This document shows positions 1 to 64,000 of a DNA stretch of 64,000 nucleotides, in pieces; positions within the stretch are counted from its first letter, which is position 1; each line of letters starts with the position of its first letter. The position numbers and the translations under genes were made by a program. The notes beneath the pieces are model-generated. The model worked only from the letters and a program-made list of their open reading frames with translations, was not told the origin of the DNA and searched no databases. The stretch is from Candidatus Zhuqueibacterota bacterium (GTDB lineage: Bacteria > BS750m-G25): contig JADHWK010000003.1 of assembly GCA_016783505.1 (NCBI GenBank), positions 26,227 to 90,226 of the forward strand, read 5' to 3'.

Positions 1-31
1 ATCTTGCGAAGGTTCAAAACCTTCGCAAGAT
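1..31. terminator. Inverted repeat after the STAS gene
   Basis: Arms ATCTTGCGAAGGTT and AACCTTCGCAAGAT form a 14-bp stem with a 3-nt loop, beginning 2 nt past the stop codon of the STAS gene. It could end the mraZ-STAS transcript, but the T-tract expected on the minus strand would lie outside the window. Its core GAAGGTTC also resembles the palindrome family scattered through this window. Confidence 0.55.
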
Positions 32-32
32 T

Positions 33-368
33 TTATTTGAAACTCTGGACCGCCTCTCCTTCATCCCGACAGATGTCGAACAGGCGCTTGAGGAACGAGG
101 TCTTTAAAAACCCACCATTTTCCCCATTCAGATGGGTAATTTTCAATTGTCCCCCCGATTCACGAATACGGGAGTAGGCGGAGACCAAAATCCCCAGGCT
201 TCTGTGGGATGTAATGGATACTCCGGCTAGATTAAGGACAATATGAAGTTTGTCCTTCTCGATCAGCCAGGAAATGATATGGTCCAACTGAACCATTCCC
301 ACCGGGTTCAAATCCCCCCTCAAACGGAGGATGGCGACACCCCTCCGTTCCCTGAGAATCATCTCCAT
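33..368 (-). CDS. STAS-domain protein (anti-anti-sigma factor-like)
   Basis: A 111-residue protein made of a single STAS domain, the fold of SpoIIAA-type anti-sigma-factor antagonists. Seen: an N-terminal strand pair (REGRGVAILRLRGDLNP-like), a helix with a VQLDHII pattern, a strand IVLNLAG and the helix LGILVSAYSRIRE. The conserved D-S-S-G loop, whose serine is the phosphorylation switch in SpoIIAA, reads S-H-R-S here, so classical phospho-regulation may be absent. It lies 88 bp downstream of mraZ on the same strand, where rsmH would normally begin the division and cell wall cluster. Partner kinase or sigma factor is not in the window. The family call is solid; the partner is unknown. Confidence 0.8.
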   Translation of the reverse strand: MEMILRERRGVAILRLRGDLNPVGMVQLDHIISWLIEKDKLHIVLNLAGVSITSHRSLGILVSAYSRIRESGGQLKITHLNGENGGFLKTSFLKRLFDICRDEGEAVQSFK

Positions 369-456
369 GGAAGGTACACCTTTGACTATTTTGGGTTAGG
401 CGAGAATTATATAAATGAAGGGATACTGTCTAAAACTGGAAAGATCGCCAAGGAAG

Positions 457-897
457 CTAAAACATAATAGTCTCGGCAATTTGTTCGTAGGACTCGGAAG
501 ATTTTTCTATGTAGTCTTTAAAAATATGGGTAGCCCAGATCTCAATGTGATCCAGGGCACCGATGATTATCACCTCCTTCTGAATACCGGCTGTCTGTAG
601 CAAAGGGGCTGGGATAGGAATACGGCCCTGCTTGTCGAATTGGCCTTCTGAAGCATGGGCGGTCATCATCCTGACGAAGAGCCGGTGATTTTTTTGGGTC
701 ATAGAAAGACCCCTCAGTTTATCCTCTATCTTTTTCCACTCGTCTAAGGGATAGACAAAGAGACACTGTTCAAGACCCCGGGTAACCACGAAGGTTTCAT
801 TAGCTTCAGGGGGCAAGGCCTTCCGGAATTTTGCCGGGATGTTCACCCGACCCTTATCGTCGAGGGAATATTGATACTGCCCTTTAAAAGAAGACAT
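457..897 (-). CDS. mraZ: Transcriptional regulator MraZ
   Basis: A 146-residue MraZ with two SpoVT/AbrB-like DNA-binding repeats, around residues 9-30 (SLDDKGRVNIPAKFR) and 87-105 (FDKQGRIPIPAPL). MraZ is the first gene of the dcw cell-division/peptidoglycan cluster in most bacteria and represses its own promoter. Length is typical. The upstream region holds a perfect MraZ operator and a sigma-70 type promoter (separate entries). No good Shine-Dalgarno lies before the ATG. The next gene on the strand is a STAS protein, not rsmH, so the cluster is either split or continues beyond the window edge. Confidence 0.96.
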   Translation of the reverse strand: MSSFKGQYQYSLDDKGRVNIPAKFRKALPPEANETFVVTRGLEQCLFVYPLDEWKKIEDKLRGLSMTQKNHRLFVRMMTAHASEGQFDKQGRIPIPAPLLQTAGIQKEVIIIGALDHIEIWATHIFKDYIEKSSESYEQIAETIMF

Positions 898-910
898 AAG
901 AAAATAGATT

Positions 911-935
911 CCCCATTTCTACCCACTATTACCCA
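911..935 (-). promoter_or_regulatory. MraZ operator (three TGGGN repeats)
   Basis: On the minus strand TGGGT, TGGGT and TGGGG occur as three direct repeats separated by exactly 5 nt (10-nt period). This is the known MraZ binding arrangement (TGGGN repeats with 5-nt spacers). It lies 14-38 bp upstream of the mraZ ATG and just downstream of the predicted transcription start, a position suited to autorepression. Confidence 0.92.
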
Positions 936-945
936 CTTAGTTAGA

Positions 946-974
946 ATAATAAGACATTTTTCTCAAAAAGTCAA
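946..974 (-). promoter_or_regulatory. mraZ promoter, sigma-70 type
   Basis: The -35 box TTGACT (969-974) and the -10 box TATTAT (946-951) are separated by 17 bp. The predicted start falls near 939, immediately before the MraZ repeats. Confidence 0.8.
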
Positions 975-980
975 GAGAAA

Positions 981-1010
981 AATAAAAAAAATAGCCCTAT
1001 GGGCTATTTT
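981..1010 (-). terminator. Intrinsic terminator upstream of the mraZ promoter
   Basis: The stem AAAATAGCCC/GGGCTATTTT (988-1010) is followed on the minus strand by a T-rich run (988 down to 981). It insulates the mraZ promoter from transcription arriving from the capsule/sugar genes at 1.5-3.9 kb. Confidence 0.75.
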
Positions 1011-1528
1011 AAAGGGGTCAAAACCCCGGTTCCCCCCTTTTTTGGGGAGGAACATTTAAAAGCGACTGATCTTCCGGGAAGTTAGGTCATCTAATCTTTC
1101 CCCCTGCCCGGATTATAGTGAAGCTTCGCCTCCCTGGGCCATGCGGCGTCTAGCCCCGGGTAGGCAAACCGATAAGACAAGAATTAAGAAAATCCGAAAT
1201 CCGAATATCGAAATCCGAAACATCCCGAATAATCGGGACAAATATCAAATGCTCAAAAAGTTTTTCACTTATACGCAATATGGCTCTCGCCTTTTTAGCG
1301 AACGAAAGAGGTGCGATATTCCAAATCATGTTGTTTAGGATTTTGAATTTTAGTCATTGGTCAGGCGCCCAACTGATTTGTATTTGTTTCGAGCTTCGTC
1401 CCGAAGGTTCGGGATCGTGCTTCCGTCAGGCGCCGGACTGATCGGATTATTTAAGGTATTTTGTTCTGCAATAAAGTTGCATCGCTGACTAACCACTAAA
1501 ATTCGGGAAAACTCTATCTTCTCCCCAT
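1011..1528. repeat. Intergenic mosaic of interspersed repeats
   Basis: No gene seen. From about 1180 to 1460 it holds a dispersed-repeat mosaic: an AATCCGAAATCCGAA-type tract, the palindrome TCCCGAATAATCGGGA (1223-1238), TCCCGAAGGTTCGGGA (1399-1414), and two GGTCAGGCGCC...ACTGAT palindromes near 1358-1377 and 1424-1442. A closely similar mosaic lies at 20207-20464. An open frame at 1141-1338 is repeat sequence and is not called. Confidence 0.7.
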
Positions 1529-2266
1529 TTATCCCCTTCTCGATGAATAGAAATTGGGTTCGTCATCCGCCAGCTCATTGGCCAATTTCAGCGACTCGAA
1601 GGTGCCCGCGTCAGTCCACCATCCCCGCATGAGGTTAAAGGTCATCTCTCCCCTCCTGATGTAATCGTTGTTCACGTCCGTTATCTCCAGTTCGCCCCGC
1701 CCCGAGGGCTTTAGGGTACGGATAATATCGAACACCCGGGGATCATACATGTAAATGCCAGTAACGGCCAGCTTGCTCTTTGGTTCTTTGGGCTTTTCAT
1801 CGATAGACAAAATCTTATTCCCCCTGACTTCCGCCACTCCGAAGCGCTGCGGATGGGGAACCTCCTTCAATAAAACTTTAGCCCCCTTTCCTTGGTTTCG
1901 ATATTCTTCAACGTAGGTAGTAATATCATCGGCAAAGATGTTGTCCCCCAAGATAACCACCATCAGCTCTTCCCCCACAAACACCTCGGCCAATCCTAAG
2001 GCCTCGGCTATCCCCCTCGCTTCATCCTGGACCTTGTAGGTAAACTGGCATTTAAAATCCCTCCCGCTGCCCAAAAGGTTGACCACATCCCCCATATGTT
2101 CCACCCCGGTGACTACCAGAATATCTTTTACACCCGCCCTGAGTAGTTTCTTAATCGGATGAAAAATCATCGGTTCGTGACCCACAGGAAGCAGGTGTTT
2201 GTTGGTCACCTTGGTCAAGGGATAAAGCCTCGACCCCGTTCCCCCCGCCAGAATAATCCCTTTCAT
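1529..2266 (-). CDS. Nucleotidyltransferase, glucose-1-phosphate thymidylyltransferase-like
   Basis: A 245-residue sugar-phosphate nucleotidyltransferase. It has the N-terminal nucleotide-binding loop GGTGSRLYPLT (residues 8-18), the metal-binding motif GDNIF near residue 106, and EKP and GELEITDVN motifs characteristic of RmlA-type enzymes that join a sugar-1-phosphate to an NTP. It is shorter than RmlA (about 290), matching the short dTDP-glucose pyrophosphorylase group. It sits 11 bp downstream of a Wzi-like outer-membrane gene, which fits a surface polysaccharide role. The exact nucleotide and sugar cannot be read from sequence. Confidence 0.88.
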   Translation of the reverse strand: MKGIILAGGTGSRLYPLTKVTNKHLLPVGHEPMIFHPIKKLLRAGVKDILVVTGVEHMGDVVNLLGSGRDFKCQFTYKVQDEARGIAEALGLAEVFVGEELMVVILGDNIFADDITTYVEEYRNQGKGAKVLLKEVPHPQRFGVAEVRGNKILSIDEKPKEPKSKLAVTGIYMYDPRVFDIIRTLKPSGRGELEITDVNNDYIRRGEMTFNLMRGWWTDAGTFESLKLANELADDEPNFYSSRRG

Positions 2267-2277
2267 CGTCCCTCCGA

Positions 2278-3855
2278 TCAGTCAAAAAAACGGTCAACGT
2301 TTAAGTATAGGCTGATCTTTCCATTGATCTCTTTATCATTTTCCCCAAGTTGGTTTTCTCTGTTTTTGATTGCCGAATGATCAAGCTGGAAGGAAACGTT
2401 TAGGTTGGCCGATGGTTGATATAAAGCCATGACCCGAATGGTCCAGGTTCTTTCTACTATCCCGAAAGGGAAGTCCTCATGATAGCCTTCAGCTACGGTA
2501 TAATCCAACCAAGGGGTGTCCCAATCGGCCTCCACCCGCCCCTCACCTCGCCGGGTTTTGACAACTTCCACCGAAGTTTTAAACAAAGGAGACATCCATT
2601 TCCCCACCCGCACCTGCCAGCGGTCAAAATCGTTGCCCAGGAAATAGCCAATAGGACGATTTCGATGGAGGAATTTTTCCCAGCGGTTGGGGGTGTTATA
2701 CGTCCGATTAGTAACACCGGTGTATTCGATCCCAAGATTGCTTCCACCCACGCCTAAAAAATCTGCCCACTGAAATCCCACCAGCCAGCCGAGCTCGTTG
2801 GGCTCCAGGTCACCGGGTTCCTTTTTATCCACCTGGAAGTCGTCCACTAAAAATTCCCCATAGAATTCAAAATTTGGTCGGGGGAAGAAGTCAAAATCAA
2901 TACAACCAAGGGTATTGCCCGCCGCCCCGGGGTCGTTGTTCTGCACCCCATGGAAGAGGAGAAACGGGTTAAGGTACCGCAATTCCAGGGTGCGGTTATC
3001 CCCCCCATAAAGAATCACCTCGGTGAAACCCAGATTGAGTTTCGGACTCAGCGCCAGGTCCAACCGATGGGCGGCCAGATAGCGCCTGGCCCCGTCCCGG
3101 GTGTCCAGTTCGGCGGTGAAAAACGTAAACCCCATCAGTCGGGTTCTGCCCTGCAAGAGCAGTAGGTCAAAGGGCCGGGAGTGATCCGATATGAGCAGGT
3201 TTCCGCTCCGCCCTGAACCCCACTTTAAAAAATCCCGGCCCAGCTTTATCCCCACGTATTTCCCCCGATAGAAAAGATAGGCCTGTTCGGTATAGGCGGC
3301 CATATCCCGCCACCGTTTGCCAATATAGGTGGCATCGTCCGCCAGATAGGGATCCAGGATCATCCCATTAAAGACCACTAGATGTTCTCCGGCCATGACC
3401 CCAATTTTGCTGCGGGCCCTACTCCGAAAAGTGGTGCCGCCCTCCCGAATTACATTTCCATCTCCCTCAATCAAGGCTCCCAATTTAACGGTCACCCCCT
3501 CATCGGATTTAAGCTCCTCAATTTCGGGGCGAAACTCCTCCTGTAGCCGATCAATAAGCCACTGTTCCTCCCGGGTCGGGAAATGCCTGGAAAGATCAAT
3601 AGCTTCCTGAATCTCCAATAACCCCAGGGCCACTTCCCCCCGGGTATACGGCTTATTGAGGACAAAAAGGTCACTGAAATACCCTCGGGTCCGGAGCTCA
3701 TCCAGATGACCATAAGCCCAATGATAGGTGGGCAGGGTCTCCAGAATACCTGCTAATAATCTAGCTCCAAATAGGCCGAACCAAAACAAAAGAAACAAAA
3801 ATTTTGTTTTAGAGGGGATAAATTTTATTATTCTTTTACCTTTCCAAAAACTCAT
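2278..3855 (-). CDS. Wzi-like capsule assembly outer-membrane protein
   Basis: A 525-residue exported beta-barrel protein. Residues 1-36 form a basic start plus a hydrophobic signal segment ending LLAG. Residues 40-110 hold a small helical region that resembles the N-terminal helices of Wzi-type proteins. The rest alternates amphipathic strands, with the family-like stretch KWGSGRSGNLLISDHSRPFD near residues 210-230. The last residue is aromatic-rich (VDRFFD), usual for outer-membrane barrels. It precedes the nucleotidyltransferase by 11 bp in the same operon, consistent with capsule or O-antigen attachment. Family assignment is moderate; function is inferred. Confidence 0.7.
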   Translation of the reverse strand: MSFWKGKRIIKFIPSKTKFLFLLFWFGLFGARLLAGILETLPTYHWAYGHLDELRTRGYFSDLFVLNKPYTRGEVALGLLEIQEAIDLSRHFPTREEQWLIDRLQEEFRPEIEELKSDEGVTVKLGALIEGDGNVIREGGTTFRSRARSKIGVMAGEHLVVFNGMILDPYLADDATYIGKRWRDMAAYTEQAYLFYRGKYVGIKLGRDFLKWGSGRSGNLLISDHSRPFDLLLLQGRTRLMGFTFFTAELDTRDGARRYLAAHRLDLALSPKLNLGFTEVILYGGDNRTLELRYLNPFLLFHGVQNNDPGAAGNTLGCIDFDFFPRPNFEFYGEFLVDDFQVDKKEPGDLEPNELGWLVGFQWADFLGVGGSNLGIEYTGVTNRTYNTPNRWEKFLHRNRPIGYFLGNDFDRWQVRVGKWMSPLFKTSVEVVKTRRGEGRVEADWDTPWLDYTVAEGYHEDFPFGIVERTWTIRVMALYQPSANLNVSFQLDHSAIKNRENQLGENDKEINGKISLYLNVDRFFD

Positions 3856-4055
3856 AGCCTTTCAAAGCCAGTAATTGGTTTGTACTGATGTTCTGATCCA
3901 CTGATATTCTTCACACTGATATCCTGATTGTCTGATATACTTATTTCCATAGGATACTTCCGAACTTCTTAATCCTCAAAGACCGCCGGTTACTATTACG
4001 CTTTTACTATACAAAAATCATATGCCGAAGCATCGGGATTCACGATTTTTCAAGC
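3856..4055. repeat. Short intergenic 'CTGATAT' repeat cluster
   Basis: Between 3880 and 3945 there are tandem variants of CACTGATATTCTTC / CACTGATATCCTGATTG. The same repeat occurs at about 36835-36965 and, more briefly, at 28495-28515. No gene is visible. Confidence 0.6.
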
Positions 4056-4937
4056 TTAGAAGTTTACTTCGCTAGCGCTTAATTTATACTTCGCTAAGTG
4101 GACTTTCTTCATTTTCTCCAGCAAACTATAGGGAATCTGTAAATTCCCTTTGCCCACCCCCAGTTGCACATGGGGTTTCCATTCACCATGAAAGTCGGTG
4201 CCCCCGGTGACCAACAGGTTAAAGTTATTGGCCAATCGGAGGTAAAGCTCGGTCTGTTCCTCCAAATGGGGGCTGCAGAAGACCTCGATACCCCCCAGAC
4301 CCATCCGTTTTAAATGCTCAACGATGGTAGAAAGTTCAGCCTCTGATTCCGCTCCCAGGGAAAAGGGATGGGCCAGGACGGCAAGTCCTCCCGCCCGCCT
4401 GATCACTTCGATCCCCTGCTGGGCAGAAAACCTCTGTTTTTGCACGTAGGCCGGGGCCCCATTGCCCAGGTATTTTTCGAACGCCTGAGCAGTGGAATGA
4501 ACATACCCCCGGTCCACCAGCGCCTGGGCGATATGGGGCCTACCAATGTAGTTCCCACCTGAGATCTCCTTTACCTCCTGCTCGGTTACCATCAGCCCTA
4601 GTTGATGAAGCCGACGAAAAATCTGGGGGTTTCGCTTTCGGCGATACCCCTGGAGTAGCCTTATGCTGGCGATTAACTCCGGATTTCGATAATCAATGAA
4701 ATAACCCAGCATGTGGGCGGGGCGGCCGTCCAAATCCACGCTGATCTCCATCCCCGGGATTACTTCCATTCCCAATCGTTCCCCCTCCAGCACGGCTGGT
4801 TCATTCCCAGCAATTTCATCATGGTCGGTAATTGCGATAGCCGCCAGCCCGATTTTCTTGGCCTCTTTTACTACCCTGACTGGCGACAGAAATCCGTCGG
4901 ATAGATTGGTGTGAATGTGAAGATCAATAGTTTTCAT
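4056..4937 (-). CDS. PHP-domain phosphoesterase (TrpH/RNase AM-like)
   Basis: A 293-residue PHP-superfamily metal-dependent phosphoesterase. The N-terminal metal motif DLHIHTNLSDG (residues 5-15), the second motif ITDHDEI (37-43), a GMEIS motif, the AVLAHPF motif and a C-terminal GGTDFHG all match the TrpH-like group, whose E. coli member is a 5'-3' exonuclease/phosphatase (RNase AM). Length is typical. The start overlaps the end of the upstream MttB-like gene by 14 bp, so they are probably co-transcribed. Confidence 0.88.
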   Translation of the reverse strand: MKTIDLHIHTNLSDGFLSPVRVVKEAKKIGLAAIAITDHDEIAGNEPAVLEGERLGMEVIPGMEISVDLDGRPAHMLGYFIDYRNPELIASIRLLQGYRRKRNPQIFRRLHQLGLMVTEQEVKEISGGNYIGRPHIAQALVDRGYVHSTAQAFEKYLGNGAPAYVQKQRFSAQQGIEVIRRAGGLAVLAHPFSLGAESEAELSTIVEHLKRMGLGGIEVFCSPHLEEQTELYLRLANNFNLLVTGGTDFHGEWKPHVQLGVGKGNLQIPYSLLEKMKKVHLAKYKLSASEVNF

Positions 4938-6387
4938 TTATAGGCAGATAATCCATCCCGAACTTCTGGAGCTCACGGGTCATCAGATCGGTCAACTCCT
5001 TCTCCACTCCTTCTGGTAACGGGCACTCCTGCCGGGTGGTTAAAAGGTCTGAAACCCGTTGATGGGCCCTTTCCCAGGCAGAACTTTTCCCACCCGCGGT
5101 CCCCCGGTCGAGCAGGCGGCTGGGAAAGTGAAATTCTTTGCGGAACCATTTAAGCGTATGGGGATGGGAGAGGAAATCACCCCTTTCACAAAGCTCCGCC
5201 AAAAGGTCCAGTGCCATTGGTGTCTCCCGCTGGGTGATGCCTTGAACCAGACGATATGCTGATCCGCAGATCTCGTTATCCAGCACCAGTTTTTCCAGGC
5301 TCTGGGCGCTTTCAAAATTCAGCATTCCCGCCCCGGAGACCACGTTAACCCCGGCTAATGAGGCCAACAGCGTCCCCATGCCCGACTCCAGCCCCGCCTG
5401 GTAGTCCCCCAGCTTGGCGTCCGAAAGCCCCATGTATGCGTGGGTGGGAAGGCCCAGAAATTTTCCGATCTGCGTATAAGCGCAGTCAATGAGCCACGTC
5501 TCCATAGCCCCCATGGGGGTTGTGCCTTGACTCATGTCTAAGATCGCCGGGGATCCCCCGTAAATAATGGGGGCACCAGGATGGGCCAGTTGGGAGATCA
5601 CAATCCCGGCCAGATTTTCGGCCGTGTGCTGTACCAGGGTACCGGTCAGTGTAACGGGGGCGTTTCCCCCGGCAAGGGGCATGGCCACCAGCTCCGCCGG
5701 AACGCCATAGCGACCGCAATCCAGCAGGGCCTGACAGGTGAGATCGCTCCATTTCAAAGGTGGTGAGGGACAGACATCGAAAATCGCCAGGGGTTTATTC
5801 CTCAGCTCTTCTTCGCTTCCCCTTACCACCACCAGCATATTCTTCATGACCCCGAAGCTCTCCTTGGCGAAGGTGCCCGTCACCACAGGTTTACGGCAGT
5901 GCTTTAAGGCCAGATAAAGCCGATAGCTGTCGGCGGCTCCCTTGGGCACGTCAGCGCAGATCAAAGCGGTGCTCTGGGCTTGGATATGGCTTAGACCTTC
6001 CACTACCCGACAGAGGTTCAGGAAATCCCGGGTAACCGGTTCCCTCATAGATCCCTTTTCATAGTCTAGAATTTTCAGGGCCGCCGATCCGGGATTAAAA
6101 TAAACGTTATCCTTCTCCAAGAATAGTTTCGCTTCCCCATCACGATCATATATCGTAATTGATTTAGGCACCGTTCTAAGCGCCCCCTCAACGACTGAAC
6201 GGGAAAAAAATGCCCTGTGATCTGACTTTCGAACCTTTTGTCCATGATCACGCAGAATACCCCGAGCCTGGGCATTTTCGATCCGCACCCCCACCTTTTC
6301 CAACACTTGAGTCGCCTCATCAACGATGGAAGAGGCCAACTTTTCGGAAAGAAGTTTTAGCTTAGGCCGTAGGATTTGGGTTTTCAT
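4924..6387 (-). CDS. MttB-family corrinoid methyltransferase (non-pyrrolysine type)
   Basis: A 487-residue member of the trimethylamine/glycine-betaine methyltransferase (MttB) superfamily, a TIM barrel that passes a methyl group from a quaternary amine or related donor to a corrinoid protein. The frame is open throughout with no in-frame TAG, so it belongs to the non-pyrrolysine group. I place the start at the ATG overlapping the stop of the upstream gene as TGATG, with AAGGAAG 7 nt ahead; an upstream start would add 16 residues. Neighbours are a MetH activation-like protein and, further up, a homocysteine S-methyltransferase. No corrinoid protein or MtgA-like partner is in the window. Substrate unknown. 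Confidence 0.85.
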   Translation of the reverse strand: MKTQILRPKLKLLSEKLASSIVDEATQVLEKVGVRIENAQARGILRDHGQKVRKSDHRAFFSRSVVEGALRTVPKSITIYDRDGEAKLFLEKDNVYFNPGSAALKILDYEKGSMREPVTRDFLNLCRVVEGLSHIQAQSTALICADVPKGAADSYRLYLALKHCRKPVVTGTFAKESFGVMKNMLVVVRGSEEELRNKPLAIFDVCPSPPLKWSDLTCQALLDCGRYGVPAELVAMPLAGGNAPVTLTGTLVQHTAENLAGIVISQLAHPGAPIIYGGSPAILDMSQGTTPMGAMETWLIDCAYTQIGKFLGLPTHAYMGLSDAKLGDYQAGLESGMGTLLASLAGVNVVSGAGMLNFESAQSLEKLVLDNEICGSAYRLVQGITQRETPMALDLLAELCERGDFLSHPHTLKWFRKEFHFPSRLLDRGTAGGKSSAWERAHQRVSDLLTTRQECPLPEGVEKELTDLMTRELQKFGMDYLPINENY

Positions 6388-7040
6388 CAATCTTCCTTTC
6401 GGTAGGAACAATTGGTCAAAGTACATTCCCGGCACAGGGATTGATAGCTCGTAGCATCGGGCTGGGCATAAAGCCGCACCGCAAATGAGACCGACTTTCT
6501 AGGGATCATCACACAGTCCGGGGTCAGTTTCACCCCGGCGGTATTCCCGTTGAAATTGGAGAAGAGCTCATGCTGTTCGGTCAGCGCCCACTTGCCGTAG
6601 CCCGGGCTGATGCGGCAGCTGGGAGAAAACCCTTTTACAAGGACTTCCTGACATATTTCGCTGTTGAGCACATCGGCAGCGTATTCGGCAGCAGCGGAGC
6701 CGATGGCATCGTAGATCATCCCCAGGGAAGTCTCCCCCCGCCCAAAAAGGTTGTTGATCTGCCCCTCCAAACCTTCCCCGATGGTGCAGATAGCCAGTCC
6801 GATCTGTCGGCATTTACCGAAGACGGCGCCGTTCCCCATTCGCTCCACAAAGGTATAAACGCCCCTGGGGCGGATGAAGGATGGGGCTTCTCCCAATCCC
6901 CTTTCAATCAGCACCGCTATCTGGGAGGTTAACCGGGTGTGGCCAGGTTTGTATCCTAAATACCTAAGAACTTCTTCCCGGTTAATCTCTATCCCAAAAT
7001 CGTCCAATGTCTTAATTTTATTCGTCAATATTTCTCTCAT
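6387..7040 (-). CDS. B12-dependent methionine synthase activation-domain-like protein
   Basis: A 217-residue stand-alone protein related to the C-terminal AdoMet-binding activation domain of cobalamin-dependent methionine synthase. The C-terminal half carries SPGYGKWALTEQ and, 30 residues on, MIPRKSVSFAVRLY, which correspond to the AdoMet-binding RxSPGYGD...P-x-K-S signature. The N-terminal part begins LDDFGIEINREEVLRYLGY, a pattern shared by stand-alone proteins of this kind. It is translationally coupled (TGATG) to the MttB-like gene. A reductive-reactivation role for a corrinoid protein is the likely job, by inference. Two cysteine clusters end the protein (CRECTLTNC), possibly metal-binding. 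Confidence 0.82.
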   Translation of the reverse strand: MREILTNKIKTLDDFGIEINREEVLRYLGYKPGHTRLTSQIAVLIERGLGEAPSFIRPRGVYTFVERMGNGAVFGKCRQIGLAICTIGEGLEGQINNLFGRGETSLGMIYDAIGSAAAEYAADVLNSEICQEVLVKGFSPSCRISPGYGKWALTEQHELFSNFNGNTAGVKLTPDCVMIPRKSVSFAVRLYAQPDATSYQSLCRECTLTNCSYRKED

Positions 7041-7365
7041 ACGAAACCTACGCCACTTTCTTAGATGCCTTTGTTAACCTAGACGTATCGGAATTTATAA
7101 GAAAGAGCCATAAAGTTACACCGAACCTTCGAGATTATGTTCAAAAAAAAAGAGGGGCTAAGATGCATCCTGCCCGTAGCCGGGTTACGACCACGGCGGA
7201 ACATGGGAGAATTCATTTACCTCCCAACATCAAAGGACAACTGATACACTTCTAATTCATAATGACTCTTGATAACTTTCCTCTTATCCCCTCTGCTCCC
7301 TTGCTCCCATGCTCTTTTAAGTCTCGAGATTTCTAAGAAAGGTCTAAGATGTTGCCCAAAAGGGG
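7041..7365. other. Intergenic region
   Basis: No gene seen in these 325 bases. Around 7275-7325 it has a CTCTGCTCCCTTGCTCCC tract related to the inverted 'CTGCTCCCCTGC' repeat at 17585-17670. I find no cobalamin riboswitch here by eye. Confidence 0.5.
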
Positions 7366-8244
7366 CTAATTTCTTAATTTTCGGGCCACCGCCCCGATAA
7401 ATTCCGGCGTGGTGCCGCAGCATCCCCCCACCATTCGCACCCCTGATTGCACCATCCGATATATATCCTCGGCGAAGGCCTCGGGGGATTGGTCGTAAAC
7501 AGGCTGTCCGTTCCGAAGGCCGGGCTGGCCGGCGTTGGGTTCCATAAGAGCGGGCAGATCTGTGCCGGTCAGAAATTCTGAGGCCAAAAGAAGCATATCC
7601 GAACTTCCCAGGGTGCAGTTGGCCCCCACTCCGTCGGCCCCTGCTTCACCCAGAACACGGATGGAATCGGGGACCCCGTTACCCATGATTGTAAAAAAAC
7701 CCCGGGGGGTCTTCTGAAAGGTCATACAGACAAAGACGGGAAGCCTCCCAGCCCGTTTCGCCCCCCGGACGGCGGCCACCGCTTCCCGTAGGTCAGATAA
7801 GGTTTCTATGGTAATTAAATCCACCCCCTCATCAACCAAAATCCCGGCCTGTTCAAAGAAAATCCCCTCAATTTCTTCAGCATTAAACTTTTCGTCTGGA
7901 TCCCAAAATTTTCCCGTCGGCCCTAGGTTTCCGGCCACAAATTTATCCGGCGGACAAACCGACAGGACCAACTGCACGGCTTTTCTGTTGATCATGTCCA
8001 ATCTATCCTCCAGATGGTGTTTTTGAAGATAGTGCAGGTTGGCCCCAAAGGTATTCGTTTGCCCCACGTCGCATCCGGCGTCAAAATAGGACCGGTGGAG
8101 GGCCTTGACTTCATGGGGACGGTCCAGATTCCAGACTTCGGGGATAACCCCAAGGGGAAGCCCCTTCTGTTGCAGCATGGTCCCCTTGGCCCCGTCAATA
8201 AGAACCACCCTTTCTTTAATCAAATTTAGGATGTCTTTTTTCAA
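7366..8244 (-). CDS. Homocysteine S-methyltransferase family protein
   Basis: A 292-residue Zn-dependent methyltransferase of the BHMT/MetH N-terminal kind, which transfers a methyl group to homocysteine. Seen: the N-terminal DGAKGTMLQQKGL, the middle GANCTLG (first zinc cysteine, about residue 207) and the C-terminal GGCCGTTPEFI (the other two zinc cysteines). All three metal ligands are present. The length equals a stand-alone barrel without the B12 and folate domains of MetH. It lies 325 bp upstream of the MetH-activation-like and MttB-like genes, suggesting a split or alternative methionine/corrinoid pathway. Confidence 0.9.
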   Translation of the reverse strand: MKKDILNLIKERVVLIDGAKGTMLQQKGLPLGVIPEVWNLDRPHEVKALHRSYFDAGCDVGQTNTFGANLHYLQKHHLEDRLDMINRKAVQLVLSVCPPDKFVAGNLGPTGKFWDPDEKFNAEEIEGIFFEQAGILVDEGVDLITIETLSDLREAVAAVRGAKRAGRLPVFVCMTFQKTPRGFFTIMGNGVPDSIRVLGEAGADGVGANCTLGSSDMLLLASEFLTGTDLPALMEPNAGQPGLRNGQPVYDQSPEAFAEDIYRMVQSGVRMVGGCCGTTPEFIGAVARKLRN

Positions 8245-8300
8245 AAGAATCCTGTTTAAGCCCTATGAAGATACGGATTTTAAACCAAATTTTCAAGAGA

Positions 8301-8329
8301 AAACTAAAAACGCAGGCTCAAAGCCTGCG
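8301..8329 (-). terminator. Intrinsic terminator
   Basis: The stem CGCAGGCT/AGCCTGCG with a 3-nt loop is followed on the minus strand by TTTTTAGTTT. It closes off transcription arriving from the LemA side before the homocysteine methyltransferase gene. Confidence 0.75.
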
Positions 8330-8463
8330 CCTCGGAAACCTCATCATAGATAATGCCGAAGAGTTTAACTTATCGAATAAAAAAACACTTTTTCGATGCT
8401 GGTCTTTATTTTTCTTTTGAACTAACAATATTAAATAATTTTATCAAACAGAATCAGGAAAAA

Positions 8464-8586
8464 CTATAGGTCACTATCGGGGTTAAAATCACCTCTGGCA
8501 TACGAGCCAAACAGAATAATTTTTTCTGTTTGAATTTCTCGAACAATTTTTTTTACTATATAGTTTATTAACTCGAGTGTTATCTT
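8464..8586 (-). pseudogene. Remnant of an MNT-type nucleotidyltransferase
   Basis: A minus-strand frame reads KIILFGSYARGDFNPDSDL and then stops (TAG). This is the GS-x9-D-x-D active-site signature of minimal nucleotidyltransferases (MNT antitoxins), but the second aspartate is lost to the stop and there is no valid start. The frame can be followed back about 40 codons. The surrounding 8245-8822 stretch is AT-rich and holds no intact gene. Around 8600-8700 a second short fragment (LVVICHSLKRIE in minus frame) may be the partner's remains. Confidence 0.7.
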
Positions 8587-8822
8587 CTATGTATTTAATC
8601 TTTGGTCTATGGACATTTCTATTTCCTTCAAAATTGGAGTAATTAATTTCGTTTCAATGCGCTTAAGGCTATGGCAGATAACTACTAGATCTTCTACATA
8701 AAGTATAGCCAATCCCCCTTTGCTGCGACATTATGGATCATGAAGACAAGGCTTGTCCCAAACCTTGGAACAGCATCTTTACGAACAGAATGAAAATCTA
8801 CTCTCCTAATAGCGAAGAACCA

Positions 8823-9425
8823 TTAAAATTCCACCTTAGGGGCTTTCTCGGCTCCGGCGACCGCCTCGAAAAAAACGGCCCTCTCAAAGCCCAGCATGCC
8901 GGCATAAAGAACGGTGGGAAAACTTCTGATTTTCACATTATAGCCCCGAACAGCCTCATTGAACCTGCGCCTTTCAGTGGCGATCCGGTTTTCCGTCCCC
9001 GCCAGTTCGTCCTGAAGGCGGATGAAATTCTGGTTGGCCTTCAGTTCCGGATAGCGTTCCATTACCACCATTAGACGGGACAGGGCCGCGCCCAATCCGT
9101 CCTGGGCCTGTTGGAACATGGCAAAGGCTTGAGGGTTCTTTAAAATTTCAGGGGTAATCGTCATCTGGCCAACCTTAGCCCGGGCTTCAGTTACGGCGGT
9201 AAAGGTCTCACGCTCGTGTTCCGCATACCCCTTCACCGTCTCTACATAATTAGGGATGAGGTCGAACCGACGCTGGTATTGGTTCTCCACCTGAGCCCAG
9301 GCGCTCTTGACCCCTTCATCCAGGCCCACCAGCCGGTTATAAGTCCCTCTGATTGAGGAGTAGATGATCAGGATCAAAAAAATTACAACGATGATCCATA
9401 CCCATCCCCTTCGCTTTTTTGCCAT
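8823..9425 (-). CDS. LemA family protein
   Basis: A 200-residue LemA protein: one N-terminal membrane helix (WVWIIVVIFLILIIYSSI) followed by the helical LemA domain with YNRLV, W-A-Q-V-E-N-Q-Y-Q-R-R and DLIPNYVETVKGYA motifs. I place the start at the ATG 7 nt after GGAGGGAAG; an upstream TTG would add 6 residues. LemA proteins often pair with TPM/YgcG-like proteins, and one is encoded 2.5 kb away (11895-12665). Role unknown. Confidence 0.92.
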   Translation of the reverse strand: MAKKRRGWVWIIVVIFLILIIYSSIRGTYNRLVGLDEGVKSAWAQVENQYQRRFDLIPNYVETVKGYAEHERETFTAVTEARAKVGQMTITPEILKNPQAFAMFQQAQDGLGAALSRLMVVMERYPELKANQNFIRLQDELAGTENRIATERRRFNEAVRGYNVKIRSFPTVLYAGMLGFERAVFFEAVAGAEKAPKVEF

Positions 9426-9470
9426 GATTCTTCCCTCCGACAATTCTTACCATTAACTTAACCAAATCAT

Positions 9471-9612
9471 AGCCACAAAGTCACTAAGACACAAAGTATT
9501 GATGAAATTTAGATTAAGAAAATATTTGCAGAACCATTTTGAAAAACTCGGTTTGTAAAACAAATTTTTTTTACTTAGATATTCTTAGTGACTTAGTGTC
9601 TTCGTGGCTGAT
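9471..9612. repeat. Long inverted repeat (MITE-like)
   Basis: The arm AGCCACAAAGTCACTAAGAC (from 9471) is matched near 9585-9612 by CTTAGTGACTTAGTGTCTTCGTGGCT, giving an imperfect hairpin of about 140 nt. A single arm (CTTAGTGTCTTTGTGGCT) occurs alone near 28590-28607. No ORF inside. Confidence 0.75.
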
Positions 9613-9639
9613 CTTTATGAATAATTCAGGTTAATCAAG

Positions 9640-10365
9640 TTAATCAAGTTTATCCACCTCAAAGGTCAATTTCCTGATCTCTTCAAGATACCGATCCAGT
9701 AATCTCTCCAACCCATAGCGGTTCATCTTCTTTCCCATCTTCACCGCCAAAAGTTCTTCGAACAGGGAAGCATCGAGACCAAAATGCTCCGCCACTTTCG
9801 TAAGCGTCCCCTCAGTGGTTTCAGGAATTTCTTCGTTCATATAATAGAGCAGGGCTTTAAAAAGGGAGATAAAGGGACTCACTGAGACGGAAATCAGCTG
9901 CAAAAACCCCCGTTTTAGCCCCTTAGTATCCAAAAAAGCCTGCCGGAGTTGGAGCAATTTCCCCTTCATCTCCCGCTCCAGTTGCAGGCGGATGTGTTCC
10001 CGTTTGAAGGCAAGGTCTTTCAAAACGTCTTCACCGTAGACAATTCTGTAAAAACGCTTCATGTTCAAAAATTCGATGGGATAGCTGTCCATTGAGGATT
10101 GGATGTATTCGAGGGTAAGGAAGAGCGGGGTGCTCACCCGGGCACGCTTCCACTTGGCCACCGCTTTGAAGCTTTTCTCCAGGTCCAGGATACCGGCCTC
10201 CGATAGCACGATCAGGAAGTTCAGGTCGGATTTTTTGGGCACGTATTCCCCGCTAGCCCCGCTACCGTGCAGAATGATGGACACCAAATCATCCCGGTAA
10301 ATCTTCTGGAAATCCTTGATGAACTCCTCAAAAATGTCCTCGGGTTTTTTGGGTATTTTTGGCAT
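9640..10365 (-). CDS. Nucleotidyltransferase-fold protein
   Basis: A 241-residue protein with a nucleotidyltransferase N-terminal domain: ILHGSGASGEYVPKKSDLNF (residues 31-50) fits the GS-x9-10-D-x-D signature, but the second acidic residue is Asn, which may affect metal binding. The remainder is helical and resembles the kanamycin/streptomycin adenylyltransferase-like group. The start has a strong AGGAGG seven bases upstream. No neighbour hints at the substrate. Aminoglycoside adenylylation cannot be claimed. Confidence 0.7.
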   Translation of the reverse strand: MPKIPKKPEDIFEEFIKDFQKIYRDDLVSIILHGSGASGEYVPKKSDLNFLIVLSEAGILDLEKSFKAVAKWKRARVSTPLFLTLEYIQSSMDSYPIEFLNMKRFYRIVYGEDVLKDLAFKREHIRLQLEREMKGKLLQLRQAFLDTKGLKRGFLQLISVSVSPFISLFKALLYYMNEEIPETTEGTLTKVAEHFGLDASLFEELLAVKMGKKMNRYGLERLLDRYLEEIRKLTFEVDKLD

Positions 10366-10673
10366 TTATATTCCTCCTGAAAATCTGTTTCCTCCGAAAA
10401 TAGACCACAGATTAAACGGATAACACCGATTTACACAAATTTTTTACAAAAGGCTGACGCTCCGATGGAGTCCGATACTTCGGACTCATACGGAGTTATC
10501 GGACCTTAACTCCTATAATTTCTGACTAATGGAGTTAATCCATAAGGATTTTATTTTCTTTCCCTTGAAAATATTTTCACCGCAGTAGATCGGAAATGTT
10601 CCGAAACCTCGGGACTTTCCGATATATACAGTTCTATTCAATTTGTCTTAAATACCCGAAGACCATTTCGGAT
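10366..10673. repeat. Intergenic region with short palindromes
   Basis: About 308 bases without a gene. It contains a hairpin-rich segment (10460-10505: GGAGTCCGATACTTCGGACTC and CGGAGTTATCGGACC) and a CCGAAACCTCGGGA palindrome near 10603. No promoter stands out. Confidence 0.5.
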
Positions 10674-11300
10674 CTACATTTTAATCCCCATTTGCCATAA
10701 TTGATTAAGGGTATCCTCATAGTTTAAATGATGCAAAACGGAGAAACCAATTTCGCTGGCCGCTTCCACGTTCTTCTTCTTGTCGTCAATAAAAAGACCC
10801 CGCTCCGGCTTCACTTTAAATTTATTCAAACATTTAGCATAAATCCGCCTTTCCGGTTTGCAATATCCCACTTCAAAAGACAACATCAAATCACTTAAAA
10901 AAGAAAGTTTGGGGAAATATTTTTCCTTCAAATAAAGATAATGAATTTCATCAACGTTGGTCAACAAAAAGGTCTGATAATTCTTCGATAATTTTCCTCC
11001 CAGATCAACCATATTTTCGTCGAGGCTGAAGATTTGATTCCACCAATCAAAAAAGGTATCCATGCCTATGGGCAAATGCAACTTCTGTCTTATATTATCA
11101 TAAAAAGTCTCTTTTGGAATCTGTCCTTTATCGAAGAGAATTTTTTCAGGTGACATCACCCGTGCGATTTCATCGGCTGGGGGATCGCTAACCCGCTGAA
11201 TTTTTTTAAAGAAAATATCGTAATGCACGTTTATAAAAACGTTCCCCAGATCAAAAATAATGGCATTTATATCGGCTTTGGGTTTTGGATTATGGGTCAT
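10674..11300 (-). CDS. HAD-superfamily hydrolase (YihX-like)
   Basis: A 208-residue haloacid dehalogenase-like phosphatase. Motif I is FDLGNVF near residue 17, as in YihX-like phosphatases where the +4 residue is Asn rather than Thr. Motif II is LLTNVD, motif III K in YCKPERRIY, and motif IV FIDDKKKN, all in order. Such enzymes hydrolyse sugar phosphates or nucleotides; the substrate is unknown. It stands alone between intergenic repeats. Confidence 0.87.
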   Translation of the reverse strand: MTHNPKPKADINAIIFDLGNVFINVHYDIFFKKIQRVSDPPADEIARVMSPEKILFDKGQIPKETFYDNIRQKLHLPIGMDTFFDWWNQIFSLDENMVDLGGKLSKNYQTFLLTNVDEIHYLYLKEKYFPKLSFLSDLMLSFEVGYCKPERRIYAKCLNKFKVKPERGLFIDDKKKNVEAASEIGFSVLHHLNYEDTLNQLWQMGIKM

Positions 11301-11485
11301 CGGATCTTAAATCTTAATTTTATCAACTTTTTTAGAACAACACATAACCTTTCGTCTTTTATCCTAAATCCGGAAATTTAACACTGAAAACCACTGAATT
11401 GTTGATTGTTAATTGCTAATTGTTAAAACCTAGGCTCCAGCATCAATCAGCGATCAAAAATCAGCAATCAGCAATCATTACGGTG
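11301..11485. repeat. Intergenic direct/inverted repeat tract
   Basis: From about 11400 to 11480 GATTGTTAATTGCTAATTG and AATCAGCAATCAGCAATCA form a loose inverted repeat. No gene. Confidence 0.45.
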
Positions 11486-11878
11486 TCATTCGGTGCTTTC
11501 CGAGTCTGGGCTATTTATTTTCTTAACTGATACCGTAGTCCCTATTTTTTCAAAGGAAAGTCCGGCTGCTTTGGTGATCAAGTAGAGGGTATCATCAAAG
11601 ATAACCTTCTTGACGTGAATGGTTATCTTGCCCGCCTTTTTCACATCCTCACCAAAAACGATACCCTGCTGGCTCTTCCGGGCCAGGGCGAGAAGAAGTT
11701 CGGGAACCGATACGTCATCGGCGTTGATGGTAACATATTCTATCCCATTTTCAACTTCAATCACAACCTGGAGCGTATCTTTGGATTTTTCAGTTAGGGA
11801 TAGTTTAGCCTGGGATTCTGAAAAAACCGAAAATGCCAGAATTGATGGGATAATAATTATCCAGATTGTCTTTGCCAT
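11486..11878 (-). CDS. Secretin/TonB short N-terminal (STN) domain protein
   Basis: A short exported protein of about 130 residues: a hydrophobic signal peptide (IWIIIIPSILAFSVFS) followed by a single STN/secretin-N-like domain with VPELLLALARKSQQGIVF and a closing VSVKK strand. STN domains sit at the periplasmic ends of secretins and TonB receptors; here the domain is alone. A GTG start 9 nt upstream (11887) is possible. It directly follows the TPM-domain gene (gap of 7-16 bp), so they are likely one operon. Function unknown. Confidence 0.65.
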   Translation of the reverse strand: MAKTIWIIIIPSILAFSVFSESQAKLSLTEKSKDTLQVVIEVENGIEYVTINADDVSVPELLLALARKSQQGIVFGEDVKKAGKITIHVKKVIFDDTLYLITKAAGLSFEKIGTTVSVKKINSPDSESTE

Positions 11879-11894
11879 TTCCTGCACTCAGCGA

Positions 11895-12665
11895 TCAAAA
11901 ACTCCCACTGGCCCCGCCCCCGCCGGACATCCCCCCACCGAAGCCGCCGAAGCCGCCGCCAAAACCGCCACCCCCGAAGCCTCCACCAAAACCACCACCC
12001 CGGGGCCCACCACCCAGAAACATTCCTAAGAGCAACCATCCGAAAGGGGACCGGGAACGGGTCAAAAGGAAGATGAGAAAGATAAAAAACAAAAGTCCGA
12101 ACAGCCCCTTACCCCTCCCGCCGGGCCGGCTGGCCCGGGGGACGGCCTTTGGTTTTCCTGTCAATGTAACCCTGGCATCGTCAGCGATAACCTGGGCCAG
12201 CGCCAGCATCCCATTATAAAGGCCTTCCCCATAGTGACCATTTCTAAGGAAGGGTAACATATATTCATCCCTGATTCCCCCCACCTTGCCGTCCGGGAGG
12301 ATACCCTCCACACCATAGCCCGTCTCAATGCGAACTTTTCGCTCCTTAAGGGTTAGAAAGATCAAAACCCCCTTATCTTCCCCCTTTTTGCCGATCCCCC
12401 AGGCCTGATAAAGTTCAGTAGCATACGTGAAGTGATCTAGATCTCCGGTAGTTTCCACCGTGACGAGGACGATAGTGGTCCCCGTTTTCTGGAGCACCTC
12501 TCGGGACAGGCGATCCATCTTTAGTTCAAAGGCAGCCGGAATGATCCCGGCGAAGTCGTTGACCAGTCCTTTAGGTTTGGGAAATTTCTGTCCCTGGCCG
12601 AATCCTACCCGGGTTCCGATAAAAATCAGGAACAAAAGCAGCGCTTTATTGGAAAATTTCATCAT
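11895..12665 (-). CDS. TPM domain protein (YgcG/Psb32-like) with Gly-rich tail
   Basis: A 256-residue protein: signal peptide (1-23), TPM domain (residues 28-150, with LVNDFAGIIP, ETGYGVEGILPDGK and the IRDEYMLPFL motif), a membrane helix near 185-205 and a glycine-rich C-terminal tail ending GGGGASGSF. This is the common bacterial layout (YgcG-like) often encoded near lemA, as here. The Gly-rich tail makes a long, spurious Pro-rich frame on the other strand. The start has no Shine-Dalgarno and coincides with the predicted transcription start, so the mRNA may be leaderless. Confidence 0.88.
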   Translation of the reverse strand: MMKFSNKALLLFLIFIGTRVGFGQGQKFPKPKGLVNDFAGIIPAAFELKMDRLSREVLQKTGTTIVLVTVETTGDLDHFTYATELYQAWGIGKKGEDKGVLIFLTLKERKVRIETGYGVEGILPDGKVGGIRDEYMLPFLRNGHYGEGLYNGMLALAQVIADDARVTLTGKPKAVPRASRPGGRGKGLFGLLFFIFLIFLLTRSRSPFGWLLLGMFLGGGPRGGGFGGGFGGGGFGGGFGGFGGGMSGGGGASGSF

Positions 12666-12671
12666 AGCATA

Positions 12672-12699
12672 AATATAATATTTTTTCTTTTAAAGTCAA
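12672..12699 (-). promoter_or_regulatory. Promoter of the TPM-domain gene
   Basis: TTGACT (694-699 of the 12.6 kb block) and TATATT (12672-12677) are separated by 16 bp. The start predicted about 7 nt downstream falls on or within a few bases of the ATG at 12665, implying little or no 5' leader. Confidence 0.65.
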
Positions 12700-12710
12700 T
12701 GTTTTTCTTT

Positions 12711-12746
12711 AAAAAAAGCCATAGCAGTATTGCCCACTATGGCTTT
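12711..12746 (-). terminator. Intrinsic terminator of the 12.8-13.8 kb gene
   Basis: The stem AAAGCCATAG/CTATGGCTTT is followed on the minus strand by a run of seven T. It lies 27 bp past the stop of the outer-membrane gene. Confidence 0.85.
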
Positions 12747-12772
12747 GAATGTGAAGGTTATAATAGGCCCGT

Positions 12773-13762
12773 TCAGTTCTGCTTATTTTCTGACAATCTT
12801 TCCCTCCTGGTTCTTTTCACCTCCTGGATGACGTGTTGCACCACCTTCTTGGTGGGGACAAAGATATTGAAACTGAGCCTTATCTCCAGGTCGGCTATCC
12901 CCTTAAAGCTGCTTTGATACCGGATGCCCGTATCCGTGGACAACCAATCGGTGATAAAATAGCGGATCCCGCCCAGACCCAGGTAAATCTGTTTGACATC
13001 CACCAGGGTATCTTCAACATTGTACTGCAAGTGGGGAACCAACGTCACCTCAAACATATATCGGGTGGTGGGATTGGCATCAATGGTGAGGCCGGCAAAC
13101 CCGCCTATCAGATTTTGCTGCCTTTCGGTGGGTTCCTCTTTGGTTGACCAATCATAAAATTGGGTATTTACCCCCTTGACCCTGACATCAGTAAGGCTTA
13201 CCCCACCGTGAAAGCCCACCGGACCCAGATATTCACTCACAACCCCATACAGGGTGGTAAAACGGGTATCGTAGCCGATATGGATGATTCCATTTTTTGC
13301 AAATTCGTCATTAGCCCTCAGATAGTCCCCCGCAGCCACAATTCCATTCCAACCCCCTTTCCAGCCATTGGTGTTAAATCCCCCGGTAGTCTGCAGAAAC
13401 ACAGCAGCGATAGGAAACCATTCCCAGCCGAATAGCTCCTCGGGCAAGAGCTGCATCTTAAACCCCGAGGTTGGGATAGAGGTTGAGCCGGCGGTGATGT
13501 TGTTGGCCAACCTGCTGGTAGTGATCTGAACCTCGGCCACGTTCCCCAGACCGATGCCGATGTTATGCAGAAATGAGCCGTCCATATTCACCCCGAAGGC
13601 GCTGCCGGCGGTCAGATCAACGTCCATGGCCCGCAACACCTTAGCGGTGGGGCTGATGAAAAGCCGGGACGGACCGCTCAATTCCTGGGCGTAGGCCGCC
13701 AGACCATAAAAACACAGGCAACCCAAGATCACCCATCTCCATCTTTTGGAATTCTTAATCAT
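12773..13762 (-). CDS. Predicted outer-membrane beta-barrel protein
   Basis: A 329-residue exported protein: signal peptide ending AYAQ, then FISPTAKVLRAMDVDLTAGSAFG and many alternating hydrophobic/polar strands. The C-terminal part has a conserved-looking 'YLGLGGIRYFITDWLSTDTG'-type barrel pattern. I place the start at the ATG 7 nt after GGAGGG; an upstream in-frame ATG overlaps that ribosome site. I do not recognise the family, and no ligand can be proposed. It has its own downstream terminator and seems to be a single-gene unit. Confidence 0.6.
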   Translation of the reverse strand: MIKNSKRWRWVILGCLCFYGLAAYAQELSGPSRLFISPTAKVLRAMDVDLTAGSAFGVNMDGSFLHNIGIGLGNVAEVQITTSRLANNITAGSTSIPTSGFKMQLLPEELFGWEWFPIAAVFLQTTGGFNTNGWKGGWNGIVAAGDYLRANDEFAKNGIIHIGYDTRFTTLYGVVSEYLGPVGFHGGVSLTDVRVKGVNTQFYDWSTKEEPTERQQNLIGGFAGLTIDANPTTRYMFEVTLVPHLQYNVEDTLVDVKQIYLGLGGIRYFITDWLSTDTGIRYQSSFKGIADLEIRLSFNIFVPTKKVVQHVIQEVKRTRRERLSENKQN

Positions 13763-13821
13763 TTTTCCCTCCATTTTTAGTTATTCATTACAGACTTTTT
13801 ACAGTTGGCGCTCCACTCCAA

Positions 13822-14712
13822 TTATTCCCCCAGAATAACCCCCCATTCTACCACAGTAAATCCCTGACGGATAAAAGAATCTGTGGGGGGCTCAGGCATT
13901 TCAACTGGAATGTCCTTCGTTTCAATATAAAACCAATATCGTAAAATCGAATCTGGGTTTGGTGTGATGTCCAGGGCGATGATACTATCCAGAACCGATC
14001 TGTTTTGGGGATAAACGAGATAAAAGTCAGCTTCGGGCAGATTAGGCATCCAATACTCAATAAAGTCGTTACTTTCCCCTTCATTGAAACCCAACTCAAT
14101 AAGCTTCTCATCAAACCAGGGACCGAGATCCTCCCGTGCAACACACCATCCTTCTTCAGTGTGGGGAACTGCGGCCATCTGGGCTTCGTAGAAAAGGTAA
14201 TCGTATTGACCGTCAATCTTTCCTCCTGGTTGAACCCAAATGGACCAACTACCTGCATAGTGCGGTTCTGATTGTATGACCGCACCGGGGACCTTAAAGT
14301 CCAGCCTTACAGTAATCCGCATCGTCACAGAAGGATAAAGATAAATATTTGGTTTTCTAATATTTCCCTCCACCTGAATATTAGGGACACAAGTAACTTC
14401 TCCACTTTTTACTTGTACATTCCTGAGAGTATCTGCCCAAATTAACGGTGTGGATATCATCACATCATAGCTTCCTGGGTATAATTCCTCAATGACGTAA
14501 TTTCCCAAGCTATCCGTGGAATCGGAGGCGATTCTTTGCCCTTCTTGCCAGGCATCTACCTGAATGTCTCTTAATCCCTGTGTAGAATCAGCGGCGGAGA
14601 CGACCCGACCTTGAATAGAACCCGTCTCGTCCCCTTCAGTTGGTTGCTTTTCCCCGCAACCCATCCAAAGAATAAGACCGATCCCTAACAGAACAGAAAA
14701 AAACTTTAACAT
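13822..14712 (-). CDS. Lipoprotein with carboxypeptidase-regulatory-like domain
   Basis: A 296-residue lipoprotein: lipobox LWMGC (Cys19), then a CarboxypepD-reg-like beta-sandwich (roughly 30-115: SIQGRVVSAADSTQ ... GNYVIEELYPGSYDV). The C-terminal 180 residues do not match a family I can name; they contain KPNIYLYPSVTMRITV and an EYWMPNLPEADFYL segment. The start is the ATG after AGGAAGGGG. It follows the serpin by 38 bp on the same strand and may be co-transcribed with it. Confidence 0.7.
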   Translation of the reverse strand: MLKFFSVLLGIGLILWMGCGEKQPTEGDETGSIQGRVVSAADSTQGLRDIQVDAWQEGQRIASDSTDSLGNYVIEELYPGSYDVMISTPLIWADTLRNVQVKSGEVTCVPNIQVEGNIRKPNIYLYPSVTMRITVRLDFKVPGAVIQSEPHYAGSWSIWVQPGGKIDGQYDYLFYEAQMAAVPHTEEGWCVAREDLGPWFDEKLIELGFNEGESNDFIEYWMPNLPEADFYLVYPQNRSVLDSIIALDITPNPDSILRYWFYIETKDIPVEMPEPPTDSFIRQGFTVVEWGVILGE

Positions 14713-14750
14713 TCCCCTTCCTTTTCTGACTTTTGACCTTGTTCTCTTTC

Positions 14751-15989
14751 TCACCCTACATTCGGCTCCACAATTTTCCCTATAAATAGTAATGTTTGGG
14801 AATGATTTTCTCGGATCACAAATACAAAGGGGCGATCTACGCGCATGAAAATAATATTTCTCGGCCCAACAGACGTTCTCTCTATCGCAACAACAGTAAC
14901 TGCAGCAGCTTCGGTTCCTTCTTCGTTTACTTCTACAAATGTTTTATGCTTCACGTAGCTAATAAATAAACCACCTGGTTTATACATTTTTGTAAAATCC
15001 GCTTGATTGGGATTGAAGGCGATTTCCATTCCCAATGTCTCCAACACGTCATTCAAAGTCAATTCATATTCGAGTGTGAACTTTGGAAAGAACAAGTTTA
15101 CTGACCGCATAGAGAAACTATTTATCCAATAATCCCAATTCTCCTGACTGAACTTCGCTATCATTGAATCTATATCAGTTTGCGGGTTTGGAAGAAAAAT
15201 CATCATACTAAACCCGGCATCACCATAAGGTAAATCAATAGCTCGAAAATCAGCATTTGAGAAATAGTTAAAATCACCCTCCAGCGTCATTATTTTGCAC
15301 GACTTTTGGGAACCATCGGGCAAAGTAAACCAATCATCTTGCGTCAGGTCTTCATCAAATTCGTAAGTCCAGGTGCCTTTAAAATAAATAGCATTAATCA
15401 GAAACATAACTGTTAAAGGATCAATATGATCAACGATTTCTTCAATCTTTCCATTGGTCTTTTCATCAACCCACTGATTAATGATGTCGGAAGCATTGGG
15501 ATCGTTAAAATTCAAGCCTCTTACTTCTGCATTGAAATAGGTTCTATTGAGGTTGATGAATTCCTCTTCAAAAGCCATTTCCTGACGGTACCAGATGGAA
15601 TTGGCAATTTGAAATGTTACTTCGGGATCGAGCTGAGTTAATAATTCGATCAAACTTTTGTAGGATTGATTGATTTCTTCTGTTGTCATACCACCCAGCT
15701 CAAGGGTTTCTTCCATCGCTTCTTTAGTTGTACCATTGGCCCCGTTGTAAGTCATTCCCAACGCCATCGAAACACTTAACGGAGAGATAAAAACATTTTT
15801 ATCCTCTTCCTCTTTAATAATCTCCTTGAAAAGTTTGAGCCCGAATTTGTTGTCCGATTCCACCAAACGCTTTTCGGCTACAGTTAATTCATGTGGAGTT
15901 CTGTCGGTAGGTGAAACGGGATGCTTTGTGCATCGCATAAACCCAATGCAGATACAAAGTACAAGGGAGAAATTCAATGTTTTAATCAT
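14751..15989 (-). CDS. Serpin (serine protease inhibitor), lipoprotein
   Basis: A 412-residue bacterial serpin with a lipoprotein signal (lipobox GFMRC, Cys20). Family marks: NKNVFISPLSVSMALGMTYNGA near the N-terminus, NAIYFKGTW, and the C-terminal DRPFVFVIRE-x9-LFIGKI. The hinge region EEGTEAAAVT keeps small residues, as in inhibitory serpins. Counting from the hinge Gly (P15), P1-P1' would be Thr-Ser, so the target is not a trypsin-like protease by the usual rule. A Shine-Dalgarno AGGAG precedes the ATG. A periplasmic or surface protease is the likely target; the window also encodes a secreted subtilase. Confidence 0.95.
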   Translation of the reverse strand: MIKTLNFSLVLCICIGFMRCTKHPVSPTDRTPHELTVAEKRLVESDNKFGLKLFKEIIKEEEDKNVFISPLSVSMALGMTYNGANGTTKEAMEETLELGGMTTEEINQSYKSLIELLTQLDPEVTFQIANSIWYRQEMAFEEEFINLNRTYFNAEVRGLNFNDPNASDIINQWVDEKTNGKIEEIVDHIDPLTVMFLINAIYFKGTWTYEFDEDLTQDDWFTLPDGSQKSCKIMTLEGDFNYFSNADFRAIDLPYGDAGFSMMIFLPNPQTDIDSMIAKFSQENWDYWINSFSMRSVNLFFPKFTLEYELTLNDVLETLGMEIAFNPNQADFTKMYKPGGLFISYVKHKTFVEVNEEGTEAAAVTVVAIERTSVGPRNIIFMRVDRPFVFVIRENHSQTLLFIGKIVEPNVG

Positions 15990-16431
15990 AATGCAACTCC
16001 TATCGCTAGCTACCAGTTTATTTCAAATCCCAATGCCCATTTGTCAGTGTGGAAGATATCTCCCAGGGATCGGCATTTTATAATTAACTTTTGCCAAAAT
16101 TATGCCAAATTTCGAATTACAGAAAAGGGTTGAAGGAAAAGATTAAGGAAGGTAACAGTTCACCACAATATCCTATTTCTGAATCTTTTGGTCTTTGTCA
16201 AAGTTCCCCTTTTGAATCCCCCCTTACTCCCCCCTTTAATAAAGGGGGGCTGGGGGGGATTTAGTGGGGAAACGAAATAGAGCCAAATTTACAAATCATC
16301 ATATTCGTTCTTCTTTGGGCCTGGTTGACTTGTTGTGAAGGGATCCCGATATTTCGGGAGTGGCTGAACTGTTACTAAGGGGGGAAATCTATCAGATTTC
16401 TGAGGGGGGTTATCAAATATCTGAGGGGCGG
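15990..16431. repeat. Intergenic repeats incl. C/G-rich palindrome
   Basis: No gene. A large palindrome at 16216-16262 pairs AATCCCCCCTTACTCCCCCC with GGGGGGCTGGGGGGGATT. TCCCGATATTTCGGGA lies at 16344-16359, and two AATCTATCAGATTTCTGAGGGG-type units follow at 16385-16430. The C-rich palindrome is a widely dispersed bacterial repeat type. Confidence 0.7.
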
Positions 16432-17484
16432 TTAGAAATGATATTCCATACCGATGAAAGCGAGCCTTTTCTCATAAAACCTATTTCGGTATAGGGATTC
16501 ATTTCGCAACCATCGTATCCGTAGCAGGGCTGATAGTTTTTGGGAAAGGTCTTGTGACAACTCGAGGACAAAGATATTATCCTCCCTGCTTTCAGTATCC
16601 AGGTTAAGGAGCAGAAGTTGGTCAATGGGATCGAGGTAGGTCTTTAATTGCATGGCGGAATAGAACCTGATCATCAAATTAGGGGTTAGGTTTTTGGCAA
16701 ATAGGAGAAAAACATGGTGCCTTTGGTATGAATACCCAAGACTGTTAGAACGGTCGTTCTCAAAGGAATAACTCAATCTTAAAAGAAGTCCCCGGTAGTA
16801 CTCCAGGGAAAAAGATGCAAGATAGATCTTGTCAACCTGGTGCCTGCCGGAACCCAAAGCATTCCGCTGAAAAAATGGTCTGTCCAAATCCATCTTAACT
16901 CCAAACGTCAACTTTTTGAAAAGCCTTTTGGTCAATGAAAATCCCATGGCAGTTGAGGAGTAGTTGAAGAATTCATTAGCAGGACAGGAGAGGAAAGAAT
17001 AGCGGGCGGTCACCTCCCCCCGAATGCCCTTGAGAAGTAAAAATCCCCAAAACAGCTCCCCGTGACCCAGCCAGTAGTCCCTTTGGTCATCGCCGTAGTT
17101 CTTATTTCGCAACCTACCCCCCGCCCCCAGGACCCCCCCCTGTCTTAACCGGTGCACTCCCATTCCTTCCATTTCGTGGACAAACCGCGTTTCAAGGGGA
17201 TTTCCCATATAAAGACGGTAGCCGCCCCGATAGTTCAAATTTAAAGATAGATCACTCTTGATCGCCGTTTTCTTACCAAGGCTAACTAATAACCCAGCAA
17301 CCCCATCACTAGTGGTCATGTCAGGATCCTCAAAGATATTATTGTCATATCCAGCAATCACTTGCAACTTAGCCTTGAGCTTGGCATCCTGTCCAAGGGC
17401 CATAGGGAAATATAGGGATAAAAAAATGGGTGCACTCAGCAAGGGCATCCACAAGGCAAATCCCTTTCGCCGTAGATTTTCCAT
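16432..17484 (-). CDS. Predicted outer-membrane beta-barrel protein
   Basis: A 350-residue exported protein: signal peptide ending ALGQ (about residue 32), then a series of amphipathic strands ending in an aromatic (EYHF). Strand-rich stretches such as KLQVIAGYDNNIFED resemble barrel porins of the gram-negative 'outer membrane beta-barrel' kind. No family is recognised. It is encoded 264 bp downstream of the coiled-coil and two-component genes on the same strand. Confidence 0.6.
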   Translation of the reverse strand: MENLRRKGFALWMPLLSAPIFLSLYFPMALGQDAKLKAKLQVIAGYDNNIFEDPDMTTSDGVAGLLVSLGKKTAIKSDLSLNLNYRGGYRLYMGNPLETRFVHEMEGMGVHRLRQGGVLGAGGRLRNKNYGDDQRDYWLGHGELFWGFLLLKGIRGEVTARYSFLSCPANEFFNYSSTAMGFSLTKRLFKKLTFGVKMDLDRPFFQRNALGSGRHQVDKIYLASFSLEYYRGLLLRLSYSFENDRSNSLGYSYQRHHVFLLFAKNLTPNLMIRFYSAMQLKTYLDPIDQLLLLNLDTESREDNIFVLELSQDLSQKLSALLRIRWLRNESLYRNRFYEKRLAFIGMEYHF

Positions 17485-17748
17485 ATAATTTCTGTTTTAC
17501 TTTTTAGTCAGCTAAAAACGAATGGGACAAATTAACAGATTCTATCTAAAAAACTGTAACTGTTTGGCCATCTGAAGTTAAAAGACGGCAGAGGGGCTGC
17601 GGAGCAGAGGGGAAAAATCCCTTTTTACTCTTCACTCTTGCTCCTCTGCTCCCCTGCACCCTTGCCCTTCCATTTTGATCAGTCGGGCGCCTGACCGATA
17701 CTTTCCCATTCGTTACTAACTTCACATAACTAAACTGGTATAAAGAAG
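17485..17748. repeat. Intergenic inverted repeat (purine/pyrimidine-rich)
   Basis: At about 17585-17670 a G-rich arm (GGCAGAGGGGCTGCGGAGCAG) faces CTCCTCTGCTCCCCTGCACCC, forming an imperfect hairpin. Near 17677-17701 there is a GATCAGTCGGGCGCCTGACCG palindrome of the GGTCAGGCGCC family. Confidence 0.6.
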
Positions 17749-18804
17749 TTATTTTCCTCCGGACTTTTGCCTTTCAGCCTCCTGATAAAATCGCTCCGCT
17801 TTCTGGGACAATTCAGCCGCCTTCTTGACCAGTTCTTCCCTTTCCCGACTTAAGACATCCAACAGGGCGGCCATATCATTAGGTGAGTATAGCTCATCTA
17901 TGACTATTTGTTCCCATAGTTGTTTCCAGGAATCAACTTCATAGGGTACCAATCCGGTTGCCCTGGCTTTAATGGCTAGCCAGTTTCCAGCCGAAAGATC
18001 TCTAACTTCTTCTGCGTAATCAGCGGTCATTGGAGCTGCAGCCTTACCCGATGATCGCAAGCCGCTGGTCGTCGGACCCCCCCTCTCGTCAAACAGGGCC
18101 GCTTCCTTCATAAATTGATCGATCTTCTCCCGTAAAATTCCTTCCTCAGTCACGTCCAATATGCATTGGTCAAGAAGAACACTCCTTGCTCGGAGCCGGT
18201 CTTCCATATCCTTGATCAGATCTGCCTTTTCCCGGATCTCCTCCGGGCCATCCAGGGGGCCGATGGTAACATCAGGGATGGCATCCTCGTCTATCTCTGT
18301 TCTTCCTGTTCTGCCCTCTAGCGCATTCTTCTCCCCCCGCAATTCCATTAATATAAAAAGGATTGCTATCTCCGTTTCCCGGTCTTTATTGAACCTGGCA
18401 TCTTTCAGCGCTCGTCGGTTATAATCAATTTCAATATCATAAAGTTTCTTCAGACTATCTACCGTTGTACGGTGTACCTCTTGGACCCTGGCAATCTGGC
18501 TGCCTACCTGATCGAGCTGGGCCGATAGCTGCTGGGACTTTTTCAAAGCCCGATCGAGATTAAATCTCCCTACGAATCCCAGGTTTTCCTTTTCCTTTAA
18601 ATCCGATATTTTCTGGGCCAGATGGCCAGCTTTCTTGGTTAACTCCTGCTGCTTTTCCTTCAAGGTTAACAATTCCGCTTCGATCTTCTCCACCTCCGCC
18701 CTCTTCCCCTCCAGGTCGCTCCCCTGGCTCTGGACCTTCCCAGTTATAAAAATAAGGATGAGAAAGAGGAACAGGACCGATCTTTTCTTTAACAAGGTCA
18801 TCAT
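17749..18804 (-). CDS. Exported coiled-coil protein
   Basis: A 351-residue protein with a signal peptide (FLFLILIFITGKVQSQG), then long heptad-rich helices at about 30-130 and 300-345. No catalytic motif is seen. The stop codon overlaps the upstream regulator by 4 bp (ATGA), so it is translated from the same mRNA as the NtrC-type regulator and probably serves the same signalling or envelope process. Function unknown. Confidence 0.7.
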   Translation of the reverse strand: MMTLLKKRSVLFLFLILIFITGKVQSQGSDLEGKRAEVEKIEAELLTLKEKQQELTKKAGHLAQKISDLKEKENLGFVGRFNLDRALKKSQQLSAQLDQVGSQIARVQEVHRTTVDSLKKLYDIEIDYNRRALKDARFNKDRETEIAILFILMELRGEKNALEGRTGRTEIDEDAIPDVTIGPLDGPEEIREKADLIKDMEDRLRARSVLLDQCILDVTEEGILREKIDQFMKEAALFDERGGPTTSGLRSSGKAAAPMTADYAEEVRDLSAGNWLAIKARATGLVPYEVDSWKQLWEQIVIDELYSPNDMAALLDVLSREREELVKKAAELSQKAERFYQEAERQKSGGK

Positions 18805-20189
18805 TTTATCAAACCATATTTTTGCAATTTGTAGTAAAGGGCACTGGTTCTGATCCCCAACAATCGAGCGGCCTCGGTTTTCACCCCTCCGGCCCGAGCC
18901 AGGGCTTTTTTGATCAATTGCATCTCCGTGGCTCCCAAGGTATCGTTAAGCTTCAGGGTTTCCCCACGGATGGTTGACCAGCCCTGGCCGGGGCCCCACC
19001 GGACCAGCAGCGGCAGATCTTCGGGGTCGATACTATCCCCATCACACAGCACCAGGGCCCGCTCCACCAGGTTTTCCAGCTCCCGAACGTTCCCCGGCCA
19101 ATCATAATCCATCAGCACCCTGATGGCATCCTCCTCCATACGAACGCCCCGCTTGTTAGTCTCCTCACCAATTTTGTTAAGAAAATGCTCCACCAGTAGG
19201 GGGATATCTTCCTTCCGCTCCCTTAAGGGGGGCACCTCAATGGGGATTATGTGCAGCCGGTAATAGAGGTCTTCCCGAAAGTGTCCTTTTTCCACCCGCT
19301 CCAGCAGATCTTTGTTGGTGGCAGCGATTATCCTTACGTCAACCGAGATGGTTACCTCCCCCCCGACCCGTTCAAACTCCTTTTCCTGCAATACCCGGAT
19401 TAGTCTAATCTGGGTATTAGGGGGAATGTCCCCAATCTCATCCAAGAACAAGGTTCCCTTGTCGGCAAGTTCAAAGCGTCCCATCTTACGTTTAATAGCC
19501 CCGGTGAAGGCTCCTTTCTCATGGCCGAAGAGCTCGCTTTCCAACAGCCCCTCGGCCAGGGCTCCGCAGTTGACCCGGATGAAGGGGTTCTGGGCTCGGC
19601 GGCTGGTGAAGTGGATGGCCCGGGCCACCAGCTCCTTTCCCGTGCCGCTTTCTCCGTAAATGAGGACCGAGGAGTCGCTATCGGCAACCTTCTCGATGGT
19701 CCGGTAGACCCCCTGCATTCGGTCCGAACTCCCAACAATTTCCCCGTAGTTGAACCTGACCCCGATCTCCTGGCGAAGGTATTCGTTCTCCCGCCTCAGC
19801 CGCTTCATCCTTTCCCTTTCATCCCGGAGGTCCAGGACTTTCTGAACCTTAACCTCAAGTTCGTGGGGCGAAAAGGGCTTGGTGATAAAGTCGGCCGCCC
19901 CCAGTTTCATAGCCTCAACCGCTAAGTCAATGGTCCCGTAGGCAGTAATCACGATCACATCTACCCTATCCTCCCCGGACTCAGGCTTCAAGTTCCTCAG
20001 AACCTCAATCCCATCTACCTCATCCATCCGATAGTCGGTGATCACCAACTGGGGATTTATCCGTGAAAACAACCGCAGACCTTCGGGACCGCTGGGAGCC
20101 TCGAAGACCTCCTGACCCATACGCTTCAGGATCTGGCAGATCCCCTCCCTCATGGTATCGTTGTCCTCAATGACTAAAATTTTAGCCAA
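18801..20189 (-). CDS. Sigma-54-dependent response regulator (NtrC family)
   Basis: A 462-residue NtrC-type activator with three domains in order. The receiver domain (1-115) has the phospho-acceptor Asp52 (VITDYRMD) and Lys104. The AAA+ domain (about 150-390) has Walker A GESGTGKE (179-186), the sigma-54-contacting GAFTGA loop (226-231), Walker B LFLDEIGD and the R-finger region. The Fis-type helix-turn-helix occupies the last 45 residues. The cognate kinase is presumably the one at 20466-21896. Sigma-54 itself is not in the window. Confidence 0.97.
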   Translation of the reverse strand: MAKILVIEDNDTMREGICQILKRMGQEVFEAPSGPEGLRLFSRINPQLVITDYRMDEVDGIEVLRNLKPESGEDRVDVIVITAYGTIDLAVEAMKLGAADFITKPFSPHELEVKVQKVLDLRDERERMKRLRRENEYLRQEIGVRFNYGEIVGSSDRMQGVYRTIEKVADSDSSVLIYGESGTGKELVARAIHFTSRRAQNPFIRVNCGALAEGLLESELFGHEKGAFTGAIKRKMGRFELADKGTLFLDEIGDIPPNTQIRLIRVLQEKEFERVGGEVTISVDVRIIAATNKDLLERVEKGHFREDLYYRLHIIPIEVPPLRERKEDIPLLVEHFLNKIGEETNKRGVRMEEDAIRVLMDYDWPGNVRELENLVERALVLCDGDSIDPEDLPLLVRWGPGQGWSTIRGETLKLNDTLGATEMQLIKKALARAGGVKTEAARLLGIRTSALYYKLQKYGLIK

Positions 20190-20465
20190 AACACCACCCT
20201 AATTATAAATCCGAAATTCGAATACCTGCCCGCCACCCACAGGGTTGGACAGACGGGTCGAAATCTCTCAGGGCCGTTGGCTCTACGAGCCAGAGACCGA
20301 AACAAACTCAAATCCCAACTGTTCGGGACAATATCAAAACTCAAGAAATAGGGAATATCATTTTGCCAACCGGAGTTACCCCGAAGCTTCGGGGTAACTC
20401 CAGTTATTGTTTTTATTTTGTTTTAAATTTTGGTCCTCGGTCAGGCGCCGGACTGATCGGATTTT
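20190..20465. repeat. Intergenic repeat mosaic with perfect palindrome
   Basis: Positions 20207-20464 repeat the layout of 1180-1460: AAATCCGAAATTCGAA, CTCAAATCCCAACTG, then a GGTCAGGCGCCGGACTGATC palindrome (20439-20459). In the middle GGAGTTACCCCGAAG / CTTCGGGGTAACTCC (20372-20401) forms a perfect 30-nt palindrome. The mosaic separates the kinase and regulator genes. Confidence 0.75.
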
Positions 20466-21896
20466 TCAACGTATTTTATTATTACGGGGTAACCAGATAC
20501 TAAATTTCAACCCCCCACTTTTAAGCCTTTGCGCTCCTATTCTTCCGCCGTTGTCCTCCACCAGCTTCTTGACCATAGCCAGTCCCAGCCCGGTCCCCTG
20601 CTCATGGGTAGTGAAAAAGGGATCGAACAGCTTATGCATCAAATCGTCGGAAATCCCCTTCCCCGTGTCTTCAAAATCAATCACCATCCATTCCCTGTTG
20701 GGGACGGTCCTAATCGTAATCAAGCCACCATCGGGCATGGCCTGTATTGAATTCTTAATTAAGTTCAGGAAAACCTGTTGCAGTTGCCGAGGGTCAACGA
20801 AGATAGTACTGTTCCCCCCCAGTTCTTGTAAATCTATTTTTACCCGGGTTTTTTCCAGGTCGTGGGAAATCACGGCCCGGACTTCTGCCATCACATCGGA
20901 CATCACACAGTGTTTGGGATCAGGTTTGCTGGGCCGGGCGTAGTCCAGAAATTCGTTGATGATACCCTTCAAATTTTTCACCTCCTTCAATATTTTCTGG
21001 GCCCGTTCTCGCTGCTCTTGATCCTCTCCCGATTCATCGGAAATTAGATTGGCGAAAATTTCAATCCCCCCCAGCGGATTTCTGATCTCGTGGGCTACCC
21101 CGGCCAGCATAGTCTTCTGCTGGTGATCCCGGCGGAGGATGTTATCCTTCATGTCGTCCAGGGTCTCAGCCAGGAAGCCTATCTCACCCCCGCTTTTCAC
21201 TGAGATAGGCTTTTGATAGTTGCCGGCGCCGATTTCTTTGGCGGCGACCACCAGTCTTTTGATGGGATTAACAATAGTTTTGGAAAAAAGAACGGCGATT
21301 AAAACAGCTGCTAGAACGCTTATTATCCCGATTATAAATAGGTTTCTCCTGATTGACCGAATTGATGCCAGAAAGGTGGCACTGGCATCCACCCCCAGCA
21401 CCGCCATAACTTCCCCGTTGACAAAAACCGGCCAGTATCCCGACTTATAAAATAAACCGTCAACCCCTTTGAAAAGGACAGAGGCAGCAGGGATACCTTT
21501 GCGAACGGCCCTGAGTTCTACTTCATCGAACCTAAGCTTTGGGTAGTCTATCCCTATGGGAACTCCCTCATCCGTTTCCACTAAACTAAGCAAATTCAGA
21601 TCAAAAAAGTAGATTCTTTTTACGTCGGTATTGAACCTTATACGCATTAGCTTCTGTCTAATGTTTCGATAGGTTCGACTCCCCTCATCCCCTGGTCGTA
21701 GTTGGATTACCCCCTCCCCATCAATCTGGGCGGTTACGGCGCCGGCCACAGCAATCAGCTTCTTACCCAGCTCGTCGTCCAAACTATCCCGGGCTGCGGT
21801 ATAGAGCAAAAATCCGCAGAACCCCACCACGAGGACAACCATAGCAGATAGGACAAAAACCAATCGGCTTAGAATCCTGTTCTTAAGAATTACCAT
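20466..21896 (-). CDS. Membrane sensor histidine kinase
   Basis: A 476-residue two-component sensor kinase. Two membrane helices (about 8-34 and 186-205) bracket a periplasmic sensor of about 150 residues. A HAMP domain follows (about 206-260), then the HisKA dimerisation helix with phospho-acceptor His269 in AGVAHEIRNPLGG, then the HATPase with the N box (LIKNSIQAM), G1 (DTGKGI) and G2 (GTGLGLA). The sensor ligand cannot be read from sequence. It is encoded upstream of the NtrC-type regulator. Confidence 0.96.
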   Translation of the reverse strand: MVILKNRILSRLVFVLSAMVVLVVGFCGFLLYTAARDSLDDELGKKLIAVAGAVTAQIDGEGVIQLRPGDEGSRTYRNIRQKLMRIRFNTDVKRIYFFDLNLLSLVETDEGVPIGIDYPKLRFDEVELRAVRKGIPAASVLFKGVDGLFYKSGYWPVFVNGEVMAVLGVDASATFLASIRSIRRNLFIIGIISVLAAVLIAVLFSKTIVNPIKRLVVAAKEIGAGNYQKPISVKSGGEIGFLAETLDDMKDNILRRDHQQKTMLAGVAHEIRNPLGGIEIFANLISDESGEDQEQRERAQKILKEVKNLKGIINEFLDYARPSKPDPKHCVMSDVMAEVRAVISHDLEKTRVKIDLQELGGNSTIFVDPRQLQQVFLNLIKNSIQAMPDGGLITIRTVPNREWMVIDFEDTGKGISDDLMHKLFDPFFTTHEQGTGLGLAMVKKLVEDNGGRIGAQRLKSGGLKFSIWLPRNNKIR

Positions 21897-21960
21897 GGAA
21901 TATTTTTTTATTTCTATAATTTTTTAAATGCAATTATAATGCCAGAGTCGTTACACTTTA

Positions 21961-21989
21961 ATTATAAAGAATATTCTTTTATAAATCAA
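21961..21989 (-). promoter_or_regulatory. Promoter of the histidine kinase
   Basis: TTGATT (21984-21989) and a perfect TATAAT (21961-21966) are 17 bp apart. The start would be near 21954, giving a leader of about 58 nt to the ATG at 21896. Confidence 0.75.
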
Positions 21990-22010
21990 GGATTTTTTGA
22001 AAATAATAAT

Positions 22011-22044
22011 AAAAAAAAGCCCATGGATATAAATCCAATGGGTT
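22011..22044 (-). terminator. Intrinsic terminator closing the island
   Basis: AACCCATTGGA and TCCATGGGCTT pair with one bulged base, followed by a run of eight T on the minus strand. It lies just past tRNA-like copy E. Confidence 0.75.
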
Positions 22045-22075
22045 TTGCATGGTAACAAATTTTAACAAGAAAAAT

Positions 22076-22213
22076 GCTCCAGAGGAGGGATCCTTCAAAA
22101 GCCGGACTTCCACATCGTTCTAGCTCGAACCCCCATCCCGAACCTTCGGGATAACCCGTCTGCCACTCATAAAGTGAGGCGGGCAGGCAGCCACCCGCTA
22201 AATTAAACTACGC
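22076..22213 (-). repeat. tRNA-Asn-like copy E, interrupted by palindromes
   Basis: A degenerate tRNA-Asn copy read on the minus strand. It keeps TTTAGCGGGTGGCTG (D-arm end, anticodon stem), the GGGGGTTCGAG T-arm and the CTCCTCTGGAGC acceptor end. A palindromic insert of about 33 nt (CCTGCCCGCC...GACGGG) lies between the G and TT of the anticodon, followed by TCCCGAAGGTTCGGGA in place of the variable region. A second insert of about 34 nt (CTAGAACGATG...GAAGGA), shared with copy D, splits the T-arm from the acceptor. Not functional as a tRNA. Confidence 0.75.
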
Positions 22214-22297
22214 AGGAAGTCTCGTCCCCCATGAGATTTAAGTTCCCTCTCACGCCGCAATGCTGCGCATGGGGATTTACCTTCTTTTTTGTAAAAT

Positions 22298-24052
22298 TTA
22301 TCTATTCTTCCAATATCCCGCATTTACTTCTTCATAAGCTATTCTCTTTTTGTTAATCCAACCTATAAATATTGAACGATTGCCTTCAAATCTACCTGCA
22401 AATCTGGTAGTTGAAATTAAATAACATTTTTTAATAGTACGAGCAAGTGCAACAATCAATTGACATATCTCGATATCAGAAGGATTTTTATTACTTCTAG
22501 GTAAATTCCCTTCATTTAAACCAACTATAAATACATAACCTGCAGAAAGTCCTTTACAACCCACATATGTAGTTAAAGCTACTGATATATAATCGAGAGA
22601 AAAACTTTCCCCCCCATCTCTCTTTTCACCATCTTCATCTTTACTAAATTCTGCCTTTAAATCCTCAAGTTTAACTCTAAAAAAATCCTCTAATATCTCT
22701 CTTTCCTCTCGATTAAGTTCCATATCATTTTTCAATTTTTCAAAAATCCCCAGATTGACTTCGTGTTTCTTAATATAACTTTTTGGTAAATAATCGTATA
22801 ATCGTTTCTCACCATCTTTGAGTGTCTTCTTCAACAAGTTTCCAATATTTTTAATGGGATCGTGTTCTAATAATATCCTCCAACCTAGATTTGAAAATTT
22901 GTCTTCATCTAACAATATCTTATAGCCATCATTAATTGAAATCTTTTTTTGTTCTATCTCTATCTTTCTAAAATGTAGAATGTATTTTTCATCTCGTTTC
23001 AAATAAGAATTTATCTGTTTCAGATATTGCTTAGGACCGGTTATCAAAACCGTATAATCGCCTTTACTATTTGATTCTTTAATTTCATCTAAAGTTAGCT
23101 TATCAATTTCCTGCTCGATAAATTTGGCTACATAAGGAGCATTTTTTTGTTGAACACTACAGTAAGCGTGAATAATTTTAGGATATTTTTTACTATCCTG
23201 TAATTTCTCTGGTAAATAGCAGATATACTCTTTATTAACTCGGTTCATAAGTTTTCCTATTTGTTTGGCTTTATTAATAACATCATCTATAGCTTTAATC
23301 ATCACATAAGGACATCTACTACAAAAGGGTAACATAAATCTTTTGTATTTAGGGTCTTTGAATTTTTCTCTTATATATTGGGGTGAAGCATATTTCAATC
23401 GAGTATAAAGTGCTTGGTCATCGTCTCCAACAATTAAAATAGGACTTTTTGTTTCTAAAATATTTATAAACTCAACTTCCAATTTGTTAAAATCCTGATA
23501 CTCATCAACTACAATCTGGTCGTATTTTGGAACTTCATCTGGTTTTTCTCTAAAATACTCAAGTACTCTAAAAACGGAATCGTCAAAAGATACAGCATTA
23601 TAGTAGTTAGAACGTCTCAAAAAGAAAGAAATATTTTTGCTTTCATAATCAAGCTGTTTAAAACTACGACTAAAATTTGGGTCTTTATTATAACTTATTC
23701 GAGCATCTGATTTTATAATTAACTCTAATTTGGGAAAGAGAATGAAATCATCATCGATACCTTCATGATTAATCTTATGCAATAATTCTTTACAAAAGCT
23801 ATGAAATGTACGTGACTTTGCTATATCTTTTAAATCTTTTTTTAATTTTTCTGCTAAATTATTAATAAAAGTCAAGGCGAGATAATTCCCTTGTTTTCTC
23901 TTCAATAATTCATAAAAGGTATATGTTTTCCCTGTACCAGGACCAGAAACGATAACTTTCTTGGGACACGTAGACTCAAGTATTCTTCTAGTAAATTTAT
24001 TTCTTTCTTCCTCTTGTTTTTTGAGATATGACCTTAATTCTTCTTCATTCAT
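22298..24052 (-). CDS. UvrD/Rep-like SF1 DNA helicase
   Basis: A 584-residue superfamily 1A helicase, AT-rich relative to its neighbours. Seen: Walker A GPGTGKT (37-43), Ia ALTFINNLAEKL (59-70), motif II VVDEYQDF (181-188), motif III ILIVGDDDQALY, then in the C-terminal part TTYVGCKGLSAGYVFIVGL (motif V) and QLIVALARTIKKCYLI (motif VI). The helicase core is complete but shorter than UvrD (about 720), with no clear 1B/2B nuclease or accessory domain. A paired cysteine motif (FCSRCPYV) lies around residue 260. It is 4 bp downstream of a broken XRE regulator, as one operon. It is a stand-alone helicase of a mobile or defence-like island; no partner such as an OLD nuclease is present. Confidence 0.9.
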   Translation of the reverse strand: MNEEELRSYLKKQEEERNKFTRRILESTCPKKVIVSGPGTGKTYTFYELLKRKQGNYLALTFINNLAEKLKKDLKDIAKSRTFHSFCKELLHKINHEGIDDDFILFPKLELIIKSDARISYNKDPNFSRSFKQLDYESKNISFFLRRSNYYNAVSFDDSVFRVLEYFREKPDEVPKYDQIVVDEYQDFNKLEVEFINILETKSPILIVGDDDQALYTRLKYASPQYIREKFKDPKYKRFMLPFCSRCPYVMIKAIDDVINKAKQIGKLMNRVNKEYICYLPEKLQDSKKYPKIIHAYCSVQQKNAPYVAKFIEQEIDKLTLDEIKESNSKGDYTVLITGPKQYLKQINSYLKRDEKYILHFRKIEIEQKKISINDGYKILLDEDKFSNLGWRILLEHDPIKNIGNLLKKTLKDGEKRLYDYLPKSYIKKHEVNLGIFEKLKNDMELNREEREILEDFFRVKLEDLKAEFSKDEDGEKRDGGESFSLDYISVALTTYVGCKGLSAGYVFIVGLNEGNLPRSNKNPSDIEICQLIVALARTIKKCYLISTTRFAGRFEGNRSIFIGWINKKRIAYEEVNAGYWKNR

Positions 24053-24056
24053 CTCT

Positions 24057-24240
24057 CTAATCTTCTATTACAGGGTCATCAATTGAAATTCCTAAAGCCT
24101 TAGCTGCTTTAATCAAAGTAGAAACTCTCGGGTCTTTTATGCCGCCTGTTGCTAGTTTAATGATGGTATTGTATGAGATATCCGCCTTTCAAGCCAAAGC
24201 TTCTTGAGTCAATCCAATTTTTTTGCTTTTTGCTATAAAA
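24057..24240 (-). pseudogene. XRE-family regulator broken by an in-frame TGA
   Basis: The minus strand reads an XRE helix-turn-helix: KKIGLTQEALA-stop-KADISYNTIIKL ... KDPRVSTLIKAAKALGIS and ends 4 bp before the helicase start. The TGA falls between the first and second helix of the HTH, where other members have Arg or Glu. The 5' end runs into the terminator of tRNA-like copy B, so start and first residues are missing. It was probably an intact regulator of the helicase. The TGA is not at a cysteine position, which argues against selenocysteine here. Confidence 0.8.
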
Positions 24241-24262
24241 AAAGGGGCTTAAATCCCTTTTC
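24236..24262 (-). terminator. Terminator of tRNA-like copy B
   Basis: AAAAGGGATTTAAGCCCCTTT followed by more T on the minus strand directly after the acceptor end of copy B. It is of the kind that ends tRNA transcripts, and it lies across the missing 5' end of the XRE remnant. Confidence 0.7.
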
Positions 24263-24269
24263 TATTAAG

Positions 24270-24352
24270 CTCCGGAGGAGGGACTCGAACCCCCATCCCG
24301 AACCTTCGGGATAACAGCCACCCGCTTAAGTCTGAATATGATACTCTCCGGA
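24270..24352 (-). repeat. tRNA-Asn-like copy B, overlapping the GIY-YIG 3' end
   Basis: The copy has a complete 7-bp acceptor stem (TCCGGAG at 24352-24346 with CTCCGGA at 24277-24271) and an intact T-arm (GGGGGTTCGAGTCCCTC). The D-arm is replaced by the last codons of the GIY-YIG gene; the variable region and 3' anticodon stem are replaced by TCCCGAAGGTTCGGGA. GGTGGCTGTTA keeps the Asn anticodon loop. The Ser-Gly-Glu codons near the GIY-YIG C-terminus are the acceptor 5' strand itself. Confidence 0.8.
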
Positions 24353-24607
24353 AATCAACTTCTTAATGAACCCCTTACTCTTCTGGAATTTTACAAACCG
24401 TTCCGCCCTTTGAGCAGAAATACGATCAGAAAATTCCAAAGTGAAAATCAGTTTCCAAGGGCGTCCTCGCTTAGTCCATCCCTTTTGACTGGTATTATGA
24501 TATAAAAGTCTCTCTTCCGGGTCACGAGATATACCAGTGTAGTATTTTTCCAGTTTATCAGAATAAAGAATGTATAAATAACAGGGATCTCGATTAGAGT
24601 ATTGCAT
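24326..24607 (-). CDS. GIY-YIG nuclease-domain protein
   Basis: A 93-residue single-domain GIY-YIG endonuclease (UvrC/YhbQ-like fold). The family triad reads CYLYILYS ... YYTGIS, with the catalytic Arg in PEERLLYHN, and Glu in AERFVKFQKSKGF. Its start is 11 bp from the mature 3' end of the tRNA-Asn gene, and its stop lies inside tRNA-like copy B, so the nuclease gene is bracketed by tRNA-Asn sequence. Proteins of this family are common in the FCB group. No other mobile-element gene is next to it. A DNA-cleaving role in the element's spread is inference. Confidence 0.85.
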   Translation of the reverse strand: MQYSNRDPCYLYILYSDKLEKYYTGISRDPEERLLYHNTSQKGWTKRGRPWKLIFTLEFSDRISAQRAERFVKFQKSKGFIKKLISGEYHIQT

Positions 24608-24617
24608 AAATTAAAAG

Positions 24618-24689
24618 CTCCGGAGGAGGGACTTGAACCCCCAACCTAGTGGTTAACAGCCACCCGCTCTCCCATTGAGCTACTCCGGA
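24618..24689 (-). tRNA. tRNA-Asn (GTT)
   Basis: A complete 72-nt tRNA gene: acceptor TCCGGAG/CTCCGGA, D-arm TAGCTCAATGGGAGAGC, anticodon arm GGTGG-CTGTTAA-CCACT with GTT anticodon, T-arm GGGGG-TTCAAGT-CCCTC (one G-T pair), discriminator G. It is the only intact tRNA in the window and the likely parent of copies B-E. CCA is not encoded. Confidence 0.96.
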
Positions 24690-24759
24690 ACAGAACATCA
24701 AAAATCACTTGAACATAAAATCCAAAATTCTATCCTAAAATCCGTAGTAACAAAAAAAT

Positions 24760-24829
24760 GGACTCGAACCCCCATCCCGAATCTTCGGGATAACAGCCAC
24801 CCGTCCCGATCCTTCGGGACTACTCCGGA
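24760..24829 (-). repeat. tRNA-Asn-like copy C with two palindromes
   Basis: Minus strand: TCCGGAGTAG, then TCCCGAAGGATCGGGA replacing the D-arm, then CGGGTGGCTGTTA (Asn anticodon loop), then TCCCGAAGATTCGGGA replacing the variable region, then TGGGGGTTCGAGTCC. The 3' acceptor strand is absent. Each palindrome substitutes one arm of the cloverleaf. Confidence 0.8.
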
Positions 24830-24954
24830 TTTTTTACAACAAACTATTATTTCTACCCCCATCCCGAAACTTCAGAATCAGGTACAGATGGGTCTTAGGT
24901 TTTCTATTATACTGTTATTGCCAGTTTTAGTTAGTTCATTTAAAATTTACCGAC

Positions 24955-25155
24955 TTATCCTGCTGCAACTTGTTGGTATGAGAAATTAAGAATATTGGCG
25001 CGTTGCTTGGCGTGTTCGATTGTCATACTAACCAAGTTTCCATCTTTATCAAGTTCGACTAGAATATTTTCGTTTAGATCTCGAGTGTCGACAATTTCCT
25101 TATCAGTAAAATTGACAAGAACAGTGTCCGTATCCTGAAAATATTTGATTTCCAT
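24955..25155 (-). CDS. DUF2283 domain protein
   Basis: A 66-residue protein of the DUF2283 family: MEIKYFQDTDTVLVNF, then VDTRDLNENILVELDKDGNL and SMTIEHAKQRA. Such small acidic proteins are often encoded next to a short partner and are suspected antitoxins. Here it overlaps the upstream gene's stop as TAATG, with GGAGG before the start, so the two are translationally coupled. Length is typical. A toxin-antitoxin role is an inference from pairing only. Confidence 0.8.
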   Translation of the reverse strand: MEIKYFQDTDTVLVNFTDKEIVDTRDLNENILVELDKDGNLVSMTIEHAKQRANILNFSYQQVAAG

Positions 25156-25397
25156 TAGATGTCCTCCTTAAAAGAACTGTCAAAGAAAGCATTGTGAATA
25201 GTTTCCCCATCTTCCAACAGAATAATACGAAGATATTTGTCATTAGCTTCTGAAATTTTTGCCCATCTTTTGATCCGACCATCAGATTGAATCTCTTCTT
25301 TAACAGGATTGTTATAGATATACTCAATCCATTCCATTTTTATATCTCTCCTATCGTTACGTTGTAGAGTGTAAAGAAAGTATTGAGTAAATTTCAT
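25155..25397 (-). CDS. Small hypothetical protein, partner of DUF2283 (toxin-like)
   Basis: An 80-residue protein with DEW/MEWIEYIYNNP near residue 21, a QSDGRIKRWAKI strand and a C-terminal DGETIHNAFFD motif. The same layout (short basic domain ending in 'HNAFFD'), paired with a DUF2283 protein, is found in many bacteria. I know no reaction for it. It is likely a toxin or nuclease partner, but nothing proves this. It lies between tRNA-like copies D and C. Confidence 0.65.
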   Translation of the reverse strand: MKFTQYFLYTLQRNDRRDIKMEWIEYIYNNPVKEEIQSDGRIKRWAKISEANDKYLRIILLEDGETIHNAFFDSSFKEDI

Positions 25398-25426
25398 TTT
25401 CAGTAAACCTATAACATTTCTGTTTC

Positions 25427-25535
25427 GGGGAGGAATCCGTCAAGAGCCGGACTCACACTTCGTTCTAGCTCGAACCCCCATCCCGAACCTTCGGGATAAC
25501 AGTCACCCGTCCCGATCCTTCGGGACTACTCCGGA
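25427..25535 (-). repeat. tRNA-Asn-like copy D with palindromes
   Basis: Minus strand: TCCGGAGTAG, GTCCCGAAGGATCGGGAC in place of the D-arm, GGGTGACTGTTA, TCCCGAAGGTTCGGGA, GGGGGTTCGAG, then the same approximately 34-nt insert as copy E (CTAGAACGAAG...GACGGA) and a worn acceptor end. The copy begins 9 bp after the fumarase stop codon. Confidence 0.75.
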
Positions 25536-25544
25536 ATATATTAT

Positions 25545-26384
25545 TCAAAGAACCACACTTTTATGCCTGGCGGCGTGGCATTGGATGTTCACCGCCGCCG
25601 GCAGGCTGGCGATATGGCAGGGATAGACCTCGATGAAGACGGCCAGGGCGGTGGTTCTACCACCCAAGCCCTGGGGGCCGATGCCCAGTTTGTTTACATC
25701 CTCCAGCCATTCCTTTTCCAGCTTTTCGTAATAAGGATCGGGATGAACGGATCCGATCTCCCTTAAAAGGGCCTTCTTGGCGATCTGTGTGCATTTGTCG
25801 AACGTCCCCCCGATGCCCACCCCCACCACGATGGGGGGACAGGGGTTGGCCCCCGACCGACTGACCCGGTCGAGCACAAACTGCCGGACGCCCTCAACCC
25901 CGTCGGCGGGCTTCAGCATCCACACTTCACTCATGTTTTCGCTGCCACCGCCCTTGGGGGCCATGACAATTCTGAGCTTATCCCCGGGAACCATTTCTGT
26001 CCAGATAACCGCCGGCGTGTTATCGTCGGTGTTCTTTCTCTCCAGAGGATCAGAAAGAATGGATTTCCGCAGATATCCCTCGGTATATCCCTGCCGTACC
26101 CCTTCGTTGATAGCTTCTTTCAAGTCCCCGTTCAAGTGGACATCCTGACCTAGCTCCACAAAAAAGACGGCAAAGCCGGTGTCCTGACAAATGGGCACCC
26201 TCTCTTCAGAGGCAATCTTAGCATTTTCCAGAAGCTGGTCCAGAATATTCCTACCGGTAAGGGATTCCTCCCGGGCCTTGAATGTCTTAAAAGCCTCCAC
26301 CACATCCTGACCCAGATAGTAATTCGACTCCATACACAGGTTTTTCACCGCTTCGGTAACGGTCTTAACGTCCAATTCTCGCAT
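25545..26384 (-). CDS. Fumarate hydratase class I, alpha subunit (TtdA-like)
   Basis: A 279-residue iron-sulfur hydro-lyase alpha subunit (fumarase/L-tartrate dehydratase), converting fumarate to malate with its partner. Seen: the N-terminal helix LYL-like region, VPICQDTG (first cluster cysteine), GGGSENMS, VGVGIGGTFDKC and IQCHAARHKSVVL at the end, giving the three cysteines. The length matches the two-subunit enzyme, whose beta subunit usually follows directly. Here the accessory island begins right after the stop and no beta subunit is in the window. Malate dehydrogenase lies 0.8 kb upstream in the same orientation. Confidence 0.93.
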   Translation of the reverse strand: MRELDVKTVTEAVKNLCMESNYYLGQDVVEAFKTFKAREESLTGRNILDQLLENAKIASEERVPICQDTGFAVFFVELGQDVHLNGDLKEAINEGVRQGYTEGYLRKSILSDPLERKNTDDNTPAVIWTEMVPGDKLRIVMAPKGGGSENMSEVWMLKPADGVEGVRQFVLDRVSRSGANPCPPIVVGVGIGGTFDKCTQIAKKALLREIGSVHPDPYYEKLEKEWLEDVNKLGIGPQGLGGRTTALAVFIEVYPCHIASLPAAVNIQCHAARHKSVVL

Positions 26385-26433
26385 TTTGTCCCCGTCAAAA
26401 TTACCCTGTCAATCGTCTTCAGCAGTTGACCTT

Positions 26434-27090
26434 TTACAACTTATGCTCCAGAACAACAATCTTTCTTTCACCAGGCAAGGTCTCCTTGGTGATCGAAAAT
26501 TCTGATGTCCCCGGACGTTCCACATCCTTCTGCCCTTTCAAAAATGGATCGACGGGGGCGATAGGAAATCCCAATACCTCGGTCTTGAAGTGCATGGGGA
26601 TCACCACCCTGGGATTAAGCTGATCCACTACCCGTTTGGCCTCGTCAGCGTTAATGGTGTAAAAGCCCCCCACCGGGATGAATAGCACATCTACCGTACC
26701 GATGGAGGCCACCTCATTTGCGCTGAGAACATGCCCGAGATCACCTAAGTGACACACCCGGAAGCCGTCTACATCAAAGCTGAAGATGGTGTTTCCTCCC
26801 CGCTCCCTTCCTCTGCTTTGATCGTGATAAGTGGCCACCCCATTGAACACAAATCCCCCAACTTTATAGGTCCCCACCCCCTTAACCACAGTGGGGCTCC
26901 CCTTGAGGCTTTTAACATCGAAGTGGTCGGGGTGCTCGTGGCTCACGATCACCACATCCACCACATCCTCGATCTTTCCATACCCAACGGCTCCGTCATA
27001 GCTTCCTGCTTCATAAGGATCGGTGAGAACCTTGCGACCGTCTTCCGCTTTAATCAAAAAGGCAGAATGGCCCAACCAAGTAATTATCAT
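26434..27090 (-). CDS. Metallo-beta-lactamase-fold hydrolase (UlaG/UPF0173-like)
   Basis: A 218-residue metal-dependent hydrolase: TWLGHSAFLI at the start, metal motif SHEHPDHFD (HxHxDH), HLGDLGH and a final PMHFKTE. It fits the UPF0173/UlaG-like group acting on small phosphorylated or lactone substrates. It sits between malate dehydrogenase and fumarase, but a role in that pathway is only positional. Confidence 0.88.
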   Translation of the reverse strand: MIITWLGHSAFLIKAEDGRKVLTDPYEAGSYDGAVGYGKIEDVVDVVIVSHEHPDHFDVKSLKGSPTVVKGVGTYKVGGFVFNGVATYHDQSRGRERGGNTIFSFDVDGFRVCHLGDLGHVLSANEVASIGTVDVLFIPVGGFYTINADEAKRVVDQLNPRVVIPMHFKTEVLGFPIAPVDPFLKGQKDVERPGTSEFSITKETLPGERKIVVLEHKL

Positions 27091-27150
27091 GGTTTCCTCC
27101 TTAATTCTTGCCCATTAAAGATACGGAAATGAGGGAATAATATCAAGTAT

Positions 27151-27190
27151 TTTTTTAATTAAAAGGGAGGATCCTAACTGAGATCCTCCC
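27151..27190 (-). terminator. Terminator after malate dehydrogenase
   Basis: GGGAGGATC/GATCCTCCC (9 bp) followed by TTTTAATTAAAAAAA on the minus strand, 30 bp past the mdh stop. It closes the rplU-rpmA-mdh transcript. Confidence 0.85.
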
Positions 27191-27220
27191 TGGTTTAGAC
27201 CCTTGATATTAACTTACCAA

Positions 27221-28156
27221 TTATAGCTTTGTTTCAGCCGCTGTTTTCTTGACGGCCTCAAGGGTATTGGCCAACAAAGCCTTTTCATCCTCGGTCAGCT
27301 TAATTTCAATGACCTTCTCCACCCCACCGGCCCCGATGATCACAGGGACACCGATGAAATAGCCATCAATTCCGTATTCCCCCTCACACAGAGCGGCGCA
27401 GGGAAGAACCCGTTTCTTGTCCTTCAGGTAGGCCTCGGCCATCTCGGTCGCGCTGCCGGCCGGGCTAAAATAGGCACTGCCATTGGCCAGTAGTTTTACA
27501 ATCTCAGTACCGGCTTTTCTTGTCCGGTCCACGATGGCGTCAATCTTTTCCTGGGACAGGAAGTGATCCAGGGGAACCCCGCCGATGGAAGCCAGCCGGG
27601 GCAGGGGAACCATGGTAGGGCCGTGCCCACCCATGACGGTAGCGGAAATATCCTGGACGGAAAGCCCGGTCTCCATGGCCACAAACGCCCGGAAGCGAGC
27701 GGTGTCCAAGGCTCCCGCCATCCCCACGACGCGGTTCTTAGGAAATCCGGTGATCTTATAGAAAGCGTAAACCATGGCATCTAAGGGATTGGTCAGAATA
27801 ATGTTGAAGGCATCCTGGCAGTAGCGCTTCACGTTCTCCGCTACCTTGGTGATAATCTTGATGTTCACATCAAGCAGGTCTTCCCGGCTCATCCCCGGCT
27901 TTCGGGGAACCCCGGCCGTCACGATGATAACGTCCGATCCGGCGATCTCCTCCCAGTTACTGGTCCCGGTTATCGCACAATCGTATCCATCGTGGGGGGT
28001 AGTCTGGGAGATGTCCAGAGCCTTGCCCTTTACAAAACCTTCCTTTTTAGGAATGTCCACTATCACAGCATCGCCCAGTTCCTTTTGGGCGATGAGCAGG
28101 GCTAAGATACCCCCAATCTGACCCCCACCGATAACCGTGATCTTCTTTCTCGCCAT
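27221..28156 (-). CDS. mdh: Malate dehydrogenase
   Basis: A 311-residue NAD-dependent dehydrogenase of the LDH-like malate dehydrogenase group. It has the Rossmann loop GGGQIGG, VPRKPGMSREDL (substrate Arg and NAD loop), TNPLDAMVY, GMAGALDTARFRAF and the catalytic MGGHGPTMVP. The Arg at the position that separates MDH from LDH is kept in the active-site loop. It follows rpmA by 21 bp in one operon. Confidence 0.96.
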   Translation of the reverse strand: MARKKITVIGGGQIGGILALLIAQKELGDAVIVDIPKKEGFVKGKALDISQTTPHDGYDCAITGTSNWEEIAGSDVIIVTAGVPRKPGMSREDLLDVNIKIITKVAENVKRYCQDAFNIILTNPLDAMVYAFYKITGFPKNRVVGMAGALDTARFRAFVAMETGLSVQDISATVMGGHGPTMVPLPRLASIGGVPLDHFLSQEKIDAIVDRTRKAGTEIVKLLANGSAYFSPAGSATEMAEAYLKDKKRVLPCAALCEGEYGIDGYFIGVPVIIGAGGVEKVIEIKLTEDEKALLANTLEAVKKTAAETKL

Positions 28157-28177
28157 ACCTTTCTCCTTTCCCGCTTT

Positions 28178-28429
28178 TTAACTATATACACTGACGACTT
28201 TCTTTCTTCCCCCCCTTTTTTCAAACTTCACCACCCCATCGCTGAGGGCAAACAGGGTGTCATCACCGCCCCGTCTGACGTTGACACCGGGGTGAAACTT
28301 AGTCCCCCGCTGGCGCACCAGAATGTGGCCCGCTCGTACCCGCTGGCCGCCAAAACGCTTCACCCCCAGCATCTTGGGCTGTGAGTCCCGGCCATTGCGG
28401 GAACTTCCCATACCTTTTTTATGAGCCAT
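28178..28429 (-). CDS. rpmA: 50S ribosomal protein L27
   Basis: An 83-residue L27: [38 protein letters not shown], standard length. It is the usual partner of L21 at the 3' side; 177 bp separate them, and it precedes mdh. Confidence 0.98.
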
Positions 28430-28606
28430 TTCTCTACCTAACTTTACACATAAATTTTATGCAACAATTCAGCCACTTCAGTTGGGCACCTGACCGATAT
28501 TCTTCCCACTGATATTCAGATATAATGATAAACTTTTCCTCACTAATCTATTATTCCAATTGCCCCGAACCGCCGGGGATAAGTTATTTCCTTAGTGTCT
28601 TTGTGG

Positions 28607-28921
28607 CTAAATTGATGCTATTTTGTCAATTTTCAAAACAGAATATCCCTGCCGGTGCCCCTTTTTGACCCGATACCCCTTCCGCCGTTTCTTCTTGAAG
28701 ACGATCACCTTCTTGTCGCGGCCGTGTTCTAGGATAGTAGCTTCCACCCGGGCCTTGGGGAGGGTGGGGCTGCCTATCTTAACCCCATTCTCCGAAGACA
28801 GAAGCATCACCCGGTCAAAGGTTACCTTTTCCCCCACTTCCCCCGGCAACCGAGGGACCTTAACCTGTTCTTCCTCGGAAATCTTAAACTGTTTTCCGGC
28901 GATCTCTACAATAGAATACAT
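28607..28921 (-). CDS. rplU: 50S ribosomal protein L21
   Basis: A 104-residue L21: MYSIVEIAGKQFKISE, VMLLSSENGVKIGSPTL and the basic tail KKRRKGYRVKKGHRQGYS. The start is the ATG of MYSIVEI; an upstream ATG would add 3 residues. It has its own promoter downstream of the RNase G stop. Confidence 0.97.
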   Translation of the reverse strand: MYSIVEIAGKQFKISEEEQVKVPRLPGEVGEKVTFDRVMLLSSENGVKIGSPTLPKARVEATILEHGRDKKVIVFKKKRRKGYRVKKGHRQGYSVLKIDKIASI

Positions 28922-28948
28922 AAGAACCACTTCAACATTTCCGGGCTA

Positions 28949-28977
28949 AATATACGGATTTTTAGACTTTTTGTCAA
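28949..28977 (-). promoter_or_regulatory. rplU promoter, near-consensus sigma-70
   Basis: TTGACA (28972-28977), 17-bp spacer, TATATT (28949-28954). The start lies about 20 nt upstream of the L21 ATG. This lets the L21-L27-MDH genes be expressed independently of RNase G. Confidence 0.85.
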
Positions 28978-28987
28978 GCTCTAAATA

Positions 28988-30493
28988 TCAGGTTTGTTCC
29001 TTTTCTGGGCTCTTAGAGAGGGTTTGGAATTCCTCCATCTTCAAGGATTCATCGGTTACGATCCTAATCCTCATCCGGTATTTCCACATCCATCCCATAG
29101 CCCGACTGCGAATCCCTTCCTTGAGGTATTCGGCCAATTCCGGATGGACGTGGATTTCCACCGATCGCCCCTTGGATTTCGACCTGAAACTTTGAATCCA
29201 ACGTTCGATCTTGGTGGTCACCGTCTCCTTGGAGACCACCATGCCGCTGCCCTGACAGGTGGGACAGGGTTCATTAAAGGTATGGATCAGGCTGGGGCGC
29301 ACCCGCTCCCGGGTGATCTCCAAAAGCCCAAACTTATTGATGGGTAATATCTCATGTTGCGAACGGTCCTTCTTCAGTTCCTTGACCACTTCATTGTAGA
29401 CCTTCTTCCGGTTCTTCTCCGCCATCATATCAATAAAATCCACTACGATGATACCACCCAGATCACGCAGCCTGATCTGGCGACAGACCTCCCTGGCCGC
29501 TTTAAGATTAACCCGAAGGGCGTTGGTTTCATAGCCCTCTTTGCCCGAATACTTACCACTGTTGACGTCAATGGTCACCAAAGCCTCGGTCTGTTCGATG
29601 ACGAGATACCCACCCCCCCGCAGCCATACCTTTCTCTCCAGGCTTTTTTCAATATCCCTTTCAATCTTGAAGGCGTCGAAAAGCGGAAGGGCATTTTTAT
29701 AATATTCAATTTTTTCCAGAAGATGGGATCCCACCGATTTAAGGTAGCTTTTAATCTCCCTTAGGAGTTTTTTATCGTCAACCACCGTCCGGTCTACGTC
29801 GGTGGTGAACAGATCCCTGATGATGCTGGAGGCCATTCCCATATCCTTATGGATTAGTGCCGGGGTCTCAGTCCTCCCGATCTTTCGTTTAATTTTGTTC
29901 CATGTTTTAAGCAGAGCTTCCAGATCCTTGAACAGCACATCCTTCTGCTGACTTTCGGAAACAGTGCGGGCGATTAAGCCAAAACCGTCCGGTCTAATCT
30001 TCTGGATCAATCGCTTCAACCTGGTCTTTTCGGCATAATCGCCGATCTTCCTGGATACCCCAACGTGTTTGGCATTGGGCATCAGCACCAGGAAACGACC
30101 GGGTATGGAAATCTGAGCGGTGAGGCGGGGGCCCTTTCCCCCCAAGGGCTCCTTAATGATCTGCACCACCATATCCTGTCCGCGCCGAATCGGGGGGCTT
30201 CCGACCTCAGCCCGTCCTTCAGCACCCGTCACCTCGGCATCGGCCAAGAAGCTGAGCTCACGTCCAAACCTTCCCATCTCAGAAAAGGGTAAAAAAGCTT
30301 CCTGTTCCAGGCCGATGTCCACAAAGGCGGCCTTGATTCCACCTAAAACCCGGGTCGCTTTACCCTTATAAATATCCCCTAAAATGCGCTCTTTTTCCGG
30401 TCTTTCCACAAAGAGCTCCACCAGTCTGTCGTCCTCGAGGATAGCGATACGCGTCTCACTGGCGGTCACATTGATTACAATCTCTTTTTTCAT
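28988..30493 (-). CDS. rng: Ribonuclease G/E
   Basis: A 501-residue RNase G-type endoribonuclease for rRNA and mRNA processing. The S1 RNA-binding domain lies near residues 35-125 (FVDIGLEQEAFLP). The active-site aspartates are in VTIDVNSG and VVDFIDM, and the Zn-link CPTCQGSG holds the dimer. It lacks the long C-terminal degradosome scaffold of RNase E. It follows the intergenic repeat block, with L21 downstream, the gene order typical of many bacteria. Confidence 0.97.
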   Translation of the reverse strand: MKKEIVINVTASETRIAILEDDRLVELFVERPEKERILGDIYKGKATRVLGGIKAAFVDIGLEQEAFLPFSEMGRFGRELSFLADAEVTGAEGRAEVGSPPIRRGQDMVVQIIKEPLGGKGPRLTAQISIPGRFLVLMPNAKHVGVSRKIGDYAEKTRLKRLIQKIRPDGFGLIARTVSESQQKDVLFKDLEALLKTWNKIKRKIGRTETPALIHKDMGMASSIIRDLFTTDVDRTVVDDKKLLREIKSYLKSVGSHLLEKIEYYKNALPLFDAFKIERDIEKSLERKVWLRGGGYLVIEQTEALVTIDVNSGKYSGKEGYETNALRVNLKAAREVCRQIRLRDLGGIIVVDFIDMMAEKNRKKVYNEVVKELKKDRSQHEILPINKFGLLEITRERVRPSLIHTFNEPCPTCQGSGMVVSKETVTTKIERWIQSFRSKSKGRSVEIHVHPELAEYLKEGIRSRAMGWMWKYRMRIRIVTDESLKMEEFQTLSKSPEKEQT

Positions 30494-31470
30494 CAGCAGT
30501 CCACTTTCTTAGCTATAGGAATATTGCAATTTCTAAATAGATGTAGCCGTACCCTTTATGGGTGCGAAGTTACAAATTCACTCAGGCGCCTGGGCCTGTG
30601 GCAGAACTATCGCGATTGATAATTTAGGGGTTATGTTTAGAACCGCTCTAAAGAGCGGTTCTGGTTAAATACTTGTTAAAGAAAGCCTTAACCAGAACTT
30701 TATCCCGATGCTTCGGGATAGGTTTTGGCCCTTGCCGAGCAGGCAAGATCTTCAGACGGAAAATCAATGATCTCTAAGTTGTGCCACAGATCCGCCTGAC
30801 TGACCGCAGGTATAAAGCCTGCGACTACATCCATTATGATAAAAAATGAAGAAACAAGAATTTTGAACACTTAGGTTTACTCAGAATTTAGTTTTTTAAA
30901 CTTAGCAATTTTCAATGCTCGTCGGGGAAGTTGTCTTCCCCGACAAAACCGTTGCCATAGATTTCCGATGGGTTTTGGAGTGCATCCCGAACCTTCGGGA
31001 TGCATACAATCGGATTTTGAGCTCTGCTCCGATGTTGTCATTCTGACCCCGATTTATCGGGGTGAAGGGTCTCAGAGATTCTCAGAATGACAGTGCCGAA
31101 GGGCCAGAATAATACTCCCATTGGCTCGTTTTGGAGTGCAACCTGTCAGTGACCCGTTTTGGGATCGGTCAGGAAAGCTTGCTTTTGCCAGTAAAAATTC
31201 CAAATAGTGACCTAACCCGTTACGGGCTTCCAAAACCAACCTAAGCTTCGAAAAATTTTATACTATTCCACAGACACCGTTACAAACGGTGTCTGATCAA
31301 TTGCGCTGGAATAATGGATGAATGAATAGATAAATGGATAAACGGATAGATGGATAAACAATTATCCAATTATCCAACTATCCAATCCTCTCTTCCAACC
31401 ATCCAACCTTCCATCATTCCCTACGGGCTGTAGGCCATTATTCCATTGCTCCATTACTCCATTCGGAACA
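30494..31470. repeat. Large intergenic repeat block (977 bp)
   Basis: No gene. Contents in order: GAACCGCTCTAAAGAGCGGTTC palindrome (30640-30661); TATCCCGATGCTTCGGGATA (30701-30720); a repeat at 30915-31215, homologous to 34150-34405; within it TGCATCCCGAACCTTCGGGATGCA (30981-31004) and a TGTCATTCTGA...TCAGAATGACA hairpin (31036-31092, a widespread REP-like type); and 31310-31400, where GGATAAATGGATAAACGGATA faces TTATCCAATTATCCAACTATC in a loose hairpin. Confidence 0.75.
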
Positions 31471-34050
31471 CTAAACCCCATCCATGGGGTCGAGCAGTTG
31501 TCCCCCCTTTAGAATTAAGAACTTTGTTCTGGTGATGGAAAAATTTAAAAAAGTATCGGGGTCCAGATCGGGAAACAGCCCGGCCAGCACCCCTTCCACC
31601 CTCGCTGACCGACCATCAACCGATACCATTTTCAATCCCAGGGTGTGATCCTTCAGGTTAATGGTGATATCCCGGACAAAAGGTCGAACATCATTGAATT
31701 GATCTTGGGCCTTCCTCCATTTGGGAACCCAAACCTGGGTCTTACCCAAAAACGTATTTATACGTTTGGGACACTCCCCTTCTTTTACCCCCCCATCAAG
31801 ACCGGAAAGTATCACCCCATACTCCGCATAATTTAAGGTCTGGGATAAGGAGGGGGTCTTAAGATCAATGGGTTCTAAGTCCAAGACCTTTAAGCCCTCA
31901 GGCAGGATCAAATTAAGGCAAGCTATGATATCTACTGAGGTTGCCTCCTTCAGCAGAACGTCCAAATATTCGTTATCCGAGGTGTATCCCAATGGCAAAG
32001 GGGGCCCGAACGAGAGCCGGGGACGGGGGTGAAATCCCCGGGAAGTGGCTACCGGAATGCGGGCCCTTCGCAGCGCCCTTTCTATGATGCGCACCATATC
32101 CAAATGGGGGATGAATCGCATCAACCCCTTTTTATGAAACTTAATCCTAATCTTCTGTGGAGCCCTAACTTTCCTGTCTTCTGCCAAGGGGATCTGCCCT
32201 CGGGGCCGTTCCCAGTCTTTCTTCCCCTGGATGACCCTTTTCCCGGCCCCCTCCATCAGTCCACAACAGTGGCACCCCAAGCGACAGTCTTCGGTTACCC
32301 GGCCTTCCCGGGCCCTCATCCTCTCCTGCCATAGAAAGTCCCTGGTCACCCCTTTTACGATATGCTCCCAGGGGAGTGTTTCTTTCTCCCCAATCTCCCT
32401 GGTATAGGTAATTGAATCAACGCCGGATCGGTTGAACGCCCCCTGCCACCGATCAAATTTAAACTGATCGCTCCAGGCCTCCAATCGGGCCCCTTGTTGC
32501 CACACCAAATAGATCACCTTGGATAGCTTTCGGTCCCCCCGGGCCAGCACCGCCTCAATGAAGGAAAGCTCCGGGCTCCGCCATTTGAGCTTAATCTTCC
32601 TCGACCTGATTTTTTCTTTTAGATAATTTATCTTTTCCCGAAGTTTAGCCATCGAATCCTGTCTTTCCCAGCCAAAGGGGGTGTTGGGTTTGGGGACAAA
32701 GGGGGAAATGGACAGGTGAACCTTATCACCACCAAAGTTCCGACCCAGCCGGGTCACCTTAACCAACAACCCCACGATAGCATTCAGGTCATCCTGGGTT
32801 TCCTCTGGAAGTCCGATCATGAAATAGAGCTTCACCCCATTCCAGCCGTGCTGGAAGGCCAGTGTCACCGCCGATAACAGCTCTTCTTCGGTATTGTTTT
32901 TATTTATGGAGTCCCGCATCCGCTGGCTGCCCGCCTCGGGGGCGAAGGTGAGGCCGGATTTCTTCCCCCCGGTGGCCAGGCCCGCCATTTCTTCGGTAAA
33001 GGTATCCGGCCTAAGGGAAGGGAAAGACAGGGTCACATTTTTACCCTTAAGAGTTTCCGCCAATCCCGGGAGCAAACGGCCCAAGTCGCTGTAATCCGAA
33101 GTGGATAGTGAGACTAAGGAAACCTCTTCATACCCCGTATTTTCGATAGTAGCTATGGTCTGTCTGATCAGATCCTCCACCGACCGTTCCCTTAAGGGGC
33201 GATAGAGAAAACCGGCGTTGCAGAAGCGGCAGCCCCGGGTGCAGCCCCGCATGATCTCCAGTGATAACCGGTCGTGAACGGCCCCGATCAGGGGAACGAC
33301 AGGTCTGTCAGGATAATTTTCAGCCTTCAAGGGTTCGGCTCTGCGGGCCTGAATTAGGCCCAGACGGGGGCGCAGAGGTTTAATCCCCACAGATTTCCCC
33401 TCACTCCCATACTTTGGCCGGTAAAATTTGGGCACGTAAACCCCTGGAATTTGGGACAGAGCCAGCAGGGTGCCTTCACGGTCCCGCTTTTTAGATTTTA
33501 CCCCCTTCAAAACTTGAACGATCTCCAGAACGGCGCTTTCCCCCTCCCCGATCAGAAATCCGTCGAAAAAATCGGCCATCGGCTCCGGGTTATAGGCGCA
33601 GGGTCCCCCACCGATGACCATTGGGTCATCTTCCCCCCGATCTTTGGCCCATACGGGAATATCCCCCAGGTCCAGCATGTTCAGGATGTCGGGATAATGC
33701 AATTCATATTGCAGGGTAAAGCCGATGAGATCAAATCTCTTCAAAGGGGTCTTCGTTTCTAAACTAAACAAGGGGATTTTCCTTTTTCGGAGCTTCTCCT
33801 CCATATCGGCCCATGGGGCGTAGACCCGTTCGCAGGCGAGGTCTTTTTCCTTGTTCAAAATGTGATAGAGAATTTGAAATCCCAGATATGACATCCCGAT
33901 CTCATACACATCGGGAAAGGCTAGTGCTATCCTGAGGGTCACCCTGCGGGGGTCCTTGATGATGACGTTCATCTCGTTTCCGATGTAACGCCCTGGCTTC
34001 TGCACCCGGGGCAGGATCTCCCTTTCAACGATATCCCATAATTCAGACAT
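31471..34050 (-). CDS. Radical SAM (TIGR03960) fused to DUF2344 (TIGR03936)
   Basis: An 859-residue fusion. The N-terminal half is a radical SAM enzyme of the TIGR03960 group with a B12-binding-like front and the cluster motif CTRGCRFC (Cys270, 274, 277). The last 230 residues are a TIGR03936/DUF2344 domain (HLDMVRIIERALRRARIP, SRGFHPRPRLSFGPPLPLG). The fused form is common in this family; in other genomes it stands next to rng, as here. Substrate unknown, probably RNA or ribosome-linked given the neighbours. Its own promoter lies upstream. Confidence 0.95.
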   Translation of the reverse strand: MSELWDIVEREILPRVQKPGRYIGNEMNVIIKDPRRVTLRIALAFPDVYEIGMSYLGFQILYHILNKEKDLACERVYAPWADMEEKLRKRKIPLFSLETKTPLKRFDLIGFTLQYELHYPDILNMLDLGDIPVWAKDRGEDDPMVIGGGPCAYNPEPMADFFDGFLIGEGESAVLEIVQVLKGVKSKKRDREGTLLALSQIPGVYVPKFYRPKYGSEGKSVGIKPLRPRLGLIQARRAEPLKAENYPDRPVVPLIGAVHDRLSLEIMRGCTRGCRFCNAGFLYRPLRERSVEDLIRQTIATIENTGYEEVSLVSLSTSDYSDLGRLLPGLAETLKGKNVTLSFPSLRPDTFTEEMAGLATGGKKSGLTFAPEAGSQRMRDSINKNNTEEELLSAVTLAFQHGWNGVKLYFMIGLPEETQDDLNAIVGLLVKVTRLGRNFGGDKVHLSISPFVPKPNTPFGWERQDSMAKLREKINYLKEKIRSRKIKLKWRSPELSFIEAVLARGDRKLSKVIYLVWQQGARLEAWSDQFKFDRWQGAFNRSGVDSITYTREIGEKETLPWEHIVKGVTRDFLWQERMRAREGRVTEDCRLGCHCCGLMEGAGKRVIQGKKDWERPRGQIPLAEDRKVRAPQKIRIKFHKKGLMRFIPHLDMVRIIERALRRARIPVATSRGFHPRPRLSFGPPLPLGYTSDNEYLDVLLKEATSVDIIACLNLILPEGLKVLDLEPIDLKTPSLSQTLNYAEYGVILSGLDGGVKEGECPKRINTFLGKTQVWVPKWRKAQDQFNDVRPFVRDITINLKDHTLGLKMVSVDGRSARVEGVLAGLFPDLDPDTFLNFSITRTKFLILKGGQLLDPMDGV

Positions 34051-34091
34051 TTATCAACGATAACGTTAGTGTTAATTTTAACACTTATGTA

Positions 34092-34120
34092 AAGATAACA
34101 AAATTTTGAAAAATAATCAA
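34092..34120 (-). promoter_or_regulatory. Promoter of the TIGR03960 gene
   Basis: TTGATT (34115-34120), 17-bp spacer, TATCTT (34092-34097), about 42 nt upstream of the ATG. It immediately follows the terminator that ends the upstream transcript. Confidence 0.6.
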
Positions 34121-34151
34121 CAAAAAAGGGGCGGATAATTTATCCAGCCCT
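34121..34151 (-). terminator. Terminator ending the 34.4-36.7 kb transcript
   Basis: GGGCTGGATAA and TTATCCGCCCC pair with a single mismatch; TTTTTT follows on the minus strand. It lies between the repeat copy and the promoter of the TIGR03960 gene. Confidence 0.75.
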
Positions 34152-34155
34152 TAAT

Positions 34156-34413
34156 GCTCGTCGGAGTAGTCGTCTTCCCCGACAAAAACGCTTCAATAGA
34201 TTCCGATGGATCTTGGAGGGCATCCCGAACCTTCGAGATGCATGCAATCGGGTTTTGGAATGCAACCCAGAGGAGATTCTTCCCCCGAATACTCGGGGTC
34301 AGAATTGCAGTGCCAGAGGGTCAGAATAATACTTCCCGTTGGGTGGTTTCGGAGTGTAAGAGCCTGCTTTTGCCAGTATAAATTCCAAGTGGTGATTCAA
34401 CGACGGGGTTAGC
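34156..34413 (+). repeat. Second copy of the 30.9-kb intergenic repeat
   Basis: Direct copy of 30915-31215: both have AATGCTCGTCGG, CTTCCCCGACAAAA, GGGCATCCCGAACCTTCG, GTCAGAATAATACT and TTGCCAGTATAAATTCCAA in the same order. It lacks about 45-80 nt of the middle hairpin. The two copies flank the radical SAM fusion gene. No ORF. Confidence 0.75.
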
Positions 34414-34962
34414 TCAGCCCAGATATTTAAGTATAGTCTGATATTTTTTTTGTAAATCGTTTTTGGGATTAATCCTGACGATAAAATTGAAGAATAAGCC
34501 GCAATGTTTTTTCTCAAGGCTGGCCCGAAGCTTGGCCCCGCTGAACCCGCAGAGAAAGGAATTTTCCCAGTTGAAATCGGGATGACAGTCAACGGCCAGG
34601 TCACACCCAACCGCACGCAAGCGGCGTCGAAGGATCCTTTTCGGGAAAAAAAAGAAACCAAAATCTCCCCGATCTGCCAGGAAGAAATCCCCCCAGAAAA
34701 GATTCTCTTGGCGAAGCCGAAAACCATTGGCCCCATGAATGATGAATTTCGCCCCGGCGAATTTTTCTTTTAGCTGATAAAGAAATCCCTCCCCAATTTG
34801 AAAGAGCTGGGGATCCTTCGGCAAACAGATTAAGATCTTCTTTACGTTTAAAAGTACTTCCCGGGGATTATAAGGATCGCTTTTAACTTTCCACTTAAAG
34901 TAAATCCTGGCCCAGCGCAGGCCCAGCTTCTTCCGCAAACCCTCTAGCATCAATAAAACCAC
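34414..34962 (-). CDS. Glycosyltransferase family 9-like (DUF6913-like) protein
   Basis: A 182-residue protein with a Rossmann-like half resembling the N-terminal part of heptosyltransferases: LNVKKILICLPKDPQLFQIG, then DLAVDCHPDFNWENSFLCGFSG. No catalytic C-terminal GT9 domain follows, so it is either a truncated glycosyltransferase or a member of a short relative family (I recall such half-length proteins in Bacteroidetes). It starts 7 bp after the CorC gene. A start 4 codons in (34950) is also possible. Function unknown. Confidence 0.55.
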   Translation of the reverse strand: MVLLMLEGLRKKLGLRWARIYFKWKVKSDPYNPREVLLNVKKILICLPKDPQLFQIGEGFLYQLKEKFAGAKFIIHGANGFRLRQENLFWGDFFLADRGDFGFFFFPKRILRRRLRAVGCDLAVDCHPDFNWENSFLCGFSGAKLRASLEKKHCGLFFNFIVRINPKNDLQKKYQTILKYLG

Positions 34963-34969
34963 CCAGTGA

Positions 34970-36271
34970 TTAATCTTCCATCCCTCTGTTCGATTCTTTG
35001 CCCTGTTTCTTGTGGACGATGCGCACCTTCTCGATGCGGCGCCCGGAGACCTTTTCGACTAAAAACCCTAAATCCCCGTGCTCAATTGAGGTCCCCTCTT
35101 CGGGCACCGAACCCGTCAAACTGCAGATAAACCCCCCCAAGCTTTCGTAGTCTCCACTTTCTGGAATGTTAAAATCAAGTTCCTCGTTCAACTCGTGAAC
35201 GCTCACTTTAGCATCGGCGAGGACCGTATGTTCGTCAATCCGTCTGAAAGGGGGCAGTTCCTGATCATATTCGTCCTGGATCTCCCCTACGATCTCCTCA
35301 ATGATGTCCTCGAGGGTTACCAGACCCAACGTCCCCCCGTATTCGTCCACCACCACGGCCATATGGATCTTCCTCTGCTGAAACTCACGCAGAAGCTCAT
35401 CTATCTTTTTGCTCTCCGGAATGAAATAGGCTTCCCTCAATAATGCCCGCAAGTTGAATTTGTCCCCGCTGTCCCCCAGATAAGGGAGAAGATCCTTGGC
35501 GTAGATTAATCCCTTAATGTTATCAATCTTCCCTTCGTAAACAGGAATTCGGGAATGTCCCTCCTGACGAAAGATCTCCAGCAGCTCCTGCAGTTTAATG
35601 TTTACATTCACACACACCATATCCATCCGGGGAACCATAATCTCCCTGACCATGGTTTCACCGAATTCAAAGATGGAATGAATCATCTCCCTTTCATCTT
35701 CTTCAAGCACTCCTTCCGCCTCGCCAAGCTCCACCAATGACCTTAGCTCCTCCTCGCTCAGAACCCCACCCCGGTGTCTGGAAACGACCCCTTTTGAGAC
35801 AAGCTGGGCCAGCCCGGTGAGGATAATAGAAATGGGGAACAGGAGAACATGCATCACCCGCAAAGGATAAACAACCCTCCGGGAAAACCCCTGGGGATTT
35901 TTGATGGCTACGGTTTTGGGGGTAATCTCCGATAGGATGAGGATGATAAATGTCACCACTACCACCTCAAAAAATATGGCCCAGCCCCTGGAAAAATGAT
36001 AACGGTGACTTAGGTCAGCCGCCATCAACGCCGCCAGGGAAGCAATAGCGATGTTAACAATGGTATTCCCGGTAAGGATGGTAATAAGGAGCCGACGGGG
36101 TTTCCCTAAAAGCTTCAGGATTAGACTAGAGCTCCGTTTCTTTTCCTCCTTCATCCCCTGGAGGAGGGGCTCAGACAGGGAAAAAAGCGCTGTCTCTGAT
36201 CCTGAAAAGAAAGCGGAAAGAACGAGTAGAAGAATCAAAAGGGCAAATTCAGTCCATAGATTAATTTCCAA
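34970..36271 (-). CDS. HlyC/CorC family transporter (DUF21-CBS-CorC_HlyC)
   Basis: A 433-residue membrane protein: DUF21 four-helix region (1-190), paired CBS domains (about 205-330, with MVPRMDMVCVN and KIHMAVVVDEYGGTLGLVTLEDI) and the C-terminal CorC_HlyC domain (SVHELNEELDF, YESLGGF). Members are linked to Mg/Co handling. Ahead of it, 23 bp away, lies ybeY, matching the frequent ybeY-corC order. Confidence 0.95.
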   Translation of the reverse strand: MEINLWTEFALLILLLVLSAFFSGSETALFSLSEPLLQGMKEEKKRSSSLILKLLGKPRRLLITILTGNTIVNIAIASLAALMAADLSHRYHFSRGWAIFFEVVVVTFIILILSEITPKTVAIKNPQGFSRRVVYPLRVMHVLLFPISIILTGLAQLVSKGVVSRHRGGVLSEEELRSLVELGEAEGVLEEDEREMIHSIFEFGETMVREIMVPRMDMVCVNVNIKLQELLEIFRQEGHSRIPVYEGKIDNIKGLIYAKDLLPYLGDSGDKFNLRALLREAYFIPESKKIDELLREFQQRKIHMAVVVDEYGGTLGLVTLEDIIEEIVGEIQDEYDQELPPFRRIDEHTVLADAKVSVHELNEELDFNIPESGDYESLGGFICSLTGSVPEEGTSIEHGDLGFLVEKVSGRRIEKVRIVHKKQGKESNRGMED

Positions 36272-36294
36272 TTAGAACCTACCTCCATTTATAC

Positions 36295-36744
36295 CTACAT
36301 ACATTTTCTATCCCCCATTTTCTTCCTTAAACCTAGATAATAATCCTCCCGTCCGGTCATTGTTAAACGGCCGCGGCTGGTGCGGTCCGAATACCCTGAA
36401 AGATGCAGGAGGCCGTGAACGGCCAGTCTTAAAATCTCATCCTTCAGGGAGACCCCATACTGGGCAGCTTGTTTCTTGGCCTGTTCCACCGATATGTAGA
36501 TCTCCCCTGAAATTTTTTCATCATCGGGTTCGGTCAAATCAAAAGCCAGTACATCGGTGGTGTTTTCCCGTTTCAGAAAATCCCGATTTAGTCGGACTAT
36601 GGTGGGGTCATCGGTTAATATTACCGTTAGCTCTCCAAACTTTTTGCCCTCAAGTTGTATAACTTTCCGGATCAAGTCTCTAAAGGAAGTTTTTGCAGCC
36701 CCTGGAGGAAAAACGGGATAGGTTGTCTCAATCCTTAGGTTCAC
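36295..36744 (-). CDS. ybeY: Endoribonuclease YbeY (FCB-type ligand set)
   Basis: A 149-residue YbeY, a zinc-dependent enzyme for 16S rRNA maturation and ribosome quality control. The motif is HGLLHLSGYSD: the first two His are kept, but the third ligand His is Asp. Bacteroidetes-type YbeY proteins carry the same change. The stretch TDVLAFDL and the tail TGREDYYL are also present. Together with phoH and the 7TM-HD gene upstream this is a usual conserved block. Confidence 0.93.
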   Translation of the reverse strand: MNLRIETTYPVFPPGAAKTSFRDLIRKVIQLEGKKFGELTVILTDDPTIVRLNRDFLKRENTTDVLAFDLTEPDDEKISGEIYISVEQAKKQAAQYGVSLKDEILRLAVHGLLHLSGYSDRTSRGRLTMTGREDYYLGLRKKMGDRKCM

Positions 36745-37021
36745 CTTCAGCCGCTAAGTTTTAATGTAACAGTTCACCTATTCCTTTCTAATCTTTTAGC
36801 GACAAGATTCACAAAATTTAAAGTAAATCAGAATATCAGTAAATCAGTAGGGAGGGAATCAGATTACCAGAGTATCAGGTTTTATCCTGTCCCAAGATCG
36901 TTCCGAATGTTCTAATCTACTGATATTCGTCCCACTGATATCCTAATTGCCTGATATACTCGTCCCGAAACATCTGGATGTTTACAATTCCTCAAGCATA
37001 GAAGTTTATGTGGATGAACTG
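36745..37021. repeat. Intergenic CTGATAT repeat
   Basis: At 36835-36965 it holds repeated ATCAGTAAATCAG / CACTGATATCCTAATTGCCTGATATAC units, homologous to those at 3880-3945. Otherwise no gene or promoter is visible. Confidence 0.6.
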
Positions 37022-39379
37022 TTACGTTTTAATTTTAGCCGGTTTCGACCTGACCTTCTTGACACCCCCCACCTCTTCAGCCTTGGGGTATTCGACGCGG
37101 CCGTGATAGATCCCCGTCAAAATGCGGACAAAGCTCTGTTTAATAAGATCCAGATCCTTCAGGGTTAGCCAACATTCGTCGAGCTGCCCATCTTCAAATC
37201 TATCCTTTACGATGTCATTCACTACCCCCTTAATTCGGCTGGGTGTAGGGGTCTGAAGTGACCGGGCAGCCGCCTCGATCCCGTCGGCCAGCATGACGAT
37301 GCCCGCCTCCTTGGATTGGGGTTTGGGTCCCGGATACCGGAAATTCTCCAGGTTCAGTTTGGCCCGGGGGGTGCTCTGCAACGCTTTTTGATAAAAATAG
37401 GTCATGATGGAGGTGCCATGATGCTGCTCGATAAAGGCCGTTAGGGCCTTGGGCAACCGGTTCTCCTCCGCCAGCTTAAGCCCATCCTTGATATGGGCGG
37501 CTAAGATCAGGCAGCTCATGCTGGGCTGCAGTTTATCGTGTTTGTTCTCCCCACCGGTCTGATTTTCAATAAAATATTCAGGCTTTTCCATTTTGCCGAT
37601 GTCATGGTAGTATGACCCCACCCGGGCCAGCAGGGAATTGGCCTGGCATGCCTCGGCCGCCGCCTCGGATAAATTTCCGATCAGGATAGAATGATTATAT
37701 GTCCCCGGGGTCTCGGTGGCCAACTGGCGCAGCAGGGGCCGGTTCAGATCTGAAAGCTCCAGCAGGCGCACATCGGAGGTAACATCAAACAGGTTTTCAA
37801 AAACAAAGAGGAACATATAAGTCAACAGGGGTGAGAATACTGAATTGGCAGTCCCGTAGAAAAAATCGGTAAATATCTCCGATGAGAATGAATATCTCAA
37901 AAACCGGACGGCAGTGATGGCCACTATGTAGGCGGCGATCAGATAAAGGGAAGCCATCAACAGTTGGCTCCTCCGCCTCACCCTACGGACGGCAAACAGG
38001 GCCACCGTTCCCACCAGAAAGCAGATGACCGACACCCCGAATTCTCCCCCCATGATTGCCCCCACCAAAAGGCTGATGACGATGACCCCGATGAAACCAA
38101 GCCCCCAGTCGAACAGAATGGTCAACAGCATGGCCCCCAGGGCGACGGGAATTAAATAGCTGGAAAATTGAAATTTTTCTATCACCAAGGAGGTGATTAA
38201 AATTTGGCCCAACAGGATCAGGGCAATCAAAAGGAGCAGCCGGTTATCCTGAAAAATCTGGGGGCGAAAGGTGCGAAGAAAAAGGGCAAATATCAGGATG
38301 ATAAAACCGACGAAGAGGGCCTTTCCAAAATGAGGCAAAAATAACATCCACCCCTGCCTTTCCCCGGCGATTTCCGCCCTCTTTATCCGTAAGGACTCGA
38401 TCTTCCGCAAGTGATCCGGTTTGGCTATCTCATTACTGTCAATGATACGCTCATTTTTTAACACGATCCCCTTTGCCAGGGGGACCTTCTCCACCGCTCG
38501 CTTCTCTCTTTTTTGGGTTTCTTTGGGGTCGAAAAAGATATTAGGCTTCACGAACTGAACAACCATAAAGAGCCCATATCGCACACTGTCGTTTGCGGCC
38601 GATCCGGACGATGAAAATTCTCCCTGCAACAGCATCCGGGCTTTGTTTTCCGCCTCCTTCTCCGTAAGGACCCCGGCGAGTTTGCGAATGATATCTATAC
38701 CCTTTCGCCGCGCCACAATTTCACTGTTAGGGGCGTTGAAGCTATTCTTATCCCGATCAATAACCCCGGTCCGGAATATGTCGGATATGATCTTCAGAAG
38801 GGTATTTTTGAACAGCCCAGTGACTCCGGAGGATGATCTCTCCAGGCTTAGGCGCTGAAAAAAGGCCCATCCTTCAGGGGGGAAATCTAACCTATACTTT
38901 ATCACCAGATCTGACTTCAATGAATCCACCTTTAAAGAATCGGCCACCAACCGTTGCTGAGGGATCTTCCTCGCCATCCTTCGATTTAGGCTGGCCTCAA
39001 TCAGATATTTTTTCTCCTCAAGGACAACTTTCTCTATATTACTAAAGAAATTCTCTAATTGTTTTAATTGACGGGGACGGATGTCCATATCCCAGTTAAA
39101 CACCGGATGGACCTTTTCCCGGGCTTCCTGTCGATCCTTCTCTAACTCCTCATCGCTTTTTAATATCTCAAAATCAAAGGGGGCGATGATCTCTTTAGGA
39201 GCCACGCTACCCAATTTGAGGTCTGCGAATTGAAAAGACTTGCCCCGGGGGAAAAGCAGAACCAGAAAGAGAGCTAACCCCACTCCGATTGCCCCCTTCG
39301 ATAACCACTCCCACCGGTGCACCCTACGCTGTTTTTCTTCCTCACCCCTTTTGGTGAAAATTGAACGAATAAAATTCAT
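37022..39379 (-). CDS. 7TM-HD phosphodiesterase (PgpH/YqfF-like)
   Basis: A 785-790-residue membrane protein: 7TMR-HDED extracellular part (about 50-390), seven membrane helices (about 360-560) and a cytosolic HD domain with NHSILIGNLSEAAAE and the HD pair in YYHDIGKMEKPEYF. PgpH proteins degrade cyclic-di-AMP in Firmicutes. Start: the second ATG (MNFIRSIF) looks likelier than one 5 codons upstream. It follows phoH by 22 bp; 7TM-HD, phoH and ybeY together are a common order. Confidence 0.94.
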   Translation of the reverse strand: MNFIRSIFTKRGEEEKQRRVHRWEWLSKGAIGVGLALFLVLLFPRGKSFQFADLKLGSVAPKEIIAPFDFEILKSDEELEKDRQEAREKVHPVFNWDMDIRPRQLKQLENFFSNIEKVVLEEKKYLIEASLNRRMARKIPQQRLVADSLKVDSLKSDLVIKYRLDFPPEGWAFFQRLSLERSSSGVTGLFKNTLLKIISDIFRTGVIDRDKNSFNAPNSEIVARRKGIDIIRKLAGVLTEKEAENKARMLLQGEFSSSGSAANDSVRYGLFMVVQFVKPNIFFDPKETQKREKRAVEKVPLAKGIVLKNERIIDSNEIAKPDHLRKIESLRIKRAEIAGERQGWMLFLPHFGKALFVGFIILIFALFLRTFRPQIFQDNRLLLLIALILLGQILITSLVIEKFQFSSYLIPVALGAMLLTILFDWGLGFIGVIVISLLVGAIMGGEFGVSVICFLVGTVALFAVRRVRRRSQLLMASLYLIAAYIVAITAVRFLRYSFSSEIFTDFFYGTANSVFSPLLTYMFLFVFENLFDVTSDVRLLELSDLNRPLLRQLATETPGTYNHSILIGNLSEAAAEACQANSLLARVGSYYHDIGKMEKPEYFIENQTGGENKHDKLQPSMSCLILAAHIKDGLKLAEENRLPKALTAFIEQHHGTSIMTYFYQKALQSTPRAKLNLENFRYPGPKPQSKEAGIVMLADGIEAAARSLQTPTPSRIKGVVNDIVKDRFEDGQLDECWLTLKDLDLIKQSFVRILTGIYHGRVEYPKAEEVGGVKKVRSKPAKIKT

Positions 39380-39416
39380 TAACCCTGAACCCATGTTTTA
39401 CACATTTTACCCTTTG

Positions 39417-40382
39417 CTATTTTTCGGACGGTTCATCCCCCAATTTTTCGAACGTTTCATAGGCAGCGATAATGTCTTTGACCAGACGATGCCTGACCAC
39501 ATCCTGACGACTGAAATAGATAAATTGCACCCCGTCTATGCCGGCCAGGATATGCTGAATGATGACCAACCCCGATTGGGATTTATCGGGAAGATCAATC
39601 TGGGTGATGTCCCCGGTGACGATAGCCCTGGAATCTATTCCCAATCGGGTCAAGAACATCTTCATCTGATCGGGGGATGTGTTCTGGGCCTCATCTAAGA
39701 TGACGAAGGCGTTGTTTAGGGTCCTCCCCCTCATATAAGCTAAGGGAACCACCTCAATGATCTTCTGGCCTAACAGCCGGCGCAACCTTTCTGGGGGAAT
39801 CATATCAAACAGGGCATCATACAATGGACGCAGATAGGGGTCAACTTTTTCTTTAAAATCCCCAGGCAGAAACCCCAGGCTTTCCCCCGCTTCAACAGCA
39901 GGCCGGGCCAGGACGATCCTTTCCACCCCACCCTGTTCCAACTCGGTCACAGCAAAGGCCACAGCAAGATACGTTTTGCCCGTCCCCGCAGGCCCAATAG
40001 CAAAGACGAGGTCGTTTTCCTTAACGAGCTTAAAATAGTCCAGCTGATTTTTACTTCTGGGTCGAATGACCACCTTAGGGGTCATCAACTCGAGGTTGGA
40101 CTTGCCCGCCTTCCGCCCGGGCCTTTCCGGTGATATGTGGCTCAGTCGGATGATGGTCTGCACATCGTTTGAATCAAGTCTTTTGTTTTCTTTAAGGTGG
40201 GCTATACACTCGGATAACACCCATTTAGCCCCCTTTTGATCCCCCCCGATGATGATCAAGCGGCCATCCCGGAGAACAATCCGGGAACTAAAGGCCTCTT
40301 CAATAAGCCTCAGATGAGCATCGTTATGACCCAAAAGGGGGAAAGGGTCCACCCCTTCGATAACTATCTCTAATGGTCTCAA
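39417..40382 (-). CDS. PhoH-like ATPase
   Basis: A 321-residue PhoH-like NTPase: Walker A GPAGTGKT, then VLARPAVEAGESLGFLPGD, GRTLNNAFVILDEAQNTSPDQMK (Walker B) and TGDITQIDLP. It lies in front of the 7TM-HD gene, as in many bacteria, with ybeY and corC further along. A role in RNA metabolism is likely from the family. Confidence 0.95.
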   Translation of the reverse strand: MRPLEIVIEGVDPFPLLGHNDAHLRLIEEAFSSRIVLRDGRLIIIGGDQKGAKWVLSECIAHLKENKRLDSNDVQTIIRLSHISPERPGRKAGKSNLELMTPKVVIRPRSKNQLDYFKLVKENDLVFAIGPAGTGKTYLAVAFAVTELEQGGVERIVLARPAVEAGESLGFLPGDFKEKVDPYLRPLYDALFDMIPPERLRRLLGQKIIEVVPLAYMRGRTLNNAFVILDEAQNTSPDQMKMFLTRLGIDSRAIVTGDITQIDLPDKSQSGLVIIQHILAGIDGVQFIYFSRQDVVRHRLVKDIIAAYETFEKLGDEPSEK

Positions 40383-40736
40383 AACCTGAACCTATCCTAA
40401 GATCGTTCCGATCAGATTGAATAAAAAAAGCCCTTAGATTATTCCCAGCGGGAAAACTAAGAGCCGACCATCTTCCTCTTAAATACTTTATCTACAACCC
40501 CCCACGTACAAGACCTATTAAATTTGATAACGTTGGTCATCAGTGGTCGGACCGCTAAACGATCCTTTAAGGTGAAAAAGTGAGAGAGTAACGTTCCAAA
40601 TTACTCAAAACGAACCAGCGATTCGATCCACTGCATGACATTGTTAGCCAGGTATATGCACGTCCGGTGGTGTAGTCAGGGCGGGGGAGAACCCTACCCT
40701 GTCCAGACGATTAGCCCATATATTTTAATGATATTG
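40383..40736. other. Intergenic: terminator and possible group II intron relic
   Basis: No gene. A plus-strand piece at 40648-40702 reads TTAGCCAGGTATATGCACGTCCGGT, a short 16-nt gap, then CAGGGCGGGGGAGAACCCTACCCTG. This resembles the domain V-VI end of a group II intron, but the GAAA loop of domain V is missing, so it is only a degraded look-alike. I cannot confirm it. The minus-strand reading of the same region is the 3' trailer of the BACON-like gene. Confidence 0.3.
40421..40465 (-). terminator. Terminator of the BACON-like lipoprotein transcript
   Basis: GGCTCTTAG/CTAAGGGCT (9 bp with wobbles) is followed by TTTTTTTAT on the minus strand. It is 270 nt beyond the stop codon of the 40.7-41.5 kb gene, so the trailer is long. 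Confidence 0.65.
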
Positions 40737-41505
40737 CTATTTTAATTTCTCTATTAATTCATGTAACTTTTCAACCACTGGTACATCATATGGACTATCT
40801 GTTGCTTTGGCTAAACCAATTTTTGTTGCACTCCATGGACCTAGATATGTTCCTTGAGCATAGAAACCACCTAACATAGATTGACAATTATCCGATACTG
40901 TACCCTCAAAATAAGAGCTATATGGTCCAACTAAGAAATTAATTGTAATTGAATTACCATAAATATAACTGCCACTACCGATATTTTGATATCCTGAGCC
41001 ATCTGACATTTCCCAAGTACCTGTCAAAGTGGTCCCATTTTGAGTCAATTGTGTGTACGCAGTAAAAGGGGTACCGTTAATTGAAAAATCGTTCCGCCAT
41101 CTTCCAGTGACTGTTTTTTCTTTCTCAGCTTTTACATTAACGGTAGCATTACCCCCATTGGAGGTAATATCTATTTCACCAGTGTTATTACCTATAATCA
41201 ATGAAGTTCTGTCAATTGTTACGGTAATATAGTCCTTTCCCCCATCACTCTCACCAGAAGTTGGGTTTGAAGAAATCCAGCTATCATTAGTTGCGATATC
41301 GTATTCAAGGGTTTTTATACCAGATTTAAAAATACCATCATCATCACCAACATTTTGAACGGTAAATTCTTTTTGAGTTGCTTCAGTTCCAAAGTCTAAC
41401 TCATTTGGCTCTACTTTTAGTTCAGGATCTCCTTCGCTACAGCCAAACATGAATAATAGTGTAAGTCCTAAGAAGTGTTGATAGGTAATACATTTTTCTT
41501 ATCAT
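40737..41505 (-). pseudogene. BACON-like lipoprotein with a frameshift in its signal peptide
   Basis: The 237-residue open frame from 41450 lacks an upstream signal. Reading back in the other frame gives AGGAGGAGG, 5 nt, ATG (41505) and MIRKMYYLST, while the main frame just before the lipobox reads FLGLTLLFMFGC. The two fit together with a 1-nt change near 41470-41480, giving a normal lipoprotein signal. So the gene is frameshifted (real or assembly error). The body has a BACON-like beta-sandwich (NDSWISSNPTSGE near residue 55) and a second beta-rich domain ending with GTYLGPWSATKIG. Function unknown. Confidence 0.75.
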
Positions 41506-41551
41506 CTTAACCTCCTCCTGTTTTATAATTAATTTCTACGGCTAGCATAAT

Positions 41552-41557
41552 ATTATA
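41552..41557 (-). promoter_or_regulatory. -10 element of the BACON-like gene
   Basis: TATAAT sits on the minus strand 47 bp before the ATG. The matching -35 position reads CTTTTT, not TTGACA, so an activator is likely needed. The iterated sites below begin exactly at this -35. Confidence 0.55.
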
Positions 41558-41574
41558 CTGTAAAACTTCACCAT

Positions 41575-41706
41575 AAAAAGTGTCTATTATTAGGAACAAG
41601 TTTCCATTATTAGGCATTGTTCCTATTATTAGGAACTTTTAAGTGTCTAATATTAGACACTTTTTTATGGCGGCGCTCTTTTAAATAGGTTCCTATTATT
41701 AGCCAC
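41575..41706. repeat. Array of CTATTATTAGG iterons and palindromes
   Basis: Units (C)(T)ATTATTAGG end at about 41594, 41614 and 41633 (steps of 20 and 19 nt); a TAATATTAG palindrome and a TATTATTAG unit follow at 41642-41661 and 41693-41702. Included are perfect palindromes GTTCCTATTATTAGGAAC (41619-41636) and AGTGTCTAATATTAGACACT (41642-41661). The two-turn spacing and the location at the -35 fit an activator array for the lipoprotein gene. Otherwise the 41506-41847 gap has no gene. Confidence 0.65.
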
Positions 41707-41847
41707 TTTTCTCTTCCTTTCTAATTATCCTATCTTCTAATCCTAAAGCCAATACTTCTTTATAGGGTAGTGTCTATACTTAGAGCCAGGATATATATCC
41801 TGGCCAAACCACAACCGAATAAACAACCCCCTTAAAAAAAATCGGCC

Positions 41848-42693
41848 TTAATCCCTGGGAATGGTTAAAATTTGTTCCGGGTAGATGATGTTCGGATCCC
41901 AGATCTGATTACGATTGGCCTCATAGATCTGAGTCCATTTGAAGGGATCGCCATATACTCCAGCATAACCGGCGATTTTGGCCAGCCATTCGTTCCTTAC
42001 CACCAAATGCTCGTTAGCCGCCAGTTCCCGGGGGATCAGCAGCCTCTGATCGGGATAGATTAAGTCGGGATCTTTAATCTGATCACGGTTCGCGCTGAAG
42101 ATACGTGGCCATTTATAGGGGTCATTGTATATATGTTGCTTCCCGGATATCCTCCACAAGCAATCCCCCCTGATGACCATATAATACTCATTACGGGATT
42201 GGGGCGCTTTAACTTTCATCTGGTGGAGCAGGTCAGCAGTCAGGTCTAGCTCTTCGCCGAATTCGGTTAGCAACGAACGCTTATCCTTTTTCAGTTCGCC
42301 GAGGCGTTTTCTCAGCCCATCAACTTCATCTTGCCTGGTCAATAGCTCCTCGGGGGAAAGGGCCCGCAGCCCCTCAACCTGCTCCCCCAAATCAGCCAAA
42401 TCCTCGGAATATCCCTTCAGGCCATCCTCATCCGCCCCCAATAGTATGTAAATTTCGTTCCAAACGGCGGCGATTTCGTGCTCGATCGTCTCAACCTCGT
42501 TTTTAAGGGCGAGAATCTTTTTCTGCTCTTCAGCCATCAACGCCCTGGCACTGGCCTCTCGCTCCTGCCATTCTTTCAACTGTCTGGTATATTCTTCCAG
42601 CTTTATTTTTCTATCCTGAGCCAGACCCACTGAAGAAAAAACAATAAGACCGAGGATTAATAAAAGAAAATATGTTTTAAATATTTTCTTCAT
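41848..42693 (-). CDS. LysM-domain envelope protein
   Basis: A 281-residue exported protein: signal peptide, long coiled-coil (about 20-160), then two LysM-like repeats, YYMVIRGDCLWRISG...DLIYPDQRLLIP and LVVRNEWLAKIAG...NIIYPEQILTIP. LysM binds peptidoglycan. I place the start at the ATG after GGGAGCTTAGG; an upstream one adds 18 residues. With the small lipoprotein upstream (72 bp away) it probably forms an operon at the cell wall. Role unknown. Confidence 0.85.
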   Translation of the reverse strand: MKKIFKTYFLLLILGLIVFSSVGLAQDRKIKLEEYTRQLKEWQEREASARALMAEEQKKILALKNEVETIEHEIAAVWNEIYILLGADEDGLKGYSEDLADLGEQVEGLRALSPEELLTRQDEVDGLRKRLGELKKDKRSLLTEFGEELDLTADLLHQMKVKAPQSRNEYYMVIRGDCLWRISGKQHIYNDPYKWPRIFSANRDQIKDPDLIYPDQRLLIPRELAANEHLVVRNEWLAKIAGYAGVYGDPFKWTQIYEANRNQIWDPNIIYPEQILTIPRD

Positions 42694-42764
42694 CCTAAGC
42701 TCCCAAGATATAACCCCCCCCTTAGCACGAATCGGTTCAATGATCAAATTTAATCGCTCTAATA

Positions 42765-43046
42765 CTATTCCGATGAACTTTCTTCTAAATTCCGCTTAAG
42801 ACCATCCCCTTTAGCATGCAACTGGACAAGCTCAGCTTTCTTCTGGGCCAATGTCCTTTCAAGACCCTTCCGCTCCTTCCGCAACTTTTCCAGACTCTTT
42901 TCAGCAGAAAGGGCTGCCGCCTTGGTCTCATCCAATTGCTTCAATTGATCGGGATTGGCGTATTTGGTACAGCCCACCAGCGAAAACTGAAGGCAGAAGA
43001 GTACAACAATAAAAAAAACTACGAAATATAAAATACGTTTTTTCAT
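42765..43046 (-). CDS. Small coiled-coil lipoprotein
   Basis: A 93-residue lipoprotein: lipobox LVGC (Cys26) followed by one heptad-rich helix to the C-terminus (EKSLEKLRKERKGLERTLAQ). It resembles Lpp-like or pal-associated small lipoproteins in layout but has no family match I know. It has its own promoter and leads into the LysM gene. Confidence 0.75.
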   Translation of the reverse strand: MKKRILYFVVFFIVVLFCLQFSLVGCTKYANPDQLKQLDETKAAALSAEKSLEKLRKERKGLERTLAQKKAELVQLHAKGDGLKRNLEESSSE

Positions 43047-43077
43047 TGTTTTATATCCTTTCGACTTTACCTATGTT

Positions 43078-43106
43078 AATATAATAAAATAAAAAACTTT
43101 TGTCAA
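43078..43106 (-). promoter_or_regulatory. Promoter of the small lipoprotein gene
   Basis: TTGACA (43101-43106), 17 bp, TATATT (43078-43083), a consensus match; the -35 overlaps the last bases of aspS. GAAAGGA precedes the ATG at 43046. Confidence 0.85.
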
Positions 43107-44881
43107 GTAATATTTTTCTTTTTTATCGTCAATCCCAAATCTTTAAGCTGCGCCGGCGATACCCGATCCGGGGCTTCATCCATTAGGGAGAGGGCAGCGG
43201 TGGTTTTTGGAAAGGCGATGACTTCCCGAATGGATGTCTTACCCGCCATGATCATAGCCAGCCGGTCAAATCCGAAGGCGATGCCCCCATGGGGCGGGGC
43301 TCCGTACTGCAGGGCATCTAATAAAAACCCAAACTTGGATTTAGCTTCCCCTTGGGGAATACCCAGCACCCTGAAGATCTTCTCCTGGATCTTTCGATCG
43401 TGGAGACGAATGCTTCCCCCAGCGATCTCCTGTCCGTTCAACACTAAATCGTAGGCCCGGGCCCTAACCTCTCCGGGTGATGTCCCCAACTTATGAATGT
43501 CCTCCTCAACAGGTGCTGTGAAGGGGTGATGCACAGGAACAAATTTCTTTGCGCCATTATCATATGTCAGTAAAGGATAGTCAATGATCCAGGCTAATAT
43601 AAATTTCGTCGGATCAATAAGGTTTAGGTGCTGGGCTAATCTTAAACGCAGCCCGCCGGCAGCCGAAAATAGCCCCTCACCTTCACCAGCCAGAACTAAA
43701 ATTAAATCCCCAATCTTGCCTTGAAACCGCTCTATAATTTTGGTAATTCCTCCATCGCCGATGTGCTTTTTAATCGGTGATGTAACCCCTTCCCGGGTTA
43801 TCCGAACAGGAATCAATCCCCCTATTCCCCCCTCTTTGACTATTTCCTCCCACCTTTCCACCTGTTTTCTGGAAGCCCCAGCCCCCCCATCCACCCTCAA
43901 CCCACACACCTCCCCCCCGCCAGCAACGATCCGTCGGAAGATCTCAAAGCTCTTCCAACAGTCCAGATCAGTTAGGGCACGAATTTCCATTCCGAACCTC
44001 AAATCCGGTTTGTCGGTTCCGTAGGTTAAGAGTGATTCTCGATAAGGCAGCCGCCGGAAGGGCCTCTCTATCTCTATATTTAAAACCTCACGGAACACCC
44101 TTTCTATGTAGCGTTCAATGAGGTCAAAGATATCCTCTTCATCTACAAAGGACATCTCCACATCAAGTTGGGTAAATTCCGGTTGGCGGTCGGCCCGCAG
44201 GTCCTCGTCCCGAAAACATTTCACAATCTGGAAATATTTTTCAAACCCCGCCACCATCAACAGTTGTTTATAAAGCTGGGGGGACTGGGGGAGGGCGTAG
44301 AAGCGCCCCCGATGGACCCGGCTAGGCACGAGATAATCCCGGGCCCCCTCCGGGGTGCTCTTCATCAGAAAAGGGGTTTCGATCTCTAAAAATCCCTTTT
44401 CGTCGAAAAACCTTCGGGTTGATTGATAAAGCCGGTGGCGAAGACGAAAAATCCGTTGCATTTCAGGACGTCTCAGGTCTAAATACCGATATTTCAAACG
44501 TAGCTCCTCGGTGGCTTTGACCCCATCTTCTATTACGAAGGGAGGTGTTTTTGCCTTACTGATGACGTATAGGTCGTCGGCGATCACCTCAATCTCGCCG
44601 GTAGCCATTTGGGGATTGGCCATCCCCCCAGGCCGGGGTTGAACGGACCCCACCACGGCGATCACATCCTCGCCCCCCAAGCCCTTAGCTCGCCGGGAAA
44701 GCTCCCCATCTTTTTCCGGATTGAAGACCACCTGGGTTATCCCCTCCCGGTCACGAAGGTCAACAAAGATCACCCCACCCAGGTCCCGTATTCGGTGGAC
44801 CCAGCCCATCAGCGTAACCCTTCTGCCCTCGTCCTTCATCCCCAAAGCCCCACAGCTATGGGTCTTTTTATAATTCTTCAT
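43103..44881 (-). CDS. aspS: Aspartyl-tRNA synthetase
   Basis: A 592-residue bacterial AspRS with the three class II motifs. N-terminal OB fold (GWVHRIRDLGGVIFVDLRDR near 25-45), catalytic domain with FRDEDLRADRQPEFTQLDVEMSF (motif 2) and GIAFGFDRLAMI (motif 3), and the GAD insertion (about 310-410). Length is that of the bacterial type, usual when Asn-tRNA is made separately; whether the enzyme is discriminating is not determined here. Confidence 0.97.
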   Translation of the reverse strand: MKNYKKTHSCGALGMKDEGRRVTLMGWVHRIRDLGGVIFVDLRDREGITQVVFNPEKDGELSRRAKGLGGEDVIAVVGSVQPRPGGMANPQMATGEIEVIADDLYVISKAKTPPFVIEDGVKATEELRLKYRYLDLRRPEMQRIFRLRHRLYQSTRRFFDEKGFLEIETPFLMKSTPEGARDYLVPSRVHRGRFYALPQSPQLYKQLLMVAGFEKYFQIVKCFRDEDLRADRQPEFTQLDVEMSFVDEEDIFDLIERYIERVFREVLNIEIERPFRRLPYRESLLTYGTDKPDLRFGMEIRALTDLDCWKSFEIFRRIVAGGGEVCGLRVDGGAGASRKQVERWEEIVKEGGIGGLIPVRITREGVTSPIKKHIGDGGITKIIERFQGKIGDLILVLAGEGEGLFSAAGGLRLRLAQHLNLIDPTKFILAWIIDYPLLTYDNGAKKFVPVHHPFTAPVEEDIHKLGTSPGEVRARAYDLVLNGQEIAGGSIRLHDRKIQEKIFRVLGIPQGEAKSKFGFLLDALQYGAPPHGGIAFGFDRLAMIMAGKTSIREVIAFPKTTAALSLMDEAPDRVSPAQLKDLGLTIKKKNIT

Positions 44882-44917
44882 CCTCGCCCTTAAACTCTAA
44901 AATCCGGCGGCAGCACC

Positions 44918-44944
44918 AAAAAAAGCCCCTGTCAAAGTGAACAG
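44918..44944. repeat. 24-nt direct repeat, copy 1
   Basis: AAAAAAGCCCCTGTCAAAG followed by TGAAC. The same 24 bases recur at 46926-46949 (copy 2). On the minus strand copy 2 is the arm and U-tract of a terminator; in copy 1 the opposite arm is missing. They bracket the plus-strand csp-spy block. Confidence 0.75.
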
Positions 44945-45180
44945 TGTAGTTTATAGCTGAATTTTGGGGTTTGTGCCAAATTTGTGATAGCTTAATTTTA
45001 ATTCTGAACCATTTATTCTAAATATACAACACATGGAAGTTAAAATCAAGTTAATTATCAAAATTGAACTTTCTCCAATATCGGTATTTAACCGACAAAA
45101 AAGATCTGTATTTTAAAAGATTAAGTCTTAAAACCTAGTGATGGGTAGTTTAGCTTTTAATTTCATTAACAAAATTATCC

Positions 45181-45209
45181 TTGACTTTTAGTAAAAAAAG
45201 AAGTATATT
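45181..45209 (+). promoter_or_regulatory. csp promoter
   Basis: TTGACT (45181-45186), 17 bp, TATATT (45204-45209). The predicted transcript starts near 45216, giving a leader of about 117 nt before the csp ATG. Confidence 0.85.
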
Positions 45210-45252
45210 AAAACAATTGTTAAAAGTAGCTAAAACATCGACGGATTAATAG

Positions 45253-45295
45253 ACGGGCGATGGTTAGTTGGCTCAATCATCGCCTGTTCTTTTTT
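45253..45295 (+). promoter_or_regulatory. Terminator-like hairpin in the csp leader
   Basis: ACGGGCGATG/CATCGCCTGT (10 bp, one wobble) followed by TCTTTTTT, lying between the csp promoter and its coding region, 38 nt from the ATG. It could act as an attenuator or a temperature-responsive leader. No upstream gene on this strand needs a terminator here. Confidence 0.7.
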
Positions 45296-45332
45296 CTGGG
45301 CGAAATCTTGTATGAAAGGAGGTGAAAGATAG

Positions 45333-45533
45333 ATGGTTGCTGGACGTGTAAAATGGTTCAATGAGCGCAAAGGTTATGGGTTTATTGAACAGGAGTCTGG
45401 AGATGATGTCTTTGTCCACCATTCTGCCATTCTGGGTGAGGGTTTTAAAACCCTCCAAGAGGGTCAGGAGGTCGAATTCGAGATCATTGAAGACTCAAGA
45501 GGTCCGAAGGCGGAAAAGGTGGTGAAGTTATAA
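45333..45533 (+). CDS. Cold-shock protein (CspA family)
   Basis: A 66-residue cold-shock-domain protein. RNP1 is [11 protein letters not shown]2 is VFVHHSAI, and the start is [13 protein letters not shown]. The ATG follows an AAAGGAGGTG ribosome site. It is an RNA chaperone by family. It is one of only two plus-strand genes, has its own promoter and terminator, and is preceded by a structured leader. Confidence 0.97.
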
Positions 45534-45553
45534 ATCCAGCTTTTCGAGTAAGG

Positions 45554-45607
45554 CGGGCCTCTTTGTCAGATTGGTATTACAAACTGGCATTAGAGGCCCG
45601 TTTTTTT
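45554..45607 (+). terminator. csp terminator
   Basis: CGGGCCTCT/AGAGGCCCG (9 bp, perfect) with a run of seven T, starting 21 bp after the csp stop. Confidence 0.95.
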
Positions 45608-45643
45608 ATCCAGGATTTCATCATAAATTGAGATATTTAAGAC

Positions 45644-45672
45644 TTGACTTTTTCCGATGAAAGACTTAAATT
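45644..45672 (+). promoter_or_regulatory. Promoter of the Spy/CpxP-like gene
   Basis: TTGACT (45644-45649), 17 bp, TAAATT (45667-45672). The leader to the ATG at 45885 is about 205 nt and includes the gene-free stretch 45608-45884, in which I see no other element beyond TCGAAAAAAGAC-like AT-rich repeats. Confidence 0.65.
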
Positions 45673-45884
45673 GTCATCGAAAAAAGACAATATGTTCCTG
45701 AGTGTTATATTACCACCCGCAGTAAATGAATTTGTTAGACATAATGGGTCAACCTTATTTACTTAAGCGGGAACTTTTAAGATGGAAATGAGTTTTAATA
45801 AATGACAATCTTAATTTTTAGAGTTTGAATTGATTTTTTCAATTTAATTGATAAGAATATAAAAGTGAAAGGAGGTGAAAAAGG

Positions 45885-46448
45885 ATGAAACGCATCACAT
45901 TTGCTCTGGGAGTTATGGCTTCGACCCTTTTACTGACCTATGGCATGGCTCTTGCACAGCAGGTGCAGCATCATGGTGAAGAAGCTGAGAAACTTATTGT
46001 GAAAATCATCCGGGATGTCGAGATGTGTAAACCCATGATGTGTGATCCTGTCTGCAAGGGACTACATCAGTTTGACTGTCTTGGTTTCTACGAAGAATAC
46101 GCCGAGGAGTTGGGACTTTCCGACAAGCAAGTGAATAACCTGAAGGCCATCTGGTCAAAATACAAAAAGGGTGTCATTCGAAAGAAAGCCGACATCAAAA
46201 TCGCCGAAATCGAATTGAGTGAGATTCTGGGACAAGATACCATTGATTTCAGCAAAGCCAAGGCTAAAATTACTAAGATTGGCTCCATGAAACAGAACAT
46301 CCGTCTTGATCATCTGAGCACTATCGAAAAAGGACAGAAGGTTTTGACAGCGGAGCAATTAACCAAGTTCAGGACCTTAAAAAAGAAGTGTTGCCAGGGG
46401 ATGATGGAGCCAGGGATGAGAAAGTTCCTAATGAAGAAGTGCAAATAG
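45885..46448 (+). CDS. Spy/CpxP-like periplasmic protein
   Basis: A 187-residue exported protein: signal peptide ending GMALA, then helices with LSDKQVNNLKAIWSKYKKG and LTAEQLTKFRTLKKK, the LTxxQ repeats of the Spy/CpxP family of envelope-stress chaperones. Cys-rich flanks (CKPMMCDPVCKG, KKCCQG) are unusual and may bind metal. GAAAGGAGGTG precedes the ATG. It is regulated from its own promoter. Location in the periplasm is inferred. Confidence 0.82.
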   Translation: MKRITFALGVMASTLLLTYGMALAQQVQHHGEEAEKLIVKIIRDVEMCKPMMCDPVCKGLHQFDCLGFYEEYAEELGLSDKQVNNLKAIWSKYKKGVIRKKADIKIAEIELSEILGQDTIDFSKAKAKITKIGSMKQNIRLDHLSTIEKGQKVLTAEQLTKFRTLKKKCCQGMMEPGMRKFLMKKCK

Positions 46449-46635
46449 CCAGAGCGCAAATTGCTTCTATTGCAAACTTCTTAATCGCCCAGACATTGAC
46501 CCAGGAGAGCGATTTTCAGGACAGGGTTTGATTTCATGCCCTCAGTGCTCTCAGAAAGTTAACAAAAGTTCTTTTTATGTCGAAAGACTAAGTCTTAAAA
46601 TTTGACAATAAGTAACTTAGCCTTGTTCTCATTAA

Positions 46636-46670
46636 AAAAGGCCTATTCATTCATATTGAGTAGGCCTTTT
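46636..46670. terminator. Terminator of the Spy-like gene
   Basis: AAAAGGCCTA/TAGGCCTTTT with a 15-nt loop; T on both sides, so it can stop transcription in both directions. Confidence 0.9.
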
Positions 46671-46925
46671 GTTCTTCCATTAGTATCTGAATGTCCCTTA
46701 TTACTACTTGGATTAGATAAAATCAGGAATTACCGTATTAAAGCATTGACTTTTACAGAATAAATGATTTGAAATAAAAACTGAAGGATTGGTATTCTCT
46801 ACGAACTTTGGGATATTTAAGTTTATGCCATTTTTGTGCCATTTTAAGGTAAAAACATTAGAAAAATTTCCCCAAATGTAACGGTGTTAGACACTATTTT
46901 AGCTACAAATTCATATCTAAGATAT

Positions 46926-46957
46926 AAAAAAGCCCCTGTCAAAGTGAACGGAGGCTC
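46926..46957 (-). terminator. Terminator after bactofilin (repeat copy 2)
   Basis: AGCCTC/GGGGCT stem (wobble) with TTTTTT on the minus strand. The loop and right arm make up the 24-nt repeat also found at 44918. Confidence 0.65.
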
Positions 46958-47090
46958 TGATTTTAATTTATGATTTAGCCACCCCCCCCCGAAAAATCCG
47001 ACCGGGATAGGGATGGCAAACTGAAACTACAGGTAAATGTTAAGTTGGTAAGGTACAAATTTGGATTTCTTTTTCCCGGTTATCGCCGGG

Positions 47091-47516
47091 TTATTCTGGG
47101 GATAGACCGGCTTTCGCAACCCCCTCTTTCTTCTTACCCTCTTCCCTGGTCAACGTTCCATCTTCCATTTTACAATTGCCCTCGAACACTGCTCCTTCGT
47201 CAATGATCAGCTTTCGGGTGCAAAGGTCCCCTGATAGGCGGGCTTGATTTTCCAGAATAATTCTTCCGGTTGAACTTAGATTACCAATTACCCGCCCCCC
47301 CAGGATGATTTCCTTGGCTTGGATATCCCCCTCCACCAGTCCGTCAGCACCGATTGTCACCGTCTCCGTTGAGATGACCCCTCCCTTTATCTGACCGTCA
47401 ATCCGAAGGCTGTTTTTAACCTTGATATTGCCCTCAATGGTGCTTTCCTTGCCTATGATGGTGTTCAGTTCACCCTGCCGATTGTTATCTTCACTGTTTG
47501 ACTTTTTGCCGATCAT
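47091..47516 (-). CDS. Bactofilin (polymer-forming cytoskeletal protein)
   Basis: A 141-residue DUF583 protein: the right-handed beta-helix core has six-residue rungs (TIGKESTIEGNIKVKNSLRID ..., with GGVISTETVTIGADGLVEGD). Disordered ends flank it. Bactofilins make filaments that recruit cell-wall enzymes. It lies 15 bp downstream of an M23 peptidase gene, a widespread pairing. Confidence 0.93.
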   Translation of the reverse strand: MIGKKSNSEDNNRQGELNTIIGKESTIEGNIKVKNSLRIDGQIKGGVISTETVTIGADGLVEGDIQAKEIILGGRVIGNLSSTGRIILENQARLSGDLCTRKLIIDEGAVFEGNCKMEDGTLTREEGKKKEGVAKAGLSPE

Positions 47517-47531
47517 GGCTCAATCCTTCGG

Positions 47532-48383
47532 TTAGAGATTTATGAGCATCTCCCGGGGATCCACGGGCGCACTGTTCTTCCATATCTCAAAATGCAGATG
47601 GGGGGCGCTGCTCTGTCCCGAACTTCCAAGAAGGGCGATGGGCTGACCCTGTTTGACGATCTCCTGGGGATGGCAGAGGAGGGTTTGATTGTGCCCGTAG
47701 AAGGAGAAATAGCCGAAGTCATGGGCGATGATGACCAGATAGCCATACCGCAATGTCCATTCGGCGAACACCACCAGACCATCGCCAGCCGCTGAGACCA
47801 CCGAACCCTTTTTAGCGGCGATGTCAATGCCAACATGGCTTTTAACCCTGAGAAAGGGACTCCGCTTAAATGGCTGGGACAAAAACCCTTCCACTGGCAA
47901 TAGAGTGGGCATCCCCCGGGCGGAACCCACATACCGGTCCTCCACCTGGGTCAAAAAAATAGGGCTCCCATCGGCCTTTTCGACATCATCTGAACGTTCC
48001 TCCGGTAACGACTCGGGGCGTGGTCTCTCCTGAACGGGAACCTGCATGGCACTTAATTCGACCCCGGATAGGTCAAGATGGCCGGCCAACATCTCCCGTA
48101 TCTTCCGATCATATTTCTTGATGCTGGCTAAGTCCCTGGCGATTTTATAAATTTTTTTATTGTCCGCGACTAATTGTACATTCTCTTTTTTCAAATCCTT
48201 GTAATCCAGGGCTACCTGGGCTACCTTCCAGAAGGCTACCACCAGGAAAGCAACCAGCAGCAAAAAAAGGATAGCCAGGCTGAAGAATAACTTAAGCGCT
48301 GACCTTCTGATCTTAAAACTTCGGTTTTTCCGCCCCGCTCCCGGCACAACTAAAATAGAAATTTTTTCGCCGCGTTTTTTCAT
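47532..48383 (-). CDS. M23 peptidase (LytM-like), membrane-anchored
   Basis: A 283-residue endopeptidase for peptidoglycan. Membrane helix at 33-53, a coiled-coil (60-110) and an M23 domain (about 175-283) with HVGIDIAA (H-x3-D ligands) and HLHFE. Both metal-binding motifs are intact. It is encoded with bactofilin, a pair linked to cell shape in other bacteria. Confidence 0.94.
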   Translation of the reverse strand: MKKRGEKISILVVPGAGRKNRSFKIRRSALKLFFSLAILFLLLVAFLVVAFWKVAQVALDYKDLKKENVQLVADNKKIYKIARDLASIKKYDRKIREMLAGHLDLSGVELSAMQVPVQERPRPESLPEERSDDVEKADGSPIFLTQVEDRYVGSARGMPTLLPVEGFLSQPFKRSPFLRVKSHVGIDIAAKKGSVVSAAGDGLVVFAEWTLRYGYLVIIAHDFGYFSFYGHNQTLLCHPQEIVKQGQPIALLGSSGQSSAPHLHFEIWKNSAPVDPREMLINL

Positions 48384-48495
48384 TCACAATCTTCAACTAA
48401 AACAATTAAAGTTAACAAATATTTTTAAAAAAGTCAATATATTTTAATGTCTTAGGCTGGAGCAGATTATTTTCACCCGTTAGCTCTAGGGGAAG

Positions 48496-50493
48496 TTATT
48501 TGATAAGAAGCATCTTTCTACTCGCCACTGATCCCTGGAATTTAAGTTGGTAGAAATAAATCCCAGAGGCGTATTGGGAAGCATCGAAGAAGAGATAATG
48601 TCGGCCTGCCGGCTGATCCTCTACTACCAGGGTTCGGAGCACCTTCCCCCTGGTGTTATAGATTTTCAGTTGAACCCCTCCAGGCTGGGGAATTTCATAG
48701 GGGATACAGGTGATCGCATTGAAAGGGTTGGGATAATTCTGATCCAGTAGGAAGGCCGTAGGTATCCCAACATCCACACCGTCATCCACGCCCATGGGGG
48801 CATCAAACCAGGCCAGAATCCGGGCCAGAACTGAATCCCGTAGGGTGGACTGACCGTAAGGAGTCATGCTCCCCCCAATTGACTCAAAGGGAAATGAAAA
48901 AAAGACTACCCGGTAGCTCTCGTTGGCGTACCGAATGGCGGCCACATTAGATGTGTTCCGATAGAGGTAGACGGGAACCGCCCCTTCCAGTGGTATTATG
49001 GAACTACTGGAGGATGGCCCCCCGGCTCCATCCCCCCCGGCCAGAAACAACAACGAATCCAACCCGTAAGGATCCCCAATGGGATCCCCGGTAACAGGGG
49101 TTAAATACCAAGTGGCAACATTATCTAACCCCTGCTGGGCGTGGAGGTATTCAGTAAAGAAGGAAGAATCCCCGATTTCGTCCCCGGCATTCTGACTGCT
49201 CAAGAATAGATTCCCCCCACCTTCAAGATAGGCCGCCAACAAGTCCTGCTCCCCGGGGGTCAAGGTGTTGGTGGTGACATCCCCCGTAAACCAGACCACC
49301 TTTGAATAACGCCAGATTTCATCTTGGGGGATGAGTCCCTGGGTGGCATTCTCCCACCGGTCAATGATCCGACCCAGGCTCTCAGTAATACCGATATAAT
49401 ACACTTCAAAATCATCACCCCCGTCGTCATCCACCAGAATAATCTCAGGACGCCCCACCATAAAGGAAAACGCCATAGTATCCTGATAATTGCCGGGTTG
49501 GGCTGAAATAGCTAAGGTGAAATCCACCACGTGGGGCTGCAAGCTGGCATCCACCGAAAAGATGAAAGGTTCAGCAGAGTTGCCGGCCACCGAATCCGGG
49601 GGGATAACGGGATAAGTGACGGTATCCACTATAAAACTGATCTCAGGGTCGGGTGTATAGAGGGTGGCTACCACCGAATCCGCCGGCTGGGAACCGGGGA
49701 CATTTCCCAGGGTCACCACCATCTGGGCCGTCTCCCCCGGGTCGGGACGTCCGTCCCCGTTGCCATCGTCGGTAAGGGAATGACTGACTATACTGAGATT
49801 GGGAAGGGCTTCAACGCTGATCATACCTGCCTGATGAATGACGTAGTTACCCGAAAACGTTTGTACGATAACAACAGCTTTGATATTCTCCAAATCCCAG
49901 GAAGGGTCAAGATCAAAACTGTGACTGAAATCCCCGGTTTCACCGGCAGAAGTCAATGTGAAGTCTTCATCACTGTATCTGGTTACAGTGCAAAAATAAG
50001 TATCGCTAAAATAGTTGGTTAAGATGAAAACCAGTTTGTTATTTGGGGTGGTAATATCTCCGGTCAGATCAATACTCGCATCAATATCAACTCCGCCGGT
50101 AGCATTAGTATACATCGTAAGTTCAATCTCCAGTGGACTATCATCATCAACGATTTGATTATATATCGATAAATAACGTGGGTATGTATTGCCACCCCCA
50201 ATATCTTGAAGATAACCACCAAATTGTGCATGAGGAATCCCGCTAACACCATACATGTTACCTCTTTGAGTAACATTTGGACTAGTGTGTTGATTATATT
50301 CCCAAATTAATGGAACCACATAATCATGGTTTTCATACAGTTGTAACAGCCCGGCCCGGGCGTCAGGACAGTATACTCACCATGAAGCCGTGAATACTTC
50401 GCCAACTACATTCATCTGCGAAGCGAATGATTGCGAAGCGAATGATAATGAGAAAATAAAGCACAATGCCAGTCCGATACTCATCTTCTTCAT
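48496..50493 (-). CDS. Thioredoxin-like (Omp28-like) exported protein with type IX sorting tail; candidate selenoprotein
   Basis: The start is the ATG at 50493: GGAGG precedes it and a consensus promoter lies upstream. The 665-codon frame has an in-frame TGA at codon 39 and then runs to 48496. Signal peptide ends SFASQ; next VVGEVFTASW-[TGA]-VYC, then DARAGL, and GVSGIPHAQFGG about 50 residues later, fitting a thioredoxin-like active site with its cis-proline. The first residue of the usual W-C-x-x-C is the TGA, so selenocysteine gives U-x-x-C. The tail has a 'NYPNPFN..LKIYNTRG...SGIYFYQL' sorting domain. Between lie Ig/FN-like repeats and PEIILVDDDGGDDF. If the TGA is a mutation, the real gene begins further in (for example at 50319) and lacks a signal. 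Confidence 0.72.
50349..50361 (-). promoter_or_regulatory. SECIS-like hairpin after the in-frame TGA
   Basis: GCCCG-GGC-CGGGC: a 5-bp GC stem with loop GGC. The loop G is 21 nt after the TGA. Published bacterial SECIS rules (stem of 4-16 bp, loop of 3-14 nt with G in the first two places, 16-37 nt from TGA) are met. A stem this short and GC-rich also forms by chance, so support is moderate. Confidence 0.5.
50417..50445. repeat. 15-nt tandem duplication in the signal peptide
   Basis: TGCGAAGCGAATGA occurs twice with a 15-nt period, encoding SFASQ twice (SFASQSFASQ) at the signal peptide cleavage region on the minus strand. It keeps the frame. Confidence 0.85.
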
Positions 50494-50528
50494 TAATACC
50501 TCCAGATTTTTGGGTACAATTTAAATAA

Positions 50529-50557
50529 AATATAAGTATTATTTTTGTTTTTGTCAA
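50529..50557 (-). promoter_or_regulatory. Promoter of the candidate selenoprotein gene
   Basis: TTGACA (50552-50557), 17 bp, TATATT (50529-50534), a consensus match. The transcript starts near 50522, leaving a leader of about 30 nt. Confidence 0.9.
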
Positions 50558-50690
50558 TAGTTAAAATAATTTTGAATAGCTATTTTTCCCTTTACTAATT
50601 ATTAATTTAATGATTATTATTGACCTTTAACTGAAAATTAACAAAATCAATATATCAAAAAGAAAGGAAAAAATCAACTTCTATTTTGAT

Positions 50691-50723
50691 AAACAAAAAA
50701 CCCCTAATAAGTTACTTAGGGGT
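50691..50723 (-). terminator. Terminator after the subtilase gene
   Basis: ACCCCTAA/TTAGGGGT (8 bp, 8-nt loop) with TTTTTTG on the minus strand. It lies 32 bp past the stop of the 50.8-53.6 kb gene and ends the long operon. Confidence 0.88.
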
Positions 50724-50754
50724 AAATGACATCATATTTTCACATTCCAAAATA

Positions 50755-53625
50755 TTATCTCAAAAGCATCATTTTTGCAACTTTAGTTGATCCATTGAGG
50801 ATAAGTTTATAAAAATAGATTCCTGAAGCCAGGTTGTAAGCATCAAAGGTCACCCGATGGGTTCCCGCTTCCTGAAAACTATCCATTAGTGACCCTACCT
50901 CTTCCCCCAAAATATTATAGATCTTCAGACTCACCATCCCTGGGATGGGAAGATCATAGCTAATAATCGTCCGGGCGTTAAAGGGATTGGGGTAATTTTG
51001 AAACAGGGTAAAAGCCTGGGGCAAAATCCGATCTTTCTCCGGACTGAACAAGGTCAGCGAGTCATATCTGGCCTGGGCGGCCTGGGCGTTGGCCTGAAGG
51101 TCGGCCAGGTCATCCCCACCCAGGACTGCGTAGGCCACCGTGACTCCCTCCCTAGGGGCCAAAATATAAGGCCCGGTGGACAGCACGTGGGACCAGTCAT
51201 GGGGGGTAGTGCTCTGGGTGACTACGAAACCTTCGGTCATGAACAGATATTTATTGGCATCGGAAAAACCAGGCCATACGTAGAACTCGTTCCGCACCGC
51301 CCGGTAGGAGGTTGGGGAATTGGAAAGCAAGGCGATACCATAAAAATTCGACATTGGGCCATACATGTATCCCAGACTATTCATTGAGTCGTAATTTGCC
51401 GAATTATCGTCATAGACATTGATATCCCAATCCATGTAGAGACCGAAGTAGATGTTGTTCACCTGATCACCGGAGACGTTTTCCACCACAAATTCCAGCA
51501 TGACATAATCATCATCCGGGGGATCAGCCCAGGCATATGAGTTCTGGGTGACCTTCAGTCCCATGGGGTTCTCGGCACCCGTGTCCTGAAAGATTCCGAA
51601 CCCATCCTGATCGGAGATGGCCATCCCCCCGATGGAAAGTTCCCCACCCTGAAGGGGTTCCCAATCGTATGCGTTTTGGGCAGCGTTGCCATAGGAGCAG
51701 TCCGAGACCTGGTTGGGCCCCGTTCCCGCCCAGAAGGACCCGTGAAACAGGGCGCTGGTAGAGCCGGCAGGATACTGGAAGCCGTTTCCCAGGGAGGTGC
51801 CCTCTACATAGTCTTCGTAACCGTAAGCACCGAAGTTAGTAATGGTGAAGACCACATTGCCAATGTTGTGATCCCCATATACGGGAAGGATCATCAAGTT
51901 GAAATATTCCTGATTGGTATAAGCTCCCCCATCTGCTTCGATGTCCAGCCGGAAGATTATGTTATGACCCCCGGGGGCCTCATCGGATACCACAAACACA
52001 TATGGATTTTGGCTATTGGTGCTATCCTCTCCCGTACCCAGGTCCCCGAAATCCGCCGCGGCCTGGGTGATGGTGATCAAATCATCTTGAGTGCTGAGGG
52101 TGGCCGTTACGCCGAAGGCGGGTTCCAGAAAATTCATTATGGTGACTACTAACTCAATGGTTTCCCCGGGATCAATAATACCATCCCCATCCCCCCCGGC
52201 CGTATCGTCAAATGAATTCCCCGTGCAGGCGATGCCCGGGACAGAATCGGTCAGAGCCCGGTAGGCGTTGATCCGGCCCGAACCCAACAGGCCTTCATAT
52301 CCCGGGTTCAGGGCGTCAATGTCATCGGCGGTGGCCATAATCTGCATGGCTACCTGGTCGGCGTTCCAATAGGGATTATGGGCGAACACCAGCCCCCCCA
52401 GGCCGGCCACTAAGGGGCAGGCCATAGAGGTGCCGCTTTTGTAGCCGTAACCCCCCACCACGGTGCTGTAGATATATGACCCCGGCGCCGATACATCCAC
52501 CCAGGTACCGAAGTTGGAGAACCCTGATCTATGGTCCTGTTGACTGGTGGAAGCCACCGCCATCACCCCCTCATATGCGGAGGGATAATGAAGGTCGTCC
52601 CGACCGTCATTTCCGGCGGCAGCAATGACCAAGCACCCCCGGGCCCGGGCGTCCTGAATGACATCGTTCTCCAAATTCGAACCACCGGTTCCCCCCCAGG
52701 AAAGTGAGATGATGTTGGCCCCGGAGCGGGCAGCATAATAGATCCCTTCAAACCCATGAATGATCAGCCAGGTGTTCTGCTGGGAACTCCAGATCCCGGT
52801 ACGCACCGCCATCAACCGACAGTGCCAGCCCAGCCCGGCTACCCCGATCCCGTTGTCGGTAACTGCCGAGGCAATTCCGGCGCAATGAGACCCATGGCTT
52901 TCCGAACTGGAATTGGGATTGGGGTCATTATCTTCGTCGGTGAAGTCCCAGCCGTGAAAATCGTCCACCCAGCCGTTGGAATCGTCGTCTACCCCCGCCG
53001 TGCCGTTTAGCTCAACCCAATTAATCCAGATATTACCTTCAAGATCCGGATGATCCAGATCCATTCCCAAGTCCACCACGGCGATGACCACCGCGGTATC
53101 CCCCTGACTTATTTCCCAAGCGTCCGGGGCCTGAATCTGGGGCAGACCCCATTGGTTGGGGTAATAAGGATCATTGGGGATTGTATCCACCTGAGCTGAC
53201 TTCATAAAGGACCGGGAAAAAATTCTATCCACCGATCGGACATATCGGGGTTCGGCATATTCCAGACTGGGATCTGACCCGAATTTCTCAACAGCGTTGG
53301 CTAAGTCCAGTCCCGGTTTCAGGGTCAACACATACACCCGGTTCAGGCCGAATGGACTGTCCCCCCGGGCCTGGGGAATGGCACGCTCTACTGTCTTTAC
53401 ATCATTGAGTAGAGCGTCCACGGAGGCTATCCCTACCGACCATTGGTCGCCAATTTTTTGGGGAGTAACCGATTCCAGAAACTTCACCACTACCCGGTCG
53501 GAAACCACCAGGGCCTTATCGGACAATTGGGTTATGGAAAAACCCCCTTCTCCCCGGGATGTCCCAACAAAAATCAAAACGGAAAGCATAATCAAAAATA
53601 GACAGAAACCCCATTGATTTTTCAT
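50755..53625 (-). CDS. Subtilisin-family (S8) protease with type IX sorting domain
   Basis: A 956-residue secreted protease. Signal peptide (1-25), a propeptide-like region, then the S8 catalytic domain with Asp185 (VVDLGMDLDHPDL), His244 (HGSHCAG) and Ser400 (GTSMACP). All three are present. The C-terminal 80 residues are a sorting domain (NYPNPFNARTIISYDL ... VSLKIYNILGEEVGSL ... SGIYFYKLILNGS). Domains between 450 and 870 are beta-sandwich-like. It is the last gene of the operon running from about 64 kb. The serpin at 15 kb could restrain such an enzyme (inference). Confidence 0.95.
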   Translation of the reverse strand: MKNQWGFCLFLIMLSVLIFVGTSRGEGGFSITQLSDKALVVSDRVVVKFLESVTPQKIGDQWSVGIASVDALLNDVKTVERAIPQARGDSPFGLNRVYVLTLKPGLDLANAVEKFGSDPSLEYAEPRYVRSVDRIFSRSFMKSAQVDTIPNDPYYPNQWGLPQIQAPDAWEISQGDTAVVIAVVDLGMDLDHPDLEGNIWINWVELNGTAGVDDDSNGWVDDFHGWDFTDEDNDPNPNSSSESHGSHCAGIASAVTDNGIGVAGLGWHCRLMAVRTGIWSSQQNTWLIIHGFEGIYYAARSGANIISLSWGGTGGSNLENDVIQDARARGCLVIAAAGNDGRDDLHYPSAYEGVMAVASTSQQDHRSGFSNFGTWVDVSAPGSYIYSTVVGGYGYKSGTSMACPLVAGLGGLVFAHNPYWNADQVAMQIMATADDIDALNPGYEGLLGSGRINAYRALTDSVPGIACTGNSFDDTAGGDGDGIIDPGETIELVVTIMNFLEPAFGVTATLSTQDDLITITQAAADFGDLGTGEDSTNSQNPYVFVVSDEAPGGHNIIFRLDIEADGGAYTNQEYFNLMILPVYGDHNIGNVVFTITNFGAYGYEDYVEGTSLGNGFQYPAGSTSALFHGSFWAGTGPNQVSDCSYGNAAQNAYDWEPLQGGELSIGGMAISDQDGFGIFQDTGAENPMGLKVTQNSYAWADPPDDDYVMLEFVVENVSGDQVNNIYFGLYMDWDINVYDDNSANYDSMNSLGYMYGPMSNFYGIALLSNSPTSYRAVRNEFYVWPGFSDANKYLFMTEGFVVTQSTTPHDWSHVLSTGPYILAPREGVTVAYAVLGGDDLADLQANAQAAQARYDSLTLFSPEKDRILPQAFTLFQNYPNPFNARTIISYDLPIPGMVSLKIYNILGEEVGSLMDSFQEAGTHRVTFDAYNLASGIYFYKLILNGSTKVAKMMLLR

Positions 53626-53652
53626 CTTTTATCTCAGAAATTTTGAGACGGT

Positions 53653-54690
53653 CTAATCCGTTTCCGATAGTTGGAAACGTAGGATGCGGTCATTGCCCGT
53701 ATCAGCTACGTACATCGTCTTATCGAAATAAGCCACCCCATTAGGGTGATTGAATTGTCCCTCACCACCAAAAGATTCCAGTTCTACCCCATAGGAAGAA
53801 AATTTAAAAACCGAATCCTTGGCTGCATCCACAACATAGATATTCCCATGGCCATCTACGGTTATATCCGCCGGCTGGTCGAATTTATTGAGTTCAAAAA
53901 TGTCAAATTGTCCTTGTTGGGGGTTTAGTTTGGGATAGAAACCCTCGGATGAAAATGCTATCCACTGAACCTTATAAAAATTATAACCCGTCTGGCAAAA
54001 GATAAAATCCCAGGAATAGTTGTTAACAGAGGTAATCCCACTGGGTGTAGCGCAAGAAAATATTCCAGTCCCCCCGGCCCTCAATTCTAAAGGACCCCTG
54101 AGATGAATGGTATCTTGACGGGCTTGTTCAAACAATAAGATGGCATTATCGTAGAAGTCGGGACCGTTCAGGGTTACCAAAAACATATCCTCTATGGTCA
54201 CCGTAATCCCGGTAAACTGCCACAGGGGCTTATCAACCAGGTAGTCGTAGTTCACCGGATCCACCGTAGGATAATCAATAATTTCCGCCGATTCGATTTC
54301 ATGACCGGCCTCATACATTTTTATCCGATAAAGGTGGTTGTTACCCGAAACCACCCAGACATCCAATTTCCGGTCCTGGGCGATGTCCACTGGATGGGGA
54401 ATGTAAGTAGCCCCCTGAAAGTTGCCGAACAAATCCAGCATCACTACCCGGTCATTACCCGTATCTGCCACGTAGATGAACGGCTCCCGACCGACAAACA
54501 CATCCTGGGGTCCTGAAAACCCGTAGTCAGCGTGGCCCCATTCGGGAACCAATTGGATGTATTTAGTTTCTCCCGGTCCCTCCTCTTCCTCGGACGGCGT
54601 GACATGAATCATGGGATATTTTTCTCCACATCCATTGATAATCCAGCAGACAACGATAGAATGGAGCAAGATAGCCCAGATTATTTTCAA
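53653..54690 (-). CDS. NHL-repeat lipoprotein
   Basis: A 345-residue lipoprotein (lipobox INGC, Cys21) with beta-propeller NHL-like repeats: QDVFVGREPFIYVADTGNDRV, ADITVDGHGNIYVVDAAKDSV and FDKTMYVADTGNDRILRF. Such propellers bind partners at the surface. It sits 12 bp from the PorV-like gene and 27 bp from the subtilase, all in one operon. Confidence 0.85.
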   Translation of the reverse strand: MKIIWAILLHSIVVCWIINGCGEKYPMIHVTPSEEEEGPGETKYIQLVPEWGHADYGFSGPQDVFVGREPFIYVADTGNDRVVMLDLFGNFQGATYIPHPVDIAQDRKLDVWVVSGNNHLYRIKMYEAGHEIESAEIIDYPTVDPVNYDYLVDKPLWQFTGITVTIEDMFLVTLNGPDFYDNAILLFEQARQDTIHLRGPLELRAGGTGIFSCATPSGITSVNNYSWDFIFCQTGYNFYKVQWIAFSSEGFYPKLNPQQGQFDIFELNKFDQPADITVDGHGNIYVVDAAKDSVFKFSSYGVELESFGGEGQFNHPNGVAYFDKTMYVADTGNDRILRFQLSETD

Positions 54691-54702
54691 TTGCGCACCC
54701 CC

Positions 54703-55689
54703 TCAAAATTTAAAACTTAATGAAAAACGGTTCACATTGCCCAAAAGGCCAAACTGGGTGAAGGCATAGTCCATTTGTAGGCGGTAGCTAACAATGGGCA
54801 TAATGAATCCCGCCCCCAGACTAAACGTCTCTTCGTCCACGTTAAACTTATACCCCCCCCGGAGGGCCAATAACCGTTGCCACCAATATTCAAAACCGAC
54901 ATGGAGGTTCTCCGATTTGTCGTTAGGATGATTAAGTTGTAAGGCAGTGGTCAACTTTTGCTGGGAGGTTTGAAGGAGTTCTATGGCAAAGCCGAAACGG
55001 AATATGGTGGGGGGGTTAAAGGATTGAAAGCTAGTAACCTCCCGCCCATCCGTAGTGAACAAAGTTCCTTTTGGGGTCAACTGGGGACCAAAATTAGTAA
55101 GACTGACGGCAAATCGGGCGCTGTGAAACCCCGTCCAGTAATACGTGCCCAGATCAATCATAACGCTCTGGATTGTCAGCTCGGCAAGGGTCTCCTGCAT
55201 TGCCTTAACCGATCCCCCGAAGCTAAATTGTTCGGTGAACCTCCGAGCAAAGGAGAGTCCTACCAGCAGATCGCCAAAACTGAAGTATCTTCCCGTTCCA
55301 AAGGGTTGCAACTCGGTGGTTTCCTCCATATCGTCCATGTGGAGGGCTATGGCATAAAGGCCAAGGGTGTTCTCGGCCGACAGATGATGGACGTAACCGA
55401 TGAATTCGTGCTTGAGACCCACCAGCCACAGATTATGGGAGATGAAAAATTCATTACGGTCAAACTGCACTAATCCCGCTGGGTTCCAATAGAGGGCGGT
55501 GGCATCATCGGAGACGGCACAGAAGGCCTCGCCCATCCCGGCGGCCCGGCCCCCCACCCCGATCTTCAGGAATTGAGCCGAGGCCGTCCCCGCCCGCTGA
55601 CCCCCCAGAACAGGCCAGAGCTGGGAGAAGGCTGATTGGCTATGAGTCAGAAAAAAAAGCAATGCAATAAGGCAGGTAACTTTTCTCAT
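54703..55689 (-). CDS. PorV/PorQ-like outer-membrane protein
   Basis: A 328-residue beta-barrel of the UPF0164/PorV-PorQ kind: signal peptide, then AGTASAQFLKIGVGGRAAGMGEAFCAVSDDATALYWNPAGL, the family mark. PorV and PorQ belong to the type IX secretion/attachment system; the surrounding genes carry type IX-like sorting tails. The last residues SFKF are a barrel C-terminus. It lies 12 bp from each neighbour. Confidence 0.87.
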   Translation of the reverse strand: MRKVTCLIALLFFLTHSQSAFSQLWPVLGGQRAGTASAQFLKIGVGGRAAGMGEAFCAVSDDATALYWNPAGLVQFDRNEFFISHNLWLVGLKHEFIGYVHHLSAENTLGLYAIALHMDDMEETTELQPFGTGRYFSFGDLLVGLSFARRFTEQFSFGGSVKAMQETLAELTIQSVMIDLGTYYWTGFHSARFAVSLTNFGPQLTPKGTLFTTDGREVTSFQSFNPPTIFRFGFAIELLQTSQQKLTTALQLNHPNDKSENLHVGFEYWWQRLLALRGGYKFNVDEETFSLGAGFIMPIVSYRLQMDYAFTQFGLLGNVNRFSLSFKF

Positions 55690-55701
55690 CCGAAAGCCTG
55701 G

Positions 55702-58530
55702 TTAAAATCTGATTGACAACCCGGCTGTAATATGACGCTGGTTCAGGTAACGGGCCGGGTTGAATGGAAATGGTTTCAAGGGGGCCTGGGTATCCGGGTA
55801 TAAAGGATCGTTCCAGGACGTCGGGGTGGGATCCCCGTATTCGTATGCGCAACCGGTAACTGGGTTGATCAGATTGGCGTTCTTCCGATTAAAAAGGTTT
55901 TGGACTTCCAGAAAAAATGTATAATGAAAACCTGAAAAATGAAAATATTTTTCAAAATTTAGGTTAACCCAATTCCAATATTCCCCCACTTCTCCGTACG
56001 GGTCATCAGAGAACCCGTTATGGTCTAAGTCATCATCGTATTCCATCCTACCGTTGGAAAGAATAGTACCCGTGAAGAAATAAGGGGTATACCGTTTCCC
56101 CGCTTGAGCAAAGGCATAAAGGTTTAAATTCCAATCGGCGGGCAGCTTTAGTCCAAAGAGCCGTATCGGGTTTTGGCGATCCACAAACAGGTTAACATTC
56201 AACGAAAACTGCCAGGGGCGATCCCAGATTAAATAATCCTCGGTAATGGGTTTTTCAGGAATATATCCTTTAGCGACCTGGGCAGCATCTTCTGGGGAGG
56301 AACTCTTGCCGGTGGCTATGGAATAGGATGCGTTAAAAGAACCGGTAAAGAAACGCCCGGCTCTCTTTCTATATTCTATTTCAACCCCCCTAGCCCGGGA
56401 GTAGTCCAGGTTAATGTATGTAGTATAGGGCCGGCCCGCTTGCCGCCCTACCCCTAAAAATCTCACCGTAGTCACATAATCAAAAATATCCCGATAATAA
56501 GCCGTAATGGTAAAAACATCGTTCTCGGTAAATCTATGTTTCAACCCCATTTCATAAGCTACGGTCGTCTCAGGATTCAAATTGGGATTGCCGAACTTCT
56601 GATAGTCTGTCTTAGCCGTATTCACCCCCAATTTAGCATAGACAAACTGGGGCTTAGGCCATTTGGAAAAATGACCATATGATAGAAACAATACCTGATG
56701 GTCGGAGATGGGATGGGAGAGCCCGATGCGAGGGCTCAGGCGTCCTTTCCCCTTACGTCCGAAAAGTTTAAAGGTATCCTCCTTAAAGGCCCTCCGGGTT
56801 GCTTCAGTAATCGTCTCCACCCCTGGATTATTGACCGCATCCTCGACGTATTTTCCCGGAAACCAGTAGTCCAATCGTAAGCCCAGATTGGCTATTAATC
56901 CCTTATAATTAATTTTATCCTGAAGATATGCGGAGCCAAAATTCGGACAAACCCGATAAATGTCATTATTCAATCCATAATCACCAAACCAGGGGGCATA
57001 AATGTCAATTAGCTGCATGCTCTGGTAAGTTGCTTCCATTCCCCCCTTCAGGTGGTGTTGATCGCTGACCACACTGACTACGTCCCCCTTGACGGAAACA
57101 GCTTCCACGTAATGGTCGTGCCATGTCTTGCCGTCCCCGTAGTCGTAGAACCCATCCCCGGGGTATACGTAAATACGGCTGGAATCCGGGTGAAAAAAAT
57201 AATCCACCGGCTGGGTGACGATGTCCTTTGGCTCCTGGTATTCCGTCCAATGCTTCCCATTCACATCGCTGCGCAGATTGGTAAAATACCGACTCAGCTT
57301 CAGGTCATAGAAGGTCTTGGAACTTAAGGTATGGGTCCAGGATAGGACGGTATGTTCGTTAAAATGGGTAAACGTATTGAAATTATCCAGGTTCTTCTGG
57401 TATTTGTAGGGATACCCGGGACCAGGGGGAACATATTCCAGGTTGGTCTGCAGGGATCGGGTGTTCTGGTTGATAGCCACTGAAGTATTATAGGAGAAGC
57501 ATAATTTGTGGGCAGGATCGATTTTCCATGTCAGTTTTCCCAGCCAGGACCAATTATTATTTTCCCGGGGAGCAAACCGGGTACCGTGGAAGATTGATGA
57601 ATACAGTCGCTTAGCGCTGTAATGGGTATAATCATCGGAAATGCCCATGTATCCGTTGGTAAAAAAGGTAACCGCCCCAGGAAACCTGAAACCTAATATG
57701 GGCAACAGGTAGGTGGTAACCGGCTCCGGTCCATCCAGGCTTGTTTCTGCGATGTCGGTATTAAAATTGGATGGGCTGTCCTCATTCAATCCCCAATGAT
57801 CGGTCTTATAGGAAATGCGGCCGTGAAACCGTCGTGTTCCCTCCTTGGTACGGACGTTCACCACCCCGGACATAGCCTGACCATATTCGGCGTTGAACCC
57901 CCCGGTAATGACCTCAATCTCTTGAATGGAGCTGGCAGAAAGCTGCAGCCCGAACCCGGTACCCGACAGGGGGTCTTGAACGGAGAGCCCGTCCAAAAGG
58001 TAAGCGTTTTCGTAGGACCTGCCCCCCCGGATATGTATTTCATCATCGGAACGCACCACCCCAGCCTGAATACTCACAATATCGGCGACGTTCTCCACCA
58101 CCGCCCGGTCGATCTCCTCTGCGGAAACCCGCCGGGCTGAGGCCGTTTCCTCCACGTCGAACAGAGGTTTCTCCCCCACGATGACCACCTCCTGACCCAG
58201 GGCGAGGACAGTGGGCTGCAACTGTATAGTCAGCTCCGTCGTTCCCCCGGGACGCACCTTAACTCCGGTATGTTCCACCTCGGTATATCCAAGCATAGTA
58301 GCCTTCAGGGTATATACTCCAGGCGACACATTTAAGATCAGAAAATCTCCGTTCAGGTCGGTGGCCGCCCCGTAATAGGTCCCCTTAACGACCACGTTAA
58401 CCACAGGAAGGCCATCGCCCGTATCGTCATCTATAACTCTTCCGACGATATTTCCCTTTGCCTGGGCGAAAATTTGTTGGGACAAAGGAAAAACTAAAAG
58501 GGTAAATAAGACTAGAATATGCCTTTTCAT
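55702..58530 (-). CDS. TonB-dependent receptor with CarboxypepD-reg domain
   Basis: A 942-residue outer-membrane receptor. Signal peptide (1-24), CarboxypepD-reg-like domain (about 28-105: GRVIDDDTGDGLPVVNVVVKG), plug (about 130-240, with VENVADIVSIQAGV, ENAYLLDGLSV and the GFNAEYGQAMSGVVN mark), then a 22-strand-type barrel that closes with TAGLSIRF. Ligand is unknown. The SusC-like start suggests transport of a complex substrate, but no SusD partner is here. It is between a lipoprotein and the PorV-like gene in the operon. Confidence 0.94.
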   Translation of the reverse strand: MKRHILVLFTLLVFPLSQQIFAQAKGNIVGRVIDDDTGDGLPVVNVVVKGTYYGAATDLNGDFLILNVSPGVYTLKATMLGYTEVEHTGVKVRPGGTTELTIQLQPTVLALGQEVVIVGEKPLFDVEETASARRVSAEEIDRAVVENVADIVSIQAGVVRSDDEIHIRGGRSYENAYLLDGLSVQDPLSGTGFGLQLSASSIQEIEVITGGFNAEYGQAMSGVVNVRTKEGTRRFHGRISYKTDHWGLNEDSPSNFNTDIAETSLDGPEPVTTYLLPILGFRFPGAVTFFTNGYMGISDDYTHYSAKRLYSSIFHGTRFAPRENNNWSWLGKLTWKIDPAHKLCFSYNTSVAINQNTRSLQTNLEYVPPGPGYPYKYQKNLDNFNTFTHFNEHTVLSWTHTLSSKTFYDLKLSRYFTNLRSDVNGKHWTEYQEPKDIVTQPVDYFFHPDSSRIYVYPGDGFYDYGDGKTWHDHYVEAVSVKGDVVSVVSDQHHLKGGMEATYQSMQLIDIYAPWFGDYGLNNDIYRVCPNFGSAYLQDKINYKGLIANLGLRLDYWFPGKYVEDAVNNPGVETITEATRRAFKEDTFKLFGRKGKGRLSPRIGLSHPISDHQVLFLSYGHFSKWPKPQFVYAKLGVNTAKTDYQKFGNPNLNPETTVAYEMGLKHRFTENDVFTITAYYRDIFDYVTTVRFLGVGRQAGRPYTTYINLDYSRARGVEIEYRKRAGRFFTGSFNASYSIATGKSSSPEDAAQVAKGYIPEKPITEDYLIWDRPWQFSLNVNLFVDRQNPIRLFGLKLPADWNLNLYAFAQAGKRYTPYFFTGTILSNGRMEYDDDLDHNGFSDDPYGEVGEYWNWVNLNFEKYFHFSGFHYTFFLEVQNLFNRKNANLINPVTGCAYEYGDPTPTSWNDPLYPDTQAPLKPFPFNPARYLNQRHITAGLSIRF

Positions 58531-58542
58531 ATCATCTTCTTC

Positions 58543-59958
58543 CTAAGGTTCCCCAAACTCGAGAAAAAATATTTGGGAAAGAAGGTCATCCACCGTCCCT
58601 AAACCGTCTACCTTGTGCAAAGGGACGCTAAAGAAATAAAAGGTGTTGCCGGCATCAATCACCGCCAGGGGCGGCTGTCCCACCCATCGGGAGCTGGCTT
58701 GAAGACGGTAGAGCACCGAGGCACTGGGCTTGGGAATGGCCGAGTAGGGCCAGGGGAAAAAGGTGCCCACCATCAAGTTGTCAAAGGTATCGGCGTACAG
58801 ACTGTCGGGCAAAATTACTGCGGGCGGCCAAATGTCCGGTATCCTGTTCCCCATACTATCTACCAGGGTCCCCATACTATCCACCGGGGAAAATACGGAC
58901 AAGTTTCCAAGATTTGTAAAATTTTCCGAAAAGGCGGTGGTGAACAATACTTTGCCCCCCGAAGCTTTAAATTGGGGTAAACCCCCTTTAGCCAAGCTGA
59001 GGTTGGGGTCATCATCGGCATACCACATGATTCTGTCAAAAAGTTTGATTGATTCCGTGAAGTTAAACACAATCTGTTCTGAATAGGGGAAGTAAGGCAA
59101 AAGGTCTGGCCCACCCGTCCCGTCCTCATCCCGCTTAATATCCCAGACCGAATAGTTACCGGGACCAACCAGACTATCCAGAAGGGAACGGTAGAACTCC
59201 CCGCTTCCATCTTCCGTTTTATAGTCATCAATGATCAGATAGTCACCCTTGGGTTCCCGGACATACCAAACCCCATTCGTATCCCGGGGCATGCGGATGA
59301 AGGGGCTGGCTGCCCCGGCTAAATCCACCGCACGGACGTAAAATACGTGGGATTGATTGGGCGTAAGGCCATCGGCTTCGGTAAGGGTTACAAAGGTCGT
59401 ATCCGGGAGAATATCAACATATAAGGATGGATTAGATGTATCTTCTAAAACATATTGATATTTCTGAATGGTTTCCTCCCCATCAAAATCATGCCCCTCC
59501 CAAAAAAAGGAAGCCACCGTAAAGGTAGTCTCCGGGACATCGCATAGGGGGGGGAATTTAATTTCGGGGAGGGTGTTATGAACGGGAAAGACCAGTTGAG
59601 CCGGGGTGGGGTCGGTCAGCAGATCATCATCCATCGCTTTAATCCGGAAGGTGAACAGAGCGGAATCCCCCAAAAACCGGAGATGAAATGTGTCGCTGTT
59701 CTCAGTCGTCCACACCCATTCTGAATCAATAGCGCCACCCTCCCAGATGTAATAAAATCCCTTTACAAGACCATCCTTGTCATCCCCCGACCAATAGATC
59801 ACCTGTATACTAGACGTAGAGTTCAACGATGAATCAGGATCTAAAAATACATGGGTCTCCGGGGGCTGGTTTTCATAAGGAGAATCAGCGATGCGCCTTG
59901 AACATCCAAACAAGGCGGTGAAAATAATGGCTAACCAAATCAGGGAAAAACGTCCCAT
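58543..59958 (-). CDS. Surface lipoprotein with fibronectin-type repeats
   Basis: A 471-residue lipoprotein (lipobox LFGC, Cys19), with Ig/FN3-like repeats around 30-230 (QVIYWSGDDKDGLVKGFYYIWEG and VASFFWEGHDFDG). A C-terminal part resembling a glutamine-amidotransferase-like/DUF fold has DYLIIDDYK and VGQPPLAVIDAGNTFYFF. No catalytic residue is evident. It follows the 60-62 kb gene by 80 bp, with a hairpin in the gap. Confidence 0.7.
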   Translation of the reverse strand: MGRFSLIWLAIIFTALFGCSRRIADSPYENQPPETHVFLDPDSSLNSTSSIQVIYWSGDDKDGLVKGFYYIWEGGAIDSEWVWTTENSDTFHLRFLGDSALFTFRIKAMDDDLLTDPTPAQLVFPVHNTLPEIKFPPLCDVPETTFTVASFFWEGHDFDGEETIQKYQYVLEDTSNPSLYVDILPDTTFVTLTEADGLTPNQSHVFYVRAVDLAGAASPFIRMPRDTNGVWYVREPKGDYLIIDDYKTEDGSGEFYRSLLDSLVGPGNYSVWDIKRDEDGTGGPDLLPYFPYSEQIVFNFTESIKLFDRIMWYADDDPNLSLAKGGLPQFKASGGKVLFTTAFSENFTNLGNLSVFSPVDSMGTLVDSMGNRIPDIWPPAVILPDSLYADTFDNLMVGTFFPWPYSAIPKPSASVLYRLQASSRWVGQPPLAVIDAGNTFYFFSVPLHKVDGLGTVDDLLSQIFFLEFGEP

Positions 59959-59989
59959 AGACCTATCGGGTTATTGACAACTGAAACCA

Positions 59990-60012
59990 GGGAGGGGTCA
60001 ATGACCCCTCCC
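59990..60012. other. Hairpin between two operon genes
   Basis: GGGAGGGGTCA and TGACCCCTCCC form a 10-11-bp stem with a tiny loop and no T-tract. It may stabilise or process the operon mRNA rather than end it. Confidence 0.5.
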
Positions 60013-60038
60013 TTAAGGCTTTGACAGGTGACCACTTT

Positions 60039-62030
60039 TTACTTGAGAAGGATCATCTTGTGGGTTTCCGAAAAGACTCCAGCTTGCAGCCTATAAAAAT
60101 AGATACCGCTGGGGAGATGGGTAGCCCGGAAGGGAACCGTGAACCAACCAGGACCCTGCTGGCCGTTCACCAGGGTAGCCACTTCCTGTCCTAAAATGTT
60201 ATAGACTTTTAGGGAAACCCGGCTTTTCTCCGGCACCCCATACTGAATTAGGGTCACCGGATTAAAGGGATTGGGATAATTCGGCTTTAGAGTAAAGGTT
60301 TGGGGAAACCCTGATTCCCCTGTCAGTTCAACCCCCACAACCAGGTGGTTTATGACGTCGTTGGTATCCCTGGGCTCAATTTTAAAGTTATAGAAGGTAT
60401 AAAATAGAACACCCCGGAGATGTTCGATGGTGTCGCCCTGGTGGAAGGTGGAATCGTTATTCCCGTTGAAATTACCCGAATCATCCACCAGGACACCGCC
60501 GCTACCGTCATCCACCACAAATTCGCCGTAGTTACTTGGAGAGTCGGGGAAAGGGTCGGTAACGGTAACCCCGTCCACCTGAACCAGAATGGACTCCCAC
60601 TGCTCGGCTGTTGCCGCCCCGGTCATGATATCCCCGGTATTAACCACAACCGGCGATGGCACCGGATTCCCAGGGGTAATGACTGTCACCGTCGAGATAT
60701 CGGTCAGTCTGGTCATTTCATAACTTTCCTGAACGGTTCCCGTAACCTCAATGCTATCCCCCAACACGACGTTATTTACTGCATCGTTCACCCAGATGCC
60801 GCTCCAGGGGCTGTTACCATCCTGAATAAAATAGTAGCTGAAGTGGGTAGTATCGGTTACCACTATCCCCATAACCGTCATCTCCAATCCCTCGTATCCA
60901 GAAGCGTCATCCACAAATGGGGTCCATTGCAGATCATAGATGGTAGGACCGGCATCCCTGACAGTGTAGAATAACATGGCCTCGCTGGTGTCCCCGGGGG
61001 CAATGCCCATCTCGCTGTTATCATCCCAGGCGGTGATAAAATAATGGACGAAAGCCCCATCGGTCTGGGCGGGGATGGATGCTGAATAAACCGAATCGGG
61101 ACTGGTCATGGCCAGATGTTGAAATTGGGCATAATCAACACTATAATGGAGGGAACAGGCCTCCACCGTTCCGTTATCGGTCACCGTTGCTTGGATGGTG
61201 ATGATCTCTGAGGAGGTAGGACATGGGGGAGTTCGGTCAAGGTCCGAAATTACGGGCGGGCTGCTGATGTTCTCCAGGTCATCCATGGTCCTGGGATTGA
61301 GGGTGTAACCCTCAAAGCCGTAGGTCTGATAATTCCGCACCATACCGGTGATGTTCAGGACGGTGTTGTTGGGCGGCCAACTACCCCCGCCCTGAAGGTA
61401 AAGATAGACGGCGGAGAAGTGATCATCGCAGGTTATGTCCCCGGTGGCATCCCTGACGAGCATGCGATTTCCGGGCAAGTCATTATTGATCACTCTGGCG
61501 TCAGCCACGTAAACCAACTGGCTTTCATACTTTTCCCCCGTGTCAGCGGAATCTAAGCTGTCGGCGTTCACCGTGATAATTGGGGGAATATCAAAACCTG
61601 GGCCTATAGGGTCTACTGCAATAGGAGAGGGGCTGGTTATCAATTCTAACTGAGTGGCGCTCAATCCAGTGGGGGGATATTCGTTAACCACCCCCGTATA
61701 CCTCACCAAATATCCAATCTGGACCGATGTGATTAATGTTCCCGACTCGGTAGTATCGTTCTGGAGTACCATTAACCCGCTCCATGGTCCCCCCAGGGTA
61801 TCCTGAATGTACACCGACCACCGGGCCCCTACCCCCACGTCCCGGGCACTGGATACCGCTACCCCCACCACCTGGACCGTATCCCCTAACAACGGCGAAT
61901 CATCATCGGTCATAGGATCGCTCACAAACTGAATGTCGTGAATAGACACCTCTGGATATTGACCCCAGGCAAACCCCACCACCAGAAACAACCCCAAGGC
62001 TGAGATCAGTGTAAAAATACCCTTTTTCAT
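60039..62030 (-). CDS. Secreted OB-fold/beta protein with type IX sorting tail
   Basis: A 663-residue exported protein. I choose the ATG at 62030, with AGGAGGAATT before it and a signal peptide (FTLISALGLFLVVGFAWG) after; a longer frame upstream overlaps the next gene. The body has repeated beta domains containing DIQFVSDPMTDDDSP, DDSPLLGDTVQVVGVAV and VQVDGVTVTDPFPDSPSN, of the DUF5689-like/OB kind used by extracellular nucleic-acid- or sugar-binding proteins. The end holds NYPNPFNPVTLIQYG ... SRVSLKVYNILGQEVATL ... SGIYFYRL. Function unknown. Confidence 0.8.
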   Translation of the reverse strand: MKKGIFTLISALGLFLVVGFAWGQYPEVSIHDIQFVSDPMTDDDSPLLGDTVQVVGVAVSSARDVGVGARWSVYIQDTLGGPWSGLMVLQNDTTESGTLITSVQIGYLVRYTGVVNEYPPTGLSATQLELITSPSPIAVDPIGPGFDIPPIITVNADSLDSADTGEKYESQLVYVADARVINNDLPGNRMLVRDATGDITCDDHFSAVYLYLQGGGSWPPNNTVLNITGMVRNYQTYGFEGYTLNPRTMDDLENISSPPVISDLDRTPPCPTSSEIITIQATVTDNGTVEACSLHYSVDYAQFQHLAMTSPDSVYSASIPAQTDGAFVHYFITAWDDNSEMGIAPGDTSEAMLFYTVRDAGPTIYDLQWTPFVDDASGYEGLEMTVMGIVVTDTTHFSYYFIQDGNSPWSGIWVNDAVNNVVLGDSIEVTGTVQESYEMTRLTDISTVTVITPGNPVPSPVVVNTGDIMTGAATAEQWESILVQVDGVTVTDPFPDSPSNYGEFVVDDGSGGVLVDDSGNFNGNNDSTFHQGDTIEHLRGVLFYTFYNFKIEPRDTNDVINHLVVGVELTGESGFPQTFTLKPNYPNPFNPVTLIQYGVPEKSRVSLKVYNILGQEVATLVNGQQGPGWFTVPFRATHLPSGIYFYRLQAGVFSETHKMILLK

Positions 62031-62052
62031 AATTCCTCCTTTTGTTAAACGG

Positions 62053-64000
62053 TCATTTAATAACCAGGAACTTTCCTGTCTGAACTTCACCGGTGCTGAG
62101 ATCTTTAACGCAGAAGAGATAAAGGCCGGAGGCAATGGCCTGATCATCCCGGGTGACCAGATCCCAGGCGTGCTCACCCCCGGGAAAAAGTCGTCCCTCC
62201 CCTGAATATTTTTCAAACCAATTAATGTCCTCACCCCTATAGGTCAGGGCTTTATGTTGAAATTTATCCACCAAATCACCCGTCAGGGTATATATTCTTA
62301 CTTCACATTCCGGGGGCAGATTATAAAAATAGATTTTCCGGTCACGTTCCAAAAGCCCATCCCACATGACACGGGTCCGATAGGGATTGGGATAAACCCC
62401 TACCTTCAAACCGGTTTTCCTTTGAGCCAAAGTCCCTGGAAAAATCCGCACCGATGTTAAAATCTTGCTGCTCTCTAAACTTTCAATACCGTTCTCCGGG
62501 TCCCCTTTATCGTAGGCGACAACGGAAAAGGCGTATTGCCAGCCGTTGTGGAGGTTTTTATTCACATAACTGTAGTGATAAAAAATGGTATCAGGGGTTC
62601 CAGTATTCGAGTTTAGGGTAATTTCATCCTCAAAGTAGACCGGCTGGGCCAAACGGATAGTGCTGAGCCCGCTATCATAACCCAGGCTGTCTTTGACGTC
62701 ATATTGCTTAAATAGGCTTAAGGATCCCAGGAAATCCCTTCCCGGAGCATCCTCACCCAGGAGAGTCCGATAAAGCCTATACCCCTCAAAATCCTTTTTC
62801 TTACTAATGATGTCCATGGACTCCTCTGAGGAATTATCCCAGTACAGGGTCGCCTGACCATCCCCCGGAATTACCCGAAACCTTGGGGGCGAAGGTGGGG
62901 TGGGCAGGACGTAACGATCCAACCTCCCGTTGCCGTTAATATCCTCACTTAAATCGAAGATCCCGTCACCGTCAACATCTACAGAATCAATAACCCCATT
63001 CCCATTGCGATCTTCCCCATTATAGGCGGTCTCGGCCCATCCAGCATAAAAATAGAGGTTCTTTTTACACAGCTCTTCGTCCAAGGTAGTGGGTTCATCC
63101 CCGAATTTTTTGGCACAGATGACCGCAAATACTACGTTAATGGTGGAATCGGGTTCAAGAAACTGAAAACGCCCGGTAGTAATCAGGGTCATGTAATTAC
63201 TTGGGTTGTGAATTAAATACATCTGATTGGGAAAGAAAGAACTGCTCATCTTGTTATAGCGTTCCACGTCCGTCTGGGGCGAATTAAGATTGGGATCGCT
63301 TTGATCCCGGAATAACCAGACCTTGTAATTGGTCTTTATCCGGTATAAGGTATCATTGGCCTGGGGTGTGGCCCCCAGAAGTTTCAAGCCAACATAACTA
63401 TCGGTGTATCCGGGATCCCCATCATAGTCGAAACTATAGGCCATCTGAAGGGAATCCACATACCCACAACCCACGTGACGGTAGAACGGGGCTCCCACGG
63501 AAGGGGGGGTAATATTAACATTCCGGACGACCAAGTCTGCCCAGAGACCCACATAGACATCGGTAAGGGGTTCATCACCGGTATTCGTAATATAATAGTT
63601 GAATATTACAAATGCTTCTGCATAGGGATAACTCCAGGCGTAGGTCTCCTGATGAATGGAAACGTTGATGGGCACGTGTTCTGGGATCAGGTCCCCGGAT
63701 TCGGGAACTGTAGTATTGGAATCGGTGTAATCCATCACAAAATCCTGATGGCTTATGGCTTCGGGATGGAAGAAGGGGGAGTAGACAATCGAGGACCTCT
63801 CTTCAATGACGTCAAAGAGGTCATCGGAGGTGGTGAATTCAAAACCATTTTCTTCAGCAGACGCCAGCGAGGGGACATCCACCGCCCCGGTGGTCACCAG
63901 GGTTGTTCCACCCCTCTTCCCCCCTATCCATAGACCGCCGTCAAAGAGGTGTTCGACCCCGGACCCGATTGGATATTCGCAGGAAGGCTGATCCACCGGG
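62053..64000 (-). CDS. Large exported protein with sorting-like tail (5' end outside window)
   Basis: At least 649 residues, running off the window edge; the GTG at 63996 is an internal valine, not a start. The visible part has LFDGGLWIGG, repeated beta strands, a calcium-type DRNGNGVIDSVDVDGDGIFD segment near 62985 and a tail YPNPYRTRVMWDGL...KIYFYNLPPECEVRIYTLTGD...GLYLFCVKD...GKFLVIK, related to type IX sorting domains. It leads the operon, with a 22-bp gap to the next gene. Function unknown. Confidence 0.8.
   Translation of the reverse strand, partial: PVDQPSCEYPIGSGVEHLFDGGLWIGGKRGGTTLVTTGAVDVPSLASAEENGFEFTTSDDLFDVIEERSSIVYSPFFHPEAISHQDFVMDYTDSNTTVPESGDLIPEHVPINVSIHQETYAWSYPYAEAFVIFNYYITNTGDEPLTDVYVGLWADLVVRNVNITPPSVGAPFYRHVGCGYVDSLQMAYSFDYDGDPGYTDSYVGLKLLGATPQANDTLYRIKTNYKVWLFRDQSDPNLNSPQTDVERYNKMSSSFFPNQMYLIHNPSNYMTLITTGRFQFLEPDSTINVVFAVICAKKFGDEPTTLDEELCKKNLYFYAGWAETAYNGEDRNGNGVIDSVDVDGDGIFDLSEDINGNGRLDRYVLPTPPSPPRFRVIPGDGQATLYWDNSSEESMDIISKKKDFEGYRLYRTLLGEDAPGRDFLGSLSLFKQYDVKDSLGYDSGLSTIRLAQPVYFEDEITLNSNTGTPDTIFYHYSYVNKNLHNGWQYAFSVVAYDKGDPENGIESLESSKILTSVRIFPGTLAQRKTGLKVGVYPNPYRTRVMWDGLLERDRKIYFYNLPPECEVRIYTLTGDLVDKFQHKALTYRGEDINWFEKYSGEGRLFPGGEHAWDLVTRDDQAIASGLYLFCVKDLSTGEVQTGKFLVIK

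Follow-up and report, generated by a model that had tools for sequence, protein, structure and literature searches.

A divergent Omp28-related gene with an in-frame TGA very probably encodes an exported selenoprotein

A seemingly stop-broken gene in the window (the whole 64,000-nucleotide stretch of DNA that was analysed) is almost certainly intact, its internal TGA being read as selenocysteine (Sec). The gene very probably encodes an exported selenoprotein in which SelB-dependent insertion of Sec at codon 39 completes the UxxC motif of an Omp28-like domain. The main evidence for recoding is comparative. The kind of selenoprotein is known (GOS_C); what is described here appears to be a divergent relative with the architecture of a type IX secretion system (T9SS) substrate.

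Gene structure

Read through, the minus-strand gene (the preliminary description gave no strand) translates into 665 residues with a single internal stop, the TGA that had been reported at the position of the first active-site Cys and that lies in the context EVFTASW-TGA-VYCPDARAGL (MKKMSIGLALCFIFSLSFASQSFASQMNVVGEVFTASW-U-VYCPDARAGL in the read-through translation). The other landmarks of that description were also recovered: 626 open codons (about 625 had been counted) follow the TGA before a TAA, GVSGIPH occupies residues 83-89, and the Shine-Dalgarno site, promoter and signal peptide can all be seen in the upstream part of the sequence (Table 1). Within the signal-peptide region, window positions 50417-50446 form a perfect 15-nt tandem duplication (TGCGAAGCGAATGAT), which encodes SFASQSFASQ.

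Table 1 Window coordinates of the selenoprotein gene, its signals and domains, and a neighbouring secretion-associated gene
Feature	Position	Strand	Basis
Selenoprotein gene, 665 codons + TAA, TGA at codon 39	48496..50493	-	Translation; full-length TGA homologue in G065
TGA codon 39, probably read as Sec (U of W-U-V-Y-C)	50377..50379	-	TGA or Cys aligned at 75 homologous sites
Shine-Dalgarno GGAGG, 5 nt 5' of the ATG	50499..50503	-	Sequence
Sigma-70-like promoter TTGACA-N17-TATATT	50529..50557	-	By eye from sequence
Predicted signal peptide, about residues 1-25, MKKMSIGLALCFIFSLSFASQSFAS	50419..50493	-	Sequence; inference
Omp28/thioredoxin-like domain (residues 25-230) containing UxxC and GIPH	49804..50421	-	NF045500 match; weak matches to Trx/Grx sequences from PDB
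bSECIS-like hairpin with apical loop GGC (50354-50356) 20 nt 3' of the TGA; MFE -15.7 kcal/mol	50334..50375	-	Folding; PMC13188914 criteria
Type A T9SS sorting domain at the C-terminus (residues 587-662)	48508..48735	-	TIGR04183, PF18962
PorV/PorQ family protein (T9SS-associated)	54703..55689	-	NF033709, 217.5 bits, cutoff 90

The NCBIfam model NF045500, "Omp28-related selenoprotein", matches the N-terminal domain of the protein with 69 bits (E 4.7e-19; cutoff 200), and Pfam Omp28 (PF11551) matches it with 15 bits, below the gathering cutoff of 34.9. The NF045500 cutoff of 200 was passed in none of the 386 genomes searched, source genome included. Because a score of 69 bits stands against that cutoff, the protein is best described as a divergent relative of GOS_C/NF045500 that lies outside the stated range of the model. 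GOS_C was reported in 2008 by Zhang and Gladyshev, with 74 Sec sequences and a thioredoxin-like fold (PMC2398784), and a 2026 review places it under NF045500 with the motif UxxC (PMC13188914, Table 1); in both sources, Sec comes first in the motif. The family, which the preliminary description had put forward as possibly new, is therefore already in the literature and in NCBIfam, where the name of the related family is already that of a selenoprotein. A literature search for Omp28 together with selenoprotein returned no paper, GOS_C being the name in use.

In the thioredoxin-like domain of the window protein, UxxC takes the form W-U-V-Y-C. The predicted thioredoxin fold rests on the profile matches and on this motif; a single-sequence structure prediction of the full protein had a pLDDT of 36.5.

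A standard gene caller would instead end translation at codon 39 and begin a separate protein downstream, for example at GTG 50319 (607 aa), a frame that is present in the list of open reading frames. This GTG falls within the conserved thioredoxin-like domain and is not preceded by a clear Shine-Dalgarno site, and the resulting product would have neither the signal peptide nor the UxxC motif conserved in homologues, which makes such a start extremely improbable.

Comparative evidence for recoding

When the read-through protein was first used as a query, two distant relatives were found, in genomes G065 and G068, with a TGA in the same place; the former is full-length and has that TGA as its only internal stop. 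A whole-protein search of the genome contigs gave two loci, neither of which covers the active site of the N-domain, and the whole-protein query was replaced by a profile (A1) made from the three N-domains of the window protein, G065 and G068. This profile found relatives in 67 of the 386 genomes. Among the matches listed, 40 contain one in-frame stop, which is TGA every time. Sequences were fetched for the matches with TGA and for some of those without, a sampling in which the Sec:Cys ratio is not a rate; removal of duplicates left 41 TGA and 34 TGC/TGT sites. Every one of the former (41/41) reads UxxC with the TGA as U, and every one of the latter (34/34) reads CxxC, so that Cys stands exactly at the codon-39 site in the 34 relatives, the comparison that the preliminary description had proposed. 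One TGA (L098), which the profile alignment had displaced by two residues, was positioned via its UxxC motif, and one relative with Asn at the site was left out of the counts. The 41 distinct TGA genes are spread over 29 genomes (21 family codes). One locus (L080, G104:C186:34000-45200) is an 11-kb tandem cluster of Omp28-like paralogues, in which some active sites have TGA, some Cys and one Asn.

These data bear directly on the possibility that TGC or TGT became TGA through nonsense mutation or through an error in sequencing, leaving a pseudogene or a mis-sequenced gene. A single base change would be enough for this, but TGA recurs at the homologous codon in 40 other distinct genes from 28 other genomes, no TAA or TAG was seen inside the domain among the N-domain matches listed from the 386-genome search, and both the long open frame downstream and the full-length G065 homologue, interrupted only by the same TGA, speak against decay. 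Mutation or error is accordingly very improbable, and reading of the codon as Sec is the interpretation followed here.

In a tree of 75 N-domains calculated with the U/C column masked, 15 changes between Sec and Cys were counted, at least nine of which are forced by well-supported branches, the deep branches being weak. Judged from this tree, Sec and Cys swap repeatedly within the family, and this exchange makes the family useful for asking why lineages switch from one residue to the other.

The distribution of the Sec machinery follows that of the codon. Among 55 genomes with relatives that were checked, 28 with TGA genes (source genome excluded) and 27 with Cys only, selB scored over its cutoff in 28/28 of the former versus 14/27 of the latter; the probability that all 13 selB-less genomes should be Cys-only is 1.4e-5, an approximate value since related genomes are not independent. 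The presence of selB in every TGA genome is a further argument against mutation or error. Strong tRNA-Sec matches agree in 25 of the 28 TGA-bearing genomes; in two others (G313 and G177) marginal or partial matches lie at the ends of the selB contigs, and in G024, which has a TGA gene and selB, no tRNA-Sec match exceeded the cutoff. Two elongation-factor-like matches to the selB profile (G366:C4:48883-50052 and G098:C12:38648-39823), from two genomes of one family, contain one internal TAA or TAG.

The source genome, a 2.5-Mb draft that is 60% complete, contains all four genes for which the preliminary description had suggested a search, each above its curated cutoff: selA (495 bits, cutoff 22.8), selB (378 bits, cutoff 242), selD (389 bits, cutoff 125) and selC (68.3 bits, gathering cutoff 47), the last also called by ARAGORN as tRNA-SeC with anticodon TCA. 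On contig C13, about 1.2 kb separates the selA match from the selB match. The selD match (G000:C74:520-1443) is found inside an open frame of 748 aa, which greatly exceeds the 311 positions of the selD model, so that this selD may be a fusion.

Suppressor-like tRNAs that read UGA exist, and relatives do have Cys at the site; an unusual tRNA could thus deliver Cys or another residue, or UGA could be reassigned throughout the genome. Genome-wide reassignment was rejected, as TGA terminates 12 of the 38 long open reading frames in the window, and both versions are set against a complete Sec pathway, a bSECIS and the fact that TGA follows selB across genomes. Decoding as anything other than Sec is, on this evidence, highly improbable.

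In agreement with insertion of Sec, a hairpin lies immediately 3' of codon 39. The preliminary description had pointed to a GC hairpin within the bacterial SECIS range, with G first in its loop, 21 nt after the TGA; such an element was found, with its loop GGC at 20 nt (GCCCG[GGC]CGGGC, 5-bp stem, MFE -15.7 kcal/mol), and it agrees with the published bSECIS model, in which a loop of 3-9 nt, with G in one of its first two positions, lies 16-37 nt after the UGA on a stem of 4-16 bp with an MFE of at most -7.5 (PMC13188914). By itself, the window hairpin is only moderately unusual: its z is -1.87 against dinucleotide shuffles, 10 of 200 of which fold equally well, and -3.47 (p 0.007) against synonymous-codon shuffles, and an MFE of -15 or lower occurs at 6% of random window positions. 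Since 30% of random window positions pass the loose hairpin rule, the hairpin lends support but is insufficient alone, and its use as sole proof of recoding was rejected. Across the family, the bSECIS criteria hold at 37/41 TGA sites versus 18/34 Cys sites (Fisher P 3e-4), a stricter stem rule at 34/41 versus 12/34 (P 2.7e-5), and the mean z against synonymous-codon shuffles is -1.06 for TGA and -0.27 for Cys sites (Mann-Whitney P 0.005). The earlier preference for recoding over random nonsense mutation is thus borne out by the sel genes, the Cys homologues, the bSECIS and the 40 further TGA genes, and the Sec insertion step itself is strongly supported by these sequence comparisons.

Secretion and paralogues

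The C-terminal region of the protein matches two models of T9SS sorting domains, TIGR04183 with 34.6 bits (cutoff 23) and PF18962 with 28.9 bits (cutoff 27). Two further genes near the selenoprotein gene have a T9SS tail, and the neighbouring PorV/PorQ family gene supports the presence of a T9SS in the source genome. In the literature library that was searched, no paper combines selenoprotein, selenocysteine and type IX secretion.

A paralogue with a T9SS tail was found by DNA similarity on contig C35 of the source genome (about 35607-37409; L046:1108-2910, minus strand). Its C-terminal part is 65% identical to the window protein over 454 residues, while its N-terminal part is a ResA/AhpC-TSA-like domain whose active-site motif opens with a TGA (FFATW-U-GGC, that is W-U-G-G-C), followed by a 7-bp SECIS-like hairpin of its own (CTGTGG[AGTTG]CCACAG). 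This paralogue, absent among the matches listed from a Redoxin profile search of the source genome, is likely to be a second exported selenoprotein. Together with the window gene, it provides one genome with two active-site-TGA genes that have a common C-terminal module and T9SS tails. An Omp28-like paralogue with Cys is located on contig C30 (L104:1420-2180, minus strand; NF033782 match, 54.5 bits) and is followed there by a TlpA-like protein with CMPC.

Discussion

In the mechanism that we propose, SelB bound to the hairpin just 3' of codon 39 would bring Sec-tRNA(Sec) to the UGA, and the ribosome would place Sec first in the UxxC motif of the Omp28-like domain, which has a predicted thioredoxin fold. 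The product would probably be exported via the general secretory (Sec translocon) pathway and may then cross the outer membrane by type IX secretion through its C-terminal tail, as the sorting domain suggests. At the surface or outside the cell, the UxxC pair could perform thiol-disulfide (or peroxide-reducing) redox work. The protein's most likely role is in thiol-disulfide redox reactions, at the surface or extracellularly; we infer both this role and the substrate from the motif and the fold family.

With TGA members in 29 genomes, none of which scores above the cutoff, the Omp28-related selenoprotein family is far wider than its curated model, and standard gene calling would truncate its TGA genes at the TGA. 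The combination of Sec and a T9SS tail in one protein suggests extracellular selenium redox chemistry. Two N-domains with an active-site TGA, Omp28-like in the window protein and ResA-like on contig C35, are joined to a common C-terminal module; as a tentative extension, which we consider possible but would not favor, the source genome and probably many of the uncultured lineages recovered in this analysis could have a set of surface T9SS selenoproteins combining one C-terminal module with varied Sec thioredoxin domains, and hence an extracellular selenium redox chemistry on a scale missed by gene calling.

Among known systems, GOS_C/NF045500 shares with the window protein the thioredoxin-like fold (predicted for the latter), the UxxC motif with Sec first and the existence of Cys homologues; however, the model matches only the N-terminal domain, to which the window protein adds a long middle region and the T9SS sorting tail. 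Pfam Omp28 (PF11551) and the Omp28 family lipoproteins (NF033782) are linked by weak matches of the window protein or its TGA relatives and by the Cys paralogue on contig C30, but the matches are under every curated cutoff and the window protein has Sec in place of Cys. Finally, ResA/TlpA-like selenoproteins, redoxins with UxxC, are approached through the C35 paralogue, whose ResA-like domain contains a TGA and whose C-terminal part recurs in the window protein, whereas the N-terminal redox domain of the latter belongs to another thioredoxin family.
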